Shown one piece after another: positions 1 through 64,000 of a DNA stretch of 64,000 nucleotides (position 1 is the stretch's first letter; each line of letters starts with the position of its first letter). A program made the translations under genes and the position numbers. This stretch comes from an uncultured Aliiroseovarius sp. (GTDB lineage: Bacteria; Pseudomonadota; Alphaproteobacteria; Rhodobacterales; Rhodobacteraceae), in assembly GCF_947492455.1 (NCBI RefSeq), contig NZ_CANLNB010000001.1, forward strand, positions 496,001 through 560,000, in the 5' to 3' direction. The notes under the pieces are model-generated. The model saw only the letters and a program-made list of their open reading frames with translations. It had not been told where the DNA came from and searched no databases.

Positions 1-142
1 GATCACCAAAGGCCGTCACGACCCCTGCGTCGGCATCCGCGCTGTTCCGGTGGGCGAGGCGATGGCCGCCTGTGTGATCCTTGATCACCTGATGCTGCAC
101 CGCGCGCAGATCGGTGAAGGTCCGCGCGGCCAGATTGGTTAA
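1..142 (+). CDS. aroC: Chorismate synthase, C-terminal fragment
   Basis: Only the last 46 codons are in the window; the gene is cut by the left edge. The translated tail begins [20 protein letters not shown] and runs through a DHLMLHRAQ segment to a TAA stop. The GRHDPC and RAVPVGEA blocks are characteristic of the C-terminal end of chorismate synthase, the FMN-dependent enzyme that makes chorismate from EPSP at the end of the shikimate pathway. The gene converges with the thioredoxin-like gene on the other strand. Identification comes from the conserved tail alone. Confidence 0.9.
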
Positions 143-179
143 GGCTCCCGCCCCATCAGGCTCATCTTCGATGATCCCT

Positions 180-256
180 CTGGGTTGGGGGGGCCGCGCT
201 GATGCGCGGCAGATTCAATGCCTTCGGCGAGGATATTTGAGACAAGAAAAAGTCGT
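180..256 (-). repeat. Composite intergenic element, copy 1
   Basis: Read on the minus strand, a tttcttgtctcaaatatcctcg module is followed by a GC-rich hairpin (gccgcgc atca gcgcggc) and a C-run. The same module layout recurs near 7927-8040, 12970-13053 and 16818-16890. It lies just past the stop of the thioredoxin-like gene, so it could help terminate that transcript. Terminator function is inferred. Confidence 0.5.
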
Positions 257-666
257 TAGGCCGTCGCGGCAGCCAGCGCTGTGTCCATTAGCGCTTTGAT
301 GTCGGCTTTCGATGTGCCTGCTACGATGCGGCCCAGTTCGTCCTCGCCTTTTAGGACAACCAAGGTTGACCGGCGCGGGATGCGCAGGGAACGGGACAGT
401 TTCGACTTCCCATACTTGTCCCAGTCGACATTGATGAAGGTGATGTTTTCCTCATAGGCGGGGTTCTCGGCCTTCAGGGCCTTGATCACGCGTTCTTGCG
501 CCGCGCAGGTCGTGCACCAGCTTGCTTTGAAGTCCAGAAACACGGTTTCCCCGTTTGCCAAAGCCTGTTCGACAAGGCCACGGGAATAGTCCATCGCACC
601 TGCGCGCGCTAAGGCGGGGGCAAGCGATACGGCGGCGGTGAGGGACAGGAAATCTCGTCGGTTCAT
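256..666 (-). CDS. Periplasmic thioredoxin-fold protein
   Basis: A 136-residue protein with an N-terminal export signal (MNRRDFLSLTAA, resembling a Tat signal with a paired Arg) and a thioredoxin active site WC51TTC54 after the typical FLDFKASW strand. It probably acts as a dithiol reductant or oxidoreductase in the periplasm. The start is set by a GGAGACC ribosome site just upstream. It follows the CcdA-like gene after only 12 bp, which suggests that CcdA passes electrons from cytoplasmic thioredoxin to this protein, as in DsbD-like or ResA/CcmG-like pathways. The substrate is unknown. Confidence 0.85.
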   Translation of the reverse strand: MNRRDFLSLTAAVSLAPALARAGAMDYSRGLVEQALANGETVFLDFKASWCTTCAAQERVIKALKAENPAYEENITFINVDWDKYGKSKLSRSLRIPRRSTLVVLKGEDELGRIVAGTSKADIKALMDTALAAATA

Positions 667-678
667 GGTGGTCTCCTT

Positions 679-1392
679 TCAGAGGGATACAGAGAGGTCA
701 TTCAGCCAGGCGGGCAGGTTTTGCACGGCCCAGGCTTCGAGTGTGTGGTGAAAGCGGAACAGGATGGCGGTGCCGACGGCGACAAAGATCACGCCCATGA
801 TCGGGCGGGATTTCTGCGCAATCCGCCGCATTAGAGCCTGTCTGCGCATAATCGCAGCCCGCGCGCCATAGCCCAATGCGATGATGATCGTGGATACGCC
901 TAGGGCAAACATCAGCATGATCGCAGCGGCCCACGGGATCGACTTGCCTTGCGACGCCAAAGAGATTGCGCCGCCTAAAGTGGGGCCGATGCAGGGGCTC
1001 CAGACCGCGCCAAGCAACATGCCGCCGAGGAACTGGCCGGACAGGCCGGTGCGGTTCACATCATCCAGCGAGCTGTCTGCTTGGGACGAGAAACCGGCGG
1101 TGGCTGTCGCAAACCGTTCGGACAGGACCGGGGTCATCAGAATCAGGCCAAAGCCGACCATCAGGATGGCACCCGCTTGCGCGACCATGTCCTCGGTCAG
1201 GCCGATCGTATAGCCCAGCACGGTGACCAGCAGACCAAGAGTGACGAAGGATACGCTCATCCCGGCGGCGACGGCCAAGGGGCCAAAGCGGCTGGCTTGC
1301 AATGCGGTGGCCAGCACGATTGGCAGCACCGGCAAGACGCAGGGATTGATCAGGGTCAGAAGCCCGGCCAGATATCCAAAGACAAGTTCCAT
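679..1392 (-). CDS. CcdA/DsbD-type transmembrane electron carrier
   Basis: A 237-residue, about six-span membrane protein. The two conserved cysteines of the CcdA family are visible in their usual contexts: NPC18VLPVLP in the first helix and WSPC134IGPTLGG in the fourth. CcdA proteins carry reducing equivalents across the inner membrane to periplasmic thioredoxin-like proteins. The next gene in the operon encodes just such a protein, so the two form a complete reducing relay. It could serve cytochrome c maturation or another thiol pathway; nothing nearby decides which. Confidence 0.88.
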   Translation of the reverse strand: MELVFGYLAGLLTLINPCVLPVLPIVLATALQASRFGPLAVAAGMSVSFVTLGLLVTVLGYTIGLTEDMVAQAGAILMVGFGLILMTPVLSERFATATAGFSSQADSSLDDVNRTGLSGQFLGGMLLGAVWSPCIGPTLGGAISLASQGKSIPWAAAIMLMFALGVSTIIIALGYGARAAIMRRQALMRRIAQKSRPIMGVIFVAVGTAILFRFHHTLEAWAVQNLPAWLNDLSVSL

Positions 1393-1449
1393 GCTTGGAA
1401 TGTGTTGGAAATCGCCGCGAAAGTCATCTCACGAAGCGGGCAAGGGGCT

Positions 1450-2325
1450 TCACGTTGCTGTGGGGTTTTGTTTCGAAAGCTGCACCGCAAGGATGCCGAC
1501 CGTGATGATCGCCACGCCGATGAAATCCACCATGCTCAGCGCCTCGCCCAGCAAAAGCCACGCGATGGCAACGCCAAAAAACGGGTTCAGGAAGTGGAAC
1601 GTGGCGGCTTTGACCGCGCCAATGCGTCCGACAAGGGCGAACCAGATCCACGTGGCCAGCAGTCCGGGCACCAGAACGGTATAGGTAAAGGCCATGCCAA
1701 GGCGCATGCTGGGCGTGAAGGCCGGGCTTTCCAGAAACAGCGCCGCGACGAACAGCGCGCCGGAGCCCACGAACATTTGCAGCCCGACGATCATCATCAG
1801 ATTGCCGCCCGAGGATGCCGTGCGGACCGACAAGGTGGCAGCGGTCAGCGCGGCGGCGGCCACGAAGCACAGGATGACGCCGGTGATGTCCACGCCACCC
1901 GACAGGCGCGAGCCCATGATCAGCGTCACGCCGACGACGCCCGCAAACAATCCCGCGACGGCCATCGGGCGCAAACGGTCGCCCAGAAGGATCCACCCGG
2001 CGAAGGCCACCATCAGTGGCATGGTCGATGCGATGATCGAGGCAAGCCCCGCCTCGACCCACTGCATGGCGACGAAATTTAGACCCAAATACAGGGCATT
2101 TTGGCAAAATCCGAAGATAATGACGGCCTGCCACTGGTTCCGGGTCAGACGCCAGCTTTGCCCCAAGGCACGCGCGATGATGACGCCCAGCAGACCCGAG
2201 ATCAGGAACCGAAGCGACAAGGAATAGAGCGGCGGCGCTTCGGACACGATAATCCGGGCCGAAGTGAAGGCCGAGCTCCACATCAGGGCGAAGGCCAGCC
2301 CCATGAAGATTGCGCGCAGGTCCAT
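1450..2325 (-). CDS. EamA-family (DMT superfamily) transporter
   Basis: A 291-residue hydrophobic protein with about ten predicted transmembrane helices in two similar halves, the usual EamA arrangement. The first half starts at MDLRAIFMGLAFALMWSSAF and the second repeat at about residue 150. Members export small metabolites such as amino acids, sugars or purines across the inner membrane. The substrate cannot be read from the sequence. It is a single gene, 57 bp from the ccdA start and reading the same way, with the hup terminator upstream. Confidence 0.85.
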   Translation of the reverse strand: MDLRAIFMGLAFALMWSSAFTSARIIVSEAPPLYSLSLRFLISGLLGVIIARALGQSWRLTRNQWQAVIIFGFCQNALYLGLNFVAMQWVEAGLASIIASTMPLMVAFAGWILLGDRLRPMAVAGLFAGVVGVTLIMGSRLSGGVDITGVILCFVAAAALTAATLSVRTASSGGNLMMIVGLQMFVGSGALFVAALFLESPAFTPSMRLGMAFTYTVLVPGLLATWIWFALVGRIGAVKAATFHFLNPFFGVAIAWLLLGEALSMVDFIGVAIITVGILAVQLSKQNPTAT

Positions 2326-2337
2326 GTCACCTCCAAA

Positions 2338-2367
2338 TGAAAAGGGCCGCCAATCTGGCGACCCTTT
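2338..2367 (-). terminator. Rho-independent terminator after the HU gene
   Basis: On the minus strand aaagggtcgcca-gat-tggcggcccttt folds into a stem with one mismatch and is followed by ttttcattt. It lies about 40 bp beyond the HU gene stop. Confidence 0.65.
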
Positions 2368-2406
2368 CCGAATTCTGGCAGCGGGGCAAGGCCCCTTGTG
2401 ACCAGA

Positions 2407-2694
2407 TCAGCCGTTTACGCTGTCTTTCAGCGCTTTGGCGATGGTCATCTTGACGACCTTGTCGGCTTCTTTCTGGATCTGCTCGCCGGTGGCGGGGTTG
2501 CGCACCATGCGTGCCGGACGCTCGCGGCAATAGATTTTGCCAACGCCGGGCAGGGTCACAGCGCCACCGCCCGACACTTCGCGGGTGATGATGTTGATGA
2601 TACCTTCCAGGGCACCAGCTGCGGACTTCTTGTCCGAACCCATTTCTTCAGCCAGAGCGGCCACCAGCTGGGTCTTGGTCATCGGTTTCGACAT
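2407..2694 (-). CDS. HU-family DNA-binding protein
   Basis: A 95-residue nucleoid protein starting MSKPMTKTQLVAALAEEMG. The helical dimerisation part is followed by the beta-arm segment ending in RNPATGEQI, the conserved DNA-contacting arm motif (R-N-P). HU proteins bend and constrain DNA without sequence preference. The ATG at 2694 is chosen over a GTG at 2703 because the GTG lies inside the GAGGAG ribosome site. A terminator follows, so it is a stand-alone gene. It could be HupB; the exact paralogue is not resolvable here. Confidence 0.92.
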   Translation of the reverse strand: MSKPMTKTQLVAALAEEMGSDKKSAAGALEGIINIITREVSGGGAVTLPGVGKIYCRERPARMVRNPATGEQIQKEADKVVKMTIAKALKDSVNG

Positions 2695-2783
2695 GTATAA
2701 CACTCCTCACAATTGCCCATTTCTTGGGCTTCATTGCGGGCATTTAACTGTATGTAGCAGGGCGACACAATCGTTAGTTGGCC

Positions 2784-2825
2784 CTATTTTCCTAGGAAAT
2801 AGCGCTTTTTCGCCAAAAAATAGCG
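2784..2825. promoter_or_regulatory. Palindrome and repeats upstream of the HU gene
   Basis: A 19 bp near-perfect palindrome, ctattttcctaggaaatag (2784-2802), lies about 90 bp upstream of the HU start codon. The octamer aaatagcg occurs at 2797-2804 and again at 2818-2825. It could be an operator or part of the promoter; no -35/-10 pair is clear. Confidence 0.3.
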
Positions 2826-2880
2826 TGGCTTCCCCGGGGTCAGGTTTGAATTCGCCATCATCGGGCTGATTGTCCCTGAT

Positions 2881-4365
2881 TTACAGGAATGCCGTTTCTT
2901 CGAAGCTACGCAGTTTCCGGCTGTGGATACGTTCGATTGGCATGTCGCGCAGGGTCTCCATCGCGTGGATGCCGATCTGCAAATGACGCGCCACCTGGGT
3001 CTTATAGAAATCGGACGCCATACCCGGGAGTTTCAGCTCTCCGTGCAGGGGTTTGTCGGATACACAAAGAAGCGTGCCATAGGGCACCCGGAAGCGAAAA
3101 CCGTTCGCGGCGATGGTGGCACTTTCCATATCCAACGCAATGGCGCGGGATTGGGACAGGCGCTGAACGGGGCCGCGTTGGTCGCGCAATTCCCAGTTGC
3201 GGTTATCCAGCGTCGCGACGGTGCCCGTCCGCATGATGCGCTTCAGGTCATAGCCTTCATATTCAGTGATCTTCGCCACGGCCTTTTCCAGTGCGATCTG
3301 GATTTCTGCCAGTGGCGGGATCGGAACCCAGATCGGCAGGTCGTCGTCCAGCACCTTGTCTTCGCGCAGATAGGCATGGGCCAAAACGAAATCGCCAAGC
3401 CGTTGGCTGTTACGAAGGCCCGCGCAGTGGCCAACCATCAGCCACGCATGCGGGCGCAGCACTGCGATATGATCGGTTGCTGTTTTGGCGTTTGAAGGAC
3501 CGACACCGATGTTGACCAGCGTAATCCCAGACCCATCGGGGCGCGTCAGGTGATAGCTGGGCATTTGCGGCAGTTTTTCCGGGGTCGGCAGATCCTGATC
3601 AGCCTCGGTGATCCGATGATAGCCCGGACCCACAAAGGCCTCGTACCCGCTGTCAGGATCGGCGAGCATCTGGCGCGCATACGCCTCGAATTCCTCGACA
3701 TAGAACTGGTAGTTGGTGAACAGCACGTGGTTCTGGAAATCCTCGGGCATGGTCGCGGTGTAATGCGACAGGCGGGCCAAGGAATAGTCCACGCGTTGCG
3801 CGGTGAACGGGGCAAGAGGCGCTGCACCACTATCGTCCAGCTCAGCCACGCCATTTACAATGTCATCATTCGTGGTCGACAGGTCCGGCACGTCAAAGAC
3901 ATCGCGCAGCGGATAGGTCATGGCCCCTTCCTGCGGCACGGTGATGTCCGGGTTGCGCGACACGGCGAAATGCACCGGGATTGGCGTGGTCGAGTACCCA
4001 ATCTGCACCGGAACACCGTGGTTTTGCATCAGAAGTGCGATTTGCTGTTCCAGATAATTCGCAAACAGGTCCGGGCGGGTGATGGTGCTGGCATAGGTGC
4101 CGGGGGCGGACACGTGACCGAAGCTTAGACGGCTGTCCTTCTGCGCGTGGCTGGTCGTGGTCAGGCGAATCTCGGGGTAGAAGGCGCGAAAGCGGCTGGG
4201 GGGTTGTTCGCCGCTGGCGTTCTGCTCGAAGGTTTCACACAGAAAGGCGCAGGCCTTTTCATAAAGCGATTTCAGCTCGTCCACCGCCGCCTTGGGGTCG
4301 GTAAACACCTGATAGGCGCCGCCACCGGGGCTGACCACGGGGATAGAGGGTGCGCTGGGGGTCAT
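2881..4365 (-). CDS. amn: AMP nucleosidase
   Basis: A 494-residue protein matching the AMP nucleosidase layout: an N-terminal domain typical of the family (about 1-190) and a C-terminal phosphorylase-like catalytic domain with NIGVGPSNAKTATDH and the HCAGLRNSQRLGDFVLA stretch. The enzyme splits AMP into adenine and ribose 5-phosphate in the cytoplasm. Its ATG overlaps the stop of the upstream adenine deaminase gene (TAATG), so the two are translationally coupled. Together they would turn AMP into adenine and then hypoxanthine, a purine salvage or adenylate-control branch. Confidence 0.93.
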   Translation of the reverse strand: MTPSAPSIPVVSPGGGAYQVFTDPKAAVDELKSLYEKACAFLCETFEQNASGEQPPSRFRAFYPEIRLTTTSHAQKDSRLSFGHVSAPGTYASTITRPDLFANYLEQQIALLMQNHGVPVQIGYSTTPIPVHFAVSRNPDITVPQEGAMTYPLRDVFDVPDLSTTNDDIVNGVAELDDSGAAPLAPFTAQRVDYSLARLSHYTATMPEDFQNHVLFTNYQFYVEEFEAYARQMLADPDSGYEAFVGPGYHRITEADQDLPTPEKLPQMPSYHLTRPDGSGITLVNIGVGPSNAKTATDHIAVLRPHAWLMVGHCAGLRNSQRLGDFVLAHAYLREDKVLDDDLPIWVPIPPLAEIQIALEKAVAKITEYEGYDLKRIMRTGTVATLDNRNWELRDQRGPVQRLSQSRAIALDMESATIAANGFRFRVPYGTLLCVSDKPLHGELKLPGMASDFYKTQVARHLQIGIHAMETLRDMPIERIHSRKLRSFEETAFL

Positions 4366-6167
4366 TAATTTTCCTTCAACAAATCGGTCAGTTCGAATTT
4401 GGTCACATCCACCAATCCCAGATCAGAGATCCGTAACTCGGGGATGACAACCAAGGCCAAGAAGCTGTGTTGGATCGAGGCATTATTCAAGGTGCAGCCG
4501 CAGACTTCCATCGCGTCGATGATGCTCTTGGCCTTTTCAGCGACCTCGGTCGCGGGGGCGTCGGACATCAGGCCTGCGACGGGCAATTCGACCAAGGCCA
4601 GCTCTTTTCCGCCTTGATAGACACACATACCGCCGCCGACCTCGGCTAGACGATTGGCGGCAAGCGCCATGTCCTCGTGAGACGTTCCGACCACGATCAT
4701 GTGATGGCTGTCATGCGCTACGGTCGATGCCATGGCCATCTGGCCCGTGTACCCGAACCCGTTCACGAACCCATTTACCACGCCGCCGGTGCCCTTGTGG
4801 CGCTCGACCAGCGCGACCTGCGCCACGTCCTGCGCTTCGTCCGTCTGAACGATGCCGTCAGACACCGAAAGGTCACGGGTTAGAGCCTTCGTGGGCGCTT
4901 GGTTCTCGACAATGCCAATGACCTTCGCGGTAACCGAGTTCGCCCCTTCGGGCGCTTTCACGATGAAATCTTCCGGCACGATGGTCTTGCCCATGTGCAT
5001 GGTGGCCTTCGCGTGGGCGGGCCAGTCCAGATGCGGGCAGTCGACGGTGATCTTGCCGCCCTCGGCCACGCTGACACCACGGGCGAAAACGCGGTTGATC
5101 GGCAGGGTGGTTAGATCGTCGGTCAGGATCACATCAGCGCGTCTTCCCGGTGTAATAGAGCCTAATTCACGCTCTAACCCGAAATGCGTCGCGGTGTTGA
5201 TCGTTGCCATTTGCAGCGCCACCAAGGGATCGCAGCCATAGCTGATCGCATAGCGCAGGGCGCGGTTTATGTGGCCTTCTTCGACCAATGTTCCGGAATG
5301 GCAATCATCGGTGCAGATGATGAAATTGCGCGGGTCCAGACCCTTTTCGGTTACGGCGGTGATCTGCTTTTCAACGTCAAACCAGGCCGAGCCCAGCCGC
5401 ATCATCGACCGTATCCCCTGACGGACACGGGCAATCGCGTCAGCCTCGCAGGTGCCTTCATGGTCATCCGCTGGCCCGCCCGCCGCATAGGCGTGGAAAT
5501 TCGGGCCCAGATCGGGGCTGGCATAGTGCCCGCCAATGGTCTTCCCGGCGTTCTGTGTCGCGGCCATTTCCGCCAGCATCTTGGGGTCCGAGTTGATCAC
5601 ACCGGGGAAGTTCATCATCTCGCCCAGCCCGATGATGCCGGGCCATGTCATCGCCTCGGCCACGTCCTCGGGCGTGATTTCGAAGCCTGTCGTTTCCAGC
5701 CCCGGCGCAGACGGAGCACAGGACGGCATCTGCGTATAGATGTTCACAGGCTGGATCAGAGCCTCATCATGCATCAACCGCACGCCTTCCAGCCCTAGCA
5801 CGTTCGCGATCTCGTGCGGATCTACGAACATGGTGGTGGTGCCATGCGGAATGACAGCGCGGGCGAATTCGGCAGGCGTCAGCATCCCGCTTTCGATATG
5901 CATATGCCCATCGCATAGGCCGGGGATCAGATATTGCCCGCCCGCGTCGATGATGTCGGTGTCCGGCCCAATACAATGGCTGGCGTCTGGCCCAACATAG
6001 GCAAATCGCCCATCGGCCATGGCGACCTGCCAATCGAGAACTTCGCGCGTGTGTACATTCACCACGCGCCCGCCTTTGATAACTGTGTCTGCTGCGTCGC
6101 GCCCTGCTGCGACGGCAATCAATCGCGTCGCACTTTCGGGCCAAGATTTACGAATTGGTCTTTCCAT
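4365..6167 (-). CDS. ade: Adenine deaminase
   Basis: A 600-residue amidohydrolase-fold enzyme. The metal-binding CDGH88MH90IESG motif follows the first barrel strand, then FVDPHEIANVLG, with CTDDCHSG further on. The length and the C-terminal domain fit adenine deaminase (Ade/AdeC), which converts adenine to hypoxanthine and ammonia. The stop overlaps the amn start by one base. The gene is first in the pair and diverges from the epimerase gene at 6265. A general amidohydrolase is less likely given the partner. Confidence 0.92.
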   Translation of the reverse strand: MERPIRKSWPESATRLIAVAAGRDAADTVIKGGRVVNVHTREVLDWQVAMADGRFAYVGPDASHCIGPDTDIIDAGGQYLIPGLCDGHMHIESGMLTPAEFARAVIPHGTTTMFVDPHEIANVLGLEGVRLMHDEALIQPVNIYTQMPSCAPSAPGLETTGFEITPEDVAEAMTWPGIIGLGEMMNFPGVINSDPKMLAEMAATQNAGKTIGGHYASPDLGPNFHAYAAGGPADDHEGTCEADAIARVRQGIRSMMRLGSAWFDVEKQITAVTEKGLDPRNFIICTDDCHSGTLVEEGHINRALRYAISYGCDPLVALQMATINTATHFGLERELGSITPGRRADVILTDDLTTLPINRVFARGVSVAEGGKITVDCPHLDWPAHAKATMHMGKTIVPEDFIVKAPEGANSVTAKVIGIVENQAPTKALTRDLSVSDGIVQTDEAQDVAQVALVERHKGTGGVVNGFVNGFGYTGQMAMASTVAHDSHHMIVVGTSHEDMALAANRLAEVGGGMCVYQGGKELALVELPVAGLMSDAPATEVAEKAKSIIDAMEVCGCTLNNASIQHSFLALVVIPELRISDLGLVDVTKFELTDLLKEN

Positions 6168-6264
6168 GGATCAATTGTTCCGAAATCTTCTGTTAGCGCA
6201 ACCCCCTATCCGGGCCCGGCGATTTTGCGCTTTTAAATCGCGCGCGGGCGGCGATACTGCGCGC

Positions 6265-7101
6265 ATGAAAAAGACACTCTTTGTATTCGGATATGGCTAT
6301 TCCGCGCGCGCACTGGCCGCTGAGTTGCCCGGCGATTTCACTGTAATCGGTACCTCGCGCGAGGCGGGGCCGGAAGTGATCCAATGGCCGGGCGCGGATA
6401 TTTCGCAAGCGCTGTCGCAAGCGACGCATTTGCTGATTTCGGCAGGCCCCGATGGGGACGGAGATCCCGTTTTGCGCCGGGTTAGAGACGAAATTGCCGC
6501 CCTCGCCCCGCAGTTGGAGTGGGTCGGCTACCTGTCAACGACCGGTGTTTACGGCGACCATCAGGGCGGCTGGGTCGACGAAGACACGCCGCTTGCGCCG
6601 TCCACGCGGCGCGGCAAACTGCGCGTTCAGGCCGAAGCCGACTGGCAGGCGCTGGCCGCTGAGGCCGGATTGCCCCTGCACATCTTCCGCTTGGCCGGTA
6701 TCTATGGCCCCGGGCGCGGCCCGTTTTCCAAGGTGCGCAAGGGGACCGCGCGGCGGATCATCAAGAAAGATCAGGTGTTTTCGCGCATTCATGTCGCGGA
6801 TATCGCGCAAGTGCTGGCTGCGTCCATCGCGCAGCCCAATCCAGGGCGGATCTATAACCTTTGCGATGATAACGCCGCCCCGCCCGAGGATGTTCTGTCC
6901 TATGCGGCCGAGCTTCTGGGTCTGCCCATTCCCCCCGCTGAGGACTTCGAGACCGCCGAAATGACCCCGATGGCGCGCAGTTTCTACGCGGAAAGCAAAC
7001 GGGTGCGGAATGATCGAATTAAAGACGAACTGGGGGTGAAATTGCGCTTCCCCGACTATAAGTCCGGTCTAGCCGCCCTCATGACGCAGGAGACCCCATG
7101 A
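6265..7101 (+). CDS. NAD(P)-dependent epimerase/SDR-like protein
   Basis: A 278-residue Rossmann-fold protein. The nucleotide-binding glycine motif GYGYSA (9-14) begins right after MKKTLFVF, and LSTTGVYGD is the usual extended-SDR strand. Family members (YeeZ-like) act on nucleotide sugars or have unknown substrates. The ATG at 6265 is chosen because the fold starts there; the frame is open upstream but runs into the adenine deaminase promoter region. The ribosome site is weak. The stop overlaps the sodium channel start (ATGA, 7098-7101). Confidence 0.8.
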   Translation: MKKTLFVFGYGYSARALAAELPGDFTVIGTSREAGPEVIQWPGADISQALSQATHLLISAGPDGDGDPVLRRVRDEIAALAPQLEWVGYLSTTGVYGDHQGGWVDEDTPLAPSTRRGKLRVQAEADWQALAAEAGLPLHIFRLAGIYGPGRGPFSKVRKGTARRIIKKDQVFSRIHVADIAQVLAASIAQPNPGRIYNLCDDNAAPPEDVLSYAAELLGLPIPPAEDFETAEMTPMARSFYAESKRVRNDRIKDELGVKLRFPDYKSGLAALMTQETP

Positions 7102-7895
7102 CCGCCACCTCTGATCTGCCCAATACCTTGCGAACACGCGTTCAAGAGGTGGTCGAGCGACCCATTGCGCAGAACCTGATCATCGGCGTCATCTTGGTGA
7201 ACGCGGTCACGCTGGGGCTGGAAACCTCGCAAACTGCGATGGAGGCGGCCGGTGGCCTGATCACGCTGCTGGACCACATCTGTCTGACCATCTTTGTGCT
7301 GGAGCTTCTGGCCAAGATCTTTGCCTATCGCCTGCGGTTCTTCACAAGCGGCTGGAACCTGTTTGATTTCGCTATCGTCGGGATCGCGCTGGTGCCGGGG
7401 GCGGGAAGCTTCTCGGTCCTGCGGGCGCTCAGGATCCTGCGGGTGCTGCGCGTCGTCTCGGTTGCGCCACGCCTGCGCCGCGTCGTCGAAGGGTTCGTGA
7501 CCGCGCTGCCCGGTATGGGAAGCGTATTCCTGCTGATGGCGATGATTTTCTACATCGGTGCGGTGATGTCGACGAAACTGTTCGGCGCAACCTTCCCGGA
7601 CTGGTTCGGATCGCTGGGGCAATCGGCCTATACGCTATTTCAGATCATGACGCTCGAAAGCTGGTCCATGGGCATCGTGCGCCCAGTGATGGAGGTGCAC
7701 CCCTATGCGTGGCTGTTCTTCGTACCCTTCATCCTGCTGACCACCTTTGCGGTTGTAAACCTGCTGGTGGGTCTGATCGTGAACTCGATGCAGGACGCGC
7801 ATCATGAAGAGGACGTCGCCAAAACTGACAGCTACCGGGATGACGTTCTAACCCGCTTAGACGAGATCGAGCGTCTGATCCGAGAGAAGCAATAA
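7098..7895 (+). CDS. Voltage-gated sodium channel, NaChBac/NavAb type
   Basis: A 265-residue single-repeat six-helix channel subunit that should form a homotetramer in the inner membrane. The S4 voltage sensor has arginines at every third position (R109, R112, R115, R118). The selectivity filter is TLESWSM (185-191), the signature of bacterial sodium channels. The C-terminal tail (about 232-265) is acidic then helical and ends in a probable coiled coil (LTRLDEIERLIREKQ), as in NaChBac relatives. The ATGA overlap with the epimerase gene suggests co-translation; the functional link is unknown. Confidence 0.93.
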   Translation: MTATSDLPNTLRTRVQEVVERPIAQNLIIGVILVNAVTLGLETSQTAMEAAGGLITLLDHICLTIFVLELLAKIFAYRLRFFTSGWNLFDFAIVGIALVPGAGSFSVLRALRILRVLRVVSVAPRLRRVVEGFVTALPGMGSVFLLMAMIFYIGAVMSTKLFGATFPDWFGSLGQSAYTLFQIMTLESWSMGIVRPVMEVHPYAWLFFVPFILLTTFAVVNLLVGLIVNSMQDAHHEEDVAKTDSYRDDVLTRLDEIERLIREKQ

Positions 7896-7926
7896 GGGGC
7901 TCTGCCGCTCGCGGGTTCCCCGCTCA

Positions 7927-8040
7927 CCCCGAGGTATTTTGAACAAGAAAATAGAGGCCCAAGCTCTGCTCATTTTCTTGTCATAAGTATCTCGGGGGTT
8001 TGGGGGCAGCGCCCCCACAGGCTCACATCGTGAGCCACCC
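7927..8040. repeat. Composite intergenic element, copy 2 (head-to-head pair)
   Basis: Two copies of the module face each other: ccccgaggtattttgaac plus aagaaaat (7927-7952) and its inverted partner at 7972-7997, separated by 19 bp. The second copy is followed by a gggggc-agc-gccccc hairpin (8002-8016) and a ggctcac-atc-gtgagcc hairpin (8020-8036). It fills the gap between the convergent channel gene and the small membrane protein gene, so a bidirectional terminator is plausible. Confidence 0.6.
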
Positions 8041-8091
8041 CCAAGCCTGACGACCGAAGGGAGGCAAGGCGCGGGAGCACCATTGCTGCGG

Positions 8092-8343
8092 TTACCTTGC
8101 TTTCTCGAAAACGAAAATATATCCGGTCGAGATGGTCCACAAACCTAGTGTAAGCATTAGAAGCATCAGGCGAAGAACATAGATGATCAGGTTGGGCTGA
8201 TCGGGGATATACTCCACAAAATTCCAGCCATCTGCATTCTCATCCATAATTGCCTTTTGGATCTTCCCCTTCGAGCTTCCAGCGATTAGCCCGATCAATC
8301 CTCCGGCGAAATTGACTCGTGTAACTTTATTTATGCGATTCAT
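8092..8343 (-). CDS. Small hypothetical membrane protein
   Basis: An 83-residue protein, not recognised. It starts MNRINKVTRVNFAGG, has a soluble stretch with DENADGWNFVEYIPD, and ends in a strongly hydrophobic region (about 52-78) that could form one or two membrane helices. ATG 8343 is preceded by gagagaag at a suitable distance; a TTG 15 bp upstream is an alternative. It lies alone between the composite repeat and the end of dxs. It is moderately AT-rich compared with dxs. Confidence 0.55.
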   Translation of the reverse strand: MNRINKVTRVNFAGGLIGLIAGSSKGKIQKAIMDENADGWNFVEYIPDQPNLIIYVLRLMLLMLTLGLWTISTGYIFVFEKAR

Positions 8344-8398
8344 AAGAGCTTCTCTCAATTAATAGTGGAAGCTATGCCTAGTCACCCTTCAAAGGGTG

Positions 8399-10327
8399 TC
8401 AAGCCCGCTTTTCGCCGATTTGCGCAACGCCCAGAACGTCCAGCACCTTGGCTTCGATATCCTTGGCCGACAGCTTGGCGTCTTCGTACATCCGCGCAGG
8501 CGATGCGTGGTCGATGAACGTGTCGGGCAGGACCATCGAGCGGAATTTGAGGCCTGTGTCGAACACACCTTCCTCTGCCAACAGCTGCGCCACGTGGCTT
8601 CCGAACCCGCCGACGGCTCCTTCTTCGATGGTGATCAGGGCTTCGTGGTTTTCGGCCAGCGACAGGATCAAATCGCGATCCAGAGGCTTGGCGAATCGAG
8701 CGTCGGCGACGGAGGGTGTGATGCCGCGGGCAGACAGCGCCTCGGCGGCGGCCTCGGCCTCGGCCAAACGCGTGCCGAAGGACAGGATTGCCACGCGCGC
8801 GCCTTCGCGGATCATGCGGCCCTTGCCGATTTCCAGCACCTCACCCTTCTCGGGCAGTTCAACGCCCACGCCTTCGCCACGCGGATAGCGGAAGGCCGAG
8901 GGGCGGTCGTTAATCGAATGCGCGGTTGCGATCATGTGCATCAGCTCGGCCTCGTCCGCCGCAGCCATCAGCACCATGTCGGGCAGGTTGGCCAGGAACG
9001 CGATGTCGAAGGATCCGGCATGGGTCGCCCCATCGGCGCCGACCAGACCTGCGCGGTCGATGGCAAAGCGGACGGGCAGGCGTTGGACGGCCACGTCATG
9101 CACAACTTGGTCGTAGCCACGTTGCAGGAAGGTCGAATACATCGCGCAGAAGGGCTTCATGCCTCCAGCGGCAAGCGCGGCGGCGAAGGTCACGCCGTGT
9201 TGCTCGGCAATGCCCACGTCAAAACAGCGCGAGGGATAGCGTTCCGCCATCAGGTTCAGCCCTGTCCCGTCCGGCATTGCGGCGGTGACGGCGCAAACTT
9301 TGCCGTCCTCGGTAGCGAGCCGTACCAGCTCTTTCCCGAAGACCGAGGTATAACTGGGCGCGTTCGACGGCGCCTTGTGCTGCTTGCCGCTGGCCACGTC
9401 GAACTTCGCGGTGGCGTGGCCACGGTCGCGGGCGGCCTCGGCGGGGGCATAGCCCTTGCCCTTTTTGGTGATCACGTGGATCAGCATCGGGCCGGTGGCG
9501 CGGTCGTGGACGGTGCGCAGAACTGACAGAAGGCTGTCCATGTCATGCCCGTCGATGGGGCCAACGTAAGAAAAGCCCAGTTCCTCGAACAGGGTGCCGC
9601 CGACGGTCATCGACTTAACCATTTCCTTGGCCCGGCGTGCGCCTTCCTGGAAGGGTTCGGGCAGCAGGCTGACCGCGCCCTTGGCGGCGGCTTTCAGCTC
9701 TTGAAACGGTTCTTCGGCGTAAAGGCGGCTGAGATAACTGGATAGTGCGCCCACGGGCGGGGCGATCGACATGTCATTGTCGTTCAGGATCACGAACAGG
9801 CGGCGGTTCAGGTGGCCTGCGTTGTTCATGGCTTCGAACGCCATGCCCGCCGACATCGAGCCATCGCCGATCACGGCCACAGCGTCGCCAATCCCATGTT
9901 CCGGCGCGCCGCCAAGATCGCGGGCGACCGAGAAACCTAAAGCGGCTGAGATCGAGGTCGAGCTATGCCCCGCACCAAACGGGTCAAACGGGCTTTCCGA
10001 GCGTTTGGTGAAGCCAGACAAGCCACCTTCGCACCGCAGGGTGCGGATGCGGTCGCGACGTCCGGTCAGAATTTTGTGCGGATAGCATTGGTGGCCCACG
10101 TCCCAGACGATCCGGTCTTTCGGCGCGTCAAAGACCGCGTGCAGCGCTACGGTCAGCTCAACCACACCCAAACCCGCGCCCAAATGCCCGCCGGTTTCTG
10201 AGACGGCCGAGATCGTCTCGGCCCGGACGTCATGCGCCAGCTGTTCAAGCTCGCGGTCCGACAGGGTTTTCATGTCGGCGGGGACTGCTACGCGGTCCAG
10301 AATCGGTGTTTCGGGTCGGTCAGACAT
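8399..10327 (-). CDS. dxs: 1-deoxy-D-xylulose-5-phosphate synthase
   Basis: A 642-residue transketolase-fold enzyme of full family length. The N-terminal thiamine-diphosphate domain shows [13 protein letters not shown] and [16 protein letters not shown]; the middle domain shows [17 protein letters not shown]. It joins pyruvate and glyceraldehyde 3-phosphate to make DXP, the first step of the MEP isoprenoid pathway. It starts 15 bp after the ispA stop and is last in the run histone-deacetylase-like gene, xseB, ispA, dxs, a common alphaproteobacterial order. Confidence 0.97.
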
Positions 10328-10342
10328 AATTGCCCCGTTTGC

Positions 10343-11197
10343 CTATCTATCGCGCTGGATAACGAAGCGGGCGGCCTCTCGCAAGGTATCGGCATCCTCA
10401 CCATAGGGGGAAAGTGCGTCACAGGCTTGATCTACAAGCTCTTTTGCGCGGGTCTTTGCCGCTTCTAGCCCCAAAAGCGAGACGAAGGTGGCTTTGCCTG
10501 CATCGGCATCTTTGCCAACGGCCTTTCCGACGGCGGCGGCGTCGCCTTCGACGTCCAGAATGTCATCAGCGATTTGGAAGGCCAGACCCAGCGCTTTGGA
10601 ATAGTCCCGCATCGGCGCGATATCCGCCCCCGCTAGAACCGCGCCTGCTTCACCAGACCAACGGATCAGTGCGCCGGTTTTTCCTGCCTGAAGCTCGGTG
10701 ATTTGGTCCAAAGTCAGCGGGACCTCGGCAGTTTCGGCGGCGATATCCAGCGCTTGACCATGCACCATGCCCACTTGACCGGCCGCAATCGCCATAGACT
10801 GAACCAGTGGCACACGCGCGTCGCCCACATCGTCATGGGTTAGCAGCTCGAATGCCAGTGTTTGCAGGGCGTCGCCCACTAGAACGGCGGTCGCGTCGTC
10901 CCATTTCTTGTGCACGGTCGGCAGACCGCGCCGCAGATCGTCGTCATCCATGCAGGGCATGTCATCATGGACCAGCGAATAGGCGTGGATCGCCTCGATC
11001 GCGGCAGCAGGCCACAGGGCGCGGGCCTCGGCCACGCCGTGAATCCGTGCGCCTTCCATCACCAGAAAGGCGCGCAGCCCCTTACCGCCCGCGGTGGCAT
11101 AGCGCATCGGTTCCGCCAGTGCGCCTTTGTCAGAGATCGCAGCGTGCAGATGCGCCCGCGCAGCCCGCGCGGTGTCGTCCAGCCGTGATTTGAACAT
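10343..11197 (-). CDS. ispA: Farnesyl/geranyl diphosphate synthase
   Basis: A 284-residue short-chain polyprenyl synthase. The first aspartate-rich motif is DDMPCMDDDD (78-87) and the second is FQIADDILD near residue 215; GGKGLR near 38 binds isopentenyl diphosphate. It builds the C15 (or C10) diphosphate that feeds quinone, undecaprenyl and carotenoid synthesis. Its ATG directly follows the xseB stop (TAAATG). Product chain length cannot be fixed from the sequence, so the farnesyl assignment is inferred. Confidence 0.92.
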   Translation of the reverse strand: MFKSRLDDTARAARAHLHAAISDKGALAEPMRYATAGGKGLRAFLVMEGARIHGVAEARALWPAAAIEAIHAYSLVHDDMPCMDDDDLRRGLPTVHKKWDDATAVLVGDALQTLAFELLTHDDVGDARVPLVQSMAIAAGQVGMVHGQALDIAAETAEVPLTLDQITELQAGKTGALIRWSGEAGAVLAGADIAPMRDYSKALGLAFQIADDILDVEGDAAAVGKAVGKDADAGKATFVSLLGLEAAKTRAKELVDQACDALSPYGEDADTLREAARFVIQRDR

Positions 11198-11440
11198 TTA
11201 CAGACCTTCGACGGGGGCTGTCCCCGTGGGGGTGCCGTTCTGGTCCAGCGTGATGGCGGCGACCTTTTCTTCGGCCTCTTTCAGCTTGGTTTCGCAGCGC
11301 GCCTTCAGTTCGGCCCCGCGTTCATACAGCTTGATCGAATCTTCAAGCGCCACGTCACCGCGTTCCAGCTGGCCCACGACGGTTTCAAGTTCCCGCATGG
11401 CCTCTTCAAAGGACATTTCGCTTACTGGTGTGTCGCTCAT
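11198..11440 (-). CDS. xseB: Exodeoxyribonuclease VII small subunit
   Basis: An 80-residue mostly helical protein with the family core MSFEEAMRELETVVGQLERGDVALEDSIKLYERG. XseB binds the large subunit XseA to make the nuclease that digests single-stranded DNA. The start overlaps the stop of the upstream deacetylase gene (ATGA at 11437-11440), and the stop abuts the ispA start, so all three are probably co-translated. XseA is not in the window. Confidence 0.93.
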   Translation of the reverse strand: MSDTPVSEMSFEEAMRELETVVGQLERGDVALEDSIKLYERGAELKARCETKLKEAEEKVAAITLDQNGTPTGTAPVEGL

Positions 11441-12372
11441 GCGCCGCGCTCCATCATCACGTTGATATAGGCCCCGACGCTGTCGCCGAGGGCTTCCAGA
11501 TCATAGCCGCCCTCAAGCGACGATACCACCCGCCCATCGCAGCATTTATCCGCCAGATCGCAGATGCGATGCGCCAGCCATGCGAAATCGTTGGTCTCCC
11601 AGTGCAGATTGGCCAGCGGGTCGCGGGTGTGGGCGTCAAACCCGGCGGAGACCAGCACAAGCTGGGGGTTATAGGGCTCGATCTCGTCTGTTAGCACGCG
11701 GTCCCACGCGTCTCGCATTTCCGCGCCACCGGTGCCGCTTTTCAGGGGAAGGTTCAGCACCTGCCCAAACGCGCCTTTTTGGTGGATGCCACCTGACCCC
11801 GGATAGAGCGGCATCTGGTGCGACGACACAAACCGCACCCGGCTTTCATGCCACAGCACATCCTGCGTGCCATTGCCGTGGTGGACGTCGAAATCCAGCA
11901 CCGCCACACGGTCCAGCCCGTGGGTATTGGCTGCATGGATGGCCGCAATGGCGACGGTGGAAAACAGGCAGAAGCCCATCGGTGTCGCTTTCTCGGCGTG
12001 GTGACCCGGGGGGCGGCAGGCGATGAAGGCGTTTTGCGCCTCGCCCGCCATCACGCGGTTCACGGCGTCGATATTACCACCGATGGCCCGCAGGGCGGCT
12101 TCGAACGATCCGGGGGCCATGAACGTGTCGCCATCCAGCTGCGCCCAGCCCTCGACCGGCTGCGCATTCTCGATCCGCTCGAAATAGGCGCGGGAATGGC
12201 CAAGGCGCACGTGGTCCAGCGACGCAACAGGCGGTTTAGGCCGGATTAGAGACTGAAACTGGGGGGCGGACAGGGCGGTTTCGATTGCTTCCAGACGCGC
12301 GACCTGCTCGGGATGGCCGGGCGGGGTGATGTGGTCGAAGCAAACCGGATGGGTGTAAAGCAGCGTTGTCAT
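11437..12372 (-). CDS. Histone deacetylase-family (AcuC/APAH-like) hydrolase
   Basis: A 311-residue protein of the zinc-dependent deacetylase superfamily. Catalytic and metal residues are visible: H124-H125 in RPPGHHAEK, D160-D162-H164 in LDFDVHHGNG, and an aspartate in SAGFDAHTRDP. Bacterial members act on acetylated proteins, acetylpolyamines or related amides; the substrate here is unknown. It is the first gene of the xseB-ispA-dxs operon. An 'acetoin utilisation' label would go beyond the evidence. Confidence 0.88.
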   Translation of the reverse strand: MTTLLYTHPVCFDHITPPGHPEQVARLEAIETALSAPQFQSLIRPKPPVASLDHVRLGHSRAYFERIENAQPVEGWAQLDGDTFMAPGSFEAALRAIGGNIDAVNRVMAGEAQNAFIACRPPGHHAEKATPMGFCLFSTVAIAAIHAANTHGLDRVAVLDFDVHHGNGTQDVLWHESRVRFVSSHQMPLYPGSGGIHQKGAFGQVLNLPLKSGTGGAEMRDAWDRVLTDEIEPYNPQLVLVSAGFDAHTRDPLANLHWETNDFAWLAHRICDLADKCCDGRVVSSLEGGYDLEALGDSVGAYINVMMERGA

Positions 12373-12418
12373 GGCGCGACGCTAGGGCAATAGTGACGCA
12401 ACAACAAGAGAGGTTCCG

Positions 12419-12958
12419 ATGCGCTGGATCATCCCGTTTCTATTGGCCGCATCCCCGGCATGGGCCGAGGGGTTTTCGATGCAGATCAGCGGTGATTTCA
12501 CCGGGGATGGGGTCGAGGATCACGCCGCGCTGATGGACTTCGGACGCACCGGCGATGCCGACCTGCTGCTCAAGCTTGGCGGAGGTGAGACCTTGTGGGT
12601 GCAGGACGTGGTCTGGGTTGGAGGGATCGGACAGCAGCCTTCGCTGACCGTCACGCCGAATGGCTCGCTTCAGGTGATGTCCCACAACAGCGCCATTGGC
12701 CGGAACAGGTGGGAGCAGATTCATACGCTCGCATGGCGCGACGGGGCGATGCGGATCGCGGGCTATACCTATCGTTGGTATGACACGCTGAACCTTGATG
12801 ATATCGGCAGTTGCGACCTGAACCTGCTGTCCGGAAAGGGCGAGGTGTCGACAGGGCAAGACAGCGCAACGCGCGTGATCTCGGTCATGACGCCGGCCTA
12901 TCCGATCCAACACTGGATCTACGATATGCCGCCAGAATGTGCCGCTCTGCTGGAATAG
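12419..12958 (+). CDS. Secreted hypothetical protein with a calcium-type loop
   Basis: A 179-residue protein with a clear signal peptide (MRWIIPFLLAASPAWA) and an early GDFTGDGVEDHAAL segment that resembles the calcium-binding loops of FG-GAP/VCBS or dockerin-like repeats. The rest is beta-rich, with two cysteines late in the chain (SCDLN and PPECA) that could pair in the periplasm. A GAGAGG ribosome site supports the start. It stands alone, divergent from the deacetylase operon. No function is assigned. Confidence 0.65.
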   Translation: MRWIIPFLLAASPAWAEGFSMQISGDFTGDGVEDHAALMDFGRTGDADLLLKLGGGETLWVQDVVWVGGIGQQPSLTVTPNGSLQVMSHNSAIGRNRWEQIHTLAWRDGAMRIAGYTYRWYDTLNLDDIGSCDLNLLSGKGEVSTGQDSATRVISVMTPAYPIQHWIYDMPPECAALLE

Positions 12959-12969
12959 ACTCCCGTTTT

Positions 12970-13053
12970 GCATTTCCTTGCCAGAAATATCCTGGGGTGA
13001 ATGCGCGCCAGCGCAGAGGGGCAAAGCCCCTACAGGCTCACGAAGTGAGCCAC
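12970..13053 (+). repeat. Composite intergenic element, copy 3
   Basis: Module order is tttccttgccagaaatatcc, then a gggg/cccc hairpin (gaggggcaaagcccc), then a ggctcac-gaa-gtgagcc hairpin near 13035-13051. The final hairpin is the same as in copy 2 except for the loop. It separates the secreted protein gene from petR, which converge. Confidence 0.55.
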
Positions 13054-13059
13054 CGATGC

Positions 13060-13761
13060 TTAATCCGGCGCCAGCATATACCCCGCCCCGCGGACCGTTT
13101 GCAGGTAACGCGGTTGTTTCGGATCTGCTTCCAGCTTGCGGCGCAGGCGGGTGATCTGCACATCCACCGCGCGTTCCTGCGCTTGCCCCTGATCGCGGCC
13201 CAATTGTTCCACCAAGGACGCGCGACTAACCGGTTCTGACGGCGTGGCCGAAAAGATCTTCATCAGCTGGTTTTCCGTGGCCGTCAGGCGCACCAGCTCT
13301 TCGCCGCACCACAGTTCGCCGCGTTCGATGTCATAGGTTTTGTCGCCCAGGGTCAGGGATTTCGGGCTGGCCTCTTCCGAGGCAGCGGGCATGCGCCGCA
13401 GGATTGCGTTGATCCGCAGCAGCAGTTCTTTCGGCTCAAACGGTTTCGCCAGATAGTCATCAGCGCCGGCTTCAAGGCCTTTGATGCGATCCTCAGTCTC
13501 GCCTTTGGCGGTCAGCAGCAGGATCGGCGTTGTCAGCGTCTCGCGCAGGGATCGGGTCAGGCTGATCCCATCCTCGCCCGGCATCATGACGTCAGTGACG
13601 ATCAGGTCGAAATCCAGCCCGGCCAGCAGGCGGCGGGCATGGGCGGCATCCCGGGCCGCGCTGACCCAGAAGCCATTGCGCACCAAAAACTTCTGAAGAA
13701 GCCCGCGAATGCGTTCGTCGTCGTCGATGATCAGCAGATGTGCTTCGGGCGCGTCAGTCAT
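13060..13761 (-). CDS. petR: OmpR-family response regulator, PetR-like
   Basis: A 233-residue two-domain regulator. The receiver domain (about 8-122) has the acidic pair IIDDDE, the phosphoacceptor aspartate in LIVTDVMMPGEDG, the switch LLLTAKG and the conserved lysine in AKPFEPKEL. The C-terminal winged helix ends with RGAGYMLAPD. It overlaps the upstream MarR-type gene by 8 bp, as in the petP-petR pair of Rhodobacter, which is why PetR is proposed. No histidine kinase is adjacent. Confidence 0.82.
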   Translation of the reverse strand: MTDAPEAHLLIIDDDERIRGLLQKFLVRNGFWVSAARDAAHARRLLAGLDFDLIVTDVMMPGEDGISLTRSLRETLTTPILLLTAKGETEDRIKGLEAGADDYLAKPFEPKELLLRINAILRRMPAASEEASPKSLTLGDKTYDIERGELWCGEELVRLTATENQLMKIFSATPSEPVSRASLVEQLGRDQGQAQERAVDVQITRLRRKLEADPKQPRYLQTVRGAGYMLAPD

Positions 13762-14260
13762 GTCTGCTTTCCTTCATCCGGGTGAAATGGCGCTGCATGT
13801 CGGTGTCCATCATGGCCTCAAGCACGGTGCGGAAACCCTGTACGGCCTCGGGACCGGCCTCGCGATAGGCTTGGCGCATCCGTTCGCGCTGGGCGTCAGA
13901 GAGTTCTTGCTCCAGCGCGGTGCCGTTCTCGGTCAAAAACAGGTTCCGTTCACGCTTGTCGCGGGTGCCCACGCGGCTTTCGACCAGCTCGTCTTCGATC
14001 AGCGTCCGCAGCACGCGGTTCAGCGACTGCTTGGTCACACCCAGAATGGACAGCAGATTGTTCACCGTCGTGCCCGGCGCGCGGCTGATAAAGTGCAATG
14101 CGCGGTGATGGGCGCGGCCATATCCGTATTTGTTCAGAATGCGATCAGGATCCGCCGTAAAGCCGCGATAGGCAAAGAACATCGCCTCGATGCCCTTGCG
14201 CAATTGCTCGTCCGTTAGGAACAGAAGGCTTTGTCCACCGGGGGACTGGCGTTCACTCAT
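13754..14260 (-). CDS. petP: MarR-family regulator, PetP-like
   Basis: A 168-residue winged-helix protein. HRALHFISRAPGTTVNNLLSILGVTKQSLNRVLRTL is the DNA-reading helix pair of MarR proteins, followed by the wing with ESRVGTRDKRERNLFLTENG. The ATG at 14260 has GAGG seven bases upstream; an upstream start at 14281 has none. It is translationally coupled to the response regulator. The petP name rests on this arrangement. The divergent neighbour is ilvE. Confidence 0.8.
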   Translation of the reverse strand: MSERQSPGGQSLLFLTDEQLRKGIEAMFFAYRGFTADPDRILNKYGYGRAHHRALHFISRAPGTTVNNLLSILGVTKQSLNRVLRTLIEDELVESRVGTRDKRERNLFLTENGTALEQELSDAQRERMRQAYREAGPEAVQGFRTVLEAMMDTDMQRHFTRMKESRHD

Positions 14261-14281
14261 GACGACCTCATCACAAATCAT

Positions 14282-14446
14282 GTTACAGTTTCCAGTTTTA
14301 TGTCAGTGTTGTTGACTTTCCAAGAATCAATTGTTAGCGATTTGCGGATTTCGCGAAATATTATGTCCGATGCGGACCGAATTCGCGCAACAAATGGAAA
14401 AATGCTGCGGAAGTGACTGCGGCTCAGAACTGGAAAGGACGGAAAC
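14282..14446. promoter_or_regulatory. Divergent petP/ilvE promoter region
   Basis: 165 bp of AT-richer DNA between two divergent starts. An imperfect inverted repeat ttgactttccaagaatcaa lies at 14312-14330 and could be a MarR-type operator; it also contains a TTGACT hexamer that could serve ilvE as a -35 box, but no good -10 follows at 17 bp. A weak inference. Confidence 0.3.
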
Positions 14447-15313
14447 ATGAGCGGATATGATGATCGCGACGGCAAGATCTGGATGGACGGCCAATTGGTC
14501 GAATGGCGCGATGCGAACGTCCACATTCTGACCCACGCGCTGCACTATGCCTCGTCGGTGTTCGAGGGCGAGCGCCTGTATGACGGCAAGATCTTCCTCA
14601 GCCGTAAGCACTCAGAGCGCCTGCTGAAATCGGGCGAGATGATGGATATGCCGATCCCCTATTCGGTGGATGAAATTGAAGCCGCCAAGCAAGCGGTTGT
14701 CGAGGCAAACGGCCTGACCAATGCCTATGTGCGCGTTGTTGCGTGGCGCGGGGCCGGTGAAGACATGGGTGTCAGTTCTGCCAAGAACCCGGTTCGTATG
14801 GCGGTGGCTGCGTGGGCTTGGGGCGATTACTACGGCGACGCCAAGATGAAAGGCGCCAAGCTGGACATCGCCAAGTGGAAGCGTCCGTCGCCCGAAACCA
14901 TCCCGACCGCCGCCAAGGCCGCTGGTCTGTACATGATCTGCACCATGTCCAAGCACGCGGCCGAGGCCAAAGGCTGCTCGGATGCGCTGTTCATGGATTA
15001 CCGTGGCTACGTGGCCGAGGCGACCGGGGCCAACGTCTTCTTCGTGAAGGACGGCGAGGTGCACACCCCGATCCCCGACGCGATCCTGAACGGCCTGACC
15101 CGTCAGACGGTCATCGGCATGTTGAAAGAAAAAGGCATCACCGTGCACGAGCGTCACATCATGCCCGAGGAACTGGCCGATTTCGAACAGTGCTGGCTGA
15201 CTGGTTCGGCCGCCGAGGTGACCCCGGTTGGCCAGATCGGCGACTACACGTTTGAAGTGGGCGCGCTGACCCGCGACATCGCGGAAAGCTATGAAAAGCT
15301 GGTCCGCAGCTAA
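14447..15313 (+). CDS. ilvE: Branched-chain amino acid aminotransferase
   Basis: A 288-residue class IV PLP aminotransferase. It starts MSGYDDRDGKIWMDG and has the typical THALHYASSVFEGERLYDG segment and the late FEQCWLTGSAAEVTPV loop. It interconverts leucine, isoleucine and valine with their 2-oxo acids. AAGGACGG precedes the start at a good distance. The small membrane-anchored gene at 15323 follows after 9 bp, so both may share a transcript. Confidence 0.94.
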   Translation: MSGYDDRDGKIWMDGQLVEWRDANVHILTHALHYASSVFEGERLYDGKIFLSRKHSERLLKSGEMMDMPIPYSVDEIEAAKQAVVEANGLTNAYVRVVAWRGAGEDMGVSSAKNPVRMAVAAWAWGDYYGDAKMKGAKLDIAKWKRPSPETIPTAAKAAGLYMICTMSKHAAEAKGCSDALFMDYRGYVAEATGANVFFVKDGEVHTPIPDAILNGLTRQTVIGMLKEKGITVHERHIMPEELADFEQCWLTGSAAEVTPVGQIGDYTFEVGALTRDIAESYEKLVRS

Positions 15314-15322
15314 CGCCGTTTA

Positions 15323-15805
15323 ATGCTTTTTGAACGCCCGTCTCCTAGGCTGATGCCAGTCAAAGGGGGCGGGCGTTTGCTGTCCAGAAATCTCAAAATC
15401 CTGATCGCGATCATTGTCGTCGTGGTGCTACCCACTGCGGCGGCGCTCACGTGGTATTGGGTGACCAAAGATCCAACGATTCGCCCCTTGGGCATCACCA
15501 AGCGGGCGCTGGTCGAACGCACCGCCCAGGACGGGGCGCTGTTGACCATCGTGATCCGCTTCGATCCTGACCAAGACGGCAAAGCCAGCGACGCATTGGG
15601 CGCGAATATCGTGCGCGCTCTGGAAGCGAAGGGCGTGATTGGCAGCGTGAAACGCTTGCCCATGCAGGGACAAGAGATGACGGTGACCTATTTGGTCGGC
15701 GCTTCGACTCTTGGACCGTATTCAGCGTCGCACGCCTCGTCCGGGATCAACGCGGCGGTGGGGGCCTATCGCATGGTCGTGCCGCCTGAAACGCCCGGCA
15801 ACTAA
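15323..15805 (+). CDS. Membrane-anchored hypothetical protein
   Basis: About 160 residues, not recognised. One transmembrane helix (about 25-47, [17 protein letters not shown]) is followed by a soluble domain rich in beta segments ([14 protein letters not shown]..., [11 protein letters not shown]). The start could be ATG 15323 or ATG 15353; the second places the helix nearer the N-terminus. Neither has a strong ribosome site. It follows ilvE closely and its last four bases overlap the end of queG on the other strand. Confidence 0.6.
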
Positions 15806-16815
15806 ACCCCTCGCAGTCGCGCCTTGGCCCAGCGTGCCGCATCAGCCACTACAGGGTCCGGATCGCCCAAATGTGGCTCTAACGCAGGCAAAAACGCGGG
15901 ATCGTTCGAGTTTCCGACGGCATAGAGCACATTGCGCAGGAAGCGGTCCCGCCCAATCCGCTTGATTGGACTACCCGAGAATTTCGCGCGGAACGCGGCA
16001 TCATCCAGACCCATCAAGTCGGCCAGTCTCGGGGCCAACAGATCCTCGCGCGCGGCATAGCGGATTTCCTGTGCCTGAGTGGCGAACTTGTTCCACGGAC
16101 AGGCGGCAAGGCAGTCGTCGCAACCATAAATCCGGTTGCCCAGCTTCGCGCGCAGTTCCTCGTCCACCGGGCCTTTGTGCTCGATCGTCAGATAGGAAAT
16201 GCAGCGCCGCGCATCCAACTGAAACGGGGCAGGGAAGGCATCTGTCGGGCAGGCGTCCAGACAGGCGGTGCAAGACCCGCAATTCTCGCGTCCCGGCGCG
16301 TCCGCAGGCAGCTCCAGCGTGGTAAAGATCGCGCCCAGAAAGAACCAATTCCCCAGCTCGCGTGACAGAAGGTTGGTATGCTTGCCCTGCCAGCCAAGAC
16401 CAGCCGCCGCGCCCAAGGGCTTCTCCATCACCGGGGCGGTATCAACGAAGACTTTAATCTCGCCCCCGAAGCGCTCGATCATCCAGCGCCCCACGCGCTT
16501 CAACCGCTTCTTAACGATGTCATGATAGTCCTTGTTCTGCGCATAGACGCTGATCGCCGCGCGATCTGGCTGGCCGATCACCTCCATCGGATCATGATCC
16601 GGCGTATAGGGTTCTGCCAGCATGATCACCGACCGCGCCTCCGGCCACAACGCCGCCGGGTTGCCGCGCCAATGCATCCGCTCGCCCATCCACGCCATAT
16701 CGCCATGCCGCCCCTCGGCCACGAACTGCTCCAACCGTGCGGCAATCTCGGGCACCGTGTCGGGCCGACATACGCGCGCTAATGCAAAGCCCTCGGCCTG
16801 CGCCTGCGCGATCAT
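15802..16815 (-). CDS. queG: Epoxyqueuosine reductase
   Basis: A 337-residue protein with the QueG layout: a cobalamin-binding N-terminal domain (about 1-160), two 4Fe-4S ferredoxin clusters ([12 protein letters not shown] and [13 protein letters not shown]), and a C-terminal HEAT-like helical tail. It reduces epoxyqueuosine to queuosine in the tRNA wobble base. The start at 16815 ([10 protein letters not shown]) is chosen because upstream sequence belongs to a repeated intergenic element rather than coding DNA. No other queuosine gene is nearby. Confidence 0.92.
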
Positions 16816-16817
16816 TT

Positions 16818-16890
16818 CGTTTTTCTTGTCAGAAATATCCTCGGGGGGAGAGCCGGGTTTACCCGGATCGGGGGGCAGACGGCCCCCCTG
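16818..16890 (-). repeat. Composite intergenic element, copy 4
   Basis: On the plus strand tttttcttgtcagaaatatc is followed by ctcgggggg, a gccgggtttacccgg hairpin and a ggggggc-aga-cggcccccc hairpin. It lies between the GST gene stop and the queG start, with its first module only a few bases from the queG ATG, so it may contain the queG ribosome-site region as well. Confidence 0.5.
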
Positions 16891-16904
16891 CGGCGGCTTG
16901 CGCT

Positions 16905-17570
16905 TCAAAAGTCCAGATCCGCGTAATGCGCGGGCTGGGGGAAGCCGGGGATCTGGTCGGCCAGGATCGAGCGGAACGCCGGGCGGGATTTGATCTTGGC
17001 GTACCAGTCGCGCACATTCGCATTTCGGTTCCAGTCCACGTCGCTGATATAATCCAGCGCCGACAGATGCGCAGCGGCGGCAAAATCGGCCAGCGACATC
17101 TCGTTCCCTGCCAGCCAACGGCGCTGATCCAACAGCCACCCCATGTAATCCAAGTGATACTTGATCGCCTTGGCGCCCGCTTTCACGTTCTTGCTTTCGG
17201 GATATCCGGTGCCCATGACCTTTTTATTCACCCGCTCATACAGCAGGTTCGAGGTCACCTCGTTATGGAACTTGTCGTCAAACCAGCTGACCAGCCGACG
17301 GACCTCATAGCGCCCCTCGGGGTCGCGGGGCAGAAGCGCGGGGTCGGGGAACTTTTCTTCCAGATATTCGCAGATCGCCGCGCTTTCGGTCAGTAGCCGC
17401 CCGTCGATTTTCAGGATCGGCACCTTGCCCGCCGGGTTGCGGCGCAGAAACTCGGGGTTCCGTTCCCAATAACGCTCTTCGACAAGCTCGACCTCGACCT
17501 TCTTTTCGGCAAGGGACAGCCGCACCTTGCGGCAGAACGGGGACAGGGGAACGTGAAAAAGGCGGTTCAT
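16905..17570 (-). CDS. Glutathione S-transferase family protein
   Basis: A 221-residue protein with an N-terminal thioredoxin-fold domain ([23 protein letters not shown], then [26 protein letters not shown], the glutathione-contacting strand and Glu-Ser pair) and a C-terminal helical domain. It may conjugate glutathione to electrophiles; the substrate is unknown. SPFC may supply the active-site residue, as in beta- or omega-like classes. ATG 17570 is preferred to the TTG two codons earlier. Reads the same way as queG across the repeat element. Confidence 0.88.
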
Positions 17571-17624
17571 GTGCAACTTCTGGTCTTGGAGTATGCCCCG
17601 TATTGCCCCGAACGCGCCACGGGA

Positions 17625-18386
17625 TCAATCCTCGAAGCAGCTTGAGCGCCCATCCGCACGGATCGTGGCCGCTCCGTCCATGATGGACTGGGCGCGCTTG
17701 CGCACGAATGGGGACGGACGCGAGGCCGAACGTTCCTTGGGATTGGGAAGAAGGGCGGCCAGTCGGGCGGCCTGTGTGGCGGTCAATTCTTCGGGGCCGA
17801 CACCGAAATAGTGGCGCGCGGCGGCTTCGACACCGAAAACGCCTTCGTCGAATTCGGCGATGTTCAAATAGACCTCGACGATCCGGCGCTTGGTCCAGAC
17901 CAGCTCGACTGCGGGGGTCAGCCCGGCTTCCAGCGCTTTGCGCAGCCACGACCGCCCATGCCACAGGAAGGTGTTTTTCACGACCTGTTGCGTCAGAGTG
18001 GATGCTCCGCGATTGCCGCCATCCTCGATCGCGGCGCGGATCGCGCCCATGTCAAATCCCCAATGCTGGCAGAAATTCGCGTCTTCGGCGGCCACGACGG
18101 ACCGCGCCATGACCGGGGCAATTTCATCCAGATTAACCCATTGCCGATCCACGTCCCCAAGCCGCATCTTTTCGGTGACGATATAGGGCGTCGTCAGCGG
18201 GTTGATTACAGTGCACGAGGTGATGGTCAGGCCAACAAGAATCACCACAGCCAAGACCCCACGACGCAGCCAGCGCAGCGGTTTGGACCACTTGCGGGGT
18301 TTGGACGTGCCTGTCTTCGCCTTAGGCGCCTTTTTGGCGCTGGTTTTCTTTGTTGTCTTGCTCTTAGCCACGCCGGATGTTCCCAC
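17625..18386 (-). CDS. mtgA: Monofunctional biosynthetic peptidoglycan transglycosylase
   Basis: About 253 residues with a lysine-rich cytoplasmic start, a single membrane helix (about 46-66) and a GT51 glycosyltransferase domain. The catalytic glutamate lies in [31 protein letters not shown] and [22 protein letters not shown] are the other GT51 motifs. It polymerises lipid II into glycan strands and has no transpeptidase domain. The start could be GTG 18386 or GTG 18371; neither has a clear ribosome site. Confidence 0.92.
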
Positions 18387-18432
18387 AAGGGGGGTGAGGG
18401 GTCAATGATTTGGCAGCTTTGTGTGCGGGGGA

Positions 18433-18903
18433 TTACCGATAGGTTGCGGCGGTGATGAACTCGGAAAATGCCTCGCACCAGATCAGCACCGTCGTGTAGT
18501 CCTCAAGCACCACACCATCGGGGATATCCAGAATGAACCCTTCGAAGGTTTTGACGGATCCGATGACTTGTGACTGCGCCTTCAGCGGCAGGAATTCTGC
18601 CTCATCACTGACGAATTGCGGCACCAGATAGGCCATGTAATCCGGCCCAGGGGCCAAGGCGCCTTCGTGGACCATCTGCGTGGTGGTCAGGCTGATCGTG
18701 CCTTCGCCCCAGTGGAGCAGATCGCTGCCTGGAAGATCGCGCGTGAAGGTGCCCTGATAGACCGCATCCTGCGCCATTTCCTCTAACACCGACGCGTCAG
18801 GCGAGGGCGGGGCCGTCAGGATCGGCAGCAGGTAGATGCCAAGCGCAAAGCCGATGGCCAGCGCGGCGCCATGTGTCACGGTTGCAAATATGAGGCGACG
18901 CAT
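18433..18903 (-). CDS. DM13-domain protein
   Basis: A 156-residue protein with an N-terminal membrane helix or uncleaved signal (about 5-25) and a DM13 domain: HWGEGTISL, LAPGPDYMAYLVP, FEGFILDIPDGVVLEDYTTVLIWCEAFSEFI. DM13 domains carry a conserved cysteine (here in LIWCEAF) and are thought to take part in redox or haem-related electron transfer outside the cytoplasm. ATG 18903 has agaaggga upstream. The precise role is unknown. Confidence 0.8.
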   Translation of the reverse strand: MRRLIFATVTHGAALAIGFALGIYLLPILTAPPSPDASVLEEMAQDAVYQGTFTRDLPGSDLLHWGEGTISLTTTQMVHEGALAPGPDYMAYLVPQFVSDEAEFLPLKAQSQVIGSVKTFEGFILDIPDGVVLEDYTTVLIWCEAFSEFITAATYR

Positions 18904-18990
18904 AGGGGTCCCTTCTGAAATCAACTTGAAAACAGGCTAGTGCGCAACGGGTGCCAGGTCCACCGCGCTGTTGCCACCTAGGCCCCAACA

Positions 18991-19020
18991 AAAAACGCCC
19001 GCGAAAGTCGCGGGCGTTCT
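18991..19020 (-). terminator. Rho-independent terminator of gltB
   Basis: A perfect 11 bp stem, aacgcccgcga (18994-19004) with tcgcgggcgtt (19008-19018), loop aag, followed on the minus strand by ttttttgttg. It lies about 20 bp past the gltB stop. Confidence 0.9.
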
Positions 19021-19040
19021 GTGTCTTGTTCGGGCCGAGG

Positions 19041-23579
<4,539 letters not shown>

Positions 23580-23648
23580 TTCGGTTCTCCTTGCGGATGG
23601 GCGCGGGCGGCCCGAATTTGGGGTGGCCCGGCTGGCCCTTGAATGTGA

Positions 23649-25082
23649 TTACTCGGCAGCGACTGCGGCGGTTGCGTTCAGGCTGTCCAGAATGTTGGCG
23701 CCTGCTTCGCGGCCGTCACGGATGGCCCAGACGACCAGCGATGCACCGCGCACGATGTCGCCCACGGCCCAAACACCGTCCAGGTCGGTCTTGTGGGTGC
23801 CAAAGGCTGCTTTCACGGTGCCCCAGCGGGTCACGGGCAGGTCCTGTTCGCCCCAGAGGGTCGGCAGGTCTTCGGGCTCAAACCCAAGCGCCTTGATGAC
23901 TAGATCGGCGTCTTCGGTGTAATCCGAGCCTTCGATCACTTCCGGGCTGCGACGGCCCGAGGCATCCGGTGCGCCAAGGCGCATCTTCTGCACGATCACG
24001 CCGTTCACAGGATCGCCCGTGAAGCCTTTCGGAGCCGACAGCCAGACGAATTCCACGCCTTCTTCCTCGGCGTTTTGTGTTTCACGCTGCGAGCCGGGCA
24101 TGTTGGCGCGGTCGCGGCGGTACAGACATTTCACCGACTTGGCGCCCTGACGGATCGCGGTACGGACACAGTCCATCGCGGTGTCACCGCCACCGATAAC
24201 CACGACGTTTTTGCCTTCAGCGTTCAGCTCGCCGCTTTCAAACTCGGGCACTGTGTCGCCAAAGCTCAGCTTGTTCGAGCAGGTCAGATAGTCCAACGCC
24301 GGAACGATGCCGTCAGCGCCAGCACCCGGCCCCGACAGGTCACGGCCTTTATAGACGCCGGTGGCCAGCAGAACGGCGTCGTTCTGGGCGCGGATGTCTT
24401 GGAAGGTGATGTCTTCGCCGACATTGCAGTTCAGAACGAAGGTAACGCCTGCGTCTTCCAGCAGTTTCACACGGCGCATAACAACGTCTTTTTCCAGCTT
24501 GAAGCCGGGGATGCCGTAGGTCAGCAGACCACCTGCGCGGTCATGGCGGTCATAGATGGTGACTTTGACGCCCGCGCGTACCAGTACGTCAGCCGCAGCC
24601 AGACCACCGGGGCCTGCGCCGATGATGGCGACTTTTTCCGAGCGATCCGCAACAGGGGTGATGTCTTCGACCCAGCCGTTTTCCCAGGCGGTGTCGGTGA
24701 TGTATTTCTCGACCGCGCCGATGGTGACGGTGCCGTGGCCCGACTGTTCGATCACGCAGTTGCCTTCGCACAGACGGTCCTGCGGGCAGATGCGACCGCA
24801 GATTTCGGGGAAGGTGTTGGTGGCCTGGCTGATGGCATAGGCTTCCTTCAGGCGGCCGGTGGCGGTCATGCGCAGCCAATCGGGGATGTTGTTGTGCAGC
24901 GGGCAGTGCGACTGACAATAAGGTACGCCGCACTGGCTGCAACGGCTGGCCTGCTCTTCGGCTTTCTGCGCTGCGAATTCGGCGTAGATCTCGTTGAAGT
25001 CTTCTTTACGGGTTTCGGCGGTGCGTTTTTCGGGCATGTCCCGATCGACCGACACGAATTTCAACATAGGCTGCTTTGCCAT
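23649..25082 (-). CDS. gltD: Glutamate synthase, small subunit
   Basis: A 477-residue flavoprotein. N-terminal cysteines (SRCSQCGVPYCQSHCPLHNNIPDW and CGRICPQDRLCEGNC) bind 4Fe-4S clusters; IIGAGPGGLAAADVL is the FAD site and VVIGGGDTAMDCVRTA the NADPH site. It passes electrons from NADPH to GltB. First gene of the gltD-gltB operon, divergent from uppP. Confidence 0.97.
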   Translation of the reverse strand: MAKQPMLKFVSVDRDMPEKRTAETRKEDFNEIYAEFAAQKAEEQASRCSQCGVPYCQSHCPLHNNIPDWLRMTATGRLKEAYAISQATNTFPEICGRICPQDRLCEGNCVIEQSGHGTVTIGAVEKYITDTAWENGWVEDITPVADRSEKVAIIGAGPGGLAAADVLVRAGVKVTIYDRHDRAGGLLTYGIPGFKLEKDVVMRRVKLLEDAGVTFVLNCNVGEDITFQDIRAQNDAVLLATGVYKGRDLSGPGAGADGIVPALDYLTCSNKLSFGDTVPEFESGELNAEGKNVVVIGGGDTAMDCVRTAIRQGAKSVKCLYRRDRANMPGSQRETQNAEEEGVEFVWLSAPKGFTGDPVNGVIVQKMRLGAPDASGRRSPEVIEGSDYTEDADLVIKALGFEPEDLPTLWGEQDLPVTRWGTVKAAFGTHKTDLDGVWAVGDIVRGASLVVWAIRDGREAGANILDSLNATAAVAAE

Positions 25083-25325
25083 CCTGGCTCTCCCTCGGCT
25101 GGCCCGTTTTCGGGCAGACTCTTGGCTTGGAGTTTGGCTTGTAAGGGGACTCGTCAGAAATGAAAAGTCAATAATGCTTACCTAAATGCGAAAATATGGA
25201 GCGAATTGCAAGAAATCTTCGCCACATCGTCAAGAATTAGGTCAGTAAAGCATACCTATAAAGCCTCTTCCCTTTCCGGACCGCTGCTTTAGCTTGCCGA
25301 TGAGCTTATTTCCAAGGAACCGCGC
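25083..25325. promoter_or_regulatory. Divergent gltD/uppP promoter region
   Basis: 243 bp with two related motifs in the same orientation, atgcttacctaaa (25174-25186) and aagcatacctataaa (25248-25262), which share gc-tacct. The second is part of an aggt-N11-acct inverted arrangement. A regulator of gltDB could bind here. No promoter hexamer pair is certain. AAGGAA lies just before the uppP start. Confidence 0.35.
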
Positions 25326-26129
25326 ATGTCGCTTGCCCACATTCTTCTGGTCGCCATCATACAGGGAATCACCGAGTTTTTGCCGGTTTCTTCTTCTGGT
25401 CACCTCGTTCTGGTGCCCCATCTGACCGGGCTGCCGGATCAGGGTCTGGCGATTGATGTGGCGGTGCATGTGGGCACGTTGGGTGCGGTGATGCTGTATT
25501 TCTGGCGCGATGTGCGGATCGGTTTGGCCGGCATCCCGCGGATGCTGACGGGGCGGATCGACACGCCGGGCGCGAAGCTGGCGTTCCTGTTGCTGATTGC
25601 GACGATTCCCGCCGTGATCCTTGGGCTTGTCTTTAAAGTGACTGGACTGAGCGACCAGATGCGCTCGATCAAGGTTATCGCTTGGACGATGATCCTGTTT
25701 GGTCTGGTGCTGTACTGGGTTGATCAGAAGGGCAGCGTTCAGAAACGCGCCGACGATTGGAGCTTACGGGATGCGGTGATCATGGGCCTATGGCAAGCGT
25801 TGGCGCTGATCCCCGGCACGTCGCGGTCGGGGGCCACGATCTCGGGCGCCCGGGCGTTGGGGTACGAGCGGTCGGACGGGGCGAAGCTGGCGATGCTGAT
25901 GTCGATCCCGACCATCATCGCATCGGGCGTGTTGCTGGGGGCCGAGGTCGCGGCCACCGCAGATGCGCAAGTGGCTCGCGACGGCGCCATCGCTGCGGTG
26001 TTTTCTTTCGTCGCGGCGCTTCTGGCGCTCAGCTTGATGATGCGTCTGCTACGATCGGTCAGCTTCACACCTTATGTCATCTACCGCCTCGCCCTAGGCG
26101 TCGTGCTGCTGGGCATTGCATACCTGTAA
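25326..26129 (+). CDS. uppP: Undecaprenyl-diphosphatase
   Basis: A 267-residue integral membrane enzyme of the BacA/UppP family. The two signature segments are visible: GITEFLPVSSSGHLVLV near the N-terminus and PGTSRSGATISGARALG near residue 160. It releases phosphate from undecaprenyl diphosphate so the carrier can be reused in cell-wall and surface-glycan synthesis, and gives bacitracin resistance when abundant. The left border of the defence block begins two bases after its stop. Confidence 0.96.
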   Translation: MSLAHILLVAIIQGITEFLPVSSSGHLVLVPHLTGLPDQGLAIDVAVHVGTLGAVMLYFWRDVRIGLAGIPRMLTGRIDTPGAKLAFLLLIATIPAVILGLVFKVTGLSDQMRSIKVIAWTMILFGLVLYWVDQKGSVQKRADDWSLRDAVIMGLWQALALIPGTSRSGATISGARALGYERSDGAKLAMLMSIPTIIASGVLLGAEVAATADAQVARDGAIAAVFSFVAALLALSLMMRLLRSVSFTPYVIYRLALGVVLLGIAYL

Positions 26130-26131
26130 AC

Positions 26132-26185
26132 GAAAAAAGGCGCGGAAACCCCCAGCCCATGCGATAAATGTTGAAACTGCGCCGT
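26132..26185 (+). repeat. Left border repeat of the defence block
   Basis: About 54 bp beginning gaaaaaaggcgcgg. It contains cccagcccatgcg, then a base, then taaatgttgaaa, and ends ctgcgcc. A closely similar sequence lies in opposite orientation at 37861-37915, at the other end of the block. The central part of about 26 bp differs at one position. The outer part could also fold as a terminator for uppP (ggcgcgg with ctgcgcc). Confidence 0.65.
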
Positions 26186-26275
26186 TAGGAAAAAAACGGA
26201 GCAAAACCACAGCCGTTTACTAAATCGGTGCCAGCCAAGAAAAGTGGGCGGCCCGATATTCCCCACACAATACTT

Positions 26276-26299
26276 CGGGCCGCAAAATCTTGCGGCCCG
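26276..26299. terminator. Hairpin downstream of the HNH-SAVED gene
   Basis: A perfect 10 bp stem, cgggccgcaa with ttgcggcccg, loop aatc. It lies about 100 bp past the effector gene stop. No long T-run follows on either strand, so termination is only likely. The rest of 26186-26402 shows no gene. Confidence 0.5.
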
Positions 26300-26402
26300 A
26301 TCAAACAATGTCTCAGGAAATAGACACATTTCTACCTTGGTCGAGTATGATATTCTTTAATCGACCCGGCGAATGCGCCCTCTATGGCACCGATTTTAGC
26401 TT

Positions 26403-27560
26403 CTAATCATCTGTTTGCGTCGAAGTTCGGATCTCGTGTCGTACCACGAACCCTTGGTCCGGAACCTGGTCGTAGATCAAGAAGGGCGGATGAACTTTGT
26501 GTTGCCATGCCCGGCCGAATTCGACAGCACACGCAGCTGGCGCTGCCGGAAACACTGACAGTTCTACGCCCATCCCGTGTTGATCTTTGATGGCGTCGAA
26601 TGTCTTACCGACGAGTTCCCGAAAGCGAGAGAGATCATCCTTGTTGCGAAGCTCAGAAGCACCCAGCCTGCTGCTCCGGATCTCCCAGATTGAAACCCGA
26701 TCATCAGGCAGCGCCTGGGTGACACGGTCGTCTGTGATGTCCGCGGTTACAGAAATTTTCAGCGCTACTTTCTTGGTGTCAGTTGTCCCAGGGATACAGG
26801 TGAATTCGAGAGGGTCACGATCGTTCGGCCAGACCCAGCCCGGCGTCGGTTCCCGGTGTCGCCCGTAGACCGATACGGCTGACAGGTCCGAAAGCAGTCG
26901 GCCGAGTTCTATGAGGACGGGCATTGGTGCGAAACCGAAGACCGCGAGATGTTCCAGATCATCGTCTGCGAAACGCCCGTCGATCTCCCGCTGGATCTTT
27001 TTGCGAAGTGCATTGATGACGACGGGGTAATAGTCTGGATCACTGTCCTTCTGCGCAATGTCCCGGATTTTGATGTCGATGGGACGCCGATCTGCTGGGG
27101 TAAACTCTGGTCTCAGGGCCTCGATGCAGTCGCGGAGCGGAACGGCTGTCTCGTTGTCGCCGATCGCAGCAGCAATCCGAAGGATATGGGCGGGCGTTGC
27201 ATTCGGGTTTTCGAGTAGACGCTCGGTCCGTTCCTCGTTGGCACGCTTCATCTCGCGCAAGACCTCTACGGTGTAGCGGTCGATCTTGGCGCGATCGTCG
27301 ATCTCGCGGTGATGCGGATCGCACATCAACATCAGGTTCTCGGGATCGTCCGCGAGCTGGTGCGAACGGACCGGATGGCCACGTTCGCCGCCCGGGTCAG
27401 AGGCTATGATATGAGCCAGGTAGGCATGGTTCTTCGCCAGGTCACCCGTCACAAGGTCGCCGTCGAGGCGCTTACCACAGCCGTGATACTGGCATCGCCC
27501 GGCAGCACGGCCCCAGACGAGAATTCTTGTCTTTTGCGATGGACTACGCCCTCGTGCCAT
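26403..27560 (-). CDS. cap5: HNH-SAVED effector nuclease of CBASS (Cap5-like)
   Basis: A 385-residue two-domain protein. The N-terminal HNH nuclease shows C23-C28, AH50II, N75 in PENLMLMC and C80DPHH84REID. The C-terminal part (about 170-385) resembles SAVED domains, including the typical ending VELSVFPAAPAACAVEFGRAW...HPPFLIYDQ. In characterised Cap5 proteins the SAVED domain binds the cyclic nucleotide and the HNH domain then cuts DNA, killing the infected cell. The ATG at 27560 has AGGAGG six bases upstream and overlaps the E2-like gene by 17 bp. Signal specificity is not readable. Confidence 0.88.
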   Translation of the reverse strand: MARGRSPSQKTRILVWGRAAGRCQYHGCGKRLDGDLVTGDLAKNHAYLAHIIASDPGGERGHPVRSHQLADDPENLMLMCDPHHREIDDRAKIDRYTVEVLREMKRANEERTERLLENPNATPAHILRIAAAIGDNETAVPLRDCIEALRPEFTPADRRPIDIKIRDIAQKDSDPDYYPVVINALRKKIQREIDGRFADDDLEHLAVFGFAPMPVLIELGRLLSDLSAVSVYGRHREPTPGWVWPNDRDPLEFTCIPGTTDTKKVALKISVTADITDDRVTQALPDDRVSIWEIRSSRLGASELRNKDDLSRFRELVGKTFDAIKDQHGMGVELSVFPAAPAACAVEFGRAWQHKVHPPFLIYDQVPDQGFVVRHEIRTSTQTDD

Positions 27561-28044
27561 CCGGAGCCTCCTGTTTCTGCCTGAGGATCTCGCCCACGGA
27601 GATCGGACCCGGCGCGTTCGAGCCGCGCCAGACGCCGTCGAGATGCCAAATTTCATAGAAATGAAGCCACTCGGACGCCCATGGGACAATCCGGTCGGCT
27701 ATGAGCATGGTGCTGTCCCATTCTCCAGCATCAGGGTCAAACAGGCAGAGCGCCGAGTCTGCGGGGGTTTGATGATCATAGTTCAGGTGCGGAAGATCGA
27801 TGAAATCGGTCCCCAGTCGAGGCGCTATTGGCGGATCCAGGACATGGACCAAGGGTACGGCTTTCGGGCTCTGCCATTCCCAGAGTACGGCGACCTTGTA
27901 TTTCATCTGGAAACCCCTGAGAGGCCCGACCCACGCTATGAAACGACCTTCGCTCACCATGCGCGGTTTGAGGTCCGGCCAACGGTGCTCCATACGGTTG
28001 ATCTGCACCTGAGCGGAGCGCGGCTTCCTGGGCTTGGTCTTCAT
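27544..28044 (-). CDS. Stand-alone E2-like protein of type II (short) CBASS
   Basis: A 166-residue protein resembling bacterial E2 ubiquitin-conjugating folds of CBASS operons. Its only cysteine, C100 in DSALCLFDP, sits where the catalytic Cys is expected, and IVPWASEWLHFYEIW follows as in this family. No E1 or JAB gene is present, which fits the 'short' type II (E2-only) class, in which the E2 is reported to modify the C-terminus of the CD-NTase. The ATG overlaps the CD-NTase stop (ATGA). Function is inferred from fold and position. Confidence 0.83.
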   Translation of the reverse strand: MKTKPRKPRSAQVQINRMEHRWPDLKPRMVSEGRFIAWVGPLRGFQMKYKVAVLWEWQSPKAVPLVHVLDPPIAPRLGTDFIDLPHLNYDHQTPADSALCLFDPDAGEWDSTMLIADRIVPWASEWLHFYEIWHLDGVWRGSNAPGPISVGEILRQKQEAPDGTRA

Positions 28045-29282
28045 TTGCCGCGGTGGCCGGGATGGAAGTGGTGGGCAGGGGCCTTCGATACTTGGGTTGC
28101 CTTTTTCGGGGTAGCCGCGATAAGGGCGGGATTAGCCACAAACCCCTTGTTGTGCTCGTAATGAGCAACGCCGGCGGTCGAGGAAAGACCATCGATATAG
28201 GCCCGAACTGCCTTCTCGCCCACCCGTTCGCCAAACAGGTCGTCGAAGATCTTGCGCGTATCCGACAGACTGGAAGACCGTGCACGAGCCAGTTCTGCTA
28301 CCAGATGGCTCAGATCCATCCGGAAGAGTTTCATTTCACGGGTATGTTTCGGCCACCGGTCGTTGAAATTCTCCTCCCAGAGCGCGGGATTGCGTTCTTC
28401 CGGACGACGACCGCTTTCCAGCGCGACTGCCATGCGCCTGTCGAGTTCTGCGGCGTAGCTTTCAAGTTGCGCGCAAATCCCGAAGGGGGACAGGGGAACC
28501 TCGGCGGCGATCTTGGACAGATAGACTGACACCGGACGCTTCTCGTCCCGGTTGGCGTAGCGCAGGTTGAGGTATCGCTTCATGAGCTTGAGGGCGATGA
28601 CCTGCGGTGCATCCCGAACCGGATCAATGGGCTCGGGGAGTGCGTCTATGTCTGCATCGGCCATGATTGTGCCGGGCACCAGGCGATCCTTCATCTGCAG
28701 TTTCGATCGCACATCGCGCACATGATCCTGGAAGCTCTGGCTCGGCATCGTGATGCGTGCCCTGAAGTCTTCCGCAAAGCCGTAGGGATTCACGCGGAAC
28801 CGTTCATCACGTCCTTCGTCGGGGCTGTGATAGATCTCACCGACACGTTCGCGCCGAGGAACTCGGTCCGGATCCATCGGGGTGACGTCCAAGTGCATGA
28901 AGGCGAACTGTAGCTGGATGCAGCGTGTGCAGCGTTCAATTTTCTTCACGTCGGGAAAGCCCTCGAAGGCGGCGTGAAGCTCGTTGAGCACTTGTCTCGG
29001 CGTCCATCCGACCGGGGTGCGGAATTCGAGGATGGCGTCCAGATCGAATCTGTCGTCGTCTGCGCCATGAACGATGGTGGCACCGATGGAGCGGGAGCCT
29101 TGAGGATAGACGAGCGCAGACTCCATATATCGGCGGATTGGACTGTTCGGCCGTTGGAGATGCTCTGGGATAAGGTTATAGCGCCTCGAGGCGACCCGGT
29201 TGTCTCGGTCGCTCAGTTCCATTTCGAGAACTGTCCCCAGCAGTAGGGCATCGAGTTGTGGTGCGGTATCGTCAAGCGGCAT
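28041..29282 (-). CDS. CD-NTase (cGAS/DncV-like cyclic nucleotide synthase)
   Basis: A 413-residue nucleotidyltransferase. The motif QG62SRS is followed by the metal-binding pair D80-L-D82 in DRFDLDAIL and the third aspartate in HLD132VTPMD, the CD-NTase active site. It should make a cyclic oligonucleotide alarm signal on phage infection. The tail (about 385-413) is rich in His, Lys and Gly and ends GHRGK, a possible site for E2-mediated conjugation. ATG 29282 has AAGGAGG upstream. First gene of the three-gene CBASS operon. Confidence 0.9.
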   Translation of the reverse strand: MPLDDTAPQLDALLLGTVLEMELSDRDNRVASRRYNLIPEHLQRPNSPIRRYMESALVYPQGSRSIGATIVHGADDDRFDLDAILEFRTPVGWTPRQVLNELHAAFEGFPDVKKIERCTRCIQLQFAFMHLDVTPMDPDRVPRRERVGEIYHSPDEGRDERFRVNPYGFAEDFRARITMPSQSFQDHVRDVRSKLQMKDRLVPGTIMADADIDALPEPIDPVRDAPQVIALKLMKRYLNLRYANRDEKRPVSVYLSKIAAEVPLSPFGICAQLESYAAELDRRMAVALESGRRPEERNPALWEENFNDRWPKHTREMKLFRMDLSHLVAELARARSSSLSDTRKIFDDLFGERVGEKAVRAYIDGLSSTAGVAHYEHNKGFVANPALIAATPKKATQVSKAPAHHFHPGHRGK

Positions 29283-29452
29283 CGGCAAGGCCTCCTTCAA
29301 AGTGGTGCCCGTTCGATTGCCTCCCTTCAACCATACGCGCTAACAACCACAATATATGGCCGCCCCCGGATTGTTTCAACACTACAAGATGTTTTTTGTT
29401 CCCGGTATGTCCCAGCATTGCCGAACGTAGCACAAAAATAATTTGAAACCTG
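29283..29452. promoter_or_regulatory. CBASS upstream region
   Basis: 170 bp of AT-richer DNA between the CD-NTase start and the decayed zinc-ribbon gene. The CBASS promoter is expected here, but no convincing -35/-10 pair or operator was seen. Confidence 0.3.
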
Positions 29453-29750
29453 TTAGCGCCACCTTTTCGGCCGCCAATTCAGGATCTCCTCGACCTTGAC
29501 CGGACCCTTGGCGAGCTTGAAACGTTTGGCTGGGGTTTCGCCCTTGCCGTCAGCCTTGATGTGGTTGGTGTAGGCTCTGAGGATCGTCAGCAGCTGATGG
29601 ACTTGAGTTGCCCCTCAGACTCTCGTTCGCAGAGGAAGCCTTGGTATTGGCGATACAGGAAATCGATTTTTTCGTAATTGCCTTCGGACACAGGTTTGTG
29701 ACTTCTGCAACGCCCCTGATGGGCTTTTTCGTCACCAACTCCATGAAAAC
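29453..29750 (-). pseudogene. Decayed, internally deleted copy of the zinc-ribbon transposase-like gene
   Basis: Three fragments in different frames align with the intact protein at 36029-37876. ELVTKKPIRGVAEVT...ITKK matches its residues about 194-219. KIDFLYRQYQGFLCERE matches 219-235 (KMDFLYRQ...QERE). LLTILRAYTN...DGKGETPAKR...LAKG matches the last 43 residues (AAILRFYYN...DGDGQTPAMR...LAKG). The middle, about 340 residues, is missing and there are frameshifts. The last fragment still ends in a TAA at 29453. The gap 29751-29961 shows no further gene. Confidence 0.75.
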
Positions 29751-29961
29751 GGTCCTGACCTTTTTTCGGCTTGCGCTGCCTCTTGAAGGACGAGGTAGCG
29801 ACGTAGATTAACTTTCCCAACTACTGCATTTCCGACTAATGTTGCTGCGGGAAGTTCGGAAAAGATCATTTCGATCAAGATTTTGCCCCGGGCACAGATC
29901 CTCAACGATCTCTTCCATTTTGAATTTGGCTAAACTTTTCTCGGTGCTGATCAGTTGCAAT

Positions 29962-33045
<3,084 letters not shown>

Positions 33046-33103
33046 CACATCACCTGCAAATTCTCTTTTGGGCACAGAGCCCGAATACGGAGGGGCAGCC
33101 GCA

Positions 33104-34372
33104 TTACGCGACCGCCTCAACCTGCTCTCTGGCTTCGCCCACGCGCAACTCACCAGACATCAGGCGCGGCAGGAGCGTGTCGCGCAGGGCGGCAAGGGTT
33201 TTGTTTTCCTCCGACAACTGACGGACTTTTTCAAACCAAGGAGAGATCAGCTCATCAAATCTGGAATGAACCGCTTCGCCAGCGAAAACATACGGAATCT
33301 TTTTCATATTCCCCTGATTCAACTTCAGCTGAACAGCGCCTGTAATAAACGCTGAGATTTCAGTTGCATCAAATAGACACTTCAATTGCTCTACGGAGAA
33401 CCTCTTCCCCTTCAGAACATGTGCATGGTTGTTCACCCAGCTTTTCCCCCAGATATACTGGGTAAACGGCTTGCCTTCCCCGTCTGCAACAGATCCATCC
33501 TCACCAACCAGCAGCAGGACTTCGTCAAACAGGTGGTCGTCGACATGATCCATTACGGATGTCGCACCGTAGTATGGAATATCACCTTGTCTCTCAAGCC
33601 TTTGAGCTTTCGACAAAGGGATGCGCTTAGAATCCAAAATCAGGAGCTCTCGTCCGATCGTGCTATCCTCCCACCCCGTCGGCAGGCCCTCTGCGTCGAA
33701 GCTGTCGGGGAAGAGGGCAGCGGTGGCAGCGTCCATGTGGGCGGGGGCGCGGCCCGACGCCTTGGCGTGGACGGGGTCGAAATCGACGAACCAAGACCGA
33801 TACAACGCCCGCGCCATCTCTTCCAAAGTCGCCGCCGTCTTGCGGTTCACCTCGATCTTGTCATCCAGCACCCCGAGGGTAGCGGCGATCTCGCGTTGAG
33901 TTTCGATCGACGGAAGCTCGAACTCAAATTCAAGTATGTTTCCACCGCTAATATGCGGAACCACGCTACCGGTAGAAATGTTGTGAACATGTTCGGTAAA
34001 GCCTTGAGAACCAATAAGGTAGCGTAGGTAGCCTGCGCTCAACTTCTCCGTTTCACGAAAACGCGCCACCCGCTGCACAAGAAGAGACGGTAAATCATCT
34101 TTGGAAACTGCCGAGTATTTTAGGCCCGCTTCGATCCATGGACGATCCATAGCGAGAACCACATCACCTTCTTTCAGATGATACTGGGACAGCTCATTGG
34201 CCAACGGTTCAGGCCAGTATTTCGCAGTTTCCCAGCGCAAGAAGCCCTGACCAATATTATCACCACGCAGAAGTTTTAGACCCTGCCCATCTTTGGAGTA
34301 ATCTTTACTCTTAAAAGGAAAACCAGTTTGGAAATCTACAACATCACCCAATTTGACGGAAACGGCACTCAT
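33104..34372 (-). CDS. hsdS: Type I restriction enzyme, specificity subunit
   Basis: A 422-residue protein with two target-recognition domains (about 5-150 and 215-365), each followed by a conserved helical spacer: [33 protein letters not shown] in the centre and [26 protein letters not shown] at the end. It sets the DNA sequence recognised for methylation and cleavage. It overlaps hsdM by four bases (ATGA). The recognition sequence cannot be predicted here. No inverted partial hsdS copy is present, so phase-variable shuffling is not suggested. Confidence 0.94.
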
Positions 34373-35889
34373 ACCAACGCCCCCAACCGATCCTCGATCT
34401 CCTTCTCCAGCCGTTGCCCTTCGGCAAACTGCTGGCGTAGGGCACCCATTAACCGGGTGAATTTTTCTTCGAAAGGCTCGCCGTCGTCCTCGACCTCTCC
34501 GGCACCGACATATCGGCCTGGGGTGAGGACGAAGTTGTGCTTGGCGATTTCCTCGGTGGTGGCTGATTTGCAGAAGCCTGCCACATCTTCGAATGCGCCT
34601 GCGTCCGGCTCACCACGCCATGCATGGTAAGTGCTGGCGATTTGTTCGATCTCCGCGCGCGACAGCTCTTTCTGCTTACGCGATCCGGGCACCAGCGCGC
34701 CCATTTTGCGGGCGTCGATGAACAGCACCTCGCCCCGCCGGTCGCGCAGCTTGGCGTCTTTGGCCACGCCATTGGATTTGTCTTTGGCGAGGATCCACAG
34801 GCAGGCCGGAATTTGCGTGCCATAAAACAGCTGCCCCGGCAGGGCGACCATGGCATCGACCGCGTCGCCTTCGACCATAGCGCGCCGGATCTCGCCCTCG
34901 CCCCCCGACATGGACGACATCGACCCGTTGGCCAGCACTACACCGCCAATGCCAGACGAGGACAGGTGCGCATGGATATGCTGAAGCCAGGCAAAGTTGG
35001 CATTGCCCACCGGCGGTGCGCCAAAGGCCCACCGCGCATCCTCGCGCAAGAGATCGCCAGACCAGTCCGAGATGTTGAACGGCGGATTGGCGAGGATGTG
35101 GTCGAATCGTTCATCCGGGAAGGCGTCCTTCAGAAGAGTGCCCTCCGAGTTCCAGCGGATTTCAGCAAAGATGCCGCGGATGGCAAGATTCATGCGCGCC
35201 AGACCATAGGTGGTGTGATTGCGTTCCTGACCGTAGATGGCAATGTCGTTCTTCTGGCCCTTGTGGGCGTCGATGAATTTTTCCGACTGCACAAAGAAAC
35301 CACCTGTGCCGCAGCAGGGATCATAGACTCGGCCTTTGGTCGGTTCGATCATCTCAATCAGTGTATCGACGACGGGTTTCGGGGTGTAGAACTCGCCCCC
35401 GCGCTTGCCTTCGGCGGAGGCGAATTCACCGATGAAGTATTCGTAGACCCGACCAATCAGATCGAAGTCTTCTTCACTGCCGGACAGTTTGAAGTTGGTG
35501 AAGAGGTCCATCAGGCCCGACAGCATGCCACGGTCCATGCTTTCCTTGCCGTAGACCTTGGGGAGCGCGCCTTTCAGGCTTTCGTTGTCGGCCTCGATCG
35601 CGCGCATGGCATCGTCGAGCATCACGCCAATCTCGGGGCTCTTGGAGTTCTTGGCCAGATAAGACCAGCGCGCCTTTTCCGGCACCCAGAAGATGTTTTC
35701 GGCCAGGTATTCGTCGCGGTCCTCGGGGTCGGAGTATTCATCGGCAGCGAGCTTGTCATGAAGTCGCTGAAACGACTCGGAGACATAGCGCAGGAAGATC
35801 ATCCCAAGCGCCACATGCTTGTATTCGCCGGGGTCCATGTTGCCCCACATCTTGTCCGCTGCGGCGAACAGGGTTGTTTCAATGCTCAT
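34369..35889 (-). CDS. hsdM: Type I restriction enzyme, methyltransferase subunit
   Basis: A 506-residue N6-adenine methyltransferase. The helical N-terminal domain is followed by the SAM-binding motif DPCCGTGGFFV and the catalytic NPPFNISDW. It methylates adenines at the sites chosen by HsdS and protects the host. GAGGACG precedes the ATG. First gene of hsdM-hsdS-hsdR, 139 bp downstream of the zinc-ribbon gene, all in one direction. Confidence 0.96.
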   Translation of the reverse strand: MSIETTLFAAADKMWGNMDPGEYKHVALGMIFLRYVSESFQRLHDKLAADEYSDPEDRDEYLAENIFWVPEKARWSYLAKNSKSPEIGVMLDDAMRAIEADNESLKGALPKVYGKESMDRGMLSGLMDLFTNFKLSGSEEDFDLIGRVYEYFIGEFASAEGKRGGEFYTPKPVVDTLIEMIEPTKGRVYDPCCGTGGFFVQSEKFIDAHKGQKNDIAIYGQERNHTTYGLARMNLAIRGIFAEIRWNSEGTLLKDAFPDERFDHILANPPFNISDWSGDLLREDARWAFGAPPVGNANFAWLQHIHAHLSSSGIGGVVLANGSMSSMSGGEGEIRRAMVEGDAVDAMVALPGQLFYGTQIPACLWILAKDKSNGVAKDAKLRDRRGEVLFIDARKMGALVPGSRKQKELSRAEIEQIASTYHAWRGEPDAGAFEDVAGFCKSATTEEIAKHNFVLTPGRYVGAGEVEDDGEPFEEKFTRLMGALRQQFAEGQRLEKEIEDRLGALV

Positions 35890-36028
35890 TTTGCGTCCTC
35901 AAAAAGTGCCGTTTCTTGCAGGGTATATGGGGGCAGAACCCATTTTCCAGAAACCGATTTTCCCAAATAATCAACGCAACCATAGCGTGATGATGGGATG
36001 ATGCAAACCATTGCATTTCGGGCGAAAA

Positions 36029-37876
36029 TCATGAGTAGGACAGAAGATCGCGGGCATAGATCTTCCCCTTTGCCAAACCCAGTCGCATTGCGGGCGTTTG
36101 GCCGTCGCCGTCTCGCGGAACCAACATGTAGTTGTAGTAAAACCGAAGGATGGCGGCCATCTTGGGAACCATCTCGGGGTTGTAGAACGAGTAGGCATGC
36201 CAGATGCGTTGATCGTTGGATGCCGTGGGAACCCCGCGCTCAAAAGCCGGGACACGCCTCCTGGCCAAATTGAAGTATGAATCCACTGGGTGAATGGTGG
36301 CGCTTGAAAAGAACTTCGCCAATCCGTCCCAGCCCATGTCATCCAAATCAGTCTTGAGACGGATGGTCTTGAAGGGCTCCGATTTCGTGTGGAAGGGCCA
36401 CGGCACTCCTGACTTGGCAAGCTTTGCGGCTCTTTCGGCTGGAGAGAGCGTTCGATAGTTTTTCCACAACAGGATGAGGGTGATTGCCTGGAAGTCGCTC
36501 AAATGCGGGAAATCAGCTTTTACCAAGGCCATGTTTTGGGTTTCGGCAGCAATGGCGTTGGTCAGCATGGCTCTGCCCCGCGACGCCAAGGCTTGGCGAT
36601 CATCGTTGATCATCCCCTTTTTGAAGCTGACCTCCGCGACATTCACGCGACCGGCTTTGATGGCCTCAACATTCAGAGCGCAAACGGCCGCGGCAAGCCC
36701 AGCCTCGTCATCAAGGCAATAATTTGCGGTTTTGAACCGGTCTCCGATCAGTTTCTTCACCAGCATCATGTGTGCAAACTTGAATGCATCGCCGCGGACC
36801 CTGCTTCCATGCCCCGGAAGCCGCAACTTGCCGGCAGTGGCGATGTCATCCTTGGAAAATCGTGCGCCCTGTGAGCGCATTAGGGAATCCTGATACTCCG
36901 ACGCCGCCCAAAGCCTTGCGTGTCTGCGCATGCTACGCGGCAAGCCGAAATCCCCGCAGTTTGCCATCGCGCTCTCAAGGTCTTCAGGGGAGATCGCTGC
37001 GTCGTAGTCAACGGTGGAGGCCACCACGAACTGAGAGAATTTATGGACGGTTGCCATATGCAACAGCGGAATTGTCCCACGCCGCTGCTTGACAGGCCAG
37101 TTGACCAATATTGTCTGGATGTCGGTCGAGAAAAATGGCTTCCGATCTTCAAAGCACGCATCAAGGCGCTTCTCTCGCTCCTGAGCAAAGGCGACCGCCT
37201 GCCGGTAGAGGAAATCCATCTTGCTGTGGATCTGCTTCAAGCTGACATCATGGATTTCACAGATCCGGCTCAAGGGCACCTTGTTCACCAAACACTTCAT
37301 GATCGCACCAGTGTCATCCGTCGACTTGTGCCGCCTTGTGGGTTTGCCGACCGAAAAGGTCTTTTTGCAGGCTTTGCATTGATACCGGGGATCACCCTTC
37401 GCCGTTTTTCCGAAGGACGAGTAAGAACTCGGGCTAAGGGAAATTTCCACACCATGGTTCTCACAGGCCAGATTTTGGCAGTGTTTTCCGTTTGTTCTCC
37501 TATTCAGGCGGCGCAGTCTCCAATACTCTTCAGCCAAGGCACGGTTGGATTTCACGATGTTGGATCCGCCACATGAAGGGCAGAAGTAGGTTCGTTCCTC
37601 GCCCGCGCCGCTGATCTTCCCTCGGTCACCCGATGGATTGGGTTTTCCCCTTCCATCAAGAGGATCAGGTAAGCGACCGAAGGCTTCGCAGAGCGGGTTT
37701 CTGCAGAAGTTGACCGAGAATCCACCGGGGGTTGTCGGAAGTCTTCTTTTTGCAACTCTCGAAGATTTCTTCGAGGCCTTTCCGGCAGATTTCTTCACAC
37801 TCTTCTTAGCCACGGCCCTGCCCACAAAAGGTAAACACCCCGCCAGATTACTGACGGGGCGCAGAACTTTCAACAT
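36029..37876 (-). CDS. Zinc-ribbon, DDE-transposase-like protein
   Basis: Up to 615 residues. A Lys-rich start (about 24-46) is followed by four cysteine pairs (C58-C63, C99-C102, C133-C138, C167-C170), so two zinc ribbons, then an HTH-like region (about 190-220) and FFSTD252IQTILVNW, which looks like the first strand of an RNase H-fold DDE domain. The zinc-ribbon/HTH/DDE order recalls IS1-type transposases. Start could be ATG 37876 or GTG 37810; the first lies inside the border repeat. Catalytic residues two and three were not confirmed. A decayed relative lies at 29453-29750. Confidence 0.6.
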   Translation of the reverse strand: MLKVLRPVSNLAGCLPFVGRAVAKKSVKKSAGKASKKSSRVAKRRLPTTPGGFSVNFCRNPLCEAFGRLPDPLDGRGKPNPSGDRGKISGAGEERTYFCPSCGGSNIVKSNRALAEEYWRLRRLNRRTNGKHCQNLACENHGVEISLSPSSYSSFGKTAKGDPRYQCKACKKTFSVGKPTRRHKSTDDTGAIMKCLVNKVPLSRICEIHDVSLKQIHSKMDFLYRQAVAFAQEREKRLDACFEDRKPFFSTDIQTILVNWPVKQRRGTIPLLHMATVHKFSQFVVASTVDYDAAISPEDLESAMANCGDFGLPRSMRRHARLWAASEYQDSLMRSQGARFSKDDIATAGKLRLPGHGSRVRGDAFKFAHMMLVKKLIGDRFKTANYCLDDEAGLAAAVCALNVEAIKAGRVNVAEVSFKKGMINDDRQALASRGRAMLTNAIAAETQNMALVKADFPHLSDFQAITLILLWKNYRTLSPAERAAKLAKSGVPWPFHTKSEPFKTIRLKTDLDDMGWDGLAKFFSSATIHPVDSYFNLARRRVPAFERGVPTASNDQRIWHAYSFYNPEMVPKMAAILRFYYNYMLVPRDGDGQTPAMRLGLAKGKIYARDLLSYS

Positions 37877-37915
37877 TTACCGCATGGGCTGGGCGGAAAC
37901 CCGCGCCTTTTTCTA
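37861..37915 (-). repeat. Right border repeat of the defence block
   Basis: On the minus strand it reads gaaaaaggcgcgg, cccagcccatgcg, g, taaatgttgaaa, gtt, ctgcgcc. This matches the left border repeat (26132-26185) in opposite orientation, with short gaps. It begins 18 bp from the NDUFA9-type gene stop. The nearby plus-strand segment ccccg...cgggg (about 37838-37858) could form an extra hairpin. Confidence 0.65.
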
Positions 37916-37932
37916 ACTGATGAGCCGTCGGC

Positions 37933-38919
37933 TTAGCCGTCGGTGCGCAGGTTCTTGGCTGAGTTCTGGATCGCAGCGTACTGACCGCCAGCGCGGAAGC
38001 GCCACAGATAGTCCGGCAGGATCGCGGCCATTGCACGCGGGGTGATGCCCAGATCAGCAAAGCCCTTGGCGTCTTCGGCAACCACGTTGTCGTAGCCAAG
38101 GTTGGTGACCTGATCGCGCGTGAGCGGCGATGCAATCAGTCCGCCCGAGATCCACTGGATCATGTCAAAGATGCCAGCCTGAATGCGGGCGATGCCAAAG
38201 GGCAGGTTCAGAACCAGACGGCGGCGCTGTGTCACGTTCAGCATCCGGTCAATCGACTCGCGCAGGGTTTCCACGTCGGGGCCACCCAGTTCATAGATGC
38301 CGGCCTCGACCTGACCCAGAACGGCCATCTCGGCGGCCTTGGCCACGTCATCCACGTGCACCGGCTGGAACTTGGTGTTGCCGCCGGTGATCGGCAGGAT
38401 CGGCCCAAAACGGGTCATGTTGGCGAAACGGTTGAAGAACTGGTCGTCGGTTCCGAAAATGACCGAGGGGCGCAGGATCACGGCGCCGGTGAAGGCGGCC
38501 TGAACGTCTGCTTCGCCTTGCGCCTTGGTGCGGGCGTATTCGCTGTCGCTGTCTGCATTCGCGCCGATGGCCGACAGCTGAACCAACTGGCCCACGCCTT
38601 CTTCGGCTGCGATGCGGGCCACCCGGCCTGCGCCGTCATGATGCACCGCGTCGAAGCTGTTCTTCCCGATCGAGTTCAGAACCCCCACGCAGTTCACAAC
38701 CGCATCGGCTCCTTGCAGTGCCGCACGGACCGAGTTGTCATCACGGATGTTGCACAGGATCGGCTCGACCTGACCGACGGCACCATAGGGTTTTACGAAC
38801 AGCGCTTCGTTCGGACGGCGCACGGCAACGCGGACGCGCCACCCCTGCTTGGCCATGCGGCGGGCGATATAGCGCCCGACAAAACCCGAACCGCCATAAA
38901 TCGTAACCAGCTTGGACAT
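37933..38919 (-). CDS. Complex I NDUFA9-family NAD(P)-binding protein
   Basis: A 328-residue extended-SDR protein. The nucleotide-binding motif IYGGSGFVGRYIAR lies at the N-terminus; QLSAIGANADSDSEYARTKAQGE carries the Tyr-x-x-x-Lys pair. In alphaproteobacteria this family corresponds to the NDUFA9 accessory subunit of respiratory complex I, which binds NADPH, but the bacterial role is less certain. ATG 38919 has GGAGAG upstream. It is the single core gene between the two islands. Confidence 0.85.
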   Translation of the reverse strand: MSKLVTIYGGSGFVGRYIARRMAKQGWRVRVAVRRPNEALFVKPYGAVGQVEPILCNIRDDNSVRAALQGADAVVNCVGVLNSIGKNSFDAVHHDGAGRVARIAAEEGVGQLVQLSAIGANADSDSEYARTKAQGEADVQAAFTGAVILRPSVIFGTDDQFFNRFANMTRFGPILPITGGNTKFQPVHVDDVAKAAEMAVLGQVEAGIYELGGPDVETLRESIDRMLNVTQRRRLVLNLPFGIARIQAGIFDMIQWISGGLIASPLTRDQVTNLGYDNVVAEDAKGFADLGITPRAMAAILPDYLWRFRAGGQYAAIQNSAKNLRTDG

Positions 38920-39059
38920 GGAAGCTCTCCTTGAATTCCTTGGCTTTTGCATAGCTTTCAAAGCGCGTTTCGGCAAGGCGCAAACGGAATCGCAGAAAAG
39001 CGAAGAAATGCTGTTGACACTCCCAGCCGGTCACACTAAATCCCCCCTCACCAACCCGT

Positions 39060-39146
39060 GCCCAGATGGCGGAATTGGTAGACGCGCTAGCTTCAGGTGC
39101 TAGTGTCCGTATGGACGTGGAGGTTCGAGTCCTCTTCTGGGCACCA
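39060..39146 (+). tRNA. tRNA-Leu (anticodon CAG)
   Basis: An 87-base gene with CCA encoded. The acceptor stem is gcccaga/tctgggc, the anticodon stem ctagc/gctag with loop ttCAGgt, the long variable arm is tgtccgtatggacg, and the T-loop is ttcgagt. It reads CUG codons. Its 3' end (39131-39147) is the attachment site of the second island, and the integrated copy restores a complete tRNA. Confidence 0.97.
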
Positions 39147-39147
39147 T
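39131..39147 (+). repeat. attL core of the tRNA-Leu island
   Basis: cctcttctgggcaccat, the last bases of the tRNA T-arm and acceptor stem plus CCA and one base. It is identical to 48305-48321 in the same orientation. The flanking bases differ on both sides, which defines a 17 bp core. Confidence 0.9.
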
Positions 39148-39205
39148 TAAATCCCCTATAAATCATTGATAAATAAGGGATTAGCGCCCGTTCCAGGTTG
39201 TTTTG

Positions 39206-39226
39206 CATACACGTTTGCCTACACAA
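39206..39226 (+). promoter_or_regulatory. Possible integrase arm-type sites, left end
   Basis: catacacg (39206-39213) and ctacacaa (39219-39226) are spaced by 13 bp just before the integrase start. A matching pair, cactacacaa twice with 12 bp spacing, is near attR (48225-48246). This is what arm-type binding sites of a tyrosine recombinase look like. Inferred. Confidence 0.4.
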
Positions 39227-39238
39227 ATGGGTGAAACG

Positions 39239-40645
39239 ATGCGGAACGTGACTGTGAAATACATCAAGCAAGATCAACGAACCGGAAGCTACGTTTACCG
39301 GCGGCGAGTTCCTAAGATACTCGAAGGGATGGTTCGGAAGCGTGAGTTTATTACCGTTATCGGGAAATCTCTGGACGAAGCGATGGTACGATACGGTCAG
39401 GTTCACCAACGTATCGAGCACATGATCAACCTTGCAAAGAATGGCGTAACGGGTCTTTCCCCGTCAGAACAAGCAAAGCAACTCGCTTCGCTGCTGGAAA
39501 CCTGGGGAGCTGACCCCCGCGGACCTGGCCTCAGTCCCAACGAGCGCACTTGGCGGGAAGAAGAGGCGGGCAAGCTGGTGGACAAATATCAAGACCCCGA
39601 AACTGGCAAGTATGTCGGAGTGCCAGAGTACGAGGGAGCCCTGGCATCGGCCCTTTTGTCCGGGGTTGAACAGGAAACCCACGAGGTTACCGTAACGGAT
39701 GCTTTCAAGTTTTACCTGCAAGAGAAAGAGCACAAAATCCCCGAACAGCGAAAGAAGCAAAGGCAGCGCTTCGAGCGGTCGGAGAAGAACCTCACGGCTG
39801 TCCTCAAAGGCGACCGAAATCTAACTGATGTTAGCCGTGCGGATGCTAGAGCTTGGCGTGACCAGAGAGTAAAGCAGGGTGTTGCTCCGGGAACTATTCG
39901 GCGTGAGCTCAACGATATTCGCGCGGTCTTCAACTTGGCAAACAGCGAGCTAGGGACGGGCAATAGCAACCCTTTCAGTGGTCTCAAGCTGAAGTCCTCG
40001 CAGGTTTCCCGCCAAGACCAGCGGCTTCCATTACCACCGGAAGTGCTGAGTGGGGTCTACGCTGATCTTTCTGTTTCAAGGTCTAAAGACGCCAAAGCTT
40101 TGTCGAGGATTTGGTGCTTGTTGGATTTTACAGGAGCAAGACCGTCCGAAGTGAGGCTTCTGACTTTCGAGGAGTTCGTGCTGGACGCCGCGGTGCCCTA
40201 CATCCTGATCCAGGTACGAGAAGACAGGACCCTGAAAACAGGCTGGTCCTCACGCAAAATACCTCTTGTTGGTGACGCCTTGGAAATCGCCAAGGGCATT
40301 GCCTCGGAAGGGGTAGGTAAGGACTACGTGTTCCCACGGTTTGCAAGCGCGGGTGGCATGGATCGCTTGTCTACGGCTCTGACAAAGCTAGTTCGCAAAC
40401 ACAGCGAGGACCCGAGGCATGTCCCCTACAGTCTCCGGCACAACATGAAGGACCGTATGCGGCTGGCAGAGGTCTTTCCTGAAACTGCAAGAGCGATAGA
40501 AGGACACGCGATTAGCGCTGGGCAGGACGGGTCCTACGGTGGTGAATTTCCGCTAGAGAAGAAGCGTGACGCACTGTTGGCAGCACTGTATGGGTATAGC
40601 CCTAGAAGAGGCGTTTTAAGTCAGGATTACTATTATTTACAATAA
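39239..40645 (+). CDS. int: Tyrosine recombinase (island integrase)
   Basis: A 468-residue phage-type integrase. The C-terminal catalytic domain shows the first Arg in FTGARPSEVRLL (about R301), the YSLRHNMKDRM box (R about 400) and the nucleophile Tyr in DGSYGGE (about Y433). In the second box the usual His of H-x-x-R is a Tyr. It lies about 90 bp after the tRNA-Leu gene, reads away from it and should insert the element at the tRNA 3' end. ATG 39239 is preferred because GGGTGAA precedes it. Confidence 0.92.
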   Translation: MRNVTVKYIKQDQRTGSYVYRRRVPKILEGMVRKREFITVIGKSLDEAMVRYGQVHQRIEHMINLAKNGVTGLSPSEQAKQLASLLETWGADPRGPGLSPNERTWREEEAGKLVDKYQDPETGKYVGVPEYEGALASALLSGVEQETHEVTVTDAFKFYLQEKEHKIPEQRKKQRQRFERSEKNLTAVLKGDRNLTDVSRADARAWRDQRVKQGVAPGTIRRELNDIRAVFNLANSELGTGNSNPFSGLKLKSSQVSRQDQRLPLPPEVLSGVYADLSVSRSKDAKALSRIWCLLDFTGARPSEVRLLTFEEFVLDAAVPYILIQVREDRTLKTGWSSRKIPLVGDALEIAKGIASEGVGKDYVFPRFASAGGMDRLSTALTKLVRKHSEDPRHVPYSLRHNMKDRMRLAEVFPETARAIEGHAISAGQDGSYGGEFPLEKKRDALLAALYGYSPRRGVLSQDYYYLQ

Positions 40646-40985
40646 CTTATAAGCATGTCAATTCGGGCTTGTGAGGCGATTTCCAAGCGACTTGTGCGAT
40701 GTTGGTCAAGCTTAGTGAAACTCGGGTATCACAGATTGGAAGGTTTGCTGAAGGTATTGTGCGCTGCGTGAGCAGAGCAACGCTGCAGAGTGACTTTGGG
40801 TGTGCACTTGAACTGTTTTTAAAGCGCGGTCTTGTTTGCAATCTATTCGGAAGGCGAAACTTAATCTTCTTCAGATTGTCCAAGTGAGTGATACTTCTAA
40901 CTCGTGGTCAAAAGCGGGAAATTTAGGTGGTGGCATAAATGGGGATACTGTACCTTTGGGCCACTTGAATTGAGAGGCTTTTCGA
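40646..40985. other. 340 bp gap without a recognised gene
   Basis: AT-rich spacer between the integrase and the GHKL ATPase. A 62-codon open frame at 40699-40887 has no ribosome site or recognisable motif and is probably not a gene. The promoter of the ATPase gene is expected here. Confidence 0.4.
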
Positions 40986-42956
40986 ATGTTTGCAAACTTT
41001 GATCCCCTAAATGTCACGGACACCGCGCTGCCAGACGAAAGCGTCGTTCTCAAACGTACAAAACGCAGCATCCATTCGATTCTCCATTCTTATGTCGGGT
41101 GGTATGACCCATTCGCTGAGCTCATACAAAACGCACTAGATGCGGTTGATAAACGGGCTCAAAAGGAGGAGTTCTCCAAAAAAATCAATATCATAATTAA
41201 TGAGAAAGAGAACCAAATCACGGTTTCCGACAATGGTGTGGGTTTGGATGAGAGCGCATTCTACAAGTTCCTTGCCCCACATGAATCGTTCAAGGAAAAA
41301 GGTGAACGGGGTAGTAAAGGAGTTGGCGCAACCTTTCTTGCGTATGGTTTTAACTATATTCGGATAGATACCAAAACGAAGCACTTTAGCGCCCACGGAG
41401 AGATGGAAGATGGGCGAAACTGGCTGCACAATGACAATGCCAGTTCAAACCCAGAGGTATTTCCCACAACTGAGCCACTTATTGACGCTGAGTTCGATGG
41501 GTTTTCGTCAGGGGTTTCTATTACTATAAGATTTGACGAAACTACAAAGCCATCAAAGCTGTCGTGGCCTGGGCTAAAGTCAGCTGAGATTTGGTATATG
41601 GCCTTGTCAGTTAAGACTGCGCTTGGTGCTGTCGCACAACAATCCAAAGTAAATATTTCGATTAGGCACATAAGCAAATCGGGCGACGAAACGGTGATTG
41701 CGAAAGAAAAGACGGGTTACCTTCCGCCTCACACCCATGTCAAGAAAGTGGTGGATTTCGATACTGCTATCAAACTGATTGACGAAAATGTGAAGAGGAA
41801 GGGCGCAGCGGCCAAACTGCCTGCAAAAGTTAGAAATCTGGACGCTGTTTCGATTTGTTGGAGTAGTAAGGAGATTCTGGAAAAGATCGACGGCCTAGAT
41901 GATGAGGACAAAGCTTTCTGTATTAAGCATGATGTCAATATCATCGCATCGTTTATGTCAGGTGCCAAAATATGGCGGCGGTTCGCAGAAAAGCAGTTTG
42001 GTTATCGATCTACAGCGAAGATTTATGAGCCTGGGCTTCAGCTAGCAGCAGATAATATGCCACAAGGAGATATGCTACAAATTCCTTTGGTACGTTATAC
42101 TGGTAGGCAAAACCAAGTACACATTGCTATGCACTTCAAGGACTGTGTTGTAGATCTTGGGCGAAAAGGTTTTGACAAGTCGTTCGTTGATTTTGCGAAA
42201 AAATTGTCCCGATTACTTCTCGAAAAAAACTTTACTAGAATACGTGATTGTCTTCGAAATGAAGATAACAAAAGTAAGAATCTGATCAAAAGTGATAAAG
42301 TAGATGGCTGGAAGAAGCAGCTTGAACAGCACGAGACTAACGCCCCTTTGCTTCTCAGAAATGAAAATTTTTTCGTGCCAGTAAACGAAATTTCAATTTC
42401 TGCTGAGCCATCCAGGGAACAAGATGTCATTGCGCTTTTCAATCAGTTGATTGCGGGTGGAGTAGTGCGCGGGATCAAGGTGGTTGGGACCAATGAGATG
42501 AGTACCTATGATGGCGCATATCGGGTAAAGGTCGGTCCAGATTTCGAAAATCACGTCTACGATGAGAAAGCCAATCCTCTAGGCGTAACAGATGATATAT
42601 CTGCAGACTTTGAAGAGGATCATCCTGACGGATTTCTTTCTAATAAGCTTAAGGTCCTGGAATACAAATATTCATTGGATGGGTTGGTTTCCGACCTCAC
42701 CACTGGCGACAAGCAAGCTGCAGATATCGATCTAGTGATCGCATGGGAGGCGGGGGAAGACTATATACAACTATTTGGCCTTACCAGTCTTCTTATTGAT
42801 GAAGGAAGTTCAGACCGTGAGTACCACGGCATAACCCATACGCTTTCAGACGAACACGGCAATCACGTTATGGATGTAATCTTACTACGAGATCTAATCG
42901 CATTTTTGAACGATCCGGAAACCGAAGCTGTACGCCAGGCAGAGTATGAGAGTTAG
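40986..42956 (+). CDS. GHKL (Hsp90/MORC-like) ATPase
   Basis: A 656-residue protein with an N-terminal GHKL ATP-binding fold: N box FAE45LIQN49ALDA, G1 box D82NGVG and G2 box GSKGVGATF (109-117). The remaining 500 residues are not recognised. MORC/MutL-like GHKL proteins are found in bacterial restriction and defence loci, and its place in an island suggests a similar role, but no nuclease partner is adjacent. Codons are much more AT-rich than in the flanks. The gene stands alone on the plus strand. Confidence 0.75.
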   Translation: MFANFDPLNVTDTALPDESVVLKRTKRSIHSILHSYVGWYDPFAELIQNALDAVDKRAQKEEFSKKINIIINEKENQITVSDNGVGLDESAFYKFLAPHESFKEKGERGSKGVGATFLAYGFNYIRIDTKTKHFSAHGEMEDGRNWLHNDNASSNPEVFPTTEPLIDAEFDGFSSGVSITIRFDETTKPSKLSWPGLKSAEIWYMALSVKTALGAVAQQSKVNISIRHISKSGDETVIAKEKTGYLPPHTHVKKVVDFDTAIKLIDENVKRKGAAAKLPAKVRNLDAVSICWSSKEILEKIDGLDDEDKAFCIKHDVNIIASFMSGAKIWRRFAEKQFGYRSTAKIYEPGLQLAADNMPQGDMLQIPLVRYTGRQNQVHIAMHFKDCVVDLGRKGFDKSFVDFAKKLSRLLLEKNFTRIRDCLRNEDNKSKNLIKSDKVDGWKKQLEQHETNAPLLLRNENFFVPVNEISISAEPSREQDVIALFNQLIAGGVVRGIKVVGTNEMSTYDGAYRVKVGPDFENHVYDEKANPLGVTDDISADFEEDHPDGFLSNKLKVLEYKYSLDGLVSDLTTGDKQAADIDLVIAWEAGEDYIQLFGLTSLLIDEGSSDREYHGITHTLSDEHGNHVMDVILLRDLIAFLNDPETEAVRQAEYES

Positions 42957-43183
42957 TGGCTGCAAGAGCCATGAATGGTTGGTTTAATGAGCTGCATTGC
43001 AAAGTCTCCTGCGATCGAATGACATAAAAAATCCGCTTCCTACTCCCTACACGCCGTCAGAGTAAGCCGCTGAGATGGCCTGGATCGCCCGATTTGCCTC
43101 CCAATTTTGGTGCCCTAAGAATTAGGGTATCCACTGAGTTCTCAGAAAGTCTATATCTTAAGTTACGAAAGGAATTGTTCTCA

Positions 43184-44041
43184 CTAGAAATCACCCCCAA
43201 TGGGGTTATTTTCCTCAAGGTCAAATTCTTCCAAGAGGCTTCGCCCAGCACCATTCAAAGCGTCCCAAAAGGCATCACTTTCAATCATCCTTGAAGGCAG
43301 TGCAGGAGAGATGATTTCCAGCGCTCTCGCCACAACGCTTGGGTTATCCACGGCTTTCCCTCCGAGGGCTTTTCCGATCCGTTCAGCCCAATCCTGTGCC
43401 ATCGCTTCGGCAGCGCTTTCGGAAAATTCCGAAAAGGTCTTGCGCTTGTCTGTATTGCGTGACCAATCCCAACCTTGATCAATCATTTGACTGGTTGATA
43501 TCCCTCGCTCCCTGAGACGTTTTAGCACCCCTCGCATGATTGAGATTTGCTGCTTCGAAACCCCGGACCACTTTACCAACTCAGCAATAGATCCAGAACC
43601 TTCGCATACCATTTTCCAAGCAGCGTTACCTTTCTCCGCCCTGGTGATTGTGATCTTCTCGCGCCCATTCAGCTTAGAAGCTGCCCCTATTGCTTCATTG
43701 AGGGGCATACTCGGGTGTGCCTCCACGGGAACTTTTATGGTTGTCTCTCCACGGGCCTCTCGAAGGCGATAGGCAGCGGCTCTGTGGTGACCGTCAATAA
43801 CGATCCATCGTGTGCCACTCCACCAAACATGCACCCGTTCCCCAAGCGCTGTATTGTCCAAATCGTGACTAATCTCTTCCGCCCTGTCTGCGTCAAGGCC
43901 ATCTAATCGAACTTGGAAAACCTCAGGTTCCGTTTGAATGTCCTCCAGGGGAAGGGATCGGGGAATTTTGGGGGGTGGATGGGGGTTGTCTGTCTTCTCT
44001 TGGCTTAGCCGTTTCAGTGCAACGCTGGGCGTCTCGGACAT
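43184..44041 (-). CDS. ParB-like protein
   Basis: A 285-residue protein with a ParB/Srx-type N-terminal domain: LPLEDIQTEPEVFQVR, then VIDGHHRAAAYRLRE (D83-G-H-H-R87), then a helix-turn-helix (IAELVKWSGVSKQQISIMRGVLKRL). Such proteins bind DNA and CTP in plasmid partition or act as regulators. No ParA is present. It lies next to the resolvase and may be a leftover plasmid maintenance gene or an island regulator. The gap 42957-43183 holds no gene I can support. Confidence 0.8.
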   Translation of the reverse strand: MSETPSVALKRLSQEKTDNPHPPPKIPRSLPLEDIQTEPEVFQVRLDGLDADRAEEISHDLDNTALGERVHVWWSGTRWIVIDGHHRAAAYRLREARGETTIKVPVEAHPSMPLNEAIGAASKLNGREKITITRAEKGNAAWKMVCEGSGSIAELVKWSGVSKQQISIMRGVLKRLRERGISTSQMIDQGWDWSRNTDKRKTFSEFSESAAEAMAQDWAERIGKALGGKAVDNPSVVARALEIISPALPSRMIESDAFWDALNGAGRSLLEEFDLEENNPIGGDF

Positions 44042-44134
44042 GTACAGTGTTCTCGCGGTCTCAGAATGGTGTTTGGGATCGTGTAAGGTGTTTTGAGGTC
44101 GATGGCACTGATTAAATACAGATAAGACAAATGC

Positions 44135-44791
44135 TTACATCGTCAATCCCCACTTGTTCAGGATTGCTTCTGCCTTTAAGGGATCCTCTTTGATGCGAAG
44201 TATGGTTTGACGGGACAATGGCTTGGAGCCATCAGCGGCGGTCGCCCTTGCAATGGCTGTCGGCCCCTTGTCTTGGTTCAGCATTGTTGTCACAATCTCA
44301 AACTGCTTGCGGGTGAAGCTGGGCTTGCGCCCAAGGTATCGCTCTTCCTTCTTTGCTTTCTCAATTCCGACCTTCTGGGCCTCCTTAGTGGCCTCGGCTT
44401 GGGCCTGAGCGGTAGCAGCCATGAAGGCGATTAGAGCGTCCCTCACGGCTTCCTGCATGGGGTCCTTGGTGGCTCCGTCGAAGGTTAGCCCATTGATCAC
44501 CGTCTTGATGACTACCCCTTTCCGCATGAAGTGGCGGATCGTGTCGGTTACATCCTGGTAGTTCCGCCCCAAGCGGTCCACCCAGCGGACCAGCAAGGTG
44601 TCACCTTCTCGGAGGATGTCGAACAATCTCCTCCCTTCTGCTCTCTCGCTAAGGATAGTCGTAAGGCCCGAGGTTTCTTCATCCATCACAACGTCATCAA
44701 TGTGAAACCCAGCGGCTTCTGCTTGGGCTCGTTGGATGTCGGCATCTTGGTCCGAGGTGGAAACTCGTGCGTAGAGAATGGTCTTTGTCAT
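44135..44791 (-). CDS. Serine recombinase (resolvase/invertase)
   Basis: A 218-residue small serine recombinase. The catalytic Ser is S11 in YARVSTSDQ; the domain continues with VRWVDRLGRNYQDV and ends with an HTH (GPTAIARATAADG...SRQTILRIK). It would resolve cointegrates or invert DNA at a res-like site. A long upstream extension of the frame lacks a ribosome site; GGAGACG precedes ATG 44791. The inverted repeat at 44805-44869 is its probable target. Confidence 0.92.
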   Translation of the reverse strand: MTKTILYARVSTSDQDADIQRAQAEAAGFHIDDVVMDEETSGLTTILSERAEGRRLFDILREGDTLLVRWVDRLGRNYQDVTDTIRHFMRKGVVIKTVINGLTFDGATKDPMQEAVRDALIAFMAATAQAQAEATKEAQKVGIEKAKKEERYLGRKPSFTRKQFEIVTTMLNQDKGPTAIARATAADGSKPLSRQTILRIKEDPLKAEAILNKWGLTM

Positions 44792-44804
44792 ATCGTCTCC
44801 AAGG

Positions 44805-44869
44805 GTGTCCGTATGGAATATGTCCGGAAGAAATGTTGTCCGTAGATGAATGTCAACCCATACGGACAC
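44805..44869. promoter_or_regulatory. Probable res site of the resolvase
   Basis: A perfect 12 bp inverted repeat, gtgtccgtatgg (44805-44816) and ccatacggacac (44858-44869), with further tgtccg half-sites in between (near 44821 and 44837). It lies just upstream of the resolvase gene, the usual place for res sites, which also control the promoter. Confidence 0.7.
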
Positions 44870-45425
44870 AAAGCAGCACCCAGCTAATGTGATCATAGAG
44901 GTATACCCTAGCGGACAAAGGGAAAGGCCGGGCGGGAACCGTGCCTGGGTCGTATTCCTCCTATGGGGCAACCTAATTAGTAAATGCATTTTGCACCCGC
45001 CAGACCCCAGGGTCCCAGCAAGAGACCAGGGAGGTCTCTCACACAGAGTAAAAGACCCCGGAGGGTGGGGCAGATGCAGAGAGGGGATGCGCTAGGTGGC
45101 CGGTAGGGAGGGGGTGCGGGGGGAAATTCACCGCGCTCGATACCGTAGAAGGGGTCTCAGAATTTTGACCCCAAAAGTTGCCTAAAAGTACTCTGATCGC
45201 GGCTGCTTGTTTCGCTCCAATGCAACTGAGATTTGGCAGTTTCGGCTGGATACTGCTTTTCCGCAACGTAGTGGACCCGCTTCCCTAGAGGGCTGTGAAG
45301 TGCAGCCATTCCGTATCTTTCGGGATACTTGCAAGGGCCGAAGAACAATAGAAAATGTCTGTATGCCTGAAATGAGGTGTAGATCTTGTCATTGTCGAGC
45401 TGTTATTTCTGATCGACGATAAAAT
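44870..45425. other. 556 bp gap without a recognised gene
   Basis: Mixed composition with a C/G-rich section near 45000-45130. Short open frames (for example 45039-45266, minus) have no family features. An extra tgtccgcta half-site (minus strand, near 44909-44917) may extend the res region. No terminator is certain. Confidence 0.4.
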
Positions 45426-46490
45426 CTAACTAGTGGCCCTATTCTTCTCCGCCACAAAGTACTCATAGGTTTCCTTTGCAAAGCTCTCAAAGTGGTCCTT
45501 CCAGCAATCCCTACCTATGAAGTCTCTGAAATCTTTGATGGCTTCGTTGCAGTCAAGAAACGAGCGCAATATTCCATTCCCGAATCCTTTTACTTGAGGA
45601 ATTTCTTCTCCCACTGTACCTAGTTTTTCCCGAATCCAGGTTTGGTCTTCGATAGATGCAATAGCTCCCAATGTATCCGTGTCTATGCCTTTCTTCACAT
45701 CAAAGAACTTCCAGAAGCAATCTGCAGCCGTGTACTCTCCATCGGGTTCGAGGCAATCGAAAAGGGTATTGAATGCTCCCTCTCCGTAACACGCGCAAAC
45801 CCGGCGCTGGTGTTTCTTTAGGATGCTAGGCGGGATCAGATTCTCCGTGGCCCTTGCAGGTAGTTCGAAGACCCCCCCGACAAATGTCTGCCTTTCAGCA
45901 GCTCTCTCTAGCTTCCGTGCGGTTTCGGAAGGGGGCGAAGTTGGAGCCTTCTTATCGCTATCGTGTATAGTTACGATCACCTGCCTCATGTCGAGATAGG
46001 TATTAAGTCCGTCAACTATATCCCCTCCTCCGCCATGCTCGGGGCGGAAGTGAAAACCGTTCAGTCCATTTGGCCAGATAGAAGCGCTGAACAGTGTTCT
46101 AAAGAAATCGCCGTCATTTTTTTGATTCTCAACCAAAAGCAGTGCTTCGTCAAAAATCCTACTTCGGAGAAACGCCTTGTGACCGATTGAATATTTTCTC
46201 TCCGGAGTTTCCGTAAGCTGATCGTCTCCCAGACAGACAGTAAGTGAGCAATCTACCAAACTCCGTAGTTGTTTCTTCCGCGTGTACTGATGCTTCAGGT
46301 GTTTTAGGTGTGCCTCTTCTCTGGAACTCAGTTGCAGGTTGTCCAAACCCCACTGGCAGGTGTGTCTTCCAAGTACTACTAAATGATGTCCACGATAGCT
46401 CGCACGGAGGAGTTCGGAGTATAGATCGCCAAGCTCTGAAGTGGGTTGCTCATTAAGTTCGTGAGTAGACGCATCAAATATAATCAGCAT
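45426..46490 (-). CDS. Probable TOPRIM-like nuclease partner of the ATPase
   Basis: A 354-residue protein not matched to a named family. The pattern LLLVE121NQKNDGDFF, then VTIHD177SD179KK, then FELPARATE216NL resembles the Glu, Asp-x-Asp and E-N-L/Y features of TOPRIM domains in OLD- and PARIS-type nucleases. The N-terminal part (1-110) is unrecognised. Its ATG overlaps the ATPase stop (TAATG), so the two proteins are made together. A DNA- or RNA-cutting effector controlled by the ATPase is the working idea. Confidence 0.5.
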   Translation of the reverse strand: MLIIFDASTHELNEQPTSELGDLYSELLRASYRGHHLVVLGRHTCQWGLDNLQLSSREEAHLKHLKHQYTRKKQLRSLVDCSLTVCLGDDQLTETPERKYSIGHKAFLRSRIFDEALLLVENQKNDGDFFRTLFSASIWPNGLNGFHFRPEHGGGGDIVDGLNTYLDMRQVIVTIHDSDKKAPTSPPSETARKLERAAERQTFVGGVFELPARATENLIPPSILKKHQRRVCACYGEGAFNTLFDCLEPDGEYTAADCFWKFFDVKKGIDTDTLGAIASIEDQTWIREKLGTVGEEIPQVKGFGNGILRSFLDCNEAIKDFRDFIGRDCWKDHFESFAKETYEYFVAEKNRATS

Positions 46491-48085
46491 TAGCCATCGT
46501 ACTCGAAAAAACCATAAGGCCAGTTAACTAGTGCGCCTTCTTCATCAAATTCAGCAACCTCAAGTTGACCACCTTGAGATGTCTGGGGATCGTCAGAGAA
46601 CACCACTACTTGTACGTCATGGCGGCTAATCGCTCCTTCCCCGATCAATTCTCCCAGTCTATTAATTAGAGCTTCGCTGTGTGTCTCTACCAGAAGGACA
46701 AGTTGCTCCTCACCCCGTTCAAATTCAACTAGAGCTTCGACAAATACATCAGCAAGCAGAGCTTGGTGCGCGGGATGAAGGTGCAATTCTGGCTGTTCAA
46801 TTGCGAGGGCCTTATAGCTTAGCTGGCTGTCGTTTCGGCTCGAGAACCTCGACCGCCGATTGTATTGCATCCACCAGATTTGCGCCAGAACTGGGAGCAC
46901 TTGAGAAACCCCATACCCTGTATCGACGATGTTAATTTTTTGGTTGGCCTTGATAAGCTGAATGCTGACTTGACCTTCAATCGGGCGGACTGTGACGCCG
47001 TACCCGAATGCTTTTTCAACCCAACTAGAGAAATCAGCCAGTTGGTGTTCTGGCAAAGAAGCTAAGAACATTGGCAAGTTATTACCGTCTGAGGATATCT
47101 CAGATATTTCGAGCTCTTGCTGGCGATAGTAGCGTTCACTTCGAGCTCGCGCCGGTCCAATGTACCTGACCTCTGAAAAGAAATCGCTTAAGTCTTCACC
47201 GATGGTATTGAGGAAGCGAAAGAGGTGATTTGCTTCACACAGAGCTGAGATAAATCGTCTGGTGTCCTCCCTTTTTCCTTGAGCCATCTCATCGTAAAAG
47301 TTCCGAAGTCCTTGTGTGTGATTGAACCGTATATGCTCTTCGCACACGGCTTGAGATAGCTTCGGATATCTTAGAATCCTATTTGCCTCTCGTGTTATCG
47401 TGTTGGTTGAGAAGCGAGCATTCAAGTTGCTTTTAAGAATGTCTCGGACCAATCGCGAGAACTCGTTGGATCGGGTTGAAAACTGGTACTCTCCAGATTT
47501 ACTTGCACGGAAGAATACCGGGCACTCAAAAAGGCTTCCCGAGGGGACCAGGATCGATGTGTCTTGGCAAAGCCCCTCAATGGGCAAGCCATTCGCGACA
47601 ACTTTAGAAACGACATGATTGATAGGGTCTATTTCCAGCTTCAGAGTTGAATCCTGTGACGGCAGTGAGATTGTTATGCTGTTGAGTACGGTGCTCTCAC
47701 TGTTTGACGAAACTTCGTACTCAATCCAGATTTTATCCGCTGAAAACGAAGGACCAAGGGAAGTTCTAGAGCTGTATAGTCTTGGTGTAGGCTCGGGGCG
47801 GAAACTTCCAGCGTATTCCTCTACGAGAAACGAGAACCGAATGTCTTCACGGGTGTCCCCATCCGTTACAGCACTTCGGAAATCCCCGAAATCCACATGA
47901 TCACCGTACCACAACACAGGAGCGCTGGACCGGGTTTCAAGGGTCTGTCGGAATAAGGGAAATGTTCGGAGAAATGTGCTTTTCCCCACGCTGTTCTTTC
48001 CAACTAGCAGCGTGATTGGACGAATTTCAATAAGCTTTGTTTGCTTTAAGCTTCTAAGATTTTCAATTGCATACGAAAATTTCAT
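46490..48085 (-). CDS. AAA/SMC-like ATPase with DUF3696-type C-terminus
   Basis: A 531-residue ABC/SMC-type ATPase. Walker A is GKNSVGKST (29-37); DTGYGVSQVLP is the signature loop, ALAIEQPELHLHP the Walker B and LLVETHSEALINRL the switch histidine. The end, EFDEEGALVNWPYGFF, resembles DUF3696. Such ATPases are sensors in OLD, Septu, PARIS, Gabija and retron systems. ATG 48085 is chosen (GAGG upstream). It is first of a two-gene unit with the TOPRIM-like gene. Confidence 0.85.
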   Translation of the reverse strand: MKFSYAIENLRSLKQTKLIEIRPITLLVGKNSVGKSTFLRTFPLFRQTLETRSSAPVLWYGDHVDFGDFRSAVTDGDTREDIRFSFLVEEYAGSFRPEPTPRLYSSRTSLGPSFSADKIWIEYEVSSNSESTVLNSITISLPSQDSTLKLEIDPINHVVSKVVANGLPIEGLCQDTSILVPSGSLFECPVFFRASKSGEYQFSTRSNEFSRLVRDILKSNLNARFSTNTITREANRILRYPKLSQAVCEEHIRFNHTQGLRNFYDEMAQGKREDTRRFISALCEANHLFRFLNTIGEDLSDFFSEVRYIGPARARSERYYRQQELEISEISSDGNNLPMFLASLPEHQLADFSSWVEKAFGYGVTVRPIEGQVSIQLIKANQKINIVDTGYGVSQVLPVLAQIWWMQYNRRSRFSSRNDSQLSYKALAIEQPELHLHPAHQALLADVFVEALVEFERGEEQLVLLVETHSEALINRLGELIGEGAISRHDVQVVVFSDDPQTSQGGQLEVAEFDEEGALVNWPYGFFEYDG

Positions 48086-48224
48086 ACTGCCAACCTCGGC
48101 TATCTCTTGCATTGGACCAATAGCCAAACAGAGGCCGCTTAACAAGCTATGACAGAACGCGCTAGGGAAATGTTCTCTTAGGTAGATTGAATAGCGCCGG
48201 TAGATCCCGAGCTGTTTCAGCTAG

Positions 48225-48246
48225 CACTACACAATTCACTACACAA
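48225..48246 (+). repeat. Direct repeats beside attR (possible arm-type sites)
   Basis: cactacacaa occurs at 48225-48234 and 48237-48246 (period 12), about 60 bp inside attR. A similar pair is found at 39206-39226 near attL. Confidence 0.45.
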
Positions 48247-48304
48247 AGCGAAATCACACCAGTATTATCTCTTTGAAAGCAAATACTAAGCGTGTTGCGG
48301 ATAA

Positions 48305-48321
48305 CCTCTTCTGGGCACCAT
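48305..48321 (+). repeat. attR core of the tRNA-Leu island
   Basis: cctcttctgggcaccat, a perfect 17 bp copy of the tRNA-Leu 3' end (39131-39147) in the same orientation. It marks the right end of the island, giving an element of about 9.2 kb. DNA from 48322 to 48610 is AT-rich and shows no gene. Confidence 0.9.
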
Positions 48322-48610
48322 ATCTTTCCCATAAGATACTGTAGTTAAACGAAAAGCTGCTCTGCGGGCGCCGATCCGTAGAACAAATCGTTGAACAATT
48401 CCTGCGAGAATGGATTTTTCGCTGGGTTTGAATCATTGAATGATTGGTTGTTCGAATACGTTCAGTGTTCGATCAAGCCAGTATTCAAGAACACTCTCTT
48501 ATCAATTGCGGCTATTTGGTCCGATAGGCGCTGACGTCTAAAAGTCGGCGCCAGAATTGATCATATAATAGTTGTTGTGTGCGAGTTGAATTCTCCCGTA
48601 TCTAGATCAC

Positions 48611-49351
48611 ATGACAAGCGCCTTATTCTATAAGTTCAAACGCGTGACAGATGTTCCGCTCCAACACTTTCAAGTGTTCGGAGAACGTCGGACGGGTACA
48701 AATTACCTTGATCGGCTCATCAAGGATAATCTGAGCATTGAACCCACAAATAGGTATGGATGGAAACACGGTACGATTTCTATGCCTTGTATTGCGGCGC
48801 ATGGACTGATCGTTGTGGTTGTTCGAGATCCCCTTACATGGCTCTCCAGCCTCCACAACCGCCCTTTCACAAAGGCAAATTCAGGGCTTCCGTTTTCAGA
48901 ATTTCTGCGTACCGAATGGTATGATGAATTCATTCCCAAGGACTTCGGCCATGCGCGTTGGGGCTATTCTGGAATGGTCCGCGCCTCGCATGTCCCAAAT
49001 CAGGTCGATCGCCACCCGATTACCGGTAAACGCTTCAAGAACCCTTTGGAATTGCGTGTTGTCAAAACGGCTGGGTTTCTGGGCTTCCTTGAACGGGAAT
49101 GTAACGTCGCCGTCGTTGATTACCGGTATATCAACACGGACCCGGCTGGCTTCATCTCTCGTCTTTCGGATGACTTCAGCATTGCAAAGACGACAGATTT
49201 TGAGAGGCCAGACCGCGTAGGTGCCTTAGGTACAAACCAACCAAGAAAGGCGCCCACAGACATCTCTGCCGAGGACATGGACTTCATCCGTACCGCGCTG
49301 GACCAAGTGCAGGAAACCTTTCTTGGATATGCCGATGACCTATACAGGTAA
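48611..49351 (+). CDS. Sulfotransferase-like protein
   Basis: A 246-residue protein with an early GERRTGTNYL (24-33) that looks like the 5'-phosphosulfate (PAPS) loop and VVVVRDPLTWLSSL as the 3'-phosphate motif of sulfotransferases. It may move sulfate from PAPS to a sugar or other surface molecule. It converges with the GT61-like gene, and the two coding ends overlap by 12 bp. The acceptor is unknown and the ribosome site is weak. Confidence 0.7.
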   Translation: MTSALFYKFKRVTDVPLQHFQVFGERRTGTNYLDRLIKDNLSIEPTNRYGWKHGTISMPCIAAHGLIVVVVRDPLTWLSSLHNRPFTKANSGLPFSEFLRTEWYDEFIPKDFGHARWGYSGMVRASHVPNQVDRHPITGKRFKNPLELRVVKTAGFLGFLERECNVAVVDYRYINTDPAGFISRLSDDFSIAKTTDFERPDRVGALGTNQPRKAPTDISAEDMDFIRTALDQVQETFLGYADDLYR

Positions 49352-50647
49352 CTCGAGTGAGGAATTGAGAAATTTTTCAAGCCGCCCAATGGCGCTGTTG
49401 GAAACTCTTACTGGATAGATGCCTCTTCCGCGATTTGGCGGGATTTGTTCCGGCCCTTCATACTCGTAGTCCGTCAGGATTTGCTGGTACTGCGTGCTGG
49501 ACGTATTCGCGAGCCCCATAAAATCCGCCCAACGAATGGTTGCTGTTTGCAGTGTGCCGAGCTCGAAACACTGGGTCGTCTGGGCGGCAAACATCATATT
49601 TGTAAAACCTGCACCATGAGCGCCAATTACAGCTTCGGCACTGTTCATGGCAGCAGCTTGCTCTCTGAATGACAGGTCCTCAAAAGCCAGCGGTTCGAAA
49701 TTGAGATCCCTCAACATTCTCAGCAGGGCCGCTTCATTTATGATAGATCGGTCATTGCTTGCATCCCCTTTGCGTCCAATCCAGATGCGTTTCGGGAACG
49801 ACCTGTCACTTGCAGGCTGATCAAGAACATGACGCCGAAGCGCTCGAAAGCTCGATAGAATGGTATGCGCACCAATGGTAGGTAGCCCTGATTTACTGAG
49901 CAAGTTGGAATAAACTGGCGCATCGGTAGAGCCAGCCAACTGTGCTGGATTAAATGCAAACAAAGCGTTGAACATTATAACTGCACGATCTAGCTCCAAT
50001 GGTCCCCTACGGAACCGACACCTTCCCAACAACTTGGGGAAGAGCTCGGCAATGAACCTCTCTGCAAACGCGGCCCTTCGCCTTGGCTTGCAGAGTATGA
50101 TAATCGGGCCTTGAAGTTCAGAATGCCGGTCTAGAATGGATAGCGGGGCGAGAACTTCCCTGGTGAAGTGGAAAAAGTTTTGAATATTCGTGATATCTAA
50201 GACGATCGGCACGTCATGTGGTAACGTGTTTATTTGCGGAATATCAAAGACCTCTTCGCCACAAAGAAACTCTTCATATCGCCGTGCCCACTCGTCAGCA
50301 TCACCACCGTTGTGTTTCCAGCCTTTAAAGCTTTCTGACAAGGCGCGACTACCTGACCCCTGAACCATTATTGCACGTTCTCTAACCAGAAACTTTCCAT
50401 CCCTGGCAGAGAGATTTTCTACCAGAACTGGTGTTTCCGGGACCTCGAACGTGTTTGAAATCCGTGCGTACGCACCCCGCTGCGCCAAGGCCCGCCGCCA
50501 CTTGCGAGTAATAATTCTTTCATCAGCGATCACATGCGATCCTGTTACCGCAGGCTGAATAGCCCGCCAACGTAGGTCGTCGTCAAAAATGCGCCAGATC
50601 CCTTGATCACGACCTGGTCGAAAAAAACAAGTAAGTGGGTCGAACAT
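49340..50647 (-). CDS. Glycosyltransferase family 61-like protein
   Basis: A 435-residue protein. The C-terminal half has the GT61 pattern: RIWIGRKGDASNDRSIINEAALL, then FREQAAAMNSAEAVIGAHGAGFTNMMFA. Family members add pentoses or other sugars to surface glycans. The N-terminal 150 residues are less typical. It sits among other glycan genes. The upstream gap 50648-51144 (497 bp) is AT-richer and shows no gene that I can support. Confidence 0.75.
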   Translation of the reverse strand: MFDPLTCFFRPGRDQGIWRIFDDDLRWRAIQPAVTGSHVIADERIITRKWRRALAQRGAYARISNTFEVPETPVLVENLSARDGKFLVRERAIMVQGSGSRALSESFKGWKHNGGDADEWARRYEEFLCGEEVFDIPQINTLPHDVPIVLDITNIQNFFHFTREVLAPLSILDRHSELQGPIIILCKPRRRAAFAERFIAELFPKLLGRCRFRRGPLELDRAVIMFNALFAFNPAQLAGSTDAPVYSNLLSKSGLPTIGAHTILSSFRALRRHVLDQPASDRSFPKRIWIGRKGDASNDRSIINEAALLRMLRDLNFEPLAFEDLSFREQAAAMNSAEAVIGAHGAGFTNMMFAAQTTQCFELGTLQTATIRWADFMGLANTSSTQYQQILTDYEYEGPEQIPPNRGRGIYPVRVSNSAIGRLEKFLNSSLELPV

Positions 50648-51144
50648 TGTGGTCAGTTCCTACTGTATCGAGGAAAAGTTGTACTAGAACCTTTTACCGG
50701 CAAATCGGTTGTTTCTCATTAATAGGCGATACATCGAATTCAACACCATGTCTCGACATAACGCGAAACTTAGGCCAAAAGGGCTTCCCGCCTAATCCTT
50801 CGCTCCAATACATTCCCATACCTCGCCCTTCTGGCGTTCTGAAAGCGAGATTGACGACAGTTTATTCCTAAGTGTTCGTTTTCGCGAAACAGGGTGGTAC
50901 CGGGCCACCATCTTACACCGCAATGAAAACCCGCGTTTGGTGGGCACCAGTTTCTGGGAAAAGATTGAGTGCTGAGTATTCCAATTGGGTGCAGTCAACC
51001 TTATGGCATCGACGGGTACCAGTTTTTGTTCACCCAAATCCGACATGGCAGCAGAGGCCGTGGGTGATTAAACACTTGTTTAATTCAGCCTAGATGCATG
51101 ATAACGAGAGCCATCGAGCATTGTGAATTATTCGGGCAGATTGG
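50648..51144. other. 497 bp gap without a recognised gene
   Basis: Lies between two divergent glycosyltransferase genes. Short open frames on both strands have no ribosome site or known motif. Both promoters are expected here. Nothing repeated or structured stood out. Confidence 0.4.
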
Positions 51145-51960
51145 ATGACTTTACCAGCGATCGCCACGATGTGGACCGGACGGCCGCTTTCGTGGATAGA
51201 GCAACTAAGCCTTTGTTCGTTCTTGGCGGTTGGGCATCGTGTAACACTGTATACCTATGGCAAGGTCGAAGGCGTCCCGAAGGGCGTGACTGTGGCTGAC
51301 GCATCCGAGATCTACACGCCGCCCGAGGAGATCCTCAAGAACACTGGCCCATCCATGGTCGCAGATCTTTTTCGCCTGTATCTCATGCAAAAGACCGATG
51401 AAATCTGGGTCGATACCGACATGGTCGCGATCAAGCCGATGACGCTTACGGGCAACGGTTTCGCTGTTGGGTATGAAGCGCCGAACAAATCCATCTGCAA
51501 TGCGGTTTTGCGTACCCCCAGAGACAGCGCATCTATTCAACAGCTAATCCACTATGTCGAAAATCCGCATAACGACCCTCAGTGGCTGCGCCCGGTTTTG
51601 CGTGCGCGATTGGCGGATGCCCCGAAACGAAAGCTTTTGACCAGATTGTATAAGATAAAGCGATCTTCAATGGGGCCATTGGCGGTTGGTCATGCGCTGA
51701 GGGACACGGGTGAAGTATCTGAAGTGCGCGCGCGTGAAGCCTACTATTCGGTGCCGTGGCAGTTCTGTGATGTGCTTTTCAATCCCTATGGTGGGACCGA
51801 GGGATGGATGTCAGAGGAAACCGAAGCGGTTCACCTCTGGGCGCATGCTTTGTCCAACTATCACAAAGTGCACAGGCCTCATCCAGAGAGCTTTGTTGGC
51901 AAAGCCCAACAGGAACTAAAAATTGACGTTTCACATTTGAAACGGCAGCAATTGATCTAA
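51145..51960 (+). CDS. Glycosyltransferase (GT32-like)
   Basis: A 271-residue protein with a GT-A fold pattern: IATMWTGRPLSWIEQLSLCSFLAVGH near the start, DLFRLYLMQKTDEIWVDTDMVAIKP with the D-x-D metal site, and NPYGGTEGW later. This layout resembles capsule or LPS glycosyltransferases with a DXD motif (GT32). The sugar donor is unknown. There is no strong ribosome site at ATG 51145. The next gene begins after 115 bp in the same direction. Confidence 0.7.
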   Translation: MTLPAIATMWTGRPLSWIEQLSLCSFLAVGHRVTLYTYGKVEGVPKGVTVADASEIYTPPEEILKNTGPSMVADLFRLYLMQKTDEIWVDTDMVAIKPMTLTGNGFAVGYEAPNKSICNAVLRTPRDSASIQQLIHYVENPHNDPQWLRPVLRARLADAPKRKLLTRLYKIKRSSMGPLAVGHALRDTGEVSEVRAREAYYSVPWQFCDVLFNPYGGTEGWMSEETEAVHLWAHALSNYHKVHRPHPESFVGKAQQELKIDVSHLKRQQLI

Positions 51961-52075
51961 GATCGACCTCTGATGATCGTTTGTCATAGCCATAGGATCA
52001 ATTCACTCGGTGCAAAGAAGACAGCATGCTGAAATATCCTAATAAGATACCGAACCGGCATGGAAAGGCTGACTG

Positions 52076-53110
52076 ATGCGAATAACCTCCGTCACGTGTA
52101 TGCGAAATGAAGCGCAGTTCATTCTTGAGTGGGTCGCCTACCACCGGATGATTGGAATCAATGATCCCATCGTGTTCTCGAATGCCTGCACTGACGGAAC
52201 CGACCTGATGCTTGAACGCCTCGACGAGATGGGGTTGATCCGGCATTTGCCCAATCCCACCATGATGACGGGTGGCAGAATGCATATCATCGCCGCGCTG
52301 CGTTACCTGAACACAGGAAACCGGCTTGCGCGGTCGGATTGGGTTGTCTCGATGGATGTTGACGAGTTCATTAACATTAAAGTGGGTAACGGGCATCTGG
52401 AAGATCTTTTCGATGCAGTGCCCGACGCAAATCTGATCTCGTTGTCACAGCAGAATTTTGGCCATGGCGGCAAATTTGACTATGTTGACGATCTGCAAAT
52501 CTCGCAGTTCGAATATGGTTGGGACTTGGAAAGAAGCTATACGCGCAACCTGAATCGCCGCGGAACAAAAACTCTGACCCATCAATCGTCTCGCCCGACA
52601 TCATGGGGAAATCACTCGCCTGTTTTTGCTGCCGATCAGTTAGAGTACCTACGCCCTGTGAATGGGTCCGGAGAAGACATTTCGCATGTCAACATGACGA
52701 ATACAGTAAAAGCACTGATCACCCCGAATTACGGTTTTGGTCTGGTTCAGCTCAATCACTATGCTGTGCGTTCGATTGATAGCTATCTTCTGAAAGTGGC
52801 TCGCGGCTCTTCTGCGCATCCCGACCGGCCGTATGAAATGACGTATTGGCGCAAGTACGATCACAACGATCATCATGATCAGTCTATCATGCGGCACGCA
52901 GATGATCTGGAAACCGCCAAGAAAGACTTGCTTCGCGATCCAGAACTGAAACAACTGCACATGGCGGCGGTTGAGAACGCGCATGGGCTGATCGCTGAGC
53001 TGAAGGAAAGCGAGCAGGTTCGGTCATTGCTGAACCGTATCCGGCGCTATACTCGGCGAAATCCTGGCCTTCTTGCAGCGCCGAAAGAGGCGACACCCGC
53101 CGCCGAGTAA
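52076..53110 (+). CDS. GT2-type glycosyltransferase, paralogue 1
   Basis: A 344-residue protein. MRITSVTCMRNEAQFILEWVAYHRMIG is the typical first strand of this 'Glyco_tranf_2_4' group; CTDGTDLMLERLDEMG follows, and SMDVDEFINIKVG is the metal-binding D-x-D-E. The middle has LVQLNHYAVRS, shared with paralogues 2 and 3. AAGG lies upstream of the ATG. It faces the sulfotransferase gene at 53130. Confidence 0.82.
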   Translation: MRITSVTCMRNEAQFILEWVAYHRMIGINDPIVFSNACTDGTDLMLERLDEMGLIRHLPNPTMMTGGRMHIIAALRYLNTGNRLARSDWVVSMDVDEFINIKVGNGHLEDLFDAVPDANLISLSQQNFGHGGKFDYVDDLQISQFEYGWDLERSYTRNLNRRGTKTLTHQSSRPTSWGNHSPVFAADQLEYLRPVNGSGEDISHVNMTNTVKALITPNYGFGLVQLNHYAVRSIDSYLLKVARGSSAHPDRPYEMTYWRKYDHNDHHDQSIMRHADDLETAKKDLLRDPELKQLHMAAVENAHGLIAELKESEQVRSLLNRIRRYTRRNPGLLAAPKEATPAAE

Positions 53111-53129
53111 TCCGCGTTGGGCCACTGCC

Positions 53130-53957
53130 CTATAGCGAAATCTCGGCATCGGGCAAACAGTCGTCTACCCACTTGTTGTCCGTTGCGTAGCCAAGCTTGA
53201 TCAGTGCATCGCCATATTTCTGCGCATAGATCTCGGCGACTTCGCGGGGCAGCTTGCTGCGCCATTGCTCGCGTGCGCCGCTGGCGACGTGTGTTTTAAC
53301 TTTGCGCGTCCGGTTCGCGCGGTCTGAGATCCCGCCGAACAGGCTGTTGTTCCAATAGGATTGAACCAAGGCATCCGTATCGAACCCATCAACATTCATC
53401 ATCTCGACGGCGGCACGGAAACGCGCGCAGTCATGATCTTCGATCAATTGCTCATAGCGAAGATCCACCACGTTTTGGTGCCCGTATGGCCACGCCATCA
53501 TGTCATTTAAAGTGCCCGCGTGCTTCCCATCCATCTCGAACAGCATTTGAGAGATACGGTCGGGCTCTGCAGCGATCTTCTGATGGTAGGACGCACCGCC
53601 GAATTTCGGTCGCGCACGGTAGAGCCACGCCTCGTGAGAATGATTGGGCTTCAGGTGGTATCGGTAGCCCGAGATCAAGACATCGCGCGGATCGCGGATC
53701 ACATGGAAGAAGCGCGCCCGCGGATCGTCGTAGAACTGCGTTGGGAAACGCGAATCCCAACTGACGCAAAGCGCCGGGCCAGTCTCTGGAAGGGCTTCCG
53801 CAAGATCGGTTTTCGGCGACATTCGTACAGTGGTGATGTCGTTGGGATCAGTGTACTTCCTGAAGGTCCGGCGCATCCAAATGGTGCCCGTTTTGTGATG
53901 CGTCCCAACACAGAGAAAACGCGGCCTTCCGGCGCCTTGGTCATTCGTAGAGGTCAC
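53130..53957 (-). CDS. Sulfotransferase family protein
   Basis: A 275-residue protein with the PAPS-binding loop VGTHHKTGTIWMRRTF (17-32) and the 3'-phosphate motif VIRDPRDVLISGYRYHL (86-102). Cytoplasmic or Golgi-type sulfotransferases share these motifs. GTG 53957 with GAGG upstream is the likely start. It lies downstream of two GT2-type genes in the same direction and could sulfate the glycan they build. Confidence 0.85.
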   Translation of the reverse strand: MTSTNDQGAGRPRFLCVGTHHKTGTIWMRRTFRKYTDPNDITTVRMSPKTDLAEALPETGPALCVSWDSRFPTQFYDDPRARFFHVIRDPRDVLISGYRYHLKPNHSHEAWLYRARPKFGGASYHQKIAAEPDRISQMLFEMDGKHAGTLNDMMAWPYGHQNVVDLRYEQLIEDHDCARFRAAVEMMNVDGFDTDALVQSYWNNSLFGGISDRANRTRKVKTHVASGAREQWRSKLPREVAEIYAQKYGDALIKLGYATDNKWVDDCLPDAEISL

Positions 53958-54061
53958 AGTTAAATCCTCAAATTCTGGCAGCAGTAATCAAGACGCTGGT
54001 TTCCGCGTTCCGTGCTGAGATAAATTGGCGTGGTATGCAAAGGCACGACCTTGCACCCCCC

Positions 54062-55081
54062 TCATGCATTGTCTGGGAGCACCCCAGTGTCCACGAACTC
54101 CTGATATTCCGGCATGTCCAGCTGATAGTCCAAGGCCCGGCGTGCACAGTAATGGCTTGCGCGTACCAACGCTGCCAGATCGGCATCTTCCAGCCAGCTG
54201 TTCATCAGAGGTCGAATGCCATCGGTTCGGATCGAGCTGTCGGGGTTCGTGTTGATATCGTACCTCCCGAAATACTCCATATCGATCCGATCTTTGTTTT
54301 TTGAGTTGGCAGTGCCGCGCAGCCGCTTAAGCAGAAATTCTTCCCGGCTTTTAATCGCATAGTGGTTCACCTGCGCGCCTTTTCCGGTCACGTTATCTTT
54401 GCTTCCGCGCCAGCCCTTTTCCAGAATGCGCCCGCCCATCGGGCGCCCGTCGGCATTGGTCCAGCGCGCCATGTCGGAGGTAATCTCGCGGTGCTTAAGG
54501 AACTTCGGGCGGTGTACGCCGAAGAAGTCAAAGACCTCGGGGCGAAACAGGGTCTTGAAGCCCCAAACCAACCCGTTCTCTGGTCTTTCGAAGGTCGATC
54601 CGTGCGTGAAGCGCTCGGTGACAAGCGTGCTTTCGTCCCAGTGTGCATGTCCGGACGAGCCCATCAGTCGCCAGTTGATCGAAATGGCATCCGGGGCACC
54701 GCAGTTTTCGATCAACGCATCAACACTACCGTCGCCAACATGAACATTCAGGAATTCGTCGGCATCGACAATCAGGACCCAGTCTGCGCTGCGGACCCAA
54801 GGCATCTTATTTGCTCTTGAATAAGCAGACCGCTGTGGGTCCATCCGCGGACCTTGCGGGTTGTCGAAGTGTCGGATCACGCCCATCTGGTCCAATCGGT
54901 TCAGGATCAGATTGGTGCCATCGGTGCAGTCGTTGGAGAAGATGCAGAAATCATCGATGCCGATCGAACGATGATAAGCGAGCCATTCCAGAATATAGGG
55001 GGCCTCGTTTTTCATCGTGGATACAAGGACTTTGCGTCCTGCGTTAGGAAGGGGGGCTGTGCCTGTCATCTCTGTCCTCAT
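54062..55081 (-). CDS. GT2-type glycosyltransferase, paralogue 2
   Basis: A 339-residue relative of the genes at 52076 and 55078: VLVSTMKNEAPYILEWLAYHRSIGIDDF, CTDGTNLILNRLDQMG, LIVDADEFLNVHVG (metal site) and QVNHYAIKS. It overlaps the upstream paralogue by four bases (ATGA). ATG 55081 or the ATG five codons on could be the start. Donor and acceptor are unknown. Confidence 0.82.
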   Translation of the reverse strand: MRTEMTGTAPLPNAGRKVLVSTMKNEAPYILEWLAYHRSIGIDDFCIFSNDCTDGTNLILNRLDQMGVIRHFDNPQGPRMDPQRSAYSRANKMPWVRSADWVLIVDADEFLNVHVGDGSVDALIENCGAPDAISINWRLMGSSGHAHWDESTLVTERFTHGSTFERPENGLVWGFKTLFRPEVFDFFGVHRPKFLKHREITSDMARWTNADGRPMGGRILEKGWRGSKDNVTGKGAQVNHYAIKSREEFLLKRLRGTANSKNKDRIDMEYFGRYDINTNPDSSIRTDGIRPLMNSWLEDADLAALVRASHYCARRALDYQLDMPEYQEFVDTGVLPDNA

Positions 55082-56571
55082 CCATTCGAGGTTTCGGGCG
55101 TGTCATCAGGCTTTTTCGGTGCCTGTGAATCACCTTTTTCCTGCCCCGTCTTTTTAATGATCTTGTTGAAGGTCTCTACCTTTCGCACCAGCCGCGCCAC
55201 CTTCGGATCATCTTTGTCCGCAGCCTGTGCCGCTAAGAGCATCTTTTGCGTTCGCTCTTTGGCGAGGGGCACGCCCAGACCGGCAGCGGCCTCGTTTAAG
55301 CCGGCGTCGGGCTGAAGGAAGGGATTTTGGGCCAGATTTTCGCTCTCGTCGTTGCCACGACCGGTCAGCTGATTGGGGTCGAGGGTTTTGTCCGGGTCCT
55401 GCCCGGCAAGCTTCAGAAGCTCGCGCCGTGTCTCGCCCTTCTTTGCGGTCTGGGTTTGCGAAATCATCTTGGCGATCTCGGCGTCCGGCACGCCCTGCTT
55501 TTGCAGCTCTACTACCTTCGCCTGCCATTCTTTCGGCAGGTGCTGGACAAAGAGAACCTCGTCCAGCCGGTCGATTGGAACCTCAGAGGCCTGCTTCAGT
55601 TCGGTTAGCCAAGGGTCGTATTCGCCGCTTTCACGCAGCATGCGCACACGGCCTTCGTGATATTCCAAAGCTTTGTCCTGCAACTCGCGCATGACCGGGT
55701 CAGAAAGGATTTCTTGCATCTTGCGCTTGGTGCCGCGCAGATGACGAAGCGCATTGGTTGCTTCTTTTTCGTTCCGGTCAAACAGCGCGAAATAGGCGGC
55801 GTTATACTTGTCGGGCTTGTTGTTCACGTTGCCCCGAACGCGCCGCAGCAGGTAGGCTTCGTAGGATTTGACCGCATAGTGGTTCAGTTCCACCCAGTCA
55901 TAGCCAAGGGTCGGTTTCGTCGAGCGCCACCCCGAGAGCGAGAACTCATCCGGCATCGGTTTGCCTGATCCGTTCAGCCACAACTGGTCCAGCATCAGCT
56001 TTGCATTGGCGGGCTCTTTCCGGGCCTTCTTAATGTGCGGCCGATGGATGCCCAGCTTCATATCGCGATAGGGGCGAAACATGGTTTTGACCCCCCATCC
56101 CTTGCGGAACTTGTCAGGCGCGCCATGCGTGTAGGTTTCCGTCACCAGCCCCGGGTTCCAATCTGTGACGCCGTTCGAGCCGAAGAACCGCCATGTGATG
56201 GCAATGGCGCTGACGTCATCACCGATGCGATCTGCTAGGTCTGACACCCGACCACGCCCGACCTTGATGGATACGAACTCGTCCGCGTCCATCGTCAGGA
56301 TCCATTCGCTGTCAAGAACCTCAGGGTTCTTTGTTCCCAGCATCAGGGCGTGCGGTTGCGGCTTGCTGCCTTCAGGCACATCGTTTCGGAAATGCTGAAC
56401 CCATCCCAGCTCTTCCAGACGGATCAGCATGTCATCCGTGCCGTCGCTGCAATTGTTGGTGTAGACGACAATGTTATCGAAGCCGATATGCTTGTGATAC
56501 GCGACCCATTCCACAAGCGAATGGCCCTCGTCCTTCATCATGGACATAATCGTAAATCGGTGCTTGGGCAT
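55078..56571 (-). CDS. GT2-type glycosyltransferase, paralogue 3, with long C-terminal extension
   Basis: A 497-residue protein. The first 290 residues match paralogues 1 and 2 (FTIMSMMKDEGHSLVEWVAYHKHIG, CSDGTDDMLIRLEELG, TMDADEFVSIKVG, ELNHYAVKS). The last 200 residues are extra: a helical, charged segment with EVPIDRLDEVLFVQHLPKEW and then a low-complexity acidic/polar tail. Such a tail could bind a partner or membrane. ATG 56571 has GGAGGG upstream. First gene of a run with paralogue 2. Confidence 0.82.
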   Translation of the reverse strand: MPKHRFTIMSMMKDEGHSLVEWVAYHKHIGFDNIVVYTNNCSDGTDDMLIRLEELGWVQHFRNDVPEGSKPQPHALMLGTKNPEVLDSEWILTMDADEFVSIKVGRGRVSDLADRIGDDVSAIAITWRFFGSNGVTDWNPGLVTETYTHGAPDKFRKGWGVKTMFRPYRDMKLGIHRPHIKKARKEPANAKLMLDQLWLNGSGKPMPDEFSLSGWRSTKPTLGYDWVELNHYAVKSYEAYLLRRVRGNVNNKPDKYNAAYFALFDRNEKEATNALRHLRGTKRKMQEILSDPVMRELQDKALEYHEGRVRMLRESGEYDPWLTELKQASEVPIDRLDEVLFVQHLPKEWQAKVVELQKQGVPDAEIAKMISQTQTAKKGETRRELLKLAGQDPDKTLDPNQLTGRGNDESENLAQNPFLQPDAGLNEAAAGLGVPLAKERTQKMLLAAQAADKDDPKVARLVRKVETFNKIIKKTGQEKGDSQAPKKPDDTPETSNG

Positions 56572-57060
56572 GCGCCCTCCATCTTTATACACCCGAGCAA
56601 ACCAGTTCGATTGCGCAAGTCAGTTTGTGTAAGTGTATGTGGTCGCCTGTAAATCTTTTGGAGCAGCTTAGCCCTCTAGCCAGCCAATAGACTACCAGAC
56701 TCAGTTTAGATGTCCACAGATGCAGCTGCCCCAGCGATGAAAGACAGAGTTTTGCAGGTCGACATCTGGAGTTGACCGCCTGGTTGCGCTCGGATCGCTG
56801 AAGGACAGGGAAATATCCCCCGAGATCAAGGCATTGGAGCGATTCGCATTGGTTCATTTGATGGGCGTAAATGTGGCGCCGGTGGACCAGTGATTCTGCT
56901 TTTTAGGGCAAGCGCGATGTAATTACCTGTCCAAAAGTATAGGTGGTCAGTGGAAATGCCACAATTTGCGCACAATCCCGGCACTTTTTTCCTTCTTACC
57001 GGCAAAGTTGCCCGTTAAGGTTTAAAGCGTATCGAGTTTTCTTAATCTTGAGCAGGTATA
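56572..57060. other. 489 bp intergenic region
   Basis: Between divergent genes (GT paralogue 3 and the TadE-like gene). Promoters for both are expected. A small gtggaaatgccac hairpin lies near 56951-56963. I saw no gene or clear promoter boxes. A sigma-54-like reading of this region lacks the required GG. Confidence 0.4.
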
Positions 57061-57480
57061 ATGAATATTCGGACCAAAAACAAAATTATGAATGAAGATG
57101 GATCTGCAACCGTCGAGACGGTTTTGTGGTTGCCCGTGCTGTTCATGATTTTCGTTCTGATCGTCAACGCGTCCTTCGTGTTCTACAAGCAATCGATCGC
57201 GATGCGCGTTGTGCAGGATGCCAACCGCGCGTTGTCGGTGGGGCGTATCGGAGGCGGGCTTGATAAGGCCGCGGCCGAGGCTGCCACGCAGACCTATATC
57301 AAAAACCGGATCTCGGGCTTTGCCAGCAACGGGACAGTCAAGACCACCATCGATTCGTCGACCGGGGTGATCACCACGACGGCGACAATTCCAGTGTCAG
57401 ATCTGGTCTTTAATGGAAGAATCAACCTGCTTGAGGGCTTCTCAATTTCTGCTTCATCGCAGCATTTCGTAGAGTATTGA
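57061..57480 (+). CDS. TadE-like pilus assembly protein
   Basis: A 139-residue protein with the TadE layout: a short charged start, GSATVETVLWLPVLFMIFVLIVNASFVFY (pseudopilin-like helix with Glu at +5), then QDANRALSVGRI and a beta-rich domain. TadE-type minor pseudopilins belong to tight-adherence pili. It is followed one base later by the TadG-like gene. The rest of a tad locus is not in the window. Confidence 0.82.
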   Translation: MNIRTKNKIMNEDGSATVETVLWLPVLFMIFVLIVNASFVFYKQSIAMRVVQDANRALSVGRIGGGLDKAAAEAATQTYIKNRISGFASNGTVKTTIDSSTGVITTTATIPVSDLVFNGRINLLEGFSISASSQHFVEY

Positions 57481-57481
57481 T

Positions 57482-58825
57482 GTGACCGCCATGACCCATA
57501 CCACTTTTGCACTGAACCGCATTCGCCACTTTAGAAAAAACGAAAACGGAGCCATCACGATTTTCGGATTGTTCCTTTTTGCCGCGATCGTTCTGGTCGG
57601 GGGGCTGGCGATCGACATGCACAACCTGATGACCGCGCGCACGCAGTTGCAAATCTCGGCCGACCTGACAGCGCATGCCGCGCTGTATCGCCGTGATTTT
57701 GAAACTGATCCTGCAAAGGCGAAGATTCAGGCGCTGGCGTTGGCCGAGGCAAGCATGCCGAAGTCGGCCTATGGCACTGTCATCGAAGCAAAAGACATCA
57801 CCTTCGGCAAATGGGACCCAACAACCGAGACATTTACCGCTAGCCCGAACTCGCGGTCGGCGGTGCATGTCTATTCGACGCGCCTGAATTCGAAGTCGAA
57901 CCCGGTGTCGACCTTCGTCCTGCGTGTTTTGGGCTTTATTAACTACGACATGTCGGTTCAGTCGGTGTTCGTCACCTTCCGCCCGACCTGTTTCCGAGAA
58001 GGATTCGTCGCAGAGGATCGCATCGATGTGCAGTCGAACAACGCCTATAAGAACGGGTTCTGTATCCATTCGAACGACCACGTGTCCTTGAACAACAACA
58101 ACTCGTTTGAAACGGGCACCATCGTTTCGATGCCTGACATCGGGGATGTTGATTTGCCGTCTTCCGGCTGGGAAAAGAACGTGGGTCTGCAACAAGCACT
58201 GCGCGAAGGCTATTACCGGATGCGCCTTATCAACAAACTGCACATTGCCATTCAGGGTTTGAGAGACCGCGATCCCGACTACCTGCCGGACTTCATTGAT
58301 CCGTTGGACTCGGTTAAGTACCTAACTCTTAAGAACAACGACAAACTTATGATGTCGGATCTGACCAAGGATCGGGTTCACGTTATCGGTTGCGGTAAGA
58401 ACGGTGTGCTGACGATCGACGAGCCGGTGGCCATCGACAGTGTGGTGATCGTGACTGATTGTGTAATTAAATTCGGTCAGGCGCTGAAGATCACCAACTC
58501 GGTGATCGCAACGACCAACACGGATCCCAAATCCATCAATTCGAGCTCTAGCTTCACATTGGGCAAGAATGATGGTTGCGCAGATGGTGGTGGTAGCGTG
58601 TTGATGACCATGGGAAGTGTGTCGGTTGCCTCGAAAATCCATGTGTATGGTAGCCAGATTATCGCCAAAGACGATATCACGTTCACCGCGAACGCGAATG
58701 GGATCGAGGGCGCGTCCTTCATCGCAGGTGGCGAAATTGACGGGACCGCGAATGGTGATATGGGCTTCTGCGGCACCGGGATGACCAACATCTTCGAAGC
58801 CGAATACTTCCGTCTGGCTTATTAA
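57482..58825 (+). CDS. TadG-like pilus assembly protein
   Basis: A 447-residue protein starting with the N-terminal TadG segment: GAITIFGLFLFAAIVLVGGLAIDMHNLMTARTQLQISADLTAHAA, a membrane helix and the adjoining region. The remaining part (about 160-447) is a beta-rich extracytoplasmic domain with several Cys (TCFREG, GFCIH, TDCVIKF, DGCADGG, GFCGTG) that could form disulfides. No von Willebrand domain is obvious. GTG 57482 or ATG 57491 may start it. Coupled to TadE. Confidence 0.82.
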   Translation: MTAMTHTTFALNRIRHFRKNENGAITIFGLFLFAAIVLVGGLAIDMHNLMTARTQLQISADLTAHAALYRRDFETDPAKAKIQALALAEASMPKSAYGTVIEAKDITFGKWDPTTETFTASPNSRSAVHVYSTRLNSKSNPVSTFVLRVLGFINYDMSVQSVFVTFRPTCFREGFVAEDRIDVQSNNAYKNGFCIHSNDHVSLNNNNSFETGTIVSMPDIGDVDLPSSGWEKNVGLQQALREGYYRMRLINKLHIAIQGLRDRDPDYLPDFIDPLDSVKYLTLKNNDKLMMSDLTKDRVHVIGCGKNGVLTIDEPVAIDSVVIVTDCVIKFGQALKITNSVIATTNTDPKSINSSSSFTLGKNDGCADGGGSVLMTMGSVSVASKIHVYGSQIIAKDDITFTANANGIEGASFIAGGEIDGTANGDMGFCGTGMTNIFEAEYFRLAY

Positions 58826-58840
58826 GATCATGCTTTGAAG

Positions 58841-58876
58841 AACCGGTCGGATGCGTTGCATCTGGCCGGTTTTTTC
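58841..58876 (+). terminator. Rho-independent terminator of the tadE-tadG-like pair
   Basis: aaccgg-tcggatgc and gcatctgg-ccggtt pair around a gtt loop, with small internal mismatches, then tttttcg. It lies 16 bp past the TadG-like stop. Confidence 0.85.
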
Positions 58877-58880
58877 GTGC

Positions 58881-60515
58881 CTAGTCGCGACCCTTCGGCG
58901 CTGGGCCACGATAGGCGGCGGTCAGTTCGTCCGGCACTTCCGATCCATCTTTCAGGAAGGGTAGGATGCCGCGGCGCATCGACCGCCCGCGTCCCGCTTC
59001 GATCTGGGCGTCAGACTTGGTGACGCGCTGGCTCATCCGGCGGCCCCATTGGCCGAGCATGTCGTACAGGCGGGCGATCTGGTCCTGGTGCGCGTTCCCA
59101 CGCGCCAGATCGTTCAGCTCGTCCGGGTCGGTCTCCAGATCAAACAGCATCGGGCGCAAGCCGCCTTCGGCATGCATCAGTTTGTAGCGCCCGTCAAAGA
59201 CCATAAACAGCCGCGCGTCGCGGGGGCTGACGCCCAGCTTTTCGCAGACGGGCGTGGACGAATAGTCGTACTCGCTGATCGCGAAGTTGCGCCAGTTTGG
59301 CGTTTCACCGCGCAGCCACGGCATCAGGCTGCGGCCTTCAAGGATGTGATCGGCCACGTCCCCGCCAGCCACCTCGACAAAGGTGGGGGCAAGGTCGATT
59401 GCCTCGACCAGCGCGTCGCAGGTTGTGCCGCGCGTCCTGTCCGCCGACGGGCGCGGGTCCGCGATGATCAGCGGCACTTTCACGGACGGCTCGTGGAACA
59501 GATCCTTCTCGCCCAGCCAGTGGTCGCCCAGATAATCCCCGTGGTCCGAGGTCAGGACGATCATCGTGTCATCCGCCTGTCCGGTGGCGTCCAAGTGATC
59601 CAAGATGCGGCCCAGATGATCGTCGCATTGCTTGATCAGACCCATATAGGCGGGGATCACCTTGCGGCGGACCTCGTCCTGTTGGAAGGCGGCGGCGATC
59701 TTGTTGTGCATGAAGGCGTCAAAGACGGGCTGCGCATCTTGTCGTTCGCCGTCCGAGCGTACCGCCGGGGGCACATCGTCCGGCCCGAACATGTCGTGAT
59801 AGGGCGCGGGCACGATGTACGGCCAGTGCGGCTTGATATAGCTGACATGCGCACACCACGGCCCCTTGGCCTGATCCATGAAGCGCAGGGTTTCAGATGT
59901 CAGCCACGCGGTTTCGCTGTCTTCTTCGCGGATATTGGCGGGTTTGTCGGCATTGTCGAACATCCAGCCGCTGGCAATCTCGCCATCCTCAACACCCGCA
60001 TTGGCGTTCACTGACCACGGATTTTCGGCCTCGTAGCCCTTTGATTTCAAATAAGCATTATAGGGCGAGTGCTTTTCGTCATAGAACCCGTCTGGCCCCT
60101 CGGCCCACAGCCCATCATCACGCACCCAAACGTCAAAGCCACACTCGGCCTGACGCGCGCCGATCACGCTGTCAGGCGCGATGCCAAGGCGTTTCATGCC
60201 CTCGGCATCGACCTTCATATGGGTCTTGCCCAGCAGCCAGCAATCCATCCCGGCCTCGCGCAGGTGGTCGCCCATCGTGTGTTCACCGACGCGCAGCGGG
60301 AAGCCGTTCCACTGCGCCCCGTGGGACGAGGCATAGCGCCCGGTATAGGTGCTCATCCGGCTGGCGCCACAGATCGGCGACTGCACATAGCAGTTGGTAA
60401 ACCGCACCCCGCGCGCCGCCACGCGGTCGAAATTGGGGGTCTTCAGCGTCGGGTGACCGGCACAGCTGAGGTAATCAAACCGCAGCTGATCATACATGAT
60501 GAAAAGAATGTTCAT
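58881..60515 (-). CDS. Sulfatase family hydrolase
   Basis: A 544-residue alkaline-phosphatase-fold enzyme. The sulfatase motif is C49GASR53 in SPICGASRMSTYTGRYASSHG; C49 would be converted to formylglycine. Metal ligands are in LFIMYDQLRFDYL (N-terminal Asp) and VLTSDHGDYLGDHW. No signal peptide is seen, so a cytoplasmic enzyme is suggested. The substrate could be a sulfated sugar, choline sulfate or a phosphonate ester. It reads in the same direction as the UbiH-family gene, 62 bp downstream of it. Confidence 0.88.
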   Translation of the reverse strand: MNILFIMYDQLRFDYLSCAGHPTLKTPNFDRVAARGVRFTNCYVQSPICGASRMSTYTGRYASSHGAQWNGFPLRVGEHTMGDHLREAGMDCWLLGKTHMKVDAEGMKRLGIAPDSVIGARQAECGFDVWVRDDGLWAEGPDGFYDEKHSPYNAYLKSKGYEAENPWSVNANAGVEDGEIASGWMFDNADKPANIREEDSETAWLTSETLRFMDQAKGPWCAHVSYIKPHWPYIVPAPYHDMFGPDDVPPAVRSDGERQDAQPVFDAFMHNKIAAAFQQDEVRRKVIPAYMGLIKQCDDHLGRILDHLDATGQADDTMIVLTSDHGDYLGDHWLGEKDLFHEPSVKVPLIIADPRPSADRTRGTTCDALVEAIDLAPTFVEVAGGDVADHILEGRSLMPWLRGETPNWRNFAISEYDYSSTPVCEKLGVSPRDARLFMVFDGRYKLMHAEGGLRPMLFDLETDPDELNDLARGNAHQDQIARLYDMLGQWGRRMSQRVTKSDAQIEAGRGRSMRRGILPFLKDGSEVPDELTAAYRGPAPKGRD

Positions 60516-60577
60516 GCCTGTCCTCCCGTGACGTTTACGGCACGGTAGGGCAGGGGAGGCCGATCAGCAATGGGCGA

Positions 60578-61804
60578 TCAGATTTGGCGGCCTTGAAGCA
60601 GCCGCGGCAGGTCGCCGGTCAGGCCAGCGGCCTCGCGGATGAAGTTGCGGCGCAGGCCGGGCATGGCGTTCACCGCGCCCAGCCCGATGTCGCGGGCCAC
60701 GCGCAGGATCGGATTGTCGTTCGAGAACAAGCGGTTGGTTGCCTCGGTCATCATCACCATCTGGGACACGTCCCAGCGACGCCATTGCTGATAGCGCTCC
60801 AGTACATCCAGACGGCCAATGTCTTCACCACGTCGACGGGCCAGGGTCAGAACCTCGGCCAGCGCGGCCACATCCTTGAGGCCCGCGTTCAACCCTTGCC
60901 CCGCAATCGGGTGCATCCCGTGGGCCGCGTCGCCAACCAAGGCCAGACGATCCGCGATAAAGCTGTTCGCCACTGTCAGGTTCAGCGGATAGGTGAACCG
61001 CTTTCCGGCCAGGCTGATCTCGCCCAGGAAGGACCCGAACCGAGGGCGCAGCTCTTCCAAATACCCTTCGTCGTCCAGCGCATGAATCCGCGCGGCTTCG
61101 TCATGTGTTTCGGTCCACACAATCGAGCATTGATTGCCCGGTAACGGCAGGATCGCCAAGGGGCCGGCGGGCATGAAGAACTGATGAGCCACGCCGTTAT
61201 GCGGCAGCTCGTGATCAATGGCGCAAACCAAGGATGTCTGTCCGTAATCATGCCCGTGCCGCTTGATGCCCGCGCGTTCACCCGTTCCAGTCCTACGCCC
61301 GTCACAGCCGACAACCATCTTCCCGGTCAGGCGCTTGCCGGATGCCAGCTCCAACGTGACCGAGGCAGGGTCGATCACCTGATCCACCACCGTATCCTGA
61401 TCAATCAGCGTGACATTCGGATGCGCCTCGACCGCGTCCAAGAAGGCGCGGGATAGGAAGCGGTCCTCGACCATGTATCCCATCGGGCCTTCGTCGATCT
61501 CGGCGTGGTCGAACTCCAGCACAAACGGGCCGGGGCCTTCACCGGGGCGACCGTCGGAAATGCGGATGTCCAGAAGCGGTTGGGCGTGTTCCGAAACCTG
61601 CGGCCAAACGCCAAGCGCCACCAGCAGTCGTTGCGATGCCAAAGCCAGCGCATAGCCGCGCCCGTCAAAGTCATCACCCCCGCGTGCACCCTTCGGCAAC
61701 GCATCAATCATGGTCACCTTAAATCCGGTGTCCCCAAGGGCCAGCGCAAGGGCCGGGCCGTTCAGGCCCCCACCCACGATCAGGATATCGGCATCATGTG
61801 TCAT
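60578..61804 (-). CDS. UbiH/COQ6-family FAD monooxygenase
   Basis: A 408-residue flavoprotein. The FAD motif ILIVGGGLNGPALALAL starts at residue 6; VGCDGRRTG is the middle motif; LVGDAAHGMHPIAGQGLNAGLKD is the UbiH/COQ6 fingerprint. It probably hydroxylates a ubiquinone precursor ring. Which ring position is not readable. ATG 61804 has AGAGGG upstream. Divergent from the amidase gene. Confidence 0.9.
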   Translation of the reverse strand: MTHDADILIVGGGLNGPALALALGDTGFKVTMIDALPKGARGGDDFDGRGYALALASQRLLVALGVWPQVSEHAQPLLDIRISDGRPGEGPGPFVLEFDHAEIDEGPMGYMVEDRFLSRAFLDAVEAHPNVTLIDQDTVVDQVIDPASVTLELASGKRLTGKMVVGCDGRRTGTGERAGIKRHGHDYGQTSLVCAIDHELPHNGVAHQFFMPAGPLAILPLPGNQCSIVWTETHDEAARIHALDDEGYLEELRPRFGSFLGEISLAGKRFTYPLNLTVANSFIADRLALVGDAAHGMHPIAGQGLNAGLKDVAALAEVLTLARRRGEDIGRLDVLERYQQWRRWDVSQMVMMTEATNRLFSNDNPILRVARDIGLGAVNAMPGLRRNFIREAAGLTGDLPRLLQGRQI

Positions 61805-61890
61805 ACCCTCTTTCTGCCCCCGCTGTTTGGGATTGTCCATGCGTCGTCCTGTCGTTACCGTCCATCGGACAGGGAAAAACGGAGGCTGGG

Positions 61891-63219
61891 ATGAGCAACG
61901 CGTGGCTGACCATGAGCATGGGTGATCTGGGCCGGGGGATTGCGGCGGGGCAGATTGACCCGGTGGATCTTACGCGCACCTATCTGGACGCGATCAAAGC
62001 CCATCCATTTGGAGACCGCATCTATGCCCGGCTGACAGAAGAACGCGCCATGTCCGAGGCGCGCGCCGCATCAGTACGCGCGCGTGTTGGGCAACGTTTG
62101 GGTCTTTTGGACGGTGTGCCAATCAGCTGGAAAGACCTGTTTGATACGGCGGGTACAGCGACCGAATCCGGCTCTGCTCTATTGAAAGACCGCGTGCCGT
62201 CAGCGGATGCCGAGGTTTTGCGCAACGCGACCGCCGTCGGGATGATCTGCCTTGGCAAAACGCATATGAGCGAGCTGGCTTTTTCCGGCCTTGGCTTGAA
62301 CCCCATCACCGCGACCAGCCCCTGTGTGAACGATCATGACGCCGTGTCGGGCGGTAGTTCGTCTGGCGCGGCGACCTCGGTCGCGTTTGGCCTTGCCCCG
62401 TGTGGGATCGGGTCGGACACCGGGGGATCGGTGAGGATCCCCTCGGCGTGGAACGATCTGGTTGGGTTGAAGACGACCTCGGGCCGGGTATCGCTGAAGG
62501 GCGTGGTGCCCTTGGTGGCCAGCTTTGACACGGTTGGCCCCTTGTGCCGCACGGTCGAAGATGCCGCCCTGATGCTGGCCGCGCTGGAAGGCAGGGCGCC
62601 CGCCGATCTGCGCGGGGCATCCTTGAAAAACACGCGCCTTCTGGTGCTGGAAAACGGGTTCGAGGGCTGCCGGGACGAACCGCTGGCCGGGTTCGACAGT
62701 GCGCTGGGCCGCATCATGGACGGCGGCGCGACGGTCAAACGTCTGCACCTGCCCATCGTGGACGAGGCGCTGGCCATGTCCGGCGTATTGTTCACCACCG
62801 AGGCATACGCTACGTGGCGCGAGGAAATCGAAGCCCAGCCCGATCTGATGTTCGGCGAAATCCGTGAACGGTTCATGGCGGGCGCGTCCTTCTCGGGTGC
62901 GGATTTTGTGGCGGCGTGGCAGCGGCTTGACGAGATACGCGCCGAATTCCTCTCCGAAATCGCCGGGTATGACGCGGTAGTCCTTCCGACCTCGGCCATC
63001 ATGCCGCCCAATGTGGATCGCCTGATGTCGGACCATGACTACTACGTCGAAGAAAACCTCTGGGCGCTGCGCAATACGCGGATCGGGAACTTGCTGGGCC
63101 TCTGCGGGCTAAGCCTGCCGACCGGGCTGCCCTCGACCGGGATCATGCTTCTGGGCGCGCCGATGGGCGAAGAACGCCTGCTGCGCCTTGGTGCTGCCTG
63201 CGAGGCCGTGTTGTCCTAA
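61891..63219 (+). CDS. Amidase signature family protein
   Basis: A 442-residue amidase. The catalytic triad is visible: Lys in PISWKDLFD, Ser in SGGSSSGAA, and the nucleophile Ser in GSDTGGSVRIP. It cleaves amide bonds; the substrate is unknown, and it is not obviously GatA, since no gatC/gatB neighbours exist. GGAGGCTGGG precedes the ATG. The gap 63220-63349 holds no gene. Confidence 0.88.
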   Translation: MSNAWLTMSMGDLGRGIAAGQIDPVDLTRTYLDAIKAHPFGDRIYARLTEERAMSEARAASVRARVGQRLGLLDGVPISWKDLFDTAGTATESGSALLKDRVPSADAEVLRNATAVGMICLGKTHMSELAFSGLGLNPITATSPCVNDHDAVSGGSSSGAATSVAFGLAPCGIGSDTGGSVRIPSAWNDLVGLKTTSGRVSLKGVVPLVASFDTVGPLCRTVEDAALMLAALEGRAPADLRGASLKNTRLLVLENGFEGCRDEPLAGFDSALGRIMDGGATVKRLHLPIVDEALAMSGVLFTTEAYATWREEIEAQPDLMFGEIRERFMAGASFSGADFVAAWQRLDEIRAEFLSEIAGYDAVVLPTSAIMPPNVDRLMSDHDYYVEENLWALRNTRIGNLLGLCGLSLPTGLPSTGIMLLGAPMGEERLLRLGAACEAVLS

Positions 63220-63349
63220 AAGCCACAACCAGCCCGCCCAAGCGTCGATTTTTACGGCGAAATTCTGGACCAGCCGGGATTTGCAGGCTATCGTCATCGG
63301 TAACGGGGCGACATGATCCCGAAAACTGAGGCAGTATAAAGACGTTCCA

Positions 63350-64000
63350 ATGACGTTTCCCGAGCGGTATTCCGGCTTGCCCGAGTATGCATTCCCGCGT
63401 TTGCGGACCCTTCTCGACGCTCATGCGCCGGGGGGCGAGGTCATGCATATGACCATTGGCGAGCCCAAGCATCCTTTCCCCAGCTGGGTTCCTGAAATAC
63501 TGGCCCAAGCCATTGATGGATTTGGGAAATATCCGCCGAATGACGGTGCGCCCGAACTGCTGAATGCGATCTCTGGCTGGCTGGATCGCCGCTATGGCGT
63601 GGATGTTCCTTCCGATCAGATCATGGCGCTGAACGGCACGCGCGAAGGTCTGTTCAACGCGTTGATCGCGCTGTGCCCCGAACAGACGGCGCGTGGCGAA
63701 AAGCCCGTCGTTCTGATCCCGAACCCGTTTTATCAGGTCTATGCGGTGGCCGCTGTGACGGTTGGCGCGGAACCCGTGTTCCTGCCCGCGACCCCCGACA
63801 ACAACTTCCTGCCGGACTATTCGAGGCTGCCGCCTGAGATCCTGAACCGGACCGAGGTCGCCTTCATCTGTTCGCCCACCAACCCGCAAGGGGCCGTGGC
63901 GGATCGTGACTACTGGGCCAACCTAATCGCGCTGGCCGAGAAGTATGATTTCAAGATCTTCGCCGACGAATGCTATTCCGAGATCTATCGCGATACCCCG
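63350..64000 (+). CDS. Class I/II PLP aminotransferase, N-terminal part
   Basis: 217 codons to the window end, with no stop. Starts MTFPERYSGLPEYAFPRLR; TIGEPKHPFPSWV and GKYPPNDGAPELLNAI, LNGTREGLFNALIAL (PLP phosphate site), NPFYQVYAVAA and CSPTNPQGAVADRDYW are aminotransferase features; FADECYSEIYRD ends the visible part. The PLP lysine lies outside the window. It could be a succinyldiaminopimelate-type aminotransferase. Ribosome site is weak. Confidence 0.85.
   Translation, partial: MTFPERYSGLPEYAFPRLRTLLDAHAPGGEVMHMTIGEPKHPFPSWVPEILAQAIDGFGKYPPNDGAPELLNAISGWLDRRYGVDVPSDQIMALNGTREGLFNALIALCPEQTARGEKPVVLIPNPFYQVYAVAAVTVGAEPVFLPATPDNNFLPDYSRLPPEILNRTEVAFICSPTNPQGAVADRDYWANLIALAEKYDFKIFADECYSEIYRDTP

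Follow-up and report, generated by a model that had tools for sequence, protein, structure and literature searches.

Insertion sequences of the IS1595 family generate 8-bp target-site duplications (TSDs), and the family includes a large, passenger-carrying ISNha5 subgroup. Among cargo transposons, Tn7 uses TnsD to read the glmS sequence and inserts downstream of it (attTn7), and mobile restriction-modification (RM) units, in which RM genes move with flanking repeats, have reportedly been described by Kobayashi and colleagues. According to published work, (i) IS1595 elements of Beta- and Gammaproteobacteria favor positions 500 to 550 bp from the nearest gene (PMC9208149), a spacing that gives no hint of a general preference for terminators in IS1595; (ii) the target choice of IS1397 and ISKpn1 is attributed to the transposase, and insertion sequences that target REP repeats are placed in the IS3, IS110, IS4, IS256, and IS5 families (PMC1525189); and (iii) bacterial C-type group II introns insert at rho-independent terminators, sparing coding sequence (PMC8919778, citing Robart 2007). 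Neither DDE transposons homing to terminator loops nor the family described here were found in the titles and abstract openings returned by searches of an open-access literature collection.

The locus analyzed here lies in a 64-kb stretch of DNA (the window) from an uncultured Aliiroseovarius sp., in which a block of genes separates uppP from an NDUFA9-type gene (Table 1). This block (element 1, 26152-37892) is very probably an IS1/IS1595-related transposon that inserted into a terminator loop, in keeping with a site preference of its family, and that carries exchangeable cargo. A preliminary description had noted an inverted repeat beside each of the two bordering genes and had read the pair as the terminal inverted repeats (TIRs) of a mobile unit with two defense systems. 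The pair was found where described, with the sequences at 26151-26176 (+) and 37868-37893 (-) complementary at 25 of 26 bases, and the reading as a mobile unit was supported by a TSD, by empty sites, and by the same ends elsewhere. Each end of element 1 carries a TIR of about 25 bp running from CCAGCC to GAAA. When the 64 kb were shuffled by dinucleotides, the expected number of such repeat matches was none, and a search of the 3.09-Mb genome allowing up to three mismatches returned only these two copies, so the repeat does not recur at many gene ends. Counter to the earlier statement that no TSD was visible, an exact 10-bp duplication, GCGGAAACCC, is present outside both TIRs; it reads as 8 bp, CGGAAACC, when the TIR start is moved one base outward. 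The uppP-NDUFA9 junction, which had been proposed as a place to look in related genomes, was empty in all 20 of the other genomes of the genus searched; a hairpin is present at these junctions and the TIRs are absent from every one. The same ends were also found around different cargo in other genomes, where the TIR flanks units that encode a transposase and have exact TSDs. TIRs at both ends, a TSD, and an empty site in relatives, the features by which a DNA transposon is recognized, are all present in element 1, and the inverted repeats at 26152 and 37892 are real transposon ends.

Table 1. Features of element 1 and its borders, in window coordinates
Feature	Position	Strand	Evidence
Left half of split uppP/NDUFA9 terminator (A-run, GC arm, loop)	26133..26151	.	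Resembles intact hairpin at congeners' empty site
TSD, left copy, GCGGAAACCC	26142..26151	.	Direct repeat adjoining TIR
Distal TIR of element 1	26152..26176	+	Repeat pair, genome-unique
Putative terminator half at the element 2 insertion (A-run, GC arm; AAAAAAACGGAGC)	26190..26202	+	Sequence; inference
Putative distal TIR of nested element 2, ACAGCCGTTTACTAAATCGGTGCC	26209..26232	+	16-mer match to L148 TIR
CBASS HNH-SAVED effector	26403..27689	-	PF18145 7e-40; PADLOC Endonuclease effector 3e-135
CBASS E2-like protein	27544..28044	-	PADLOC E2, 5e-47
CBASS CD-NTase	28041..29330	-	PADLOC Cyclase PDLC00813, 1e-218
Decayed second transposase, L148/L151 subfamily; middle and C-terminal pieces in different frames	29462..29802	-	tblastn
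HsdR, restriction subunit	29962..33153	-	PF04313, PF18766, PF11867; PADLOC REase_I
HsdS, specificity subunit	33104..34372	-	PF01420; PADLOC Specificity_I
HsdM, type I methyltransferase	34369..35889	-	PF02384 1e-102; PADLOC MTase_I
Transposase, 594 aa, IS1/IS1595-like zinc ribbon, D231 and D368 invariant	36029..37813	-	NF050000; alignment of 24 sequences
Terminator-like hairpin followed by T-rich sequence, reading inward, just inside transposase-side TIR	37835..37862	-	12-bp stem
Transposase-side TIR of element 1	37868..37892	-	Repeat pair, genome-unique
TSD, right copy, GCGGAAACCC	37893..37902	.	Direct repeat adjoining TIR
Right half of split uppP/NDUFA9 terminator (loop, GC arm, T-run)	37893..37915	.	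Comparison with congeners' empty site

The preliminary description had taken the repeat as 55 bp long, of which only the inner part of about 25 bp is TIR. The outer similarity (gaaaaa-ggcgcgg) represents the two arms of the pre-existing uppP/NDUFA9 terminator hairpin, divided at the loop, and these arms appear as an inverted repeat because hairpin arms are inverted-repeated by nature. A TIR comprising all 55 bp was rejected on the grounds that the outer part varies among elements and that in the window it matches the empty-site terminator. The alternative raised at the outset, a terminator-like repeat, was right in that the target is a terminator whose split arms form the outer part, but did not account for the whole repeat. 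In its full form, this alternative holds that the repeats merely represent a terminator or other regulatory sequence copied where convergent genes end and that the block is an ordinary defense island, and although the outer part of each repeat truly is a terminator arm, we consider it scarcely credible given the two genomic copies, the 20 empty sites that have a hairpin without a TIR, the TSD, and the transposase units elsewhere that the same TIR flanks with exact TSDs. Among the candidate explanations dismissed were a terminator-only repeat, by those same 20 empty sites, and a chance origin of the repeats or of the targeting, by the genome-unique repeats, the shuffles, and the control positions described below. 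At the window site, the stem has 13 pairs and is offset by 1 nt from the center of the TSD. Element 1 would have entered the loop of a bidirectional intrinsic terminator between the convergent uppP and NDUFA9 genes, making the 10-bp TSD, and an insertion at such a loop would leave coding sequence intact. The hairpin just inside the transposase-side TIR is a consensus feature in 10 aligned sequences (the window and nine relatives), with both sides changed at two of its pairs, and hairpins within the element ends may substitute for the broken terminator and guard the transposase against read-through.

The intact transposase-like gene encodes a transposase that is presumably of the DDE type. It scored 29.9 bits against the IS1/IS1595 N-terminal zinc-binding model NF050000 (cut-off 28) and 31.6 bits against the IS1 equivalog NF033558, below the cut-off of 100. 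Across 24 aligned transposases, the zinc-ribbon model was matched by 21 and the NCBIfam IS1 model by 22 (E ≤ 0.01 for both; the window protein falls below the cut-off of the latter), weak matches to an IS256-type zinc model were found in 20, and D231 and D368 were invariant in all 24, with E479 or D511 (each in 23 of 24) as candidate third catalytic acid. Element 1 would belong to an IS1/IS1595-related family whose zinc-ribbon transposase, at ~600 aa, is unusually large. The N-terminal zinc ribbon, the weak IS1 profile match (22/24), the TIRs, the short TSDs, and the presence of passenger genes in some members are shared with IS1/IS1595; however, the family differs in (i) a transposase of mostly ~570-620 aa, with no full IS1 match in the window protein; (ii) TSDs of 9-10 bp and ends of CCAGCC or CAAGCC; and (iii) a terminator-loop target and restriction cargo. 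The TSDs of the 28-element set described below were taken as 9 or 10 bp rather than the 8 bp of IS1595, several being readable as 8 bp with one extra TIR base and those of L085, L141, L145, and L153 as 11 bp with one TIR base fewer. Relatives of the transposase occur in Pseudomonadota and Bacillota, and the four plasmid records examined from Pseudomonadota label them 'hypothetical protein'; among the 86 matches of two peptide patterns to viral contigs there was no relative. A PDB profile search matched 119 sequences, with nearly all of the 60 matches listed being zinc-finger chains, and a PHROGs search gave two weak transposase matches. An AlphaFold model from a six-sequence alignment had a pLDDT of 37.6 and was unusable for fold.

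The relationship of insertion to hairpins was examined in 28 complete elements, with a site passing when a stem of ≥8 pairs was centered within 1.5 nt of the TSD center. This was the case for 22 of the 28, compared with 1,289 of 65,820 control positions (2.0%) in the same loci and 1,724 of 72,650 positions (2.4%) located 8-70 nt after the stops of open frames of at least 120 codons, both control sets being taken from the mostly coding flanks of these loci. Moving the center by 4-30 nt reduced the passes to 0-2 of 28. No pair among the joined sites exceeded 70% ungapped identity, AAA precedes 25 and TTT follows 24 of the sites, and by eye there is no common target sequence but a common shape, namely a GC-rich hairpin dyad that in most cases has an A-run on one side and a T-run on the other. 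A further six sites, weaker or found separately (L080, L092, L169, L171, L077, and L078), contributed two passes (24/34 overall), including L078, a Bacillota relative at ~23% identity located in a hairpin whose stem has 13 pairs. The failures at L075, L085, L139, L142, L152, and L156 within the 28, and at L092, L169, L171, and L077 among the six, indicate that the preference is not absolute. Left out of the 28 were loci with one end only or at a contig end (L069/L138, L070/L096, L071, L072/L079, L074, L083, L140, and L149), those with a partial transposase or without a TIR pair (L087, L090, L091, L093, L094, L097, L157, and L129-L135), the partial matches L113-L117, L121, L123, and L137, the weak calls L080 and L092, the plasmid loci L168-L171, and the Bacillota loci L077/L078; the duplicate copies L073/L081 and L095/L098 were each counted once. 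At plasmid loci L168 and L170 an exact TSD was not found; each of their ends adjoins an A-run and then GC-rich sequence.

These data bear on how the sites are chosen. Insertion may be random, with survival only between genes and terminators struck through their location; survivorship of intergenic insertions is normal for insertion sequences and some family sites are not hairpins, but the proportion of centered TSDs relative to that downstream of stops, and the loss of signal upon 4-nt shifts, make this very unlikely. Targeting through transcription (a paused polymerase, an R-loop, or a nascent RNA hairpin) or through host proteins, rather than through the DNA dyad, would fit with the likeness of the targets to transcription signals that contain A- or T-tracts; we regard it as rather unlikely, given that the two halves of the TSD lie symmetrically around the axis of the dyad, an arrangement that would be expected of a two-fold symmetric transpososome on symmetric DNA. 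The family would instead favor terminator hairpin dyads and cut symmetrically about the loop. Such behavior resembles that of IS1397, ISKpn1, and IS621, whose transposases pick a palindromic intergenic target, yet their targets are REP repeats and those here are terminators of diverse sequence, and the profile that fits best here is that of IS1/IS1595, notwithstanding a weak match to an IS256-type zinc model. With C-type group II introns the family shares the rho-independent terminator as insertion site, but those are retroelements landing just after the terminator, whereas the present family consists of DNA elements that have TIRs and TSDs and divide the terminator at its loop. Like Tn7, the family combines cargo with insertion at a safe position beyond the end of a gene; unlike Tn7, it uses no single target sequence. 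The case for transposition of element 1 is a computed one, drawn from ends, TSD, empty sites, split hairpin, target bias, and cargo; we infer DDE chemistry, dyad recognition (as a cruciform or a symmetric duplex), terminator replacement, and nesting.

The cargo was as previously listed, namely CBASS, type I RM, and an intact and a decayed transposase-like gene, all on the minus strand. Open frames for HsdM, HsdS, and HsdR are all present, and a CBASS system is predicted by PADLOC from its genes, a CD-NTase and an effector with an E2-like protein. In element L067, an 8.06-kb unit of transposase and type I RM with its own TIRs and a TSD of GCCCAGAGGC, the transposase-hsdM and hsdR DNA is 89% identical to that of the window. 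Among the 17 complete elements whose cargo was scanned, 9 carried genes for restriction or for DNA methylases, of several types unrelated to one another, and 7 had no recognized defense gene. Cargo would occupy the stretch from the transposase to the far end, be exchanged, and in many members consist of RM genes. Kobayashi-type units are reportedly similar in that RM genes travel as units with flanking repeats.

The CBASS genes are somewhat likely to have arrived with a second, decayed family member (element 2) nested near the far end of element 1. The decayed pieces match the L151 transposase by tblastn (E-values of 2e-13 and 5e-8 for the C-terminal and middle pieces, respectively), and a 16-mer of the putative distal TIR, CAGCCGTTTACTAAAT, has one mismatch to the L148 TIR and a single copy in the genome. 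This TIR was first spotted by eye and tested afterwards, so its significance is post hoc, and in an ungapped scan position 26209 scored 17/24, compared with 18/24 for an unrelated coding position (28220) against another family TIR; this end is argued from its 16-bp core and its location. It is somewhat less likely that CBASS joined the RM transposon by ordinary recombination, the adjoining transposase remnant being unrelated debris. Consistent with this, the transposase-side TIR of element 2 was not found, and neither a family transposase nor a TIR was present in the 19.9 kb read at the closest relative of the 3.0-kb CBASS segment (L164, 94% identical), where one side spans only 4.2 kb (contig start). 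However, the remnant belongs to the same transposase family, CBASS occupies the cargo position, and an L148-type TIR that is single-copy in the genome, with an A-run and a GC arm ahead of it, lies where the far end would be expected. A second family member carrying CBASS would have inserted near the far end of element 1 and then decayed.

Because family members would carry terminators, one member could become the target of the next, and defense cargo could thereby stack, as RM and CBASS appear to do here. Whether a widespread transposon family homes to intrinsic-terminator dyads as a sequence-independent safe harbor, carries hairpins that may replace the terminator, and ferries exchangeable restriction and defense systems that can stack is, in our judgment, evenly balanced. 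The analysis explains one defense island base by base, supplies a likely function for proteins that carry a hypothetical label, and predicts that other such islands sit at split terminators. It would also provide one concrete route for the movement and stacking of defense genes, through a transposon whose preferred site, the terminator loop, is very common and nearly harmless. If the transposase does read DNA shape and not sequence, it would be a useful model of target choice and possibly a tool for gene-end insertion.

The termini of the predicted transposon (26152-37892), which lies between the convergent uppP and NDUFA9-type genes, were examined for their repeats and target site. The preliminary description had reported inverted repeats at these borders, and such a pair was found there with 25 of 26 bases complementary; the dinucleotide-shuffled window contained no match to it. 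The search for further copies that had been proposed returned only these two among the 3,090,720 bases of the genome (≤3 mismatches), and an 81-bp repeat query used in BLAST against the same genome gave only weak matches elsewhere (best E 0.018). At the left edge, gaaaaaaGGCGCGGAAACCC adjoins the element sequence CCAGCCC, and at the right edge the element sequence GGGCTGG adjoins GCGGAAACCCGCGCCtttttc. Although no target-site duplication (TSD) had been seen previously, GCGGAAACCC is duplicated, with one copy at each edge beside the terminal inverted repeat (TIR). The NDUFA9-type gene was present in all 21 Aliiroseovarius-genus genomes searched (own genome included), and uppP directly adjoined it in the other 20, which provides the empty junction that had been suggested for comparison. 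The intergenic stretch of these 20 genomes is 54-89 nt and hairpin-forming in every case (21 table rows, with L037 and L038 representing one genome), commonly as GGCGCGG-loop-CCGCGCC preceded by an A-run and followed by a T-run. Taken with the flank sequences, this hairpin shows that the block separates the two terminator arms, the break lying in the loop. Thus, the 55-bp repeat described earlier combines a true terminal repeat (the inner ~25 bp) with the split hairpin outside it, which explains why a 55-bp repeat was seen without a TSD. Two other genomes of the genus, G003 (taken to be locus L068) and G001 (locus L095), have an empty uppP site and carry an element or a 2.2-kb deleted copy, respectively, in a different terminator, showing mobility within the genus.

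Target sites were compared across 28 complete elements, with ends and TSDs (lengths taken as 9 or 10 bp) located without hairpin information by a TIR-core search, a search without the core and, for L095, separately. When the flanks were joined, 22 of 28 showed a stem of ≥8 pairs (1 mismatch allowed) whose centre lay no more than 1.5 nt from that of the TSD. The same stem test was passed by 1289/65820 (2.0%) of control positions from the same loci, by 1724/72650 (2.4%) of those 8-70 nt after the stops of open frames of at least 120 codons, and by 0-2 of 28 when the TSD centre was shifted by 4-30 nt. The elements without such a stem were L075, L085, L139, L142, L152, and L156; L139 and L156 do form hairpins, but these are interrupted or lie off centre. 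Another six cases (two weak, four plasmid/Bacillota) gave two passes (L080 and, with 13 pairs around a 9-bp TSD, L078) and four failures, for a total of 24/34. By eye, the TSDs have no common sequence. Apparently the same 3.3-kb Bacillota element (9323-12598) was detected in two genera as L077 and L078, with ends matching at 26/26 bases; one copy occupies the 13-pair hairpin loop, and the AT-rich DNA around the other forms no centred hairpin. Plasmid loci L169 and L171 are exceptions to the target rule: their TSDs are clean, but no hairpin is centred on the insertion site. Several TIR-like repeats in both orientations were observed beside one element at L085:14935-18221, suggesting repeated insertion at one terminator. 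At L170:9816-15895 (Acidovorax temperans plasmid pEP1), two well-matched TIRs lie 6 kb apart without a TSD, and the flanks resemble, by eye, halves of two different terminators; this locus is perhaps a recombinant of two insertions.

All genes of the window element share one orientation (see table).

Features of the window element and their positions
Feature	Position	Strand	Remarks
Left inverted repeat	26151-26176	plus	
A-run and GC arm	26190-26202		just inside left TIR
CBASS segment matching L164	26416-29413		
CBASS operon: CD-NTase, E2-like protein, HNH-SAVED effector		minus	PADLOC; last from right end
Decayed transposase pieces	29462-29802	minus	between hsdR and CBASS
HsdM, HsdS, HsdR		minus	profile matches; next after transposase from right end
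Transposase, 594 aa	36029-37813	minus	GTG start; IS1/IS1595-type zinc ribbon, NF050000 29.9 bits (cut-off 28)
Right inverted repeat	37868-37893	minus	

Relatives of the transposase were detected at 12 loci in genome contigs and in 97 plasmid records. They occurred in 18/394 genomes of the taxonomic family (E ≤ 1e-10) and in 19/292 of the order, 4/385 of the class, and 14/398 of the phylum (E ≤ 1e-20), with these draws overlapping and the own genome counted in them. RefSeq names the protein 'hypothetical protein' in all four Pseudomonadota plasmid records opened; many Bacillota records in the plasmid listing read 'insertion element protein'. The same ends were found around other cargo, a comparison that had been suggested: at loci L067-L074 the TIR 5′ of the transposase matches 22-25 of 25 consensus bases, and the cargo of relatives differs. 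L067, which offers the clearest comparison, is an 8,057-bp unit of transposase, hsdM, hsdS, and hsdR with exact TIRs and the TSD GCCCAGAGGC; its DNA is 89% identical to the window both in the transposase-hsdM part and in hsdR, and hsdS contains divergent stretches. The G001 copy (L095:15254-17459) retains both TIRs, the TSD CGGAAAATCC, the transposase start, and a DUF4096 (IS4/5) fragment, and, in a different species of the genus, represents a derivative that is either dead or non-autonomous.

Passenger genes were scanned or compared in 17 of the 28 complete elements, and restriction-modification (RM) or DNA-methylase genes were identified in nine. Type I RM cargo is carried by the window element, L067, L068 (assigned from its DNA similarity to the window), and L073, as well as by the one-ended loci L069, L072, and L074; this group represents a single lineage, not independent gains. 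Judged by ORF length, RM genes are seemingly broken in some (e.g., L073 and L074). Other cargo includes (i) an MmeI-like gene with a T5orf172 protein (L148); (ii) a BsuBI/PstI endonuclease and Eco57I-type methylase (L152); (iii) a NotI-like endonuclease and D12 methylase (L153); (iv) a DNA methylase and a 309-aa protein with weak similarity to a type II endonuclease (L154); and (v) a methylase and specificity subunit (L155). The transposases of L152, L153, and L154 are 68-70% identical among themselves, yet their restriction genes are unrelated, which is direct evidence for cargo exchange. In L145 one protein is Abi_C by Pfam but has no PADLOC match, and a 1414-aa protein encoded by L168, a relative on a Polaromonas plasmid, matches PADLOC MkoC (2e-157). 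No recognised defence genes were found in seven of the 17 (L075, L082, L084, L139, L142, L144, and L156); in Ruegeria denitrificans (L075:9901-16994) the cargo is sulfatase, HAD, and SpoIIAA-like genes. Of two ORFs scanned in L095 (transposase deleted), one matched DUF4096 and one had no match.

The CBASS side of the window element is, with moderate confidence, a nested second family member. The decayed pieces best match the L148/L151 subfamily (E 2e-13, vs 2e-7 for the intact transposase), and CBASS follows them in cargo position. The A-run and GC arm inside the left TIR are followed by ACAGCCGTTTACTAAAT, with a 16-bp core that is unique in the genome and differs from the L148 TIR at 1 position. 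This second member would have entered a terminator close to the distal end of the first element, and its transposase end would later have been lost. However, its other TIR is missing, and the CBASS segment has a counterpart with 94% identity across 2,999 bp in a genome of another genus (G313, L164:4259-7256), where the 19.9 kb examined contained neither a transposase nor a TIR of this family.

The zinc ribbon places the family close to IS1 and to IS1595. The window protein scores below the IS1 equivalog cut-off, however, and the TSDs of the family, taken as 9 or 10 bp, differ from the 8-bp duplications of IS1595 elements. The ISNha5 subgroup of IS1595, large and with passenger genes, is presumably the likeliest named home of the family. 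In passages of PMC9208149, IS1595 is over-represented between co-oriented genes, with a preferred distance to the nearest gene of 500-550 bp in Beta- and Gammaproteobacteria; this preference, as given there, is no indication that IS1595 in general targets terminators. REP-targeting IS elements (PMC1525189) and terminator-inserting C-type group II introns (PMC8919778) are functional analogies but not relatives. No reports of terminator-loop targeting by such transposons were found in the open-access literature searched.

Hairpins were also detected 20-150 bp inside the ends of the 28 elements. At the transposase end, a terminator-like hairpin with a T-run on the transposase strand was found in 21; at the far end, an inward-reading hairpin was found in 22 and an outward-reading one in 14. 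Such hairpins occurred in 55/560 control windows of 130 nt taken from the predominantly coding flanks. The transposase-end hairpin is kept across 10 aligned sequences (the window and nine relatives), with changes on both sides that keep pairing at two pairs (columns 35-58 and 40-53). These end hairpins may block read-through into the transposase and may replace the terminator broken by insertion.
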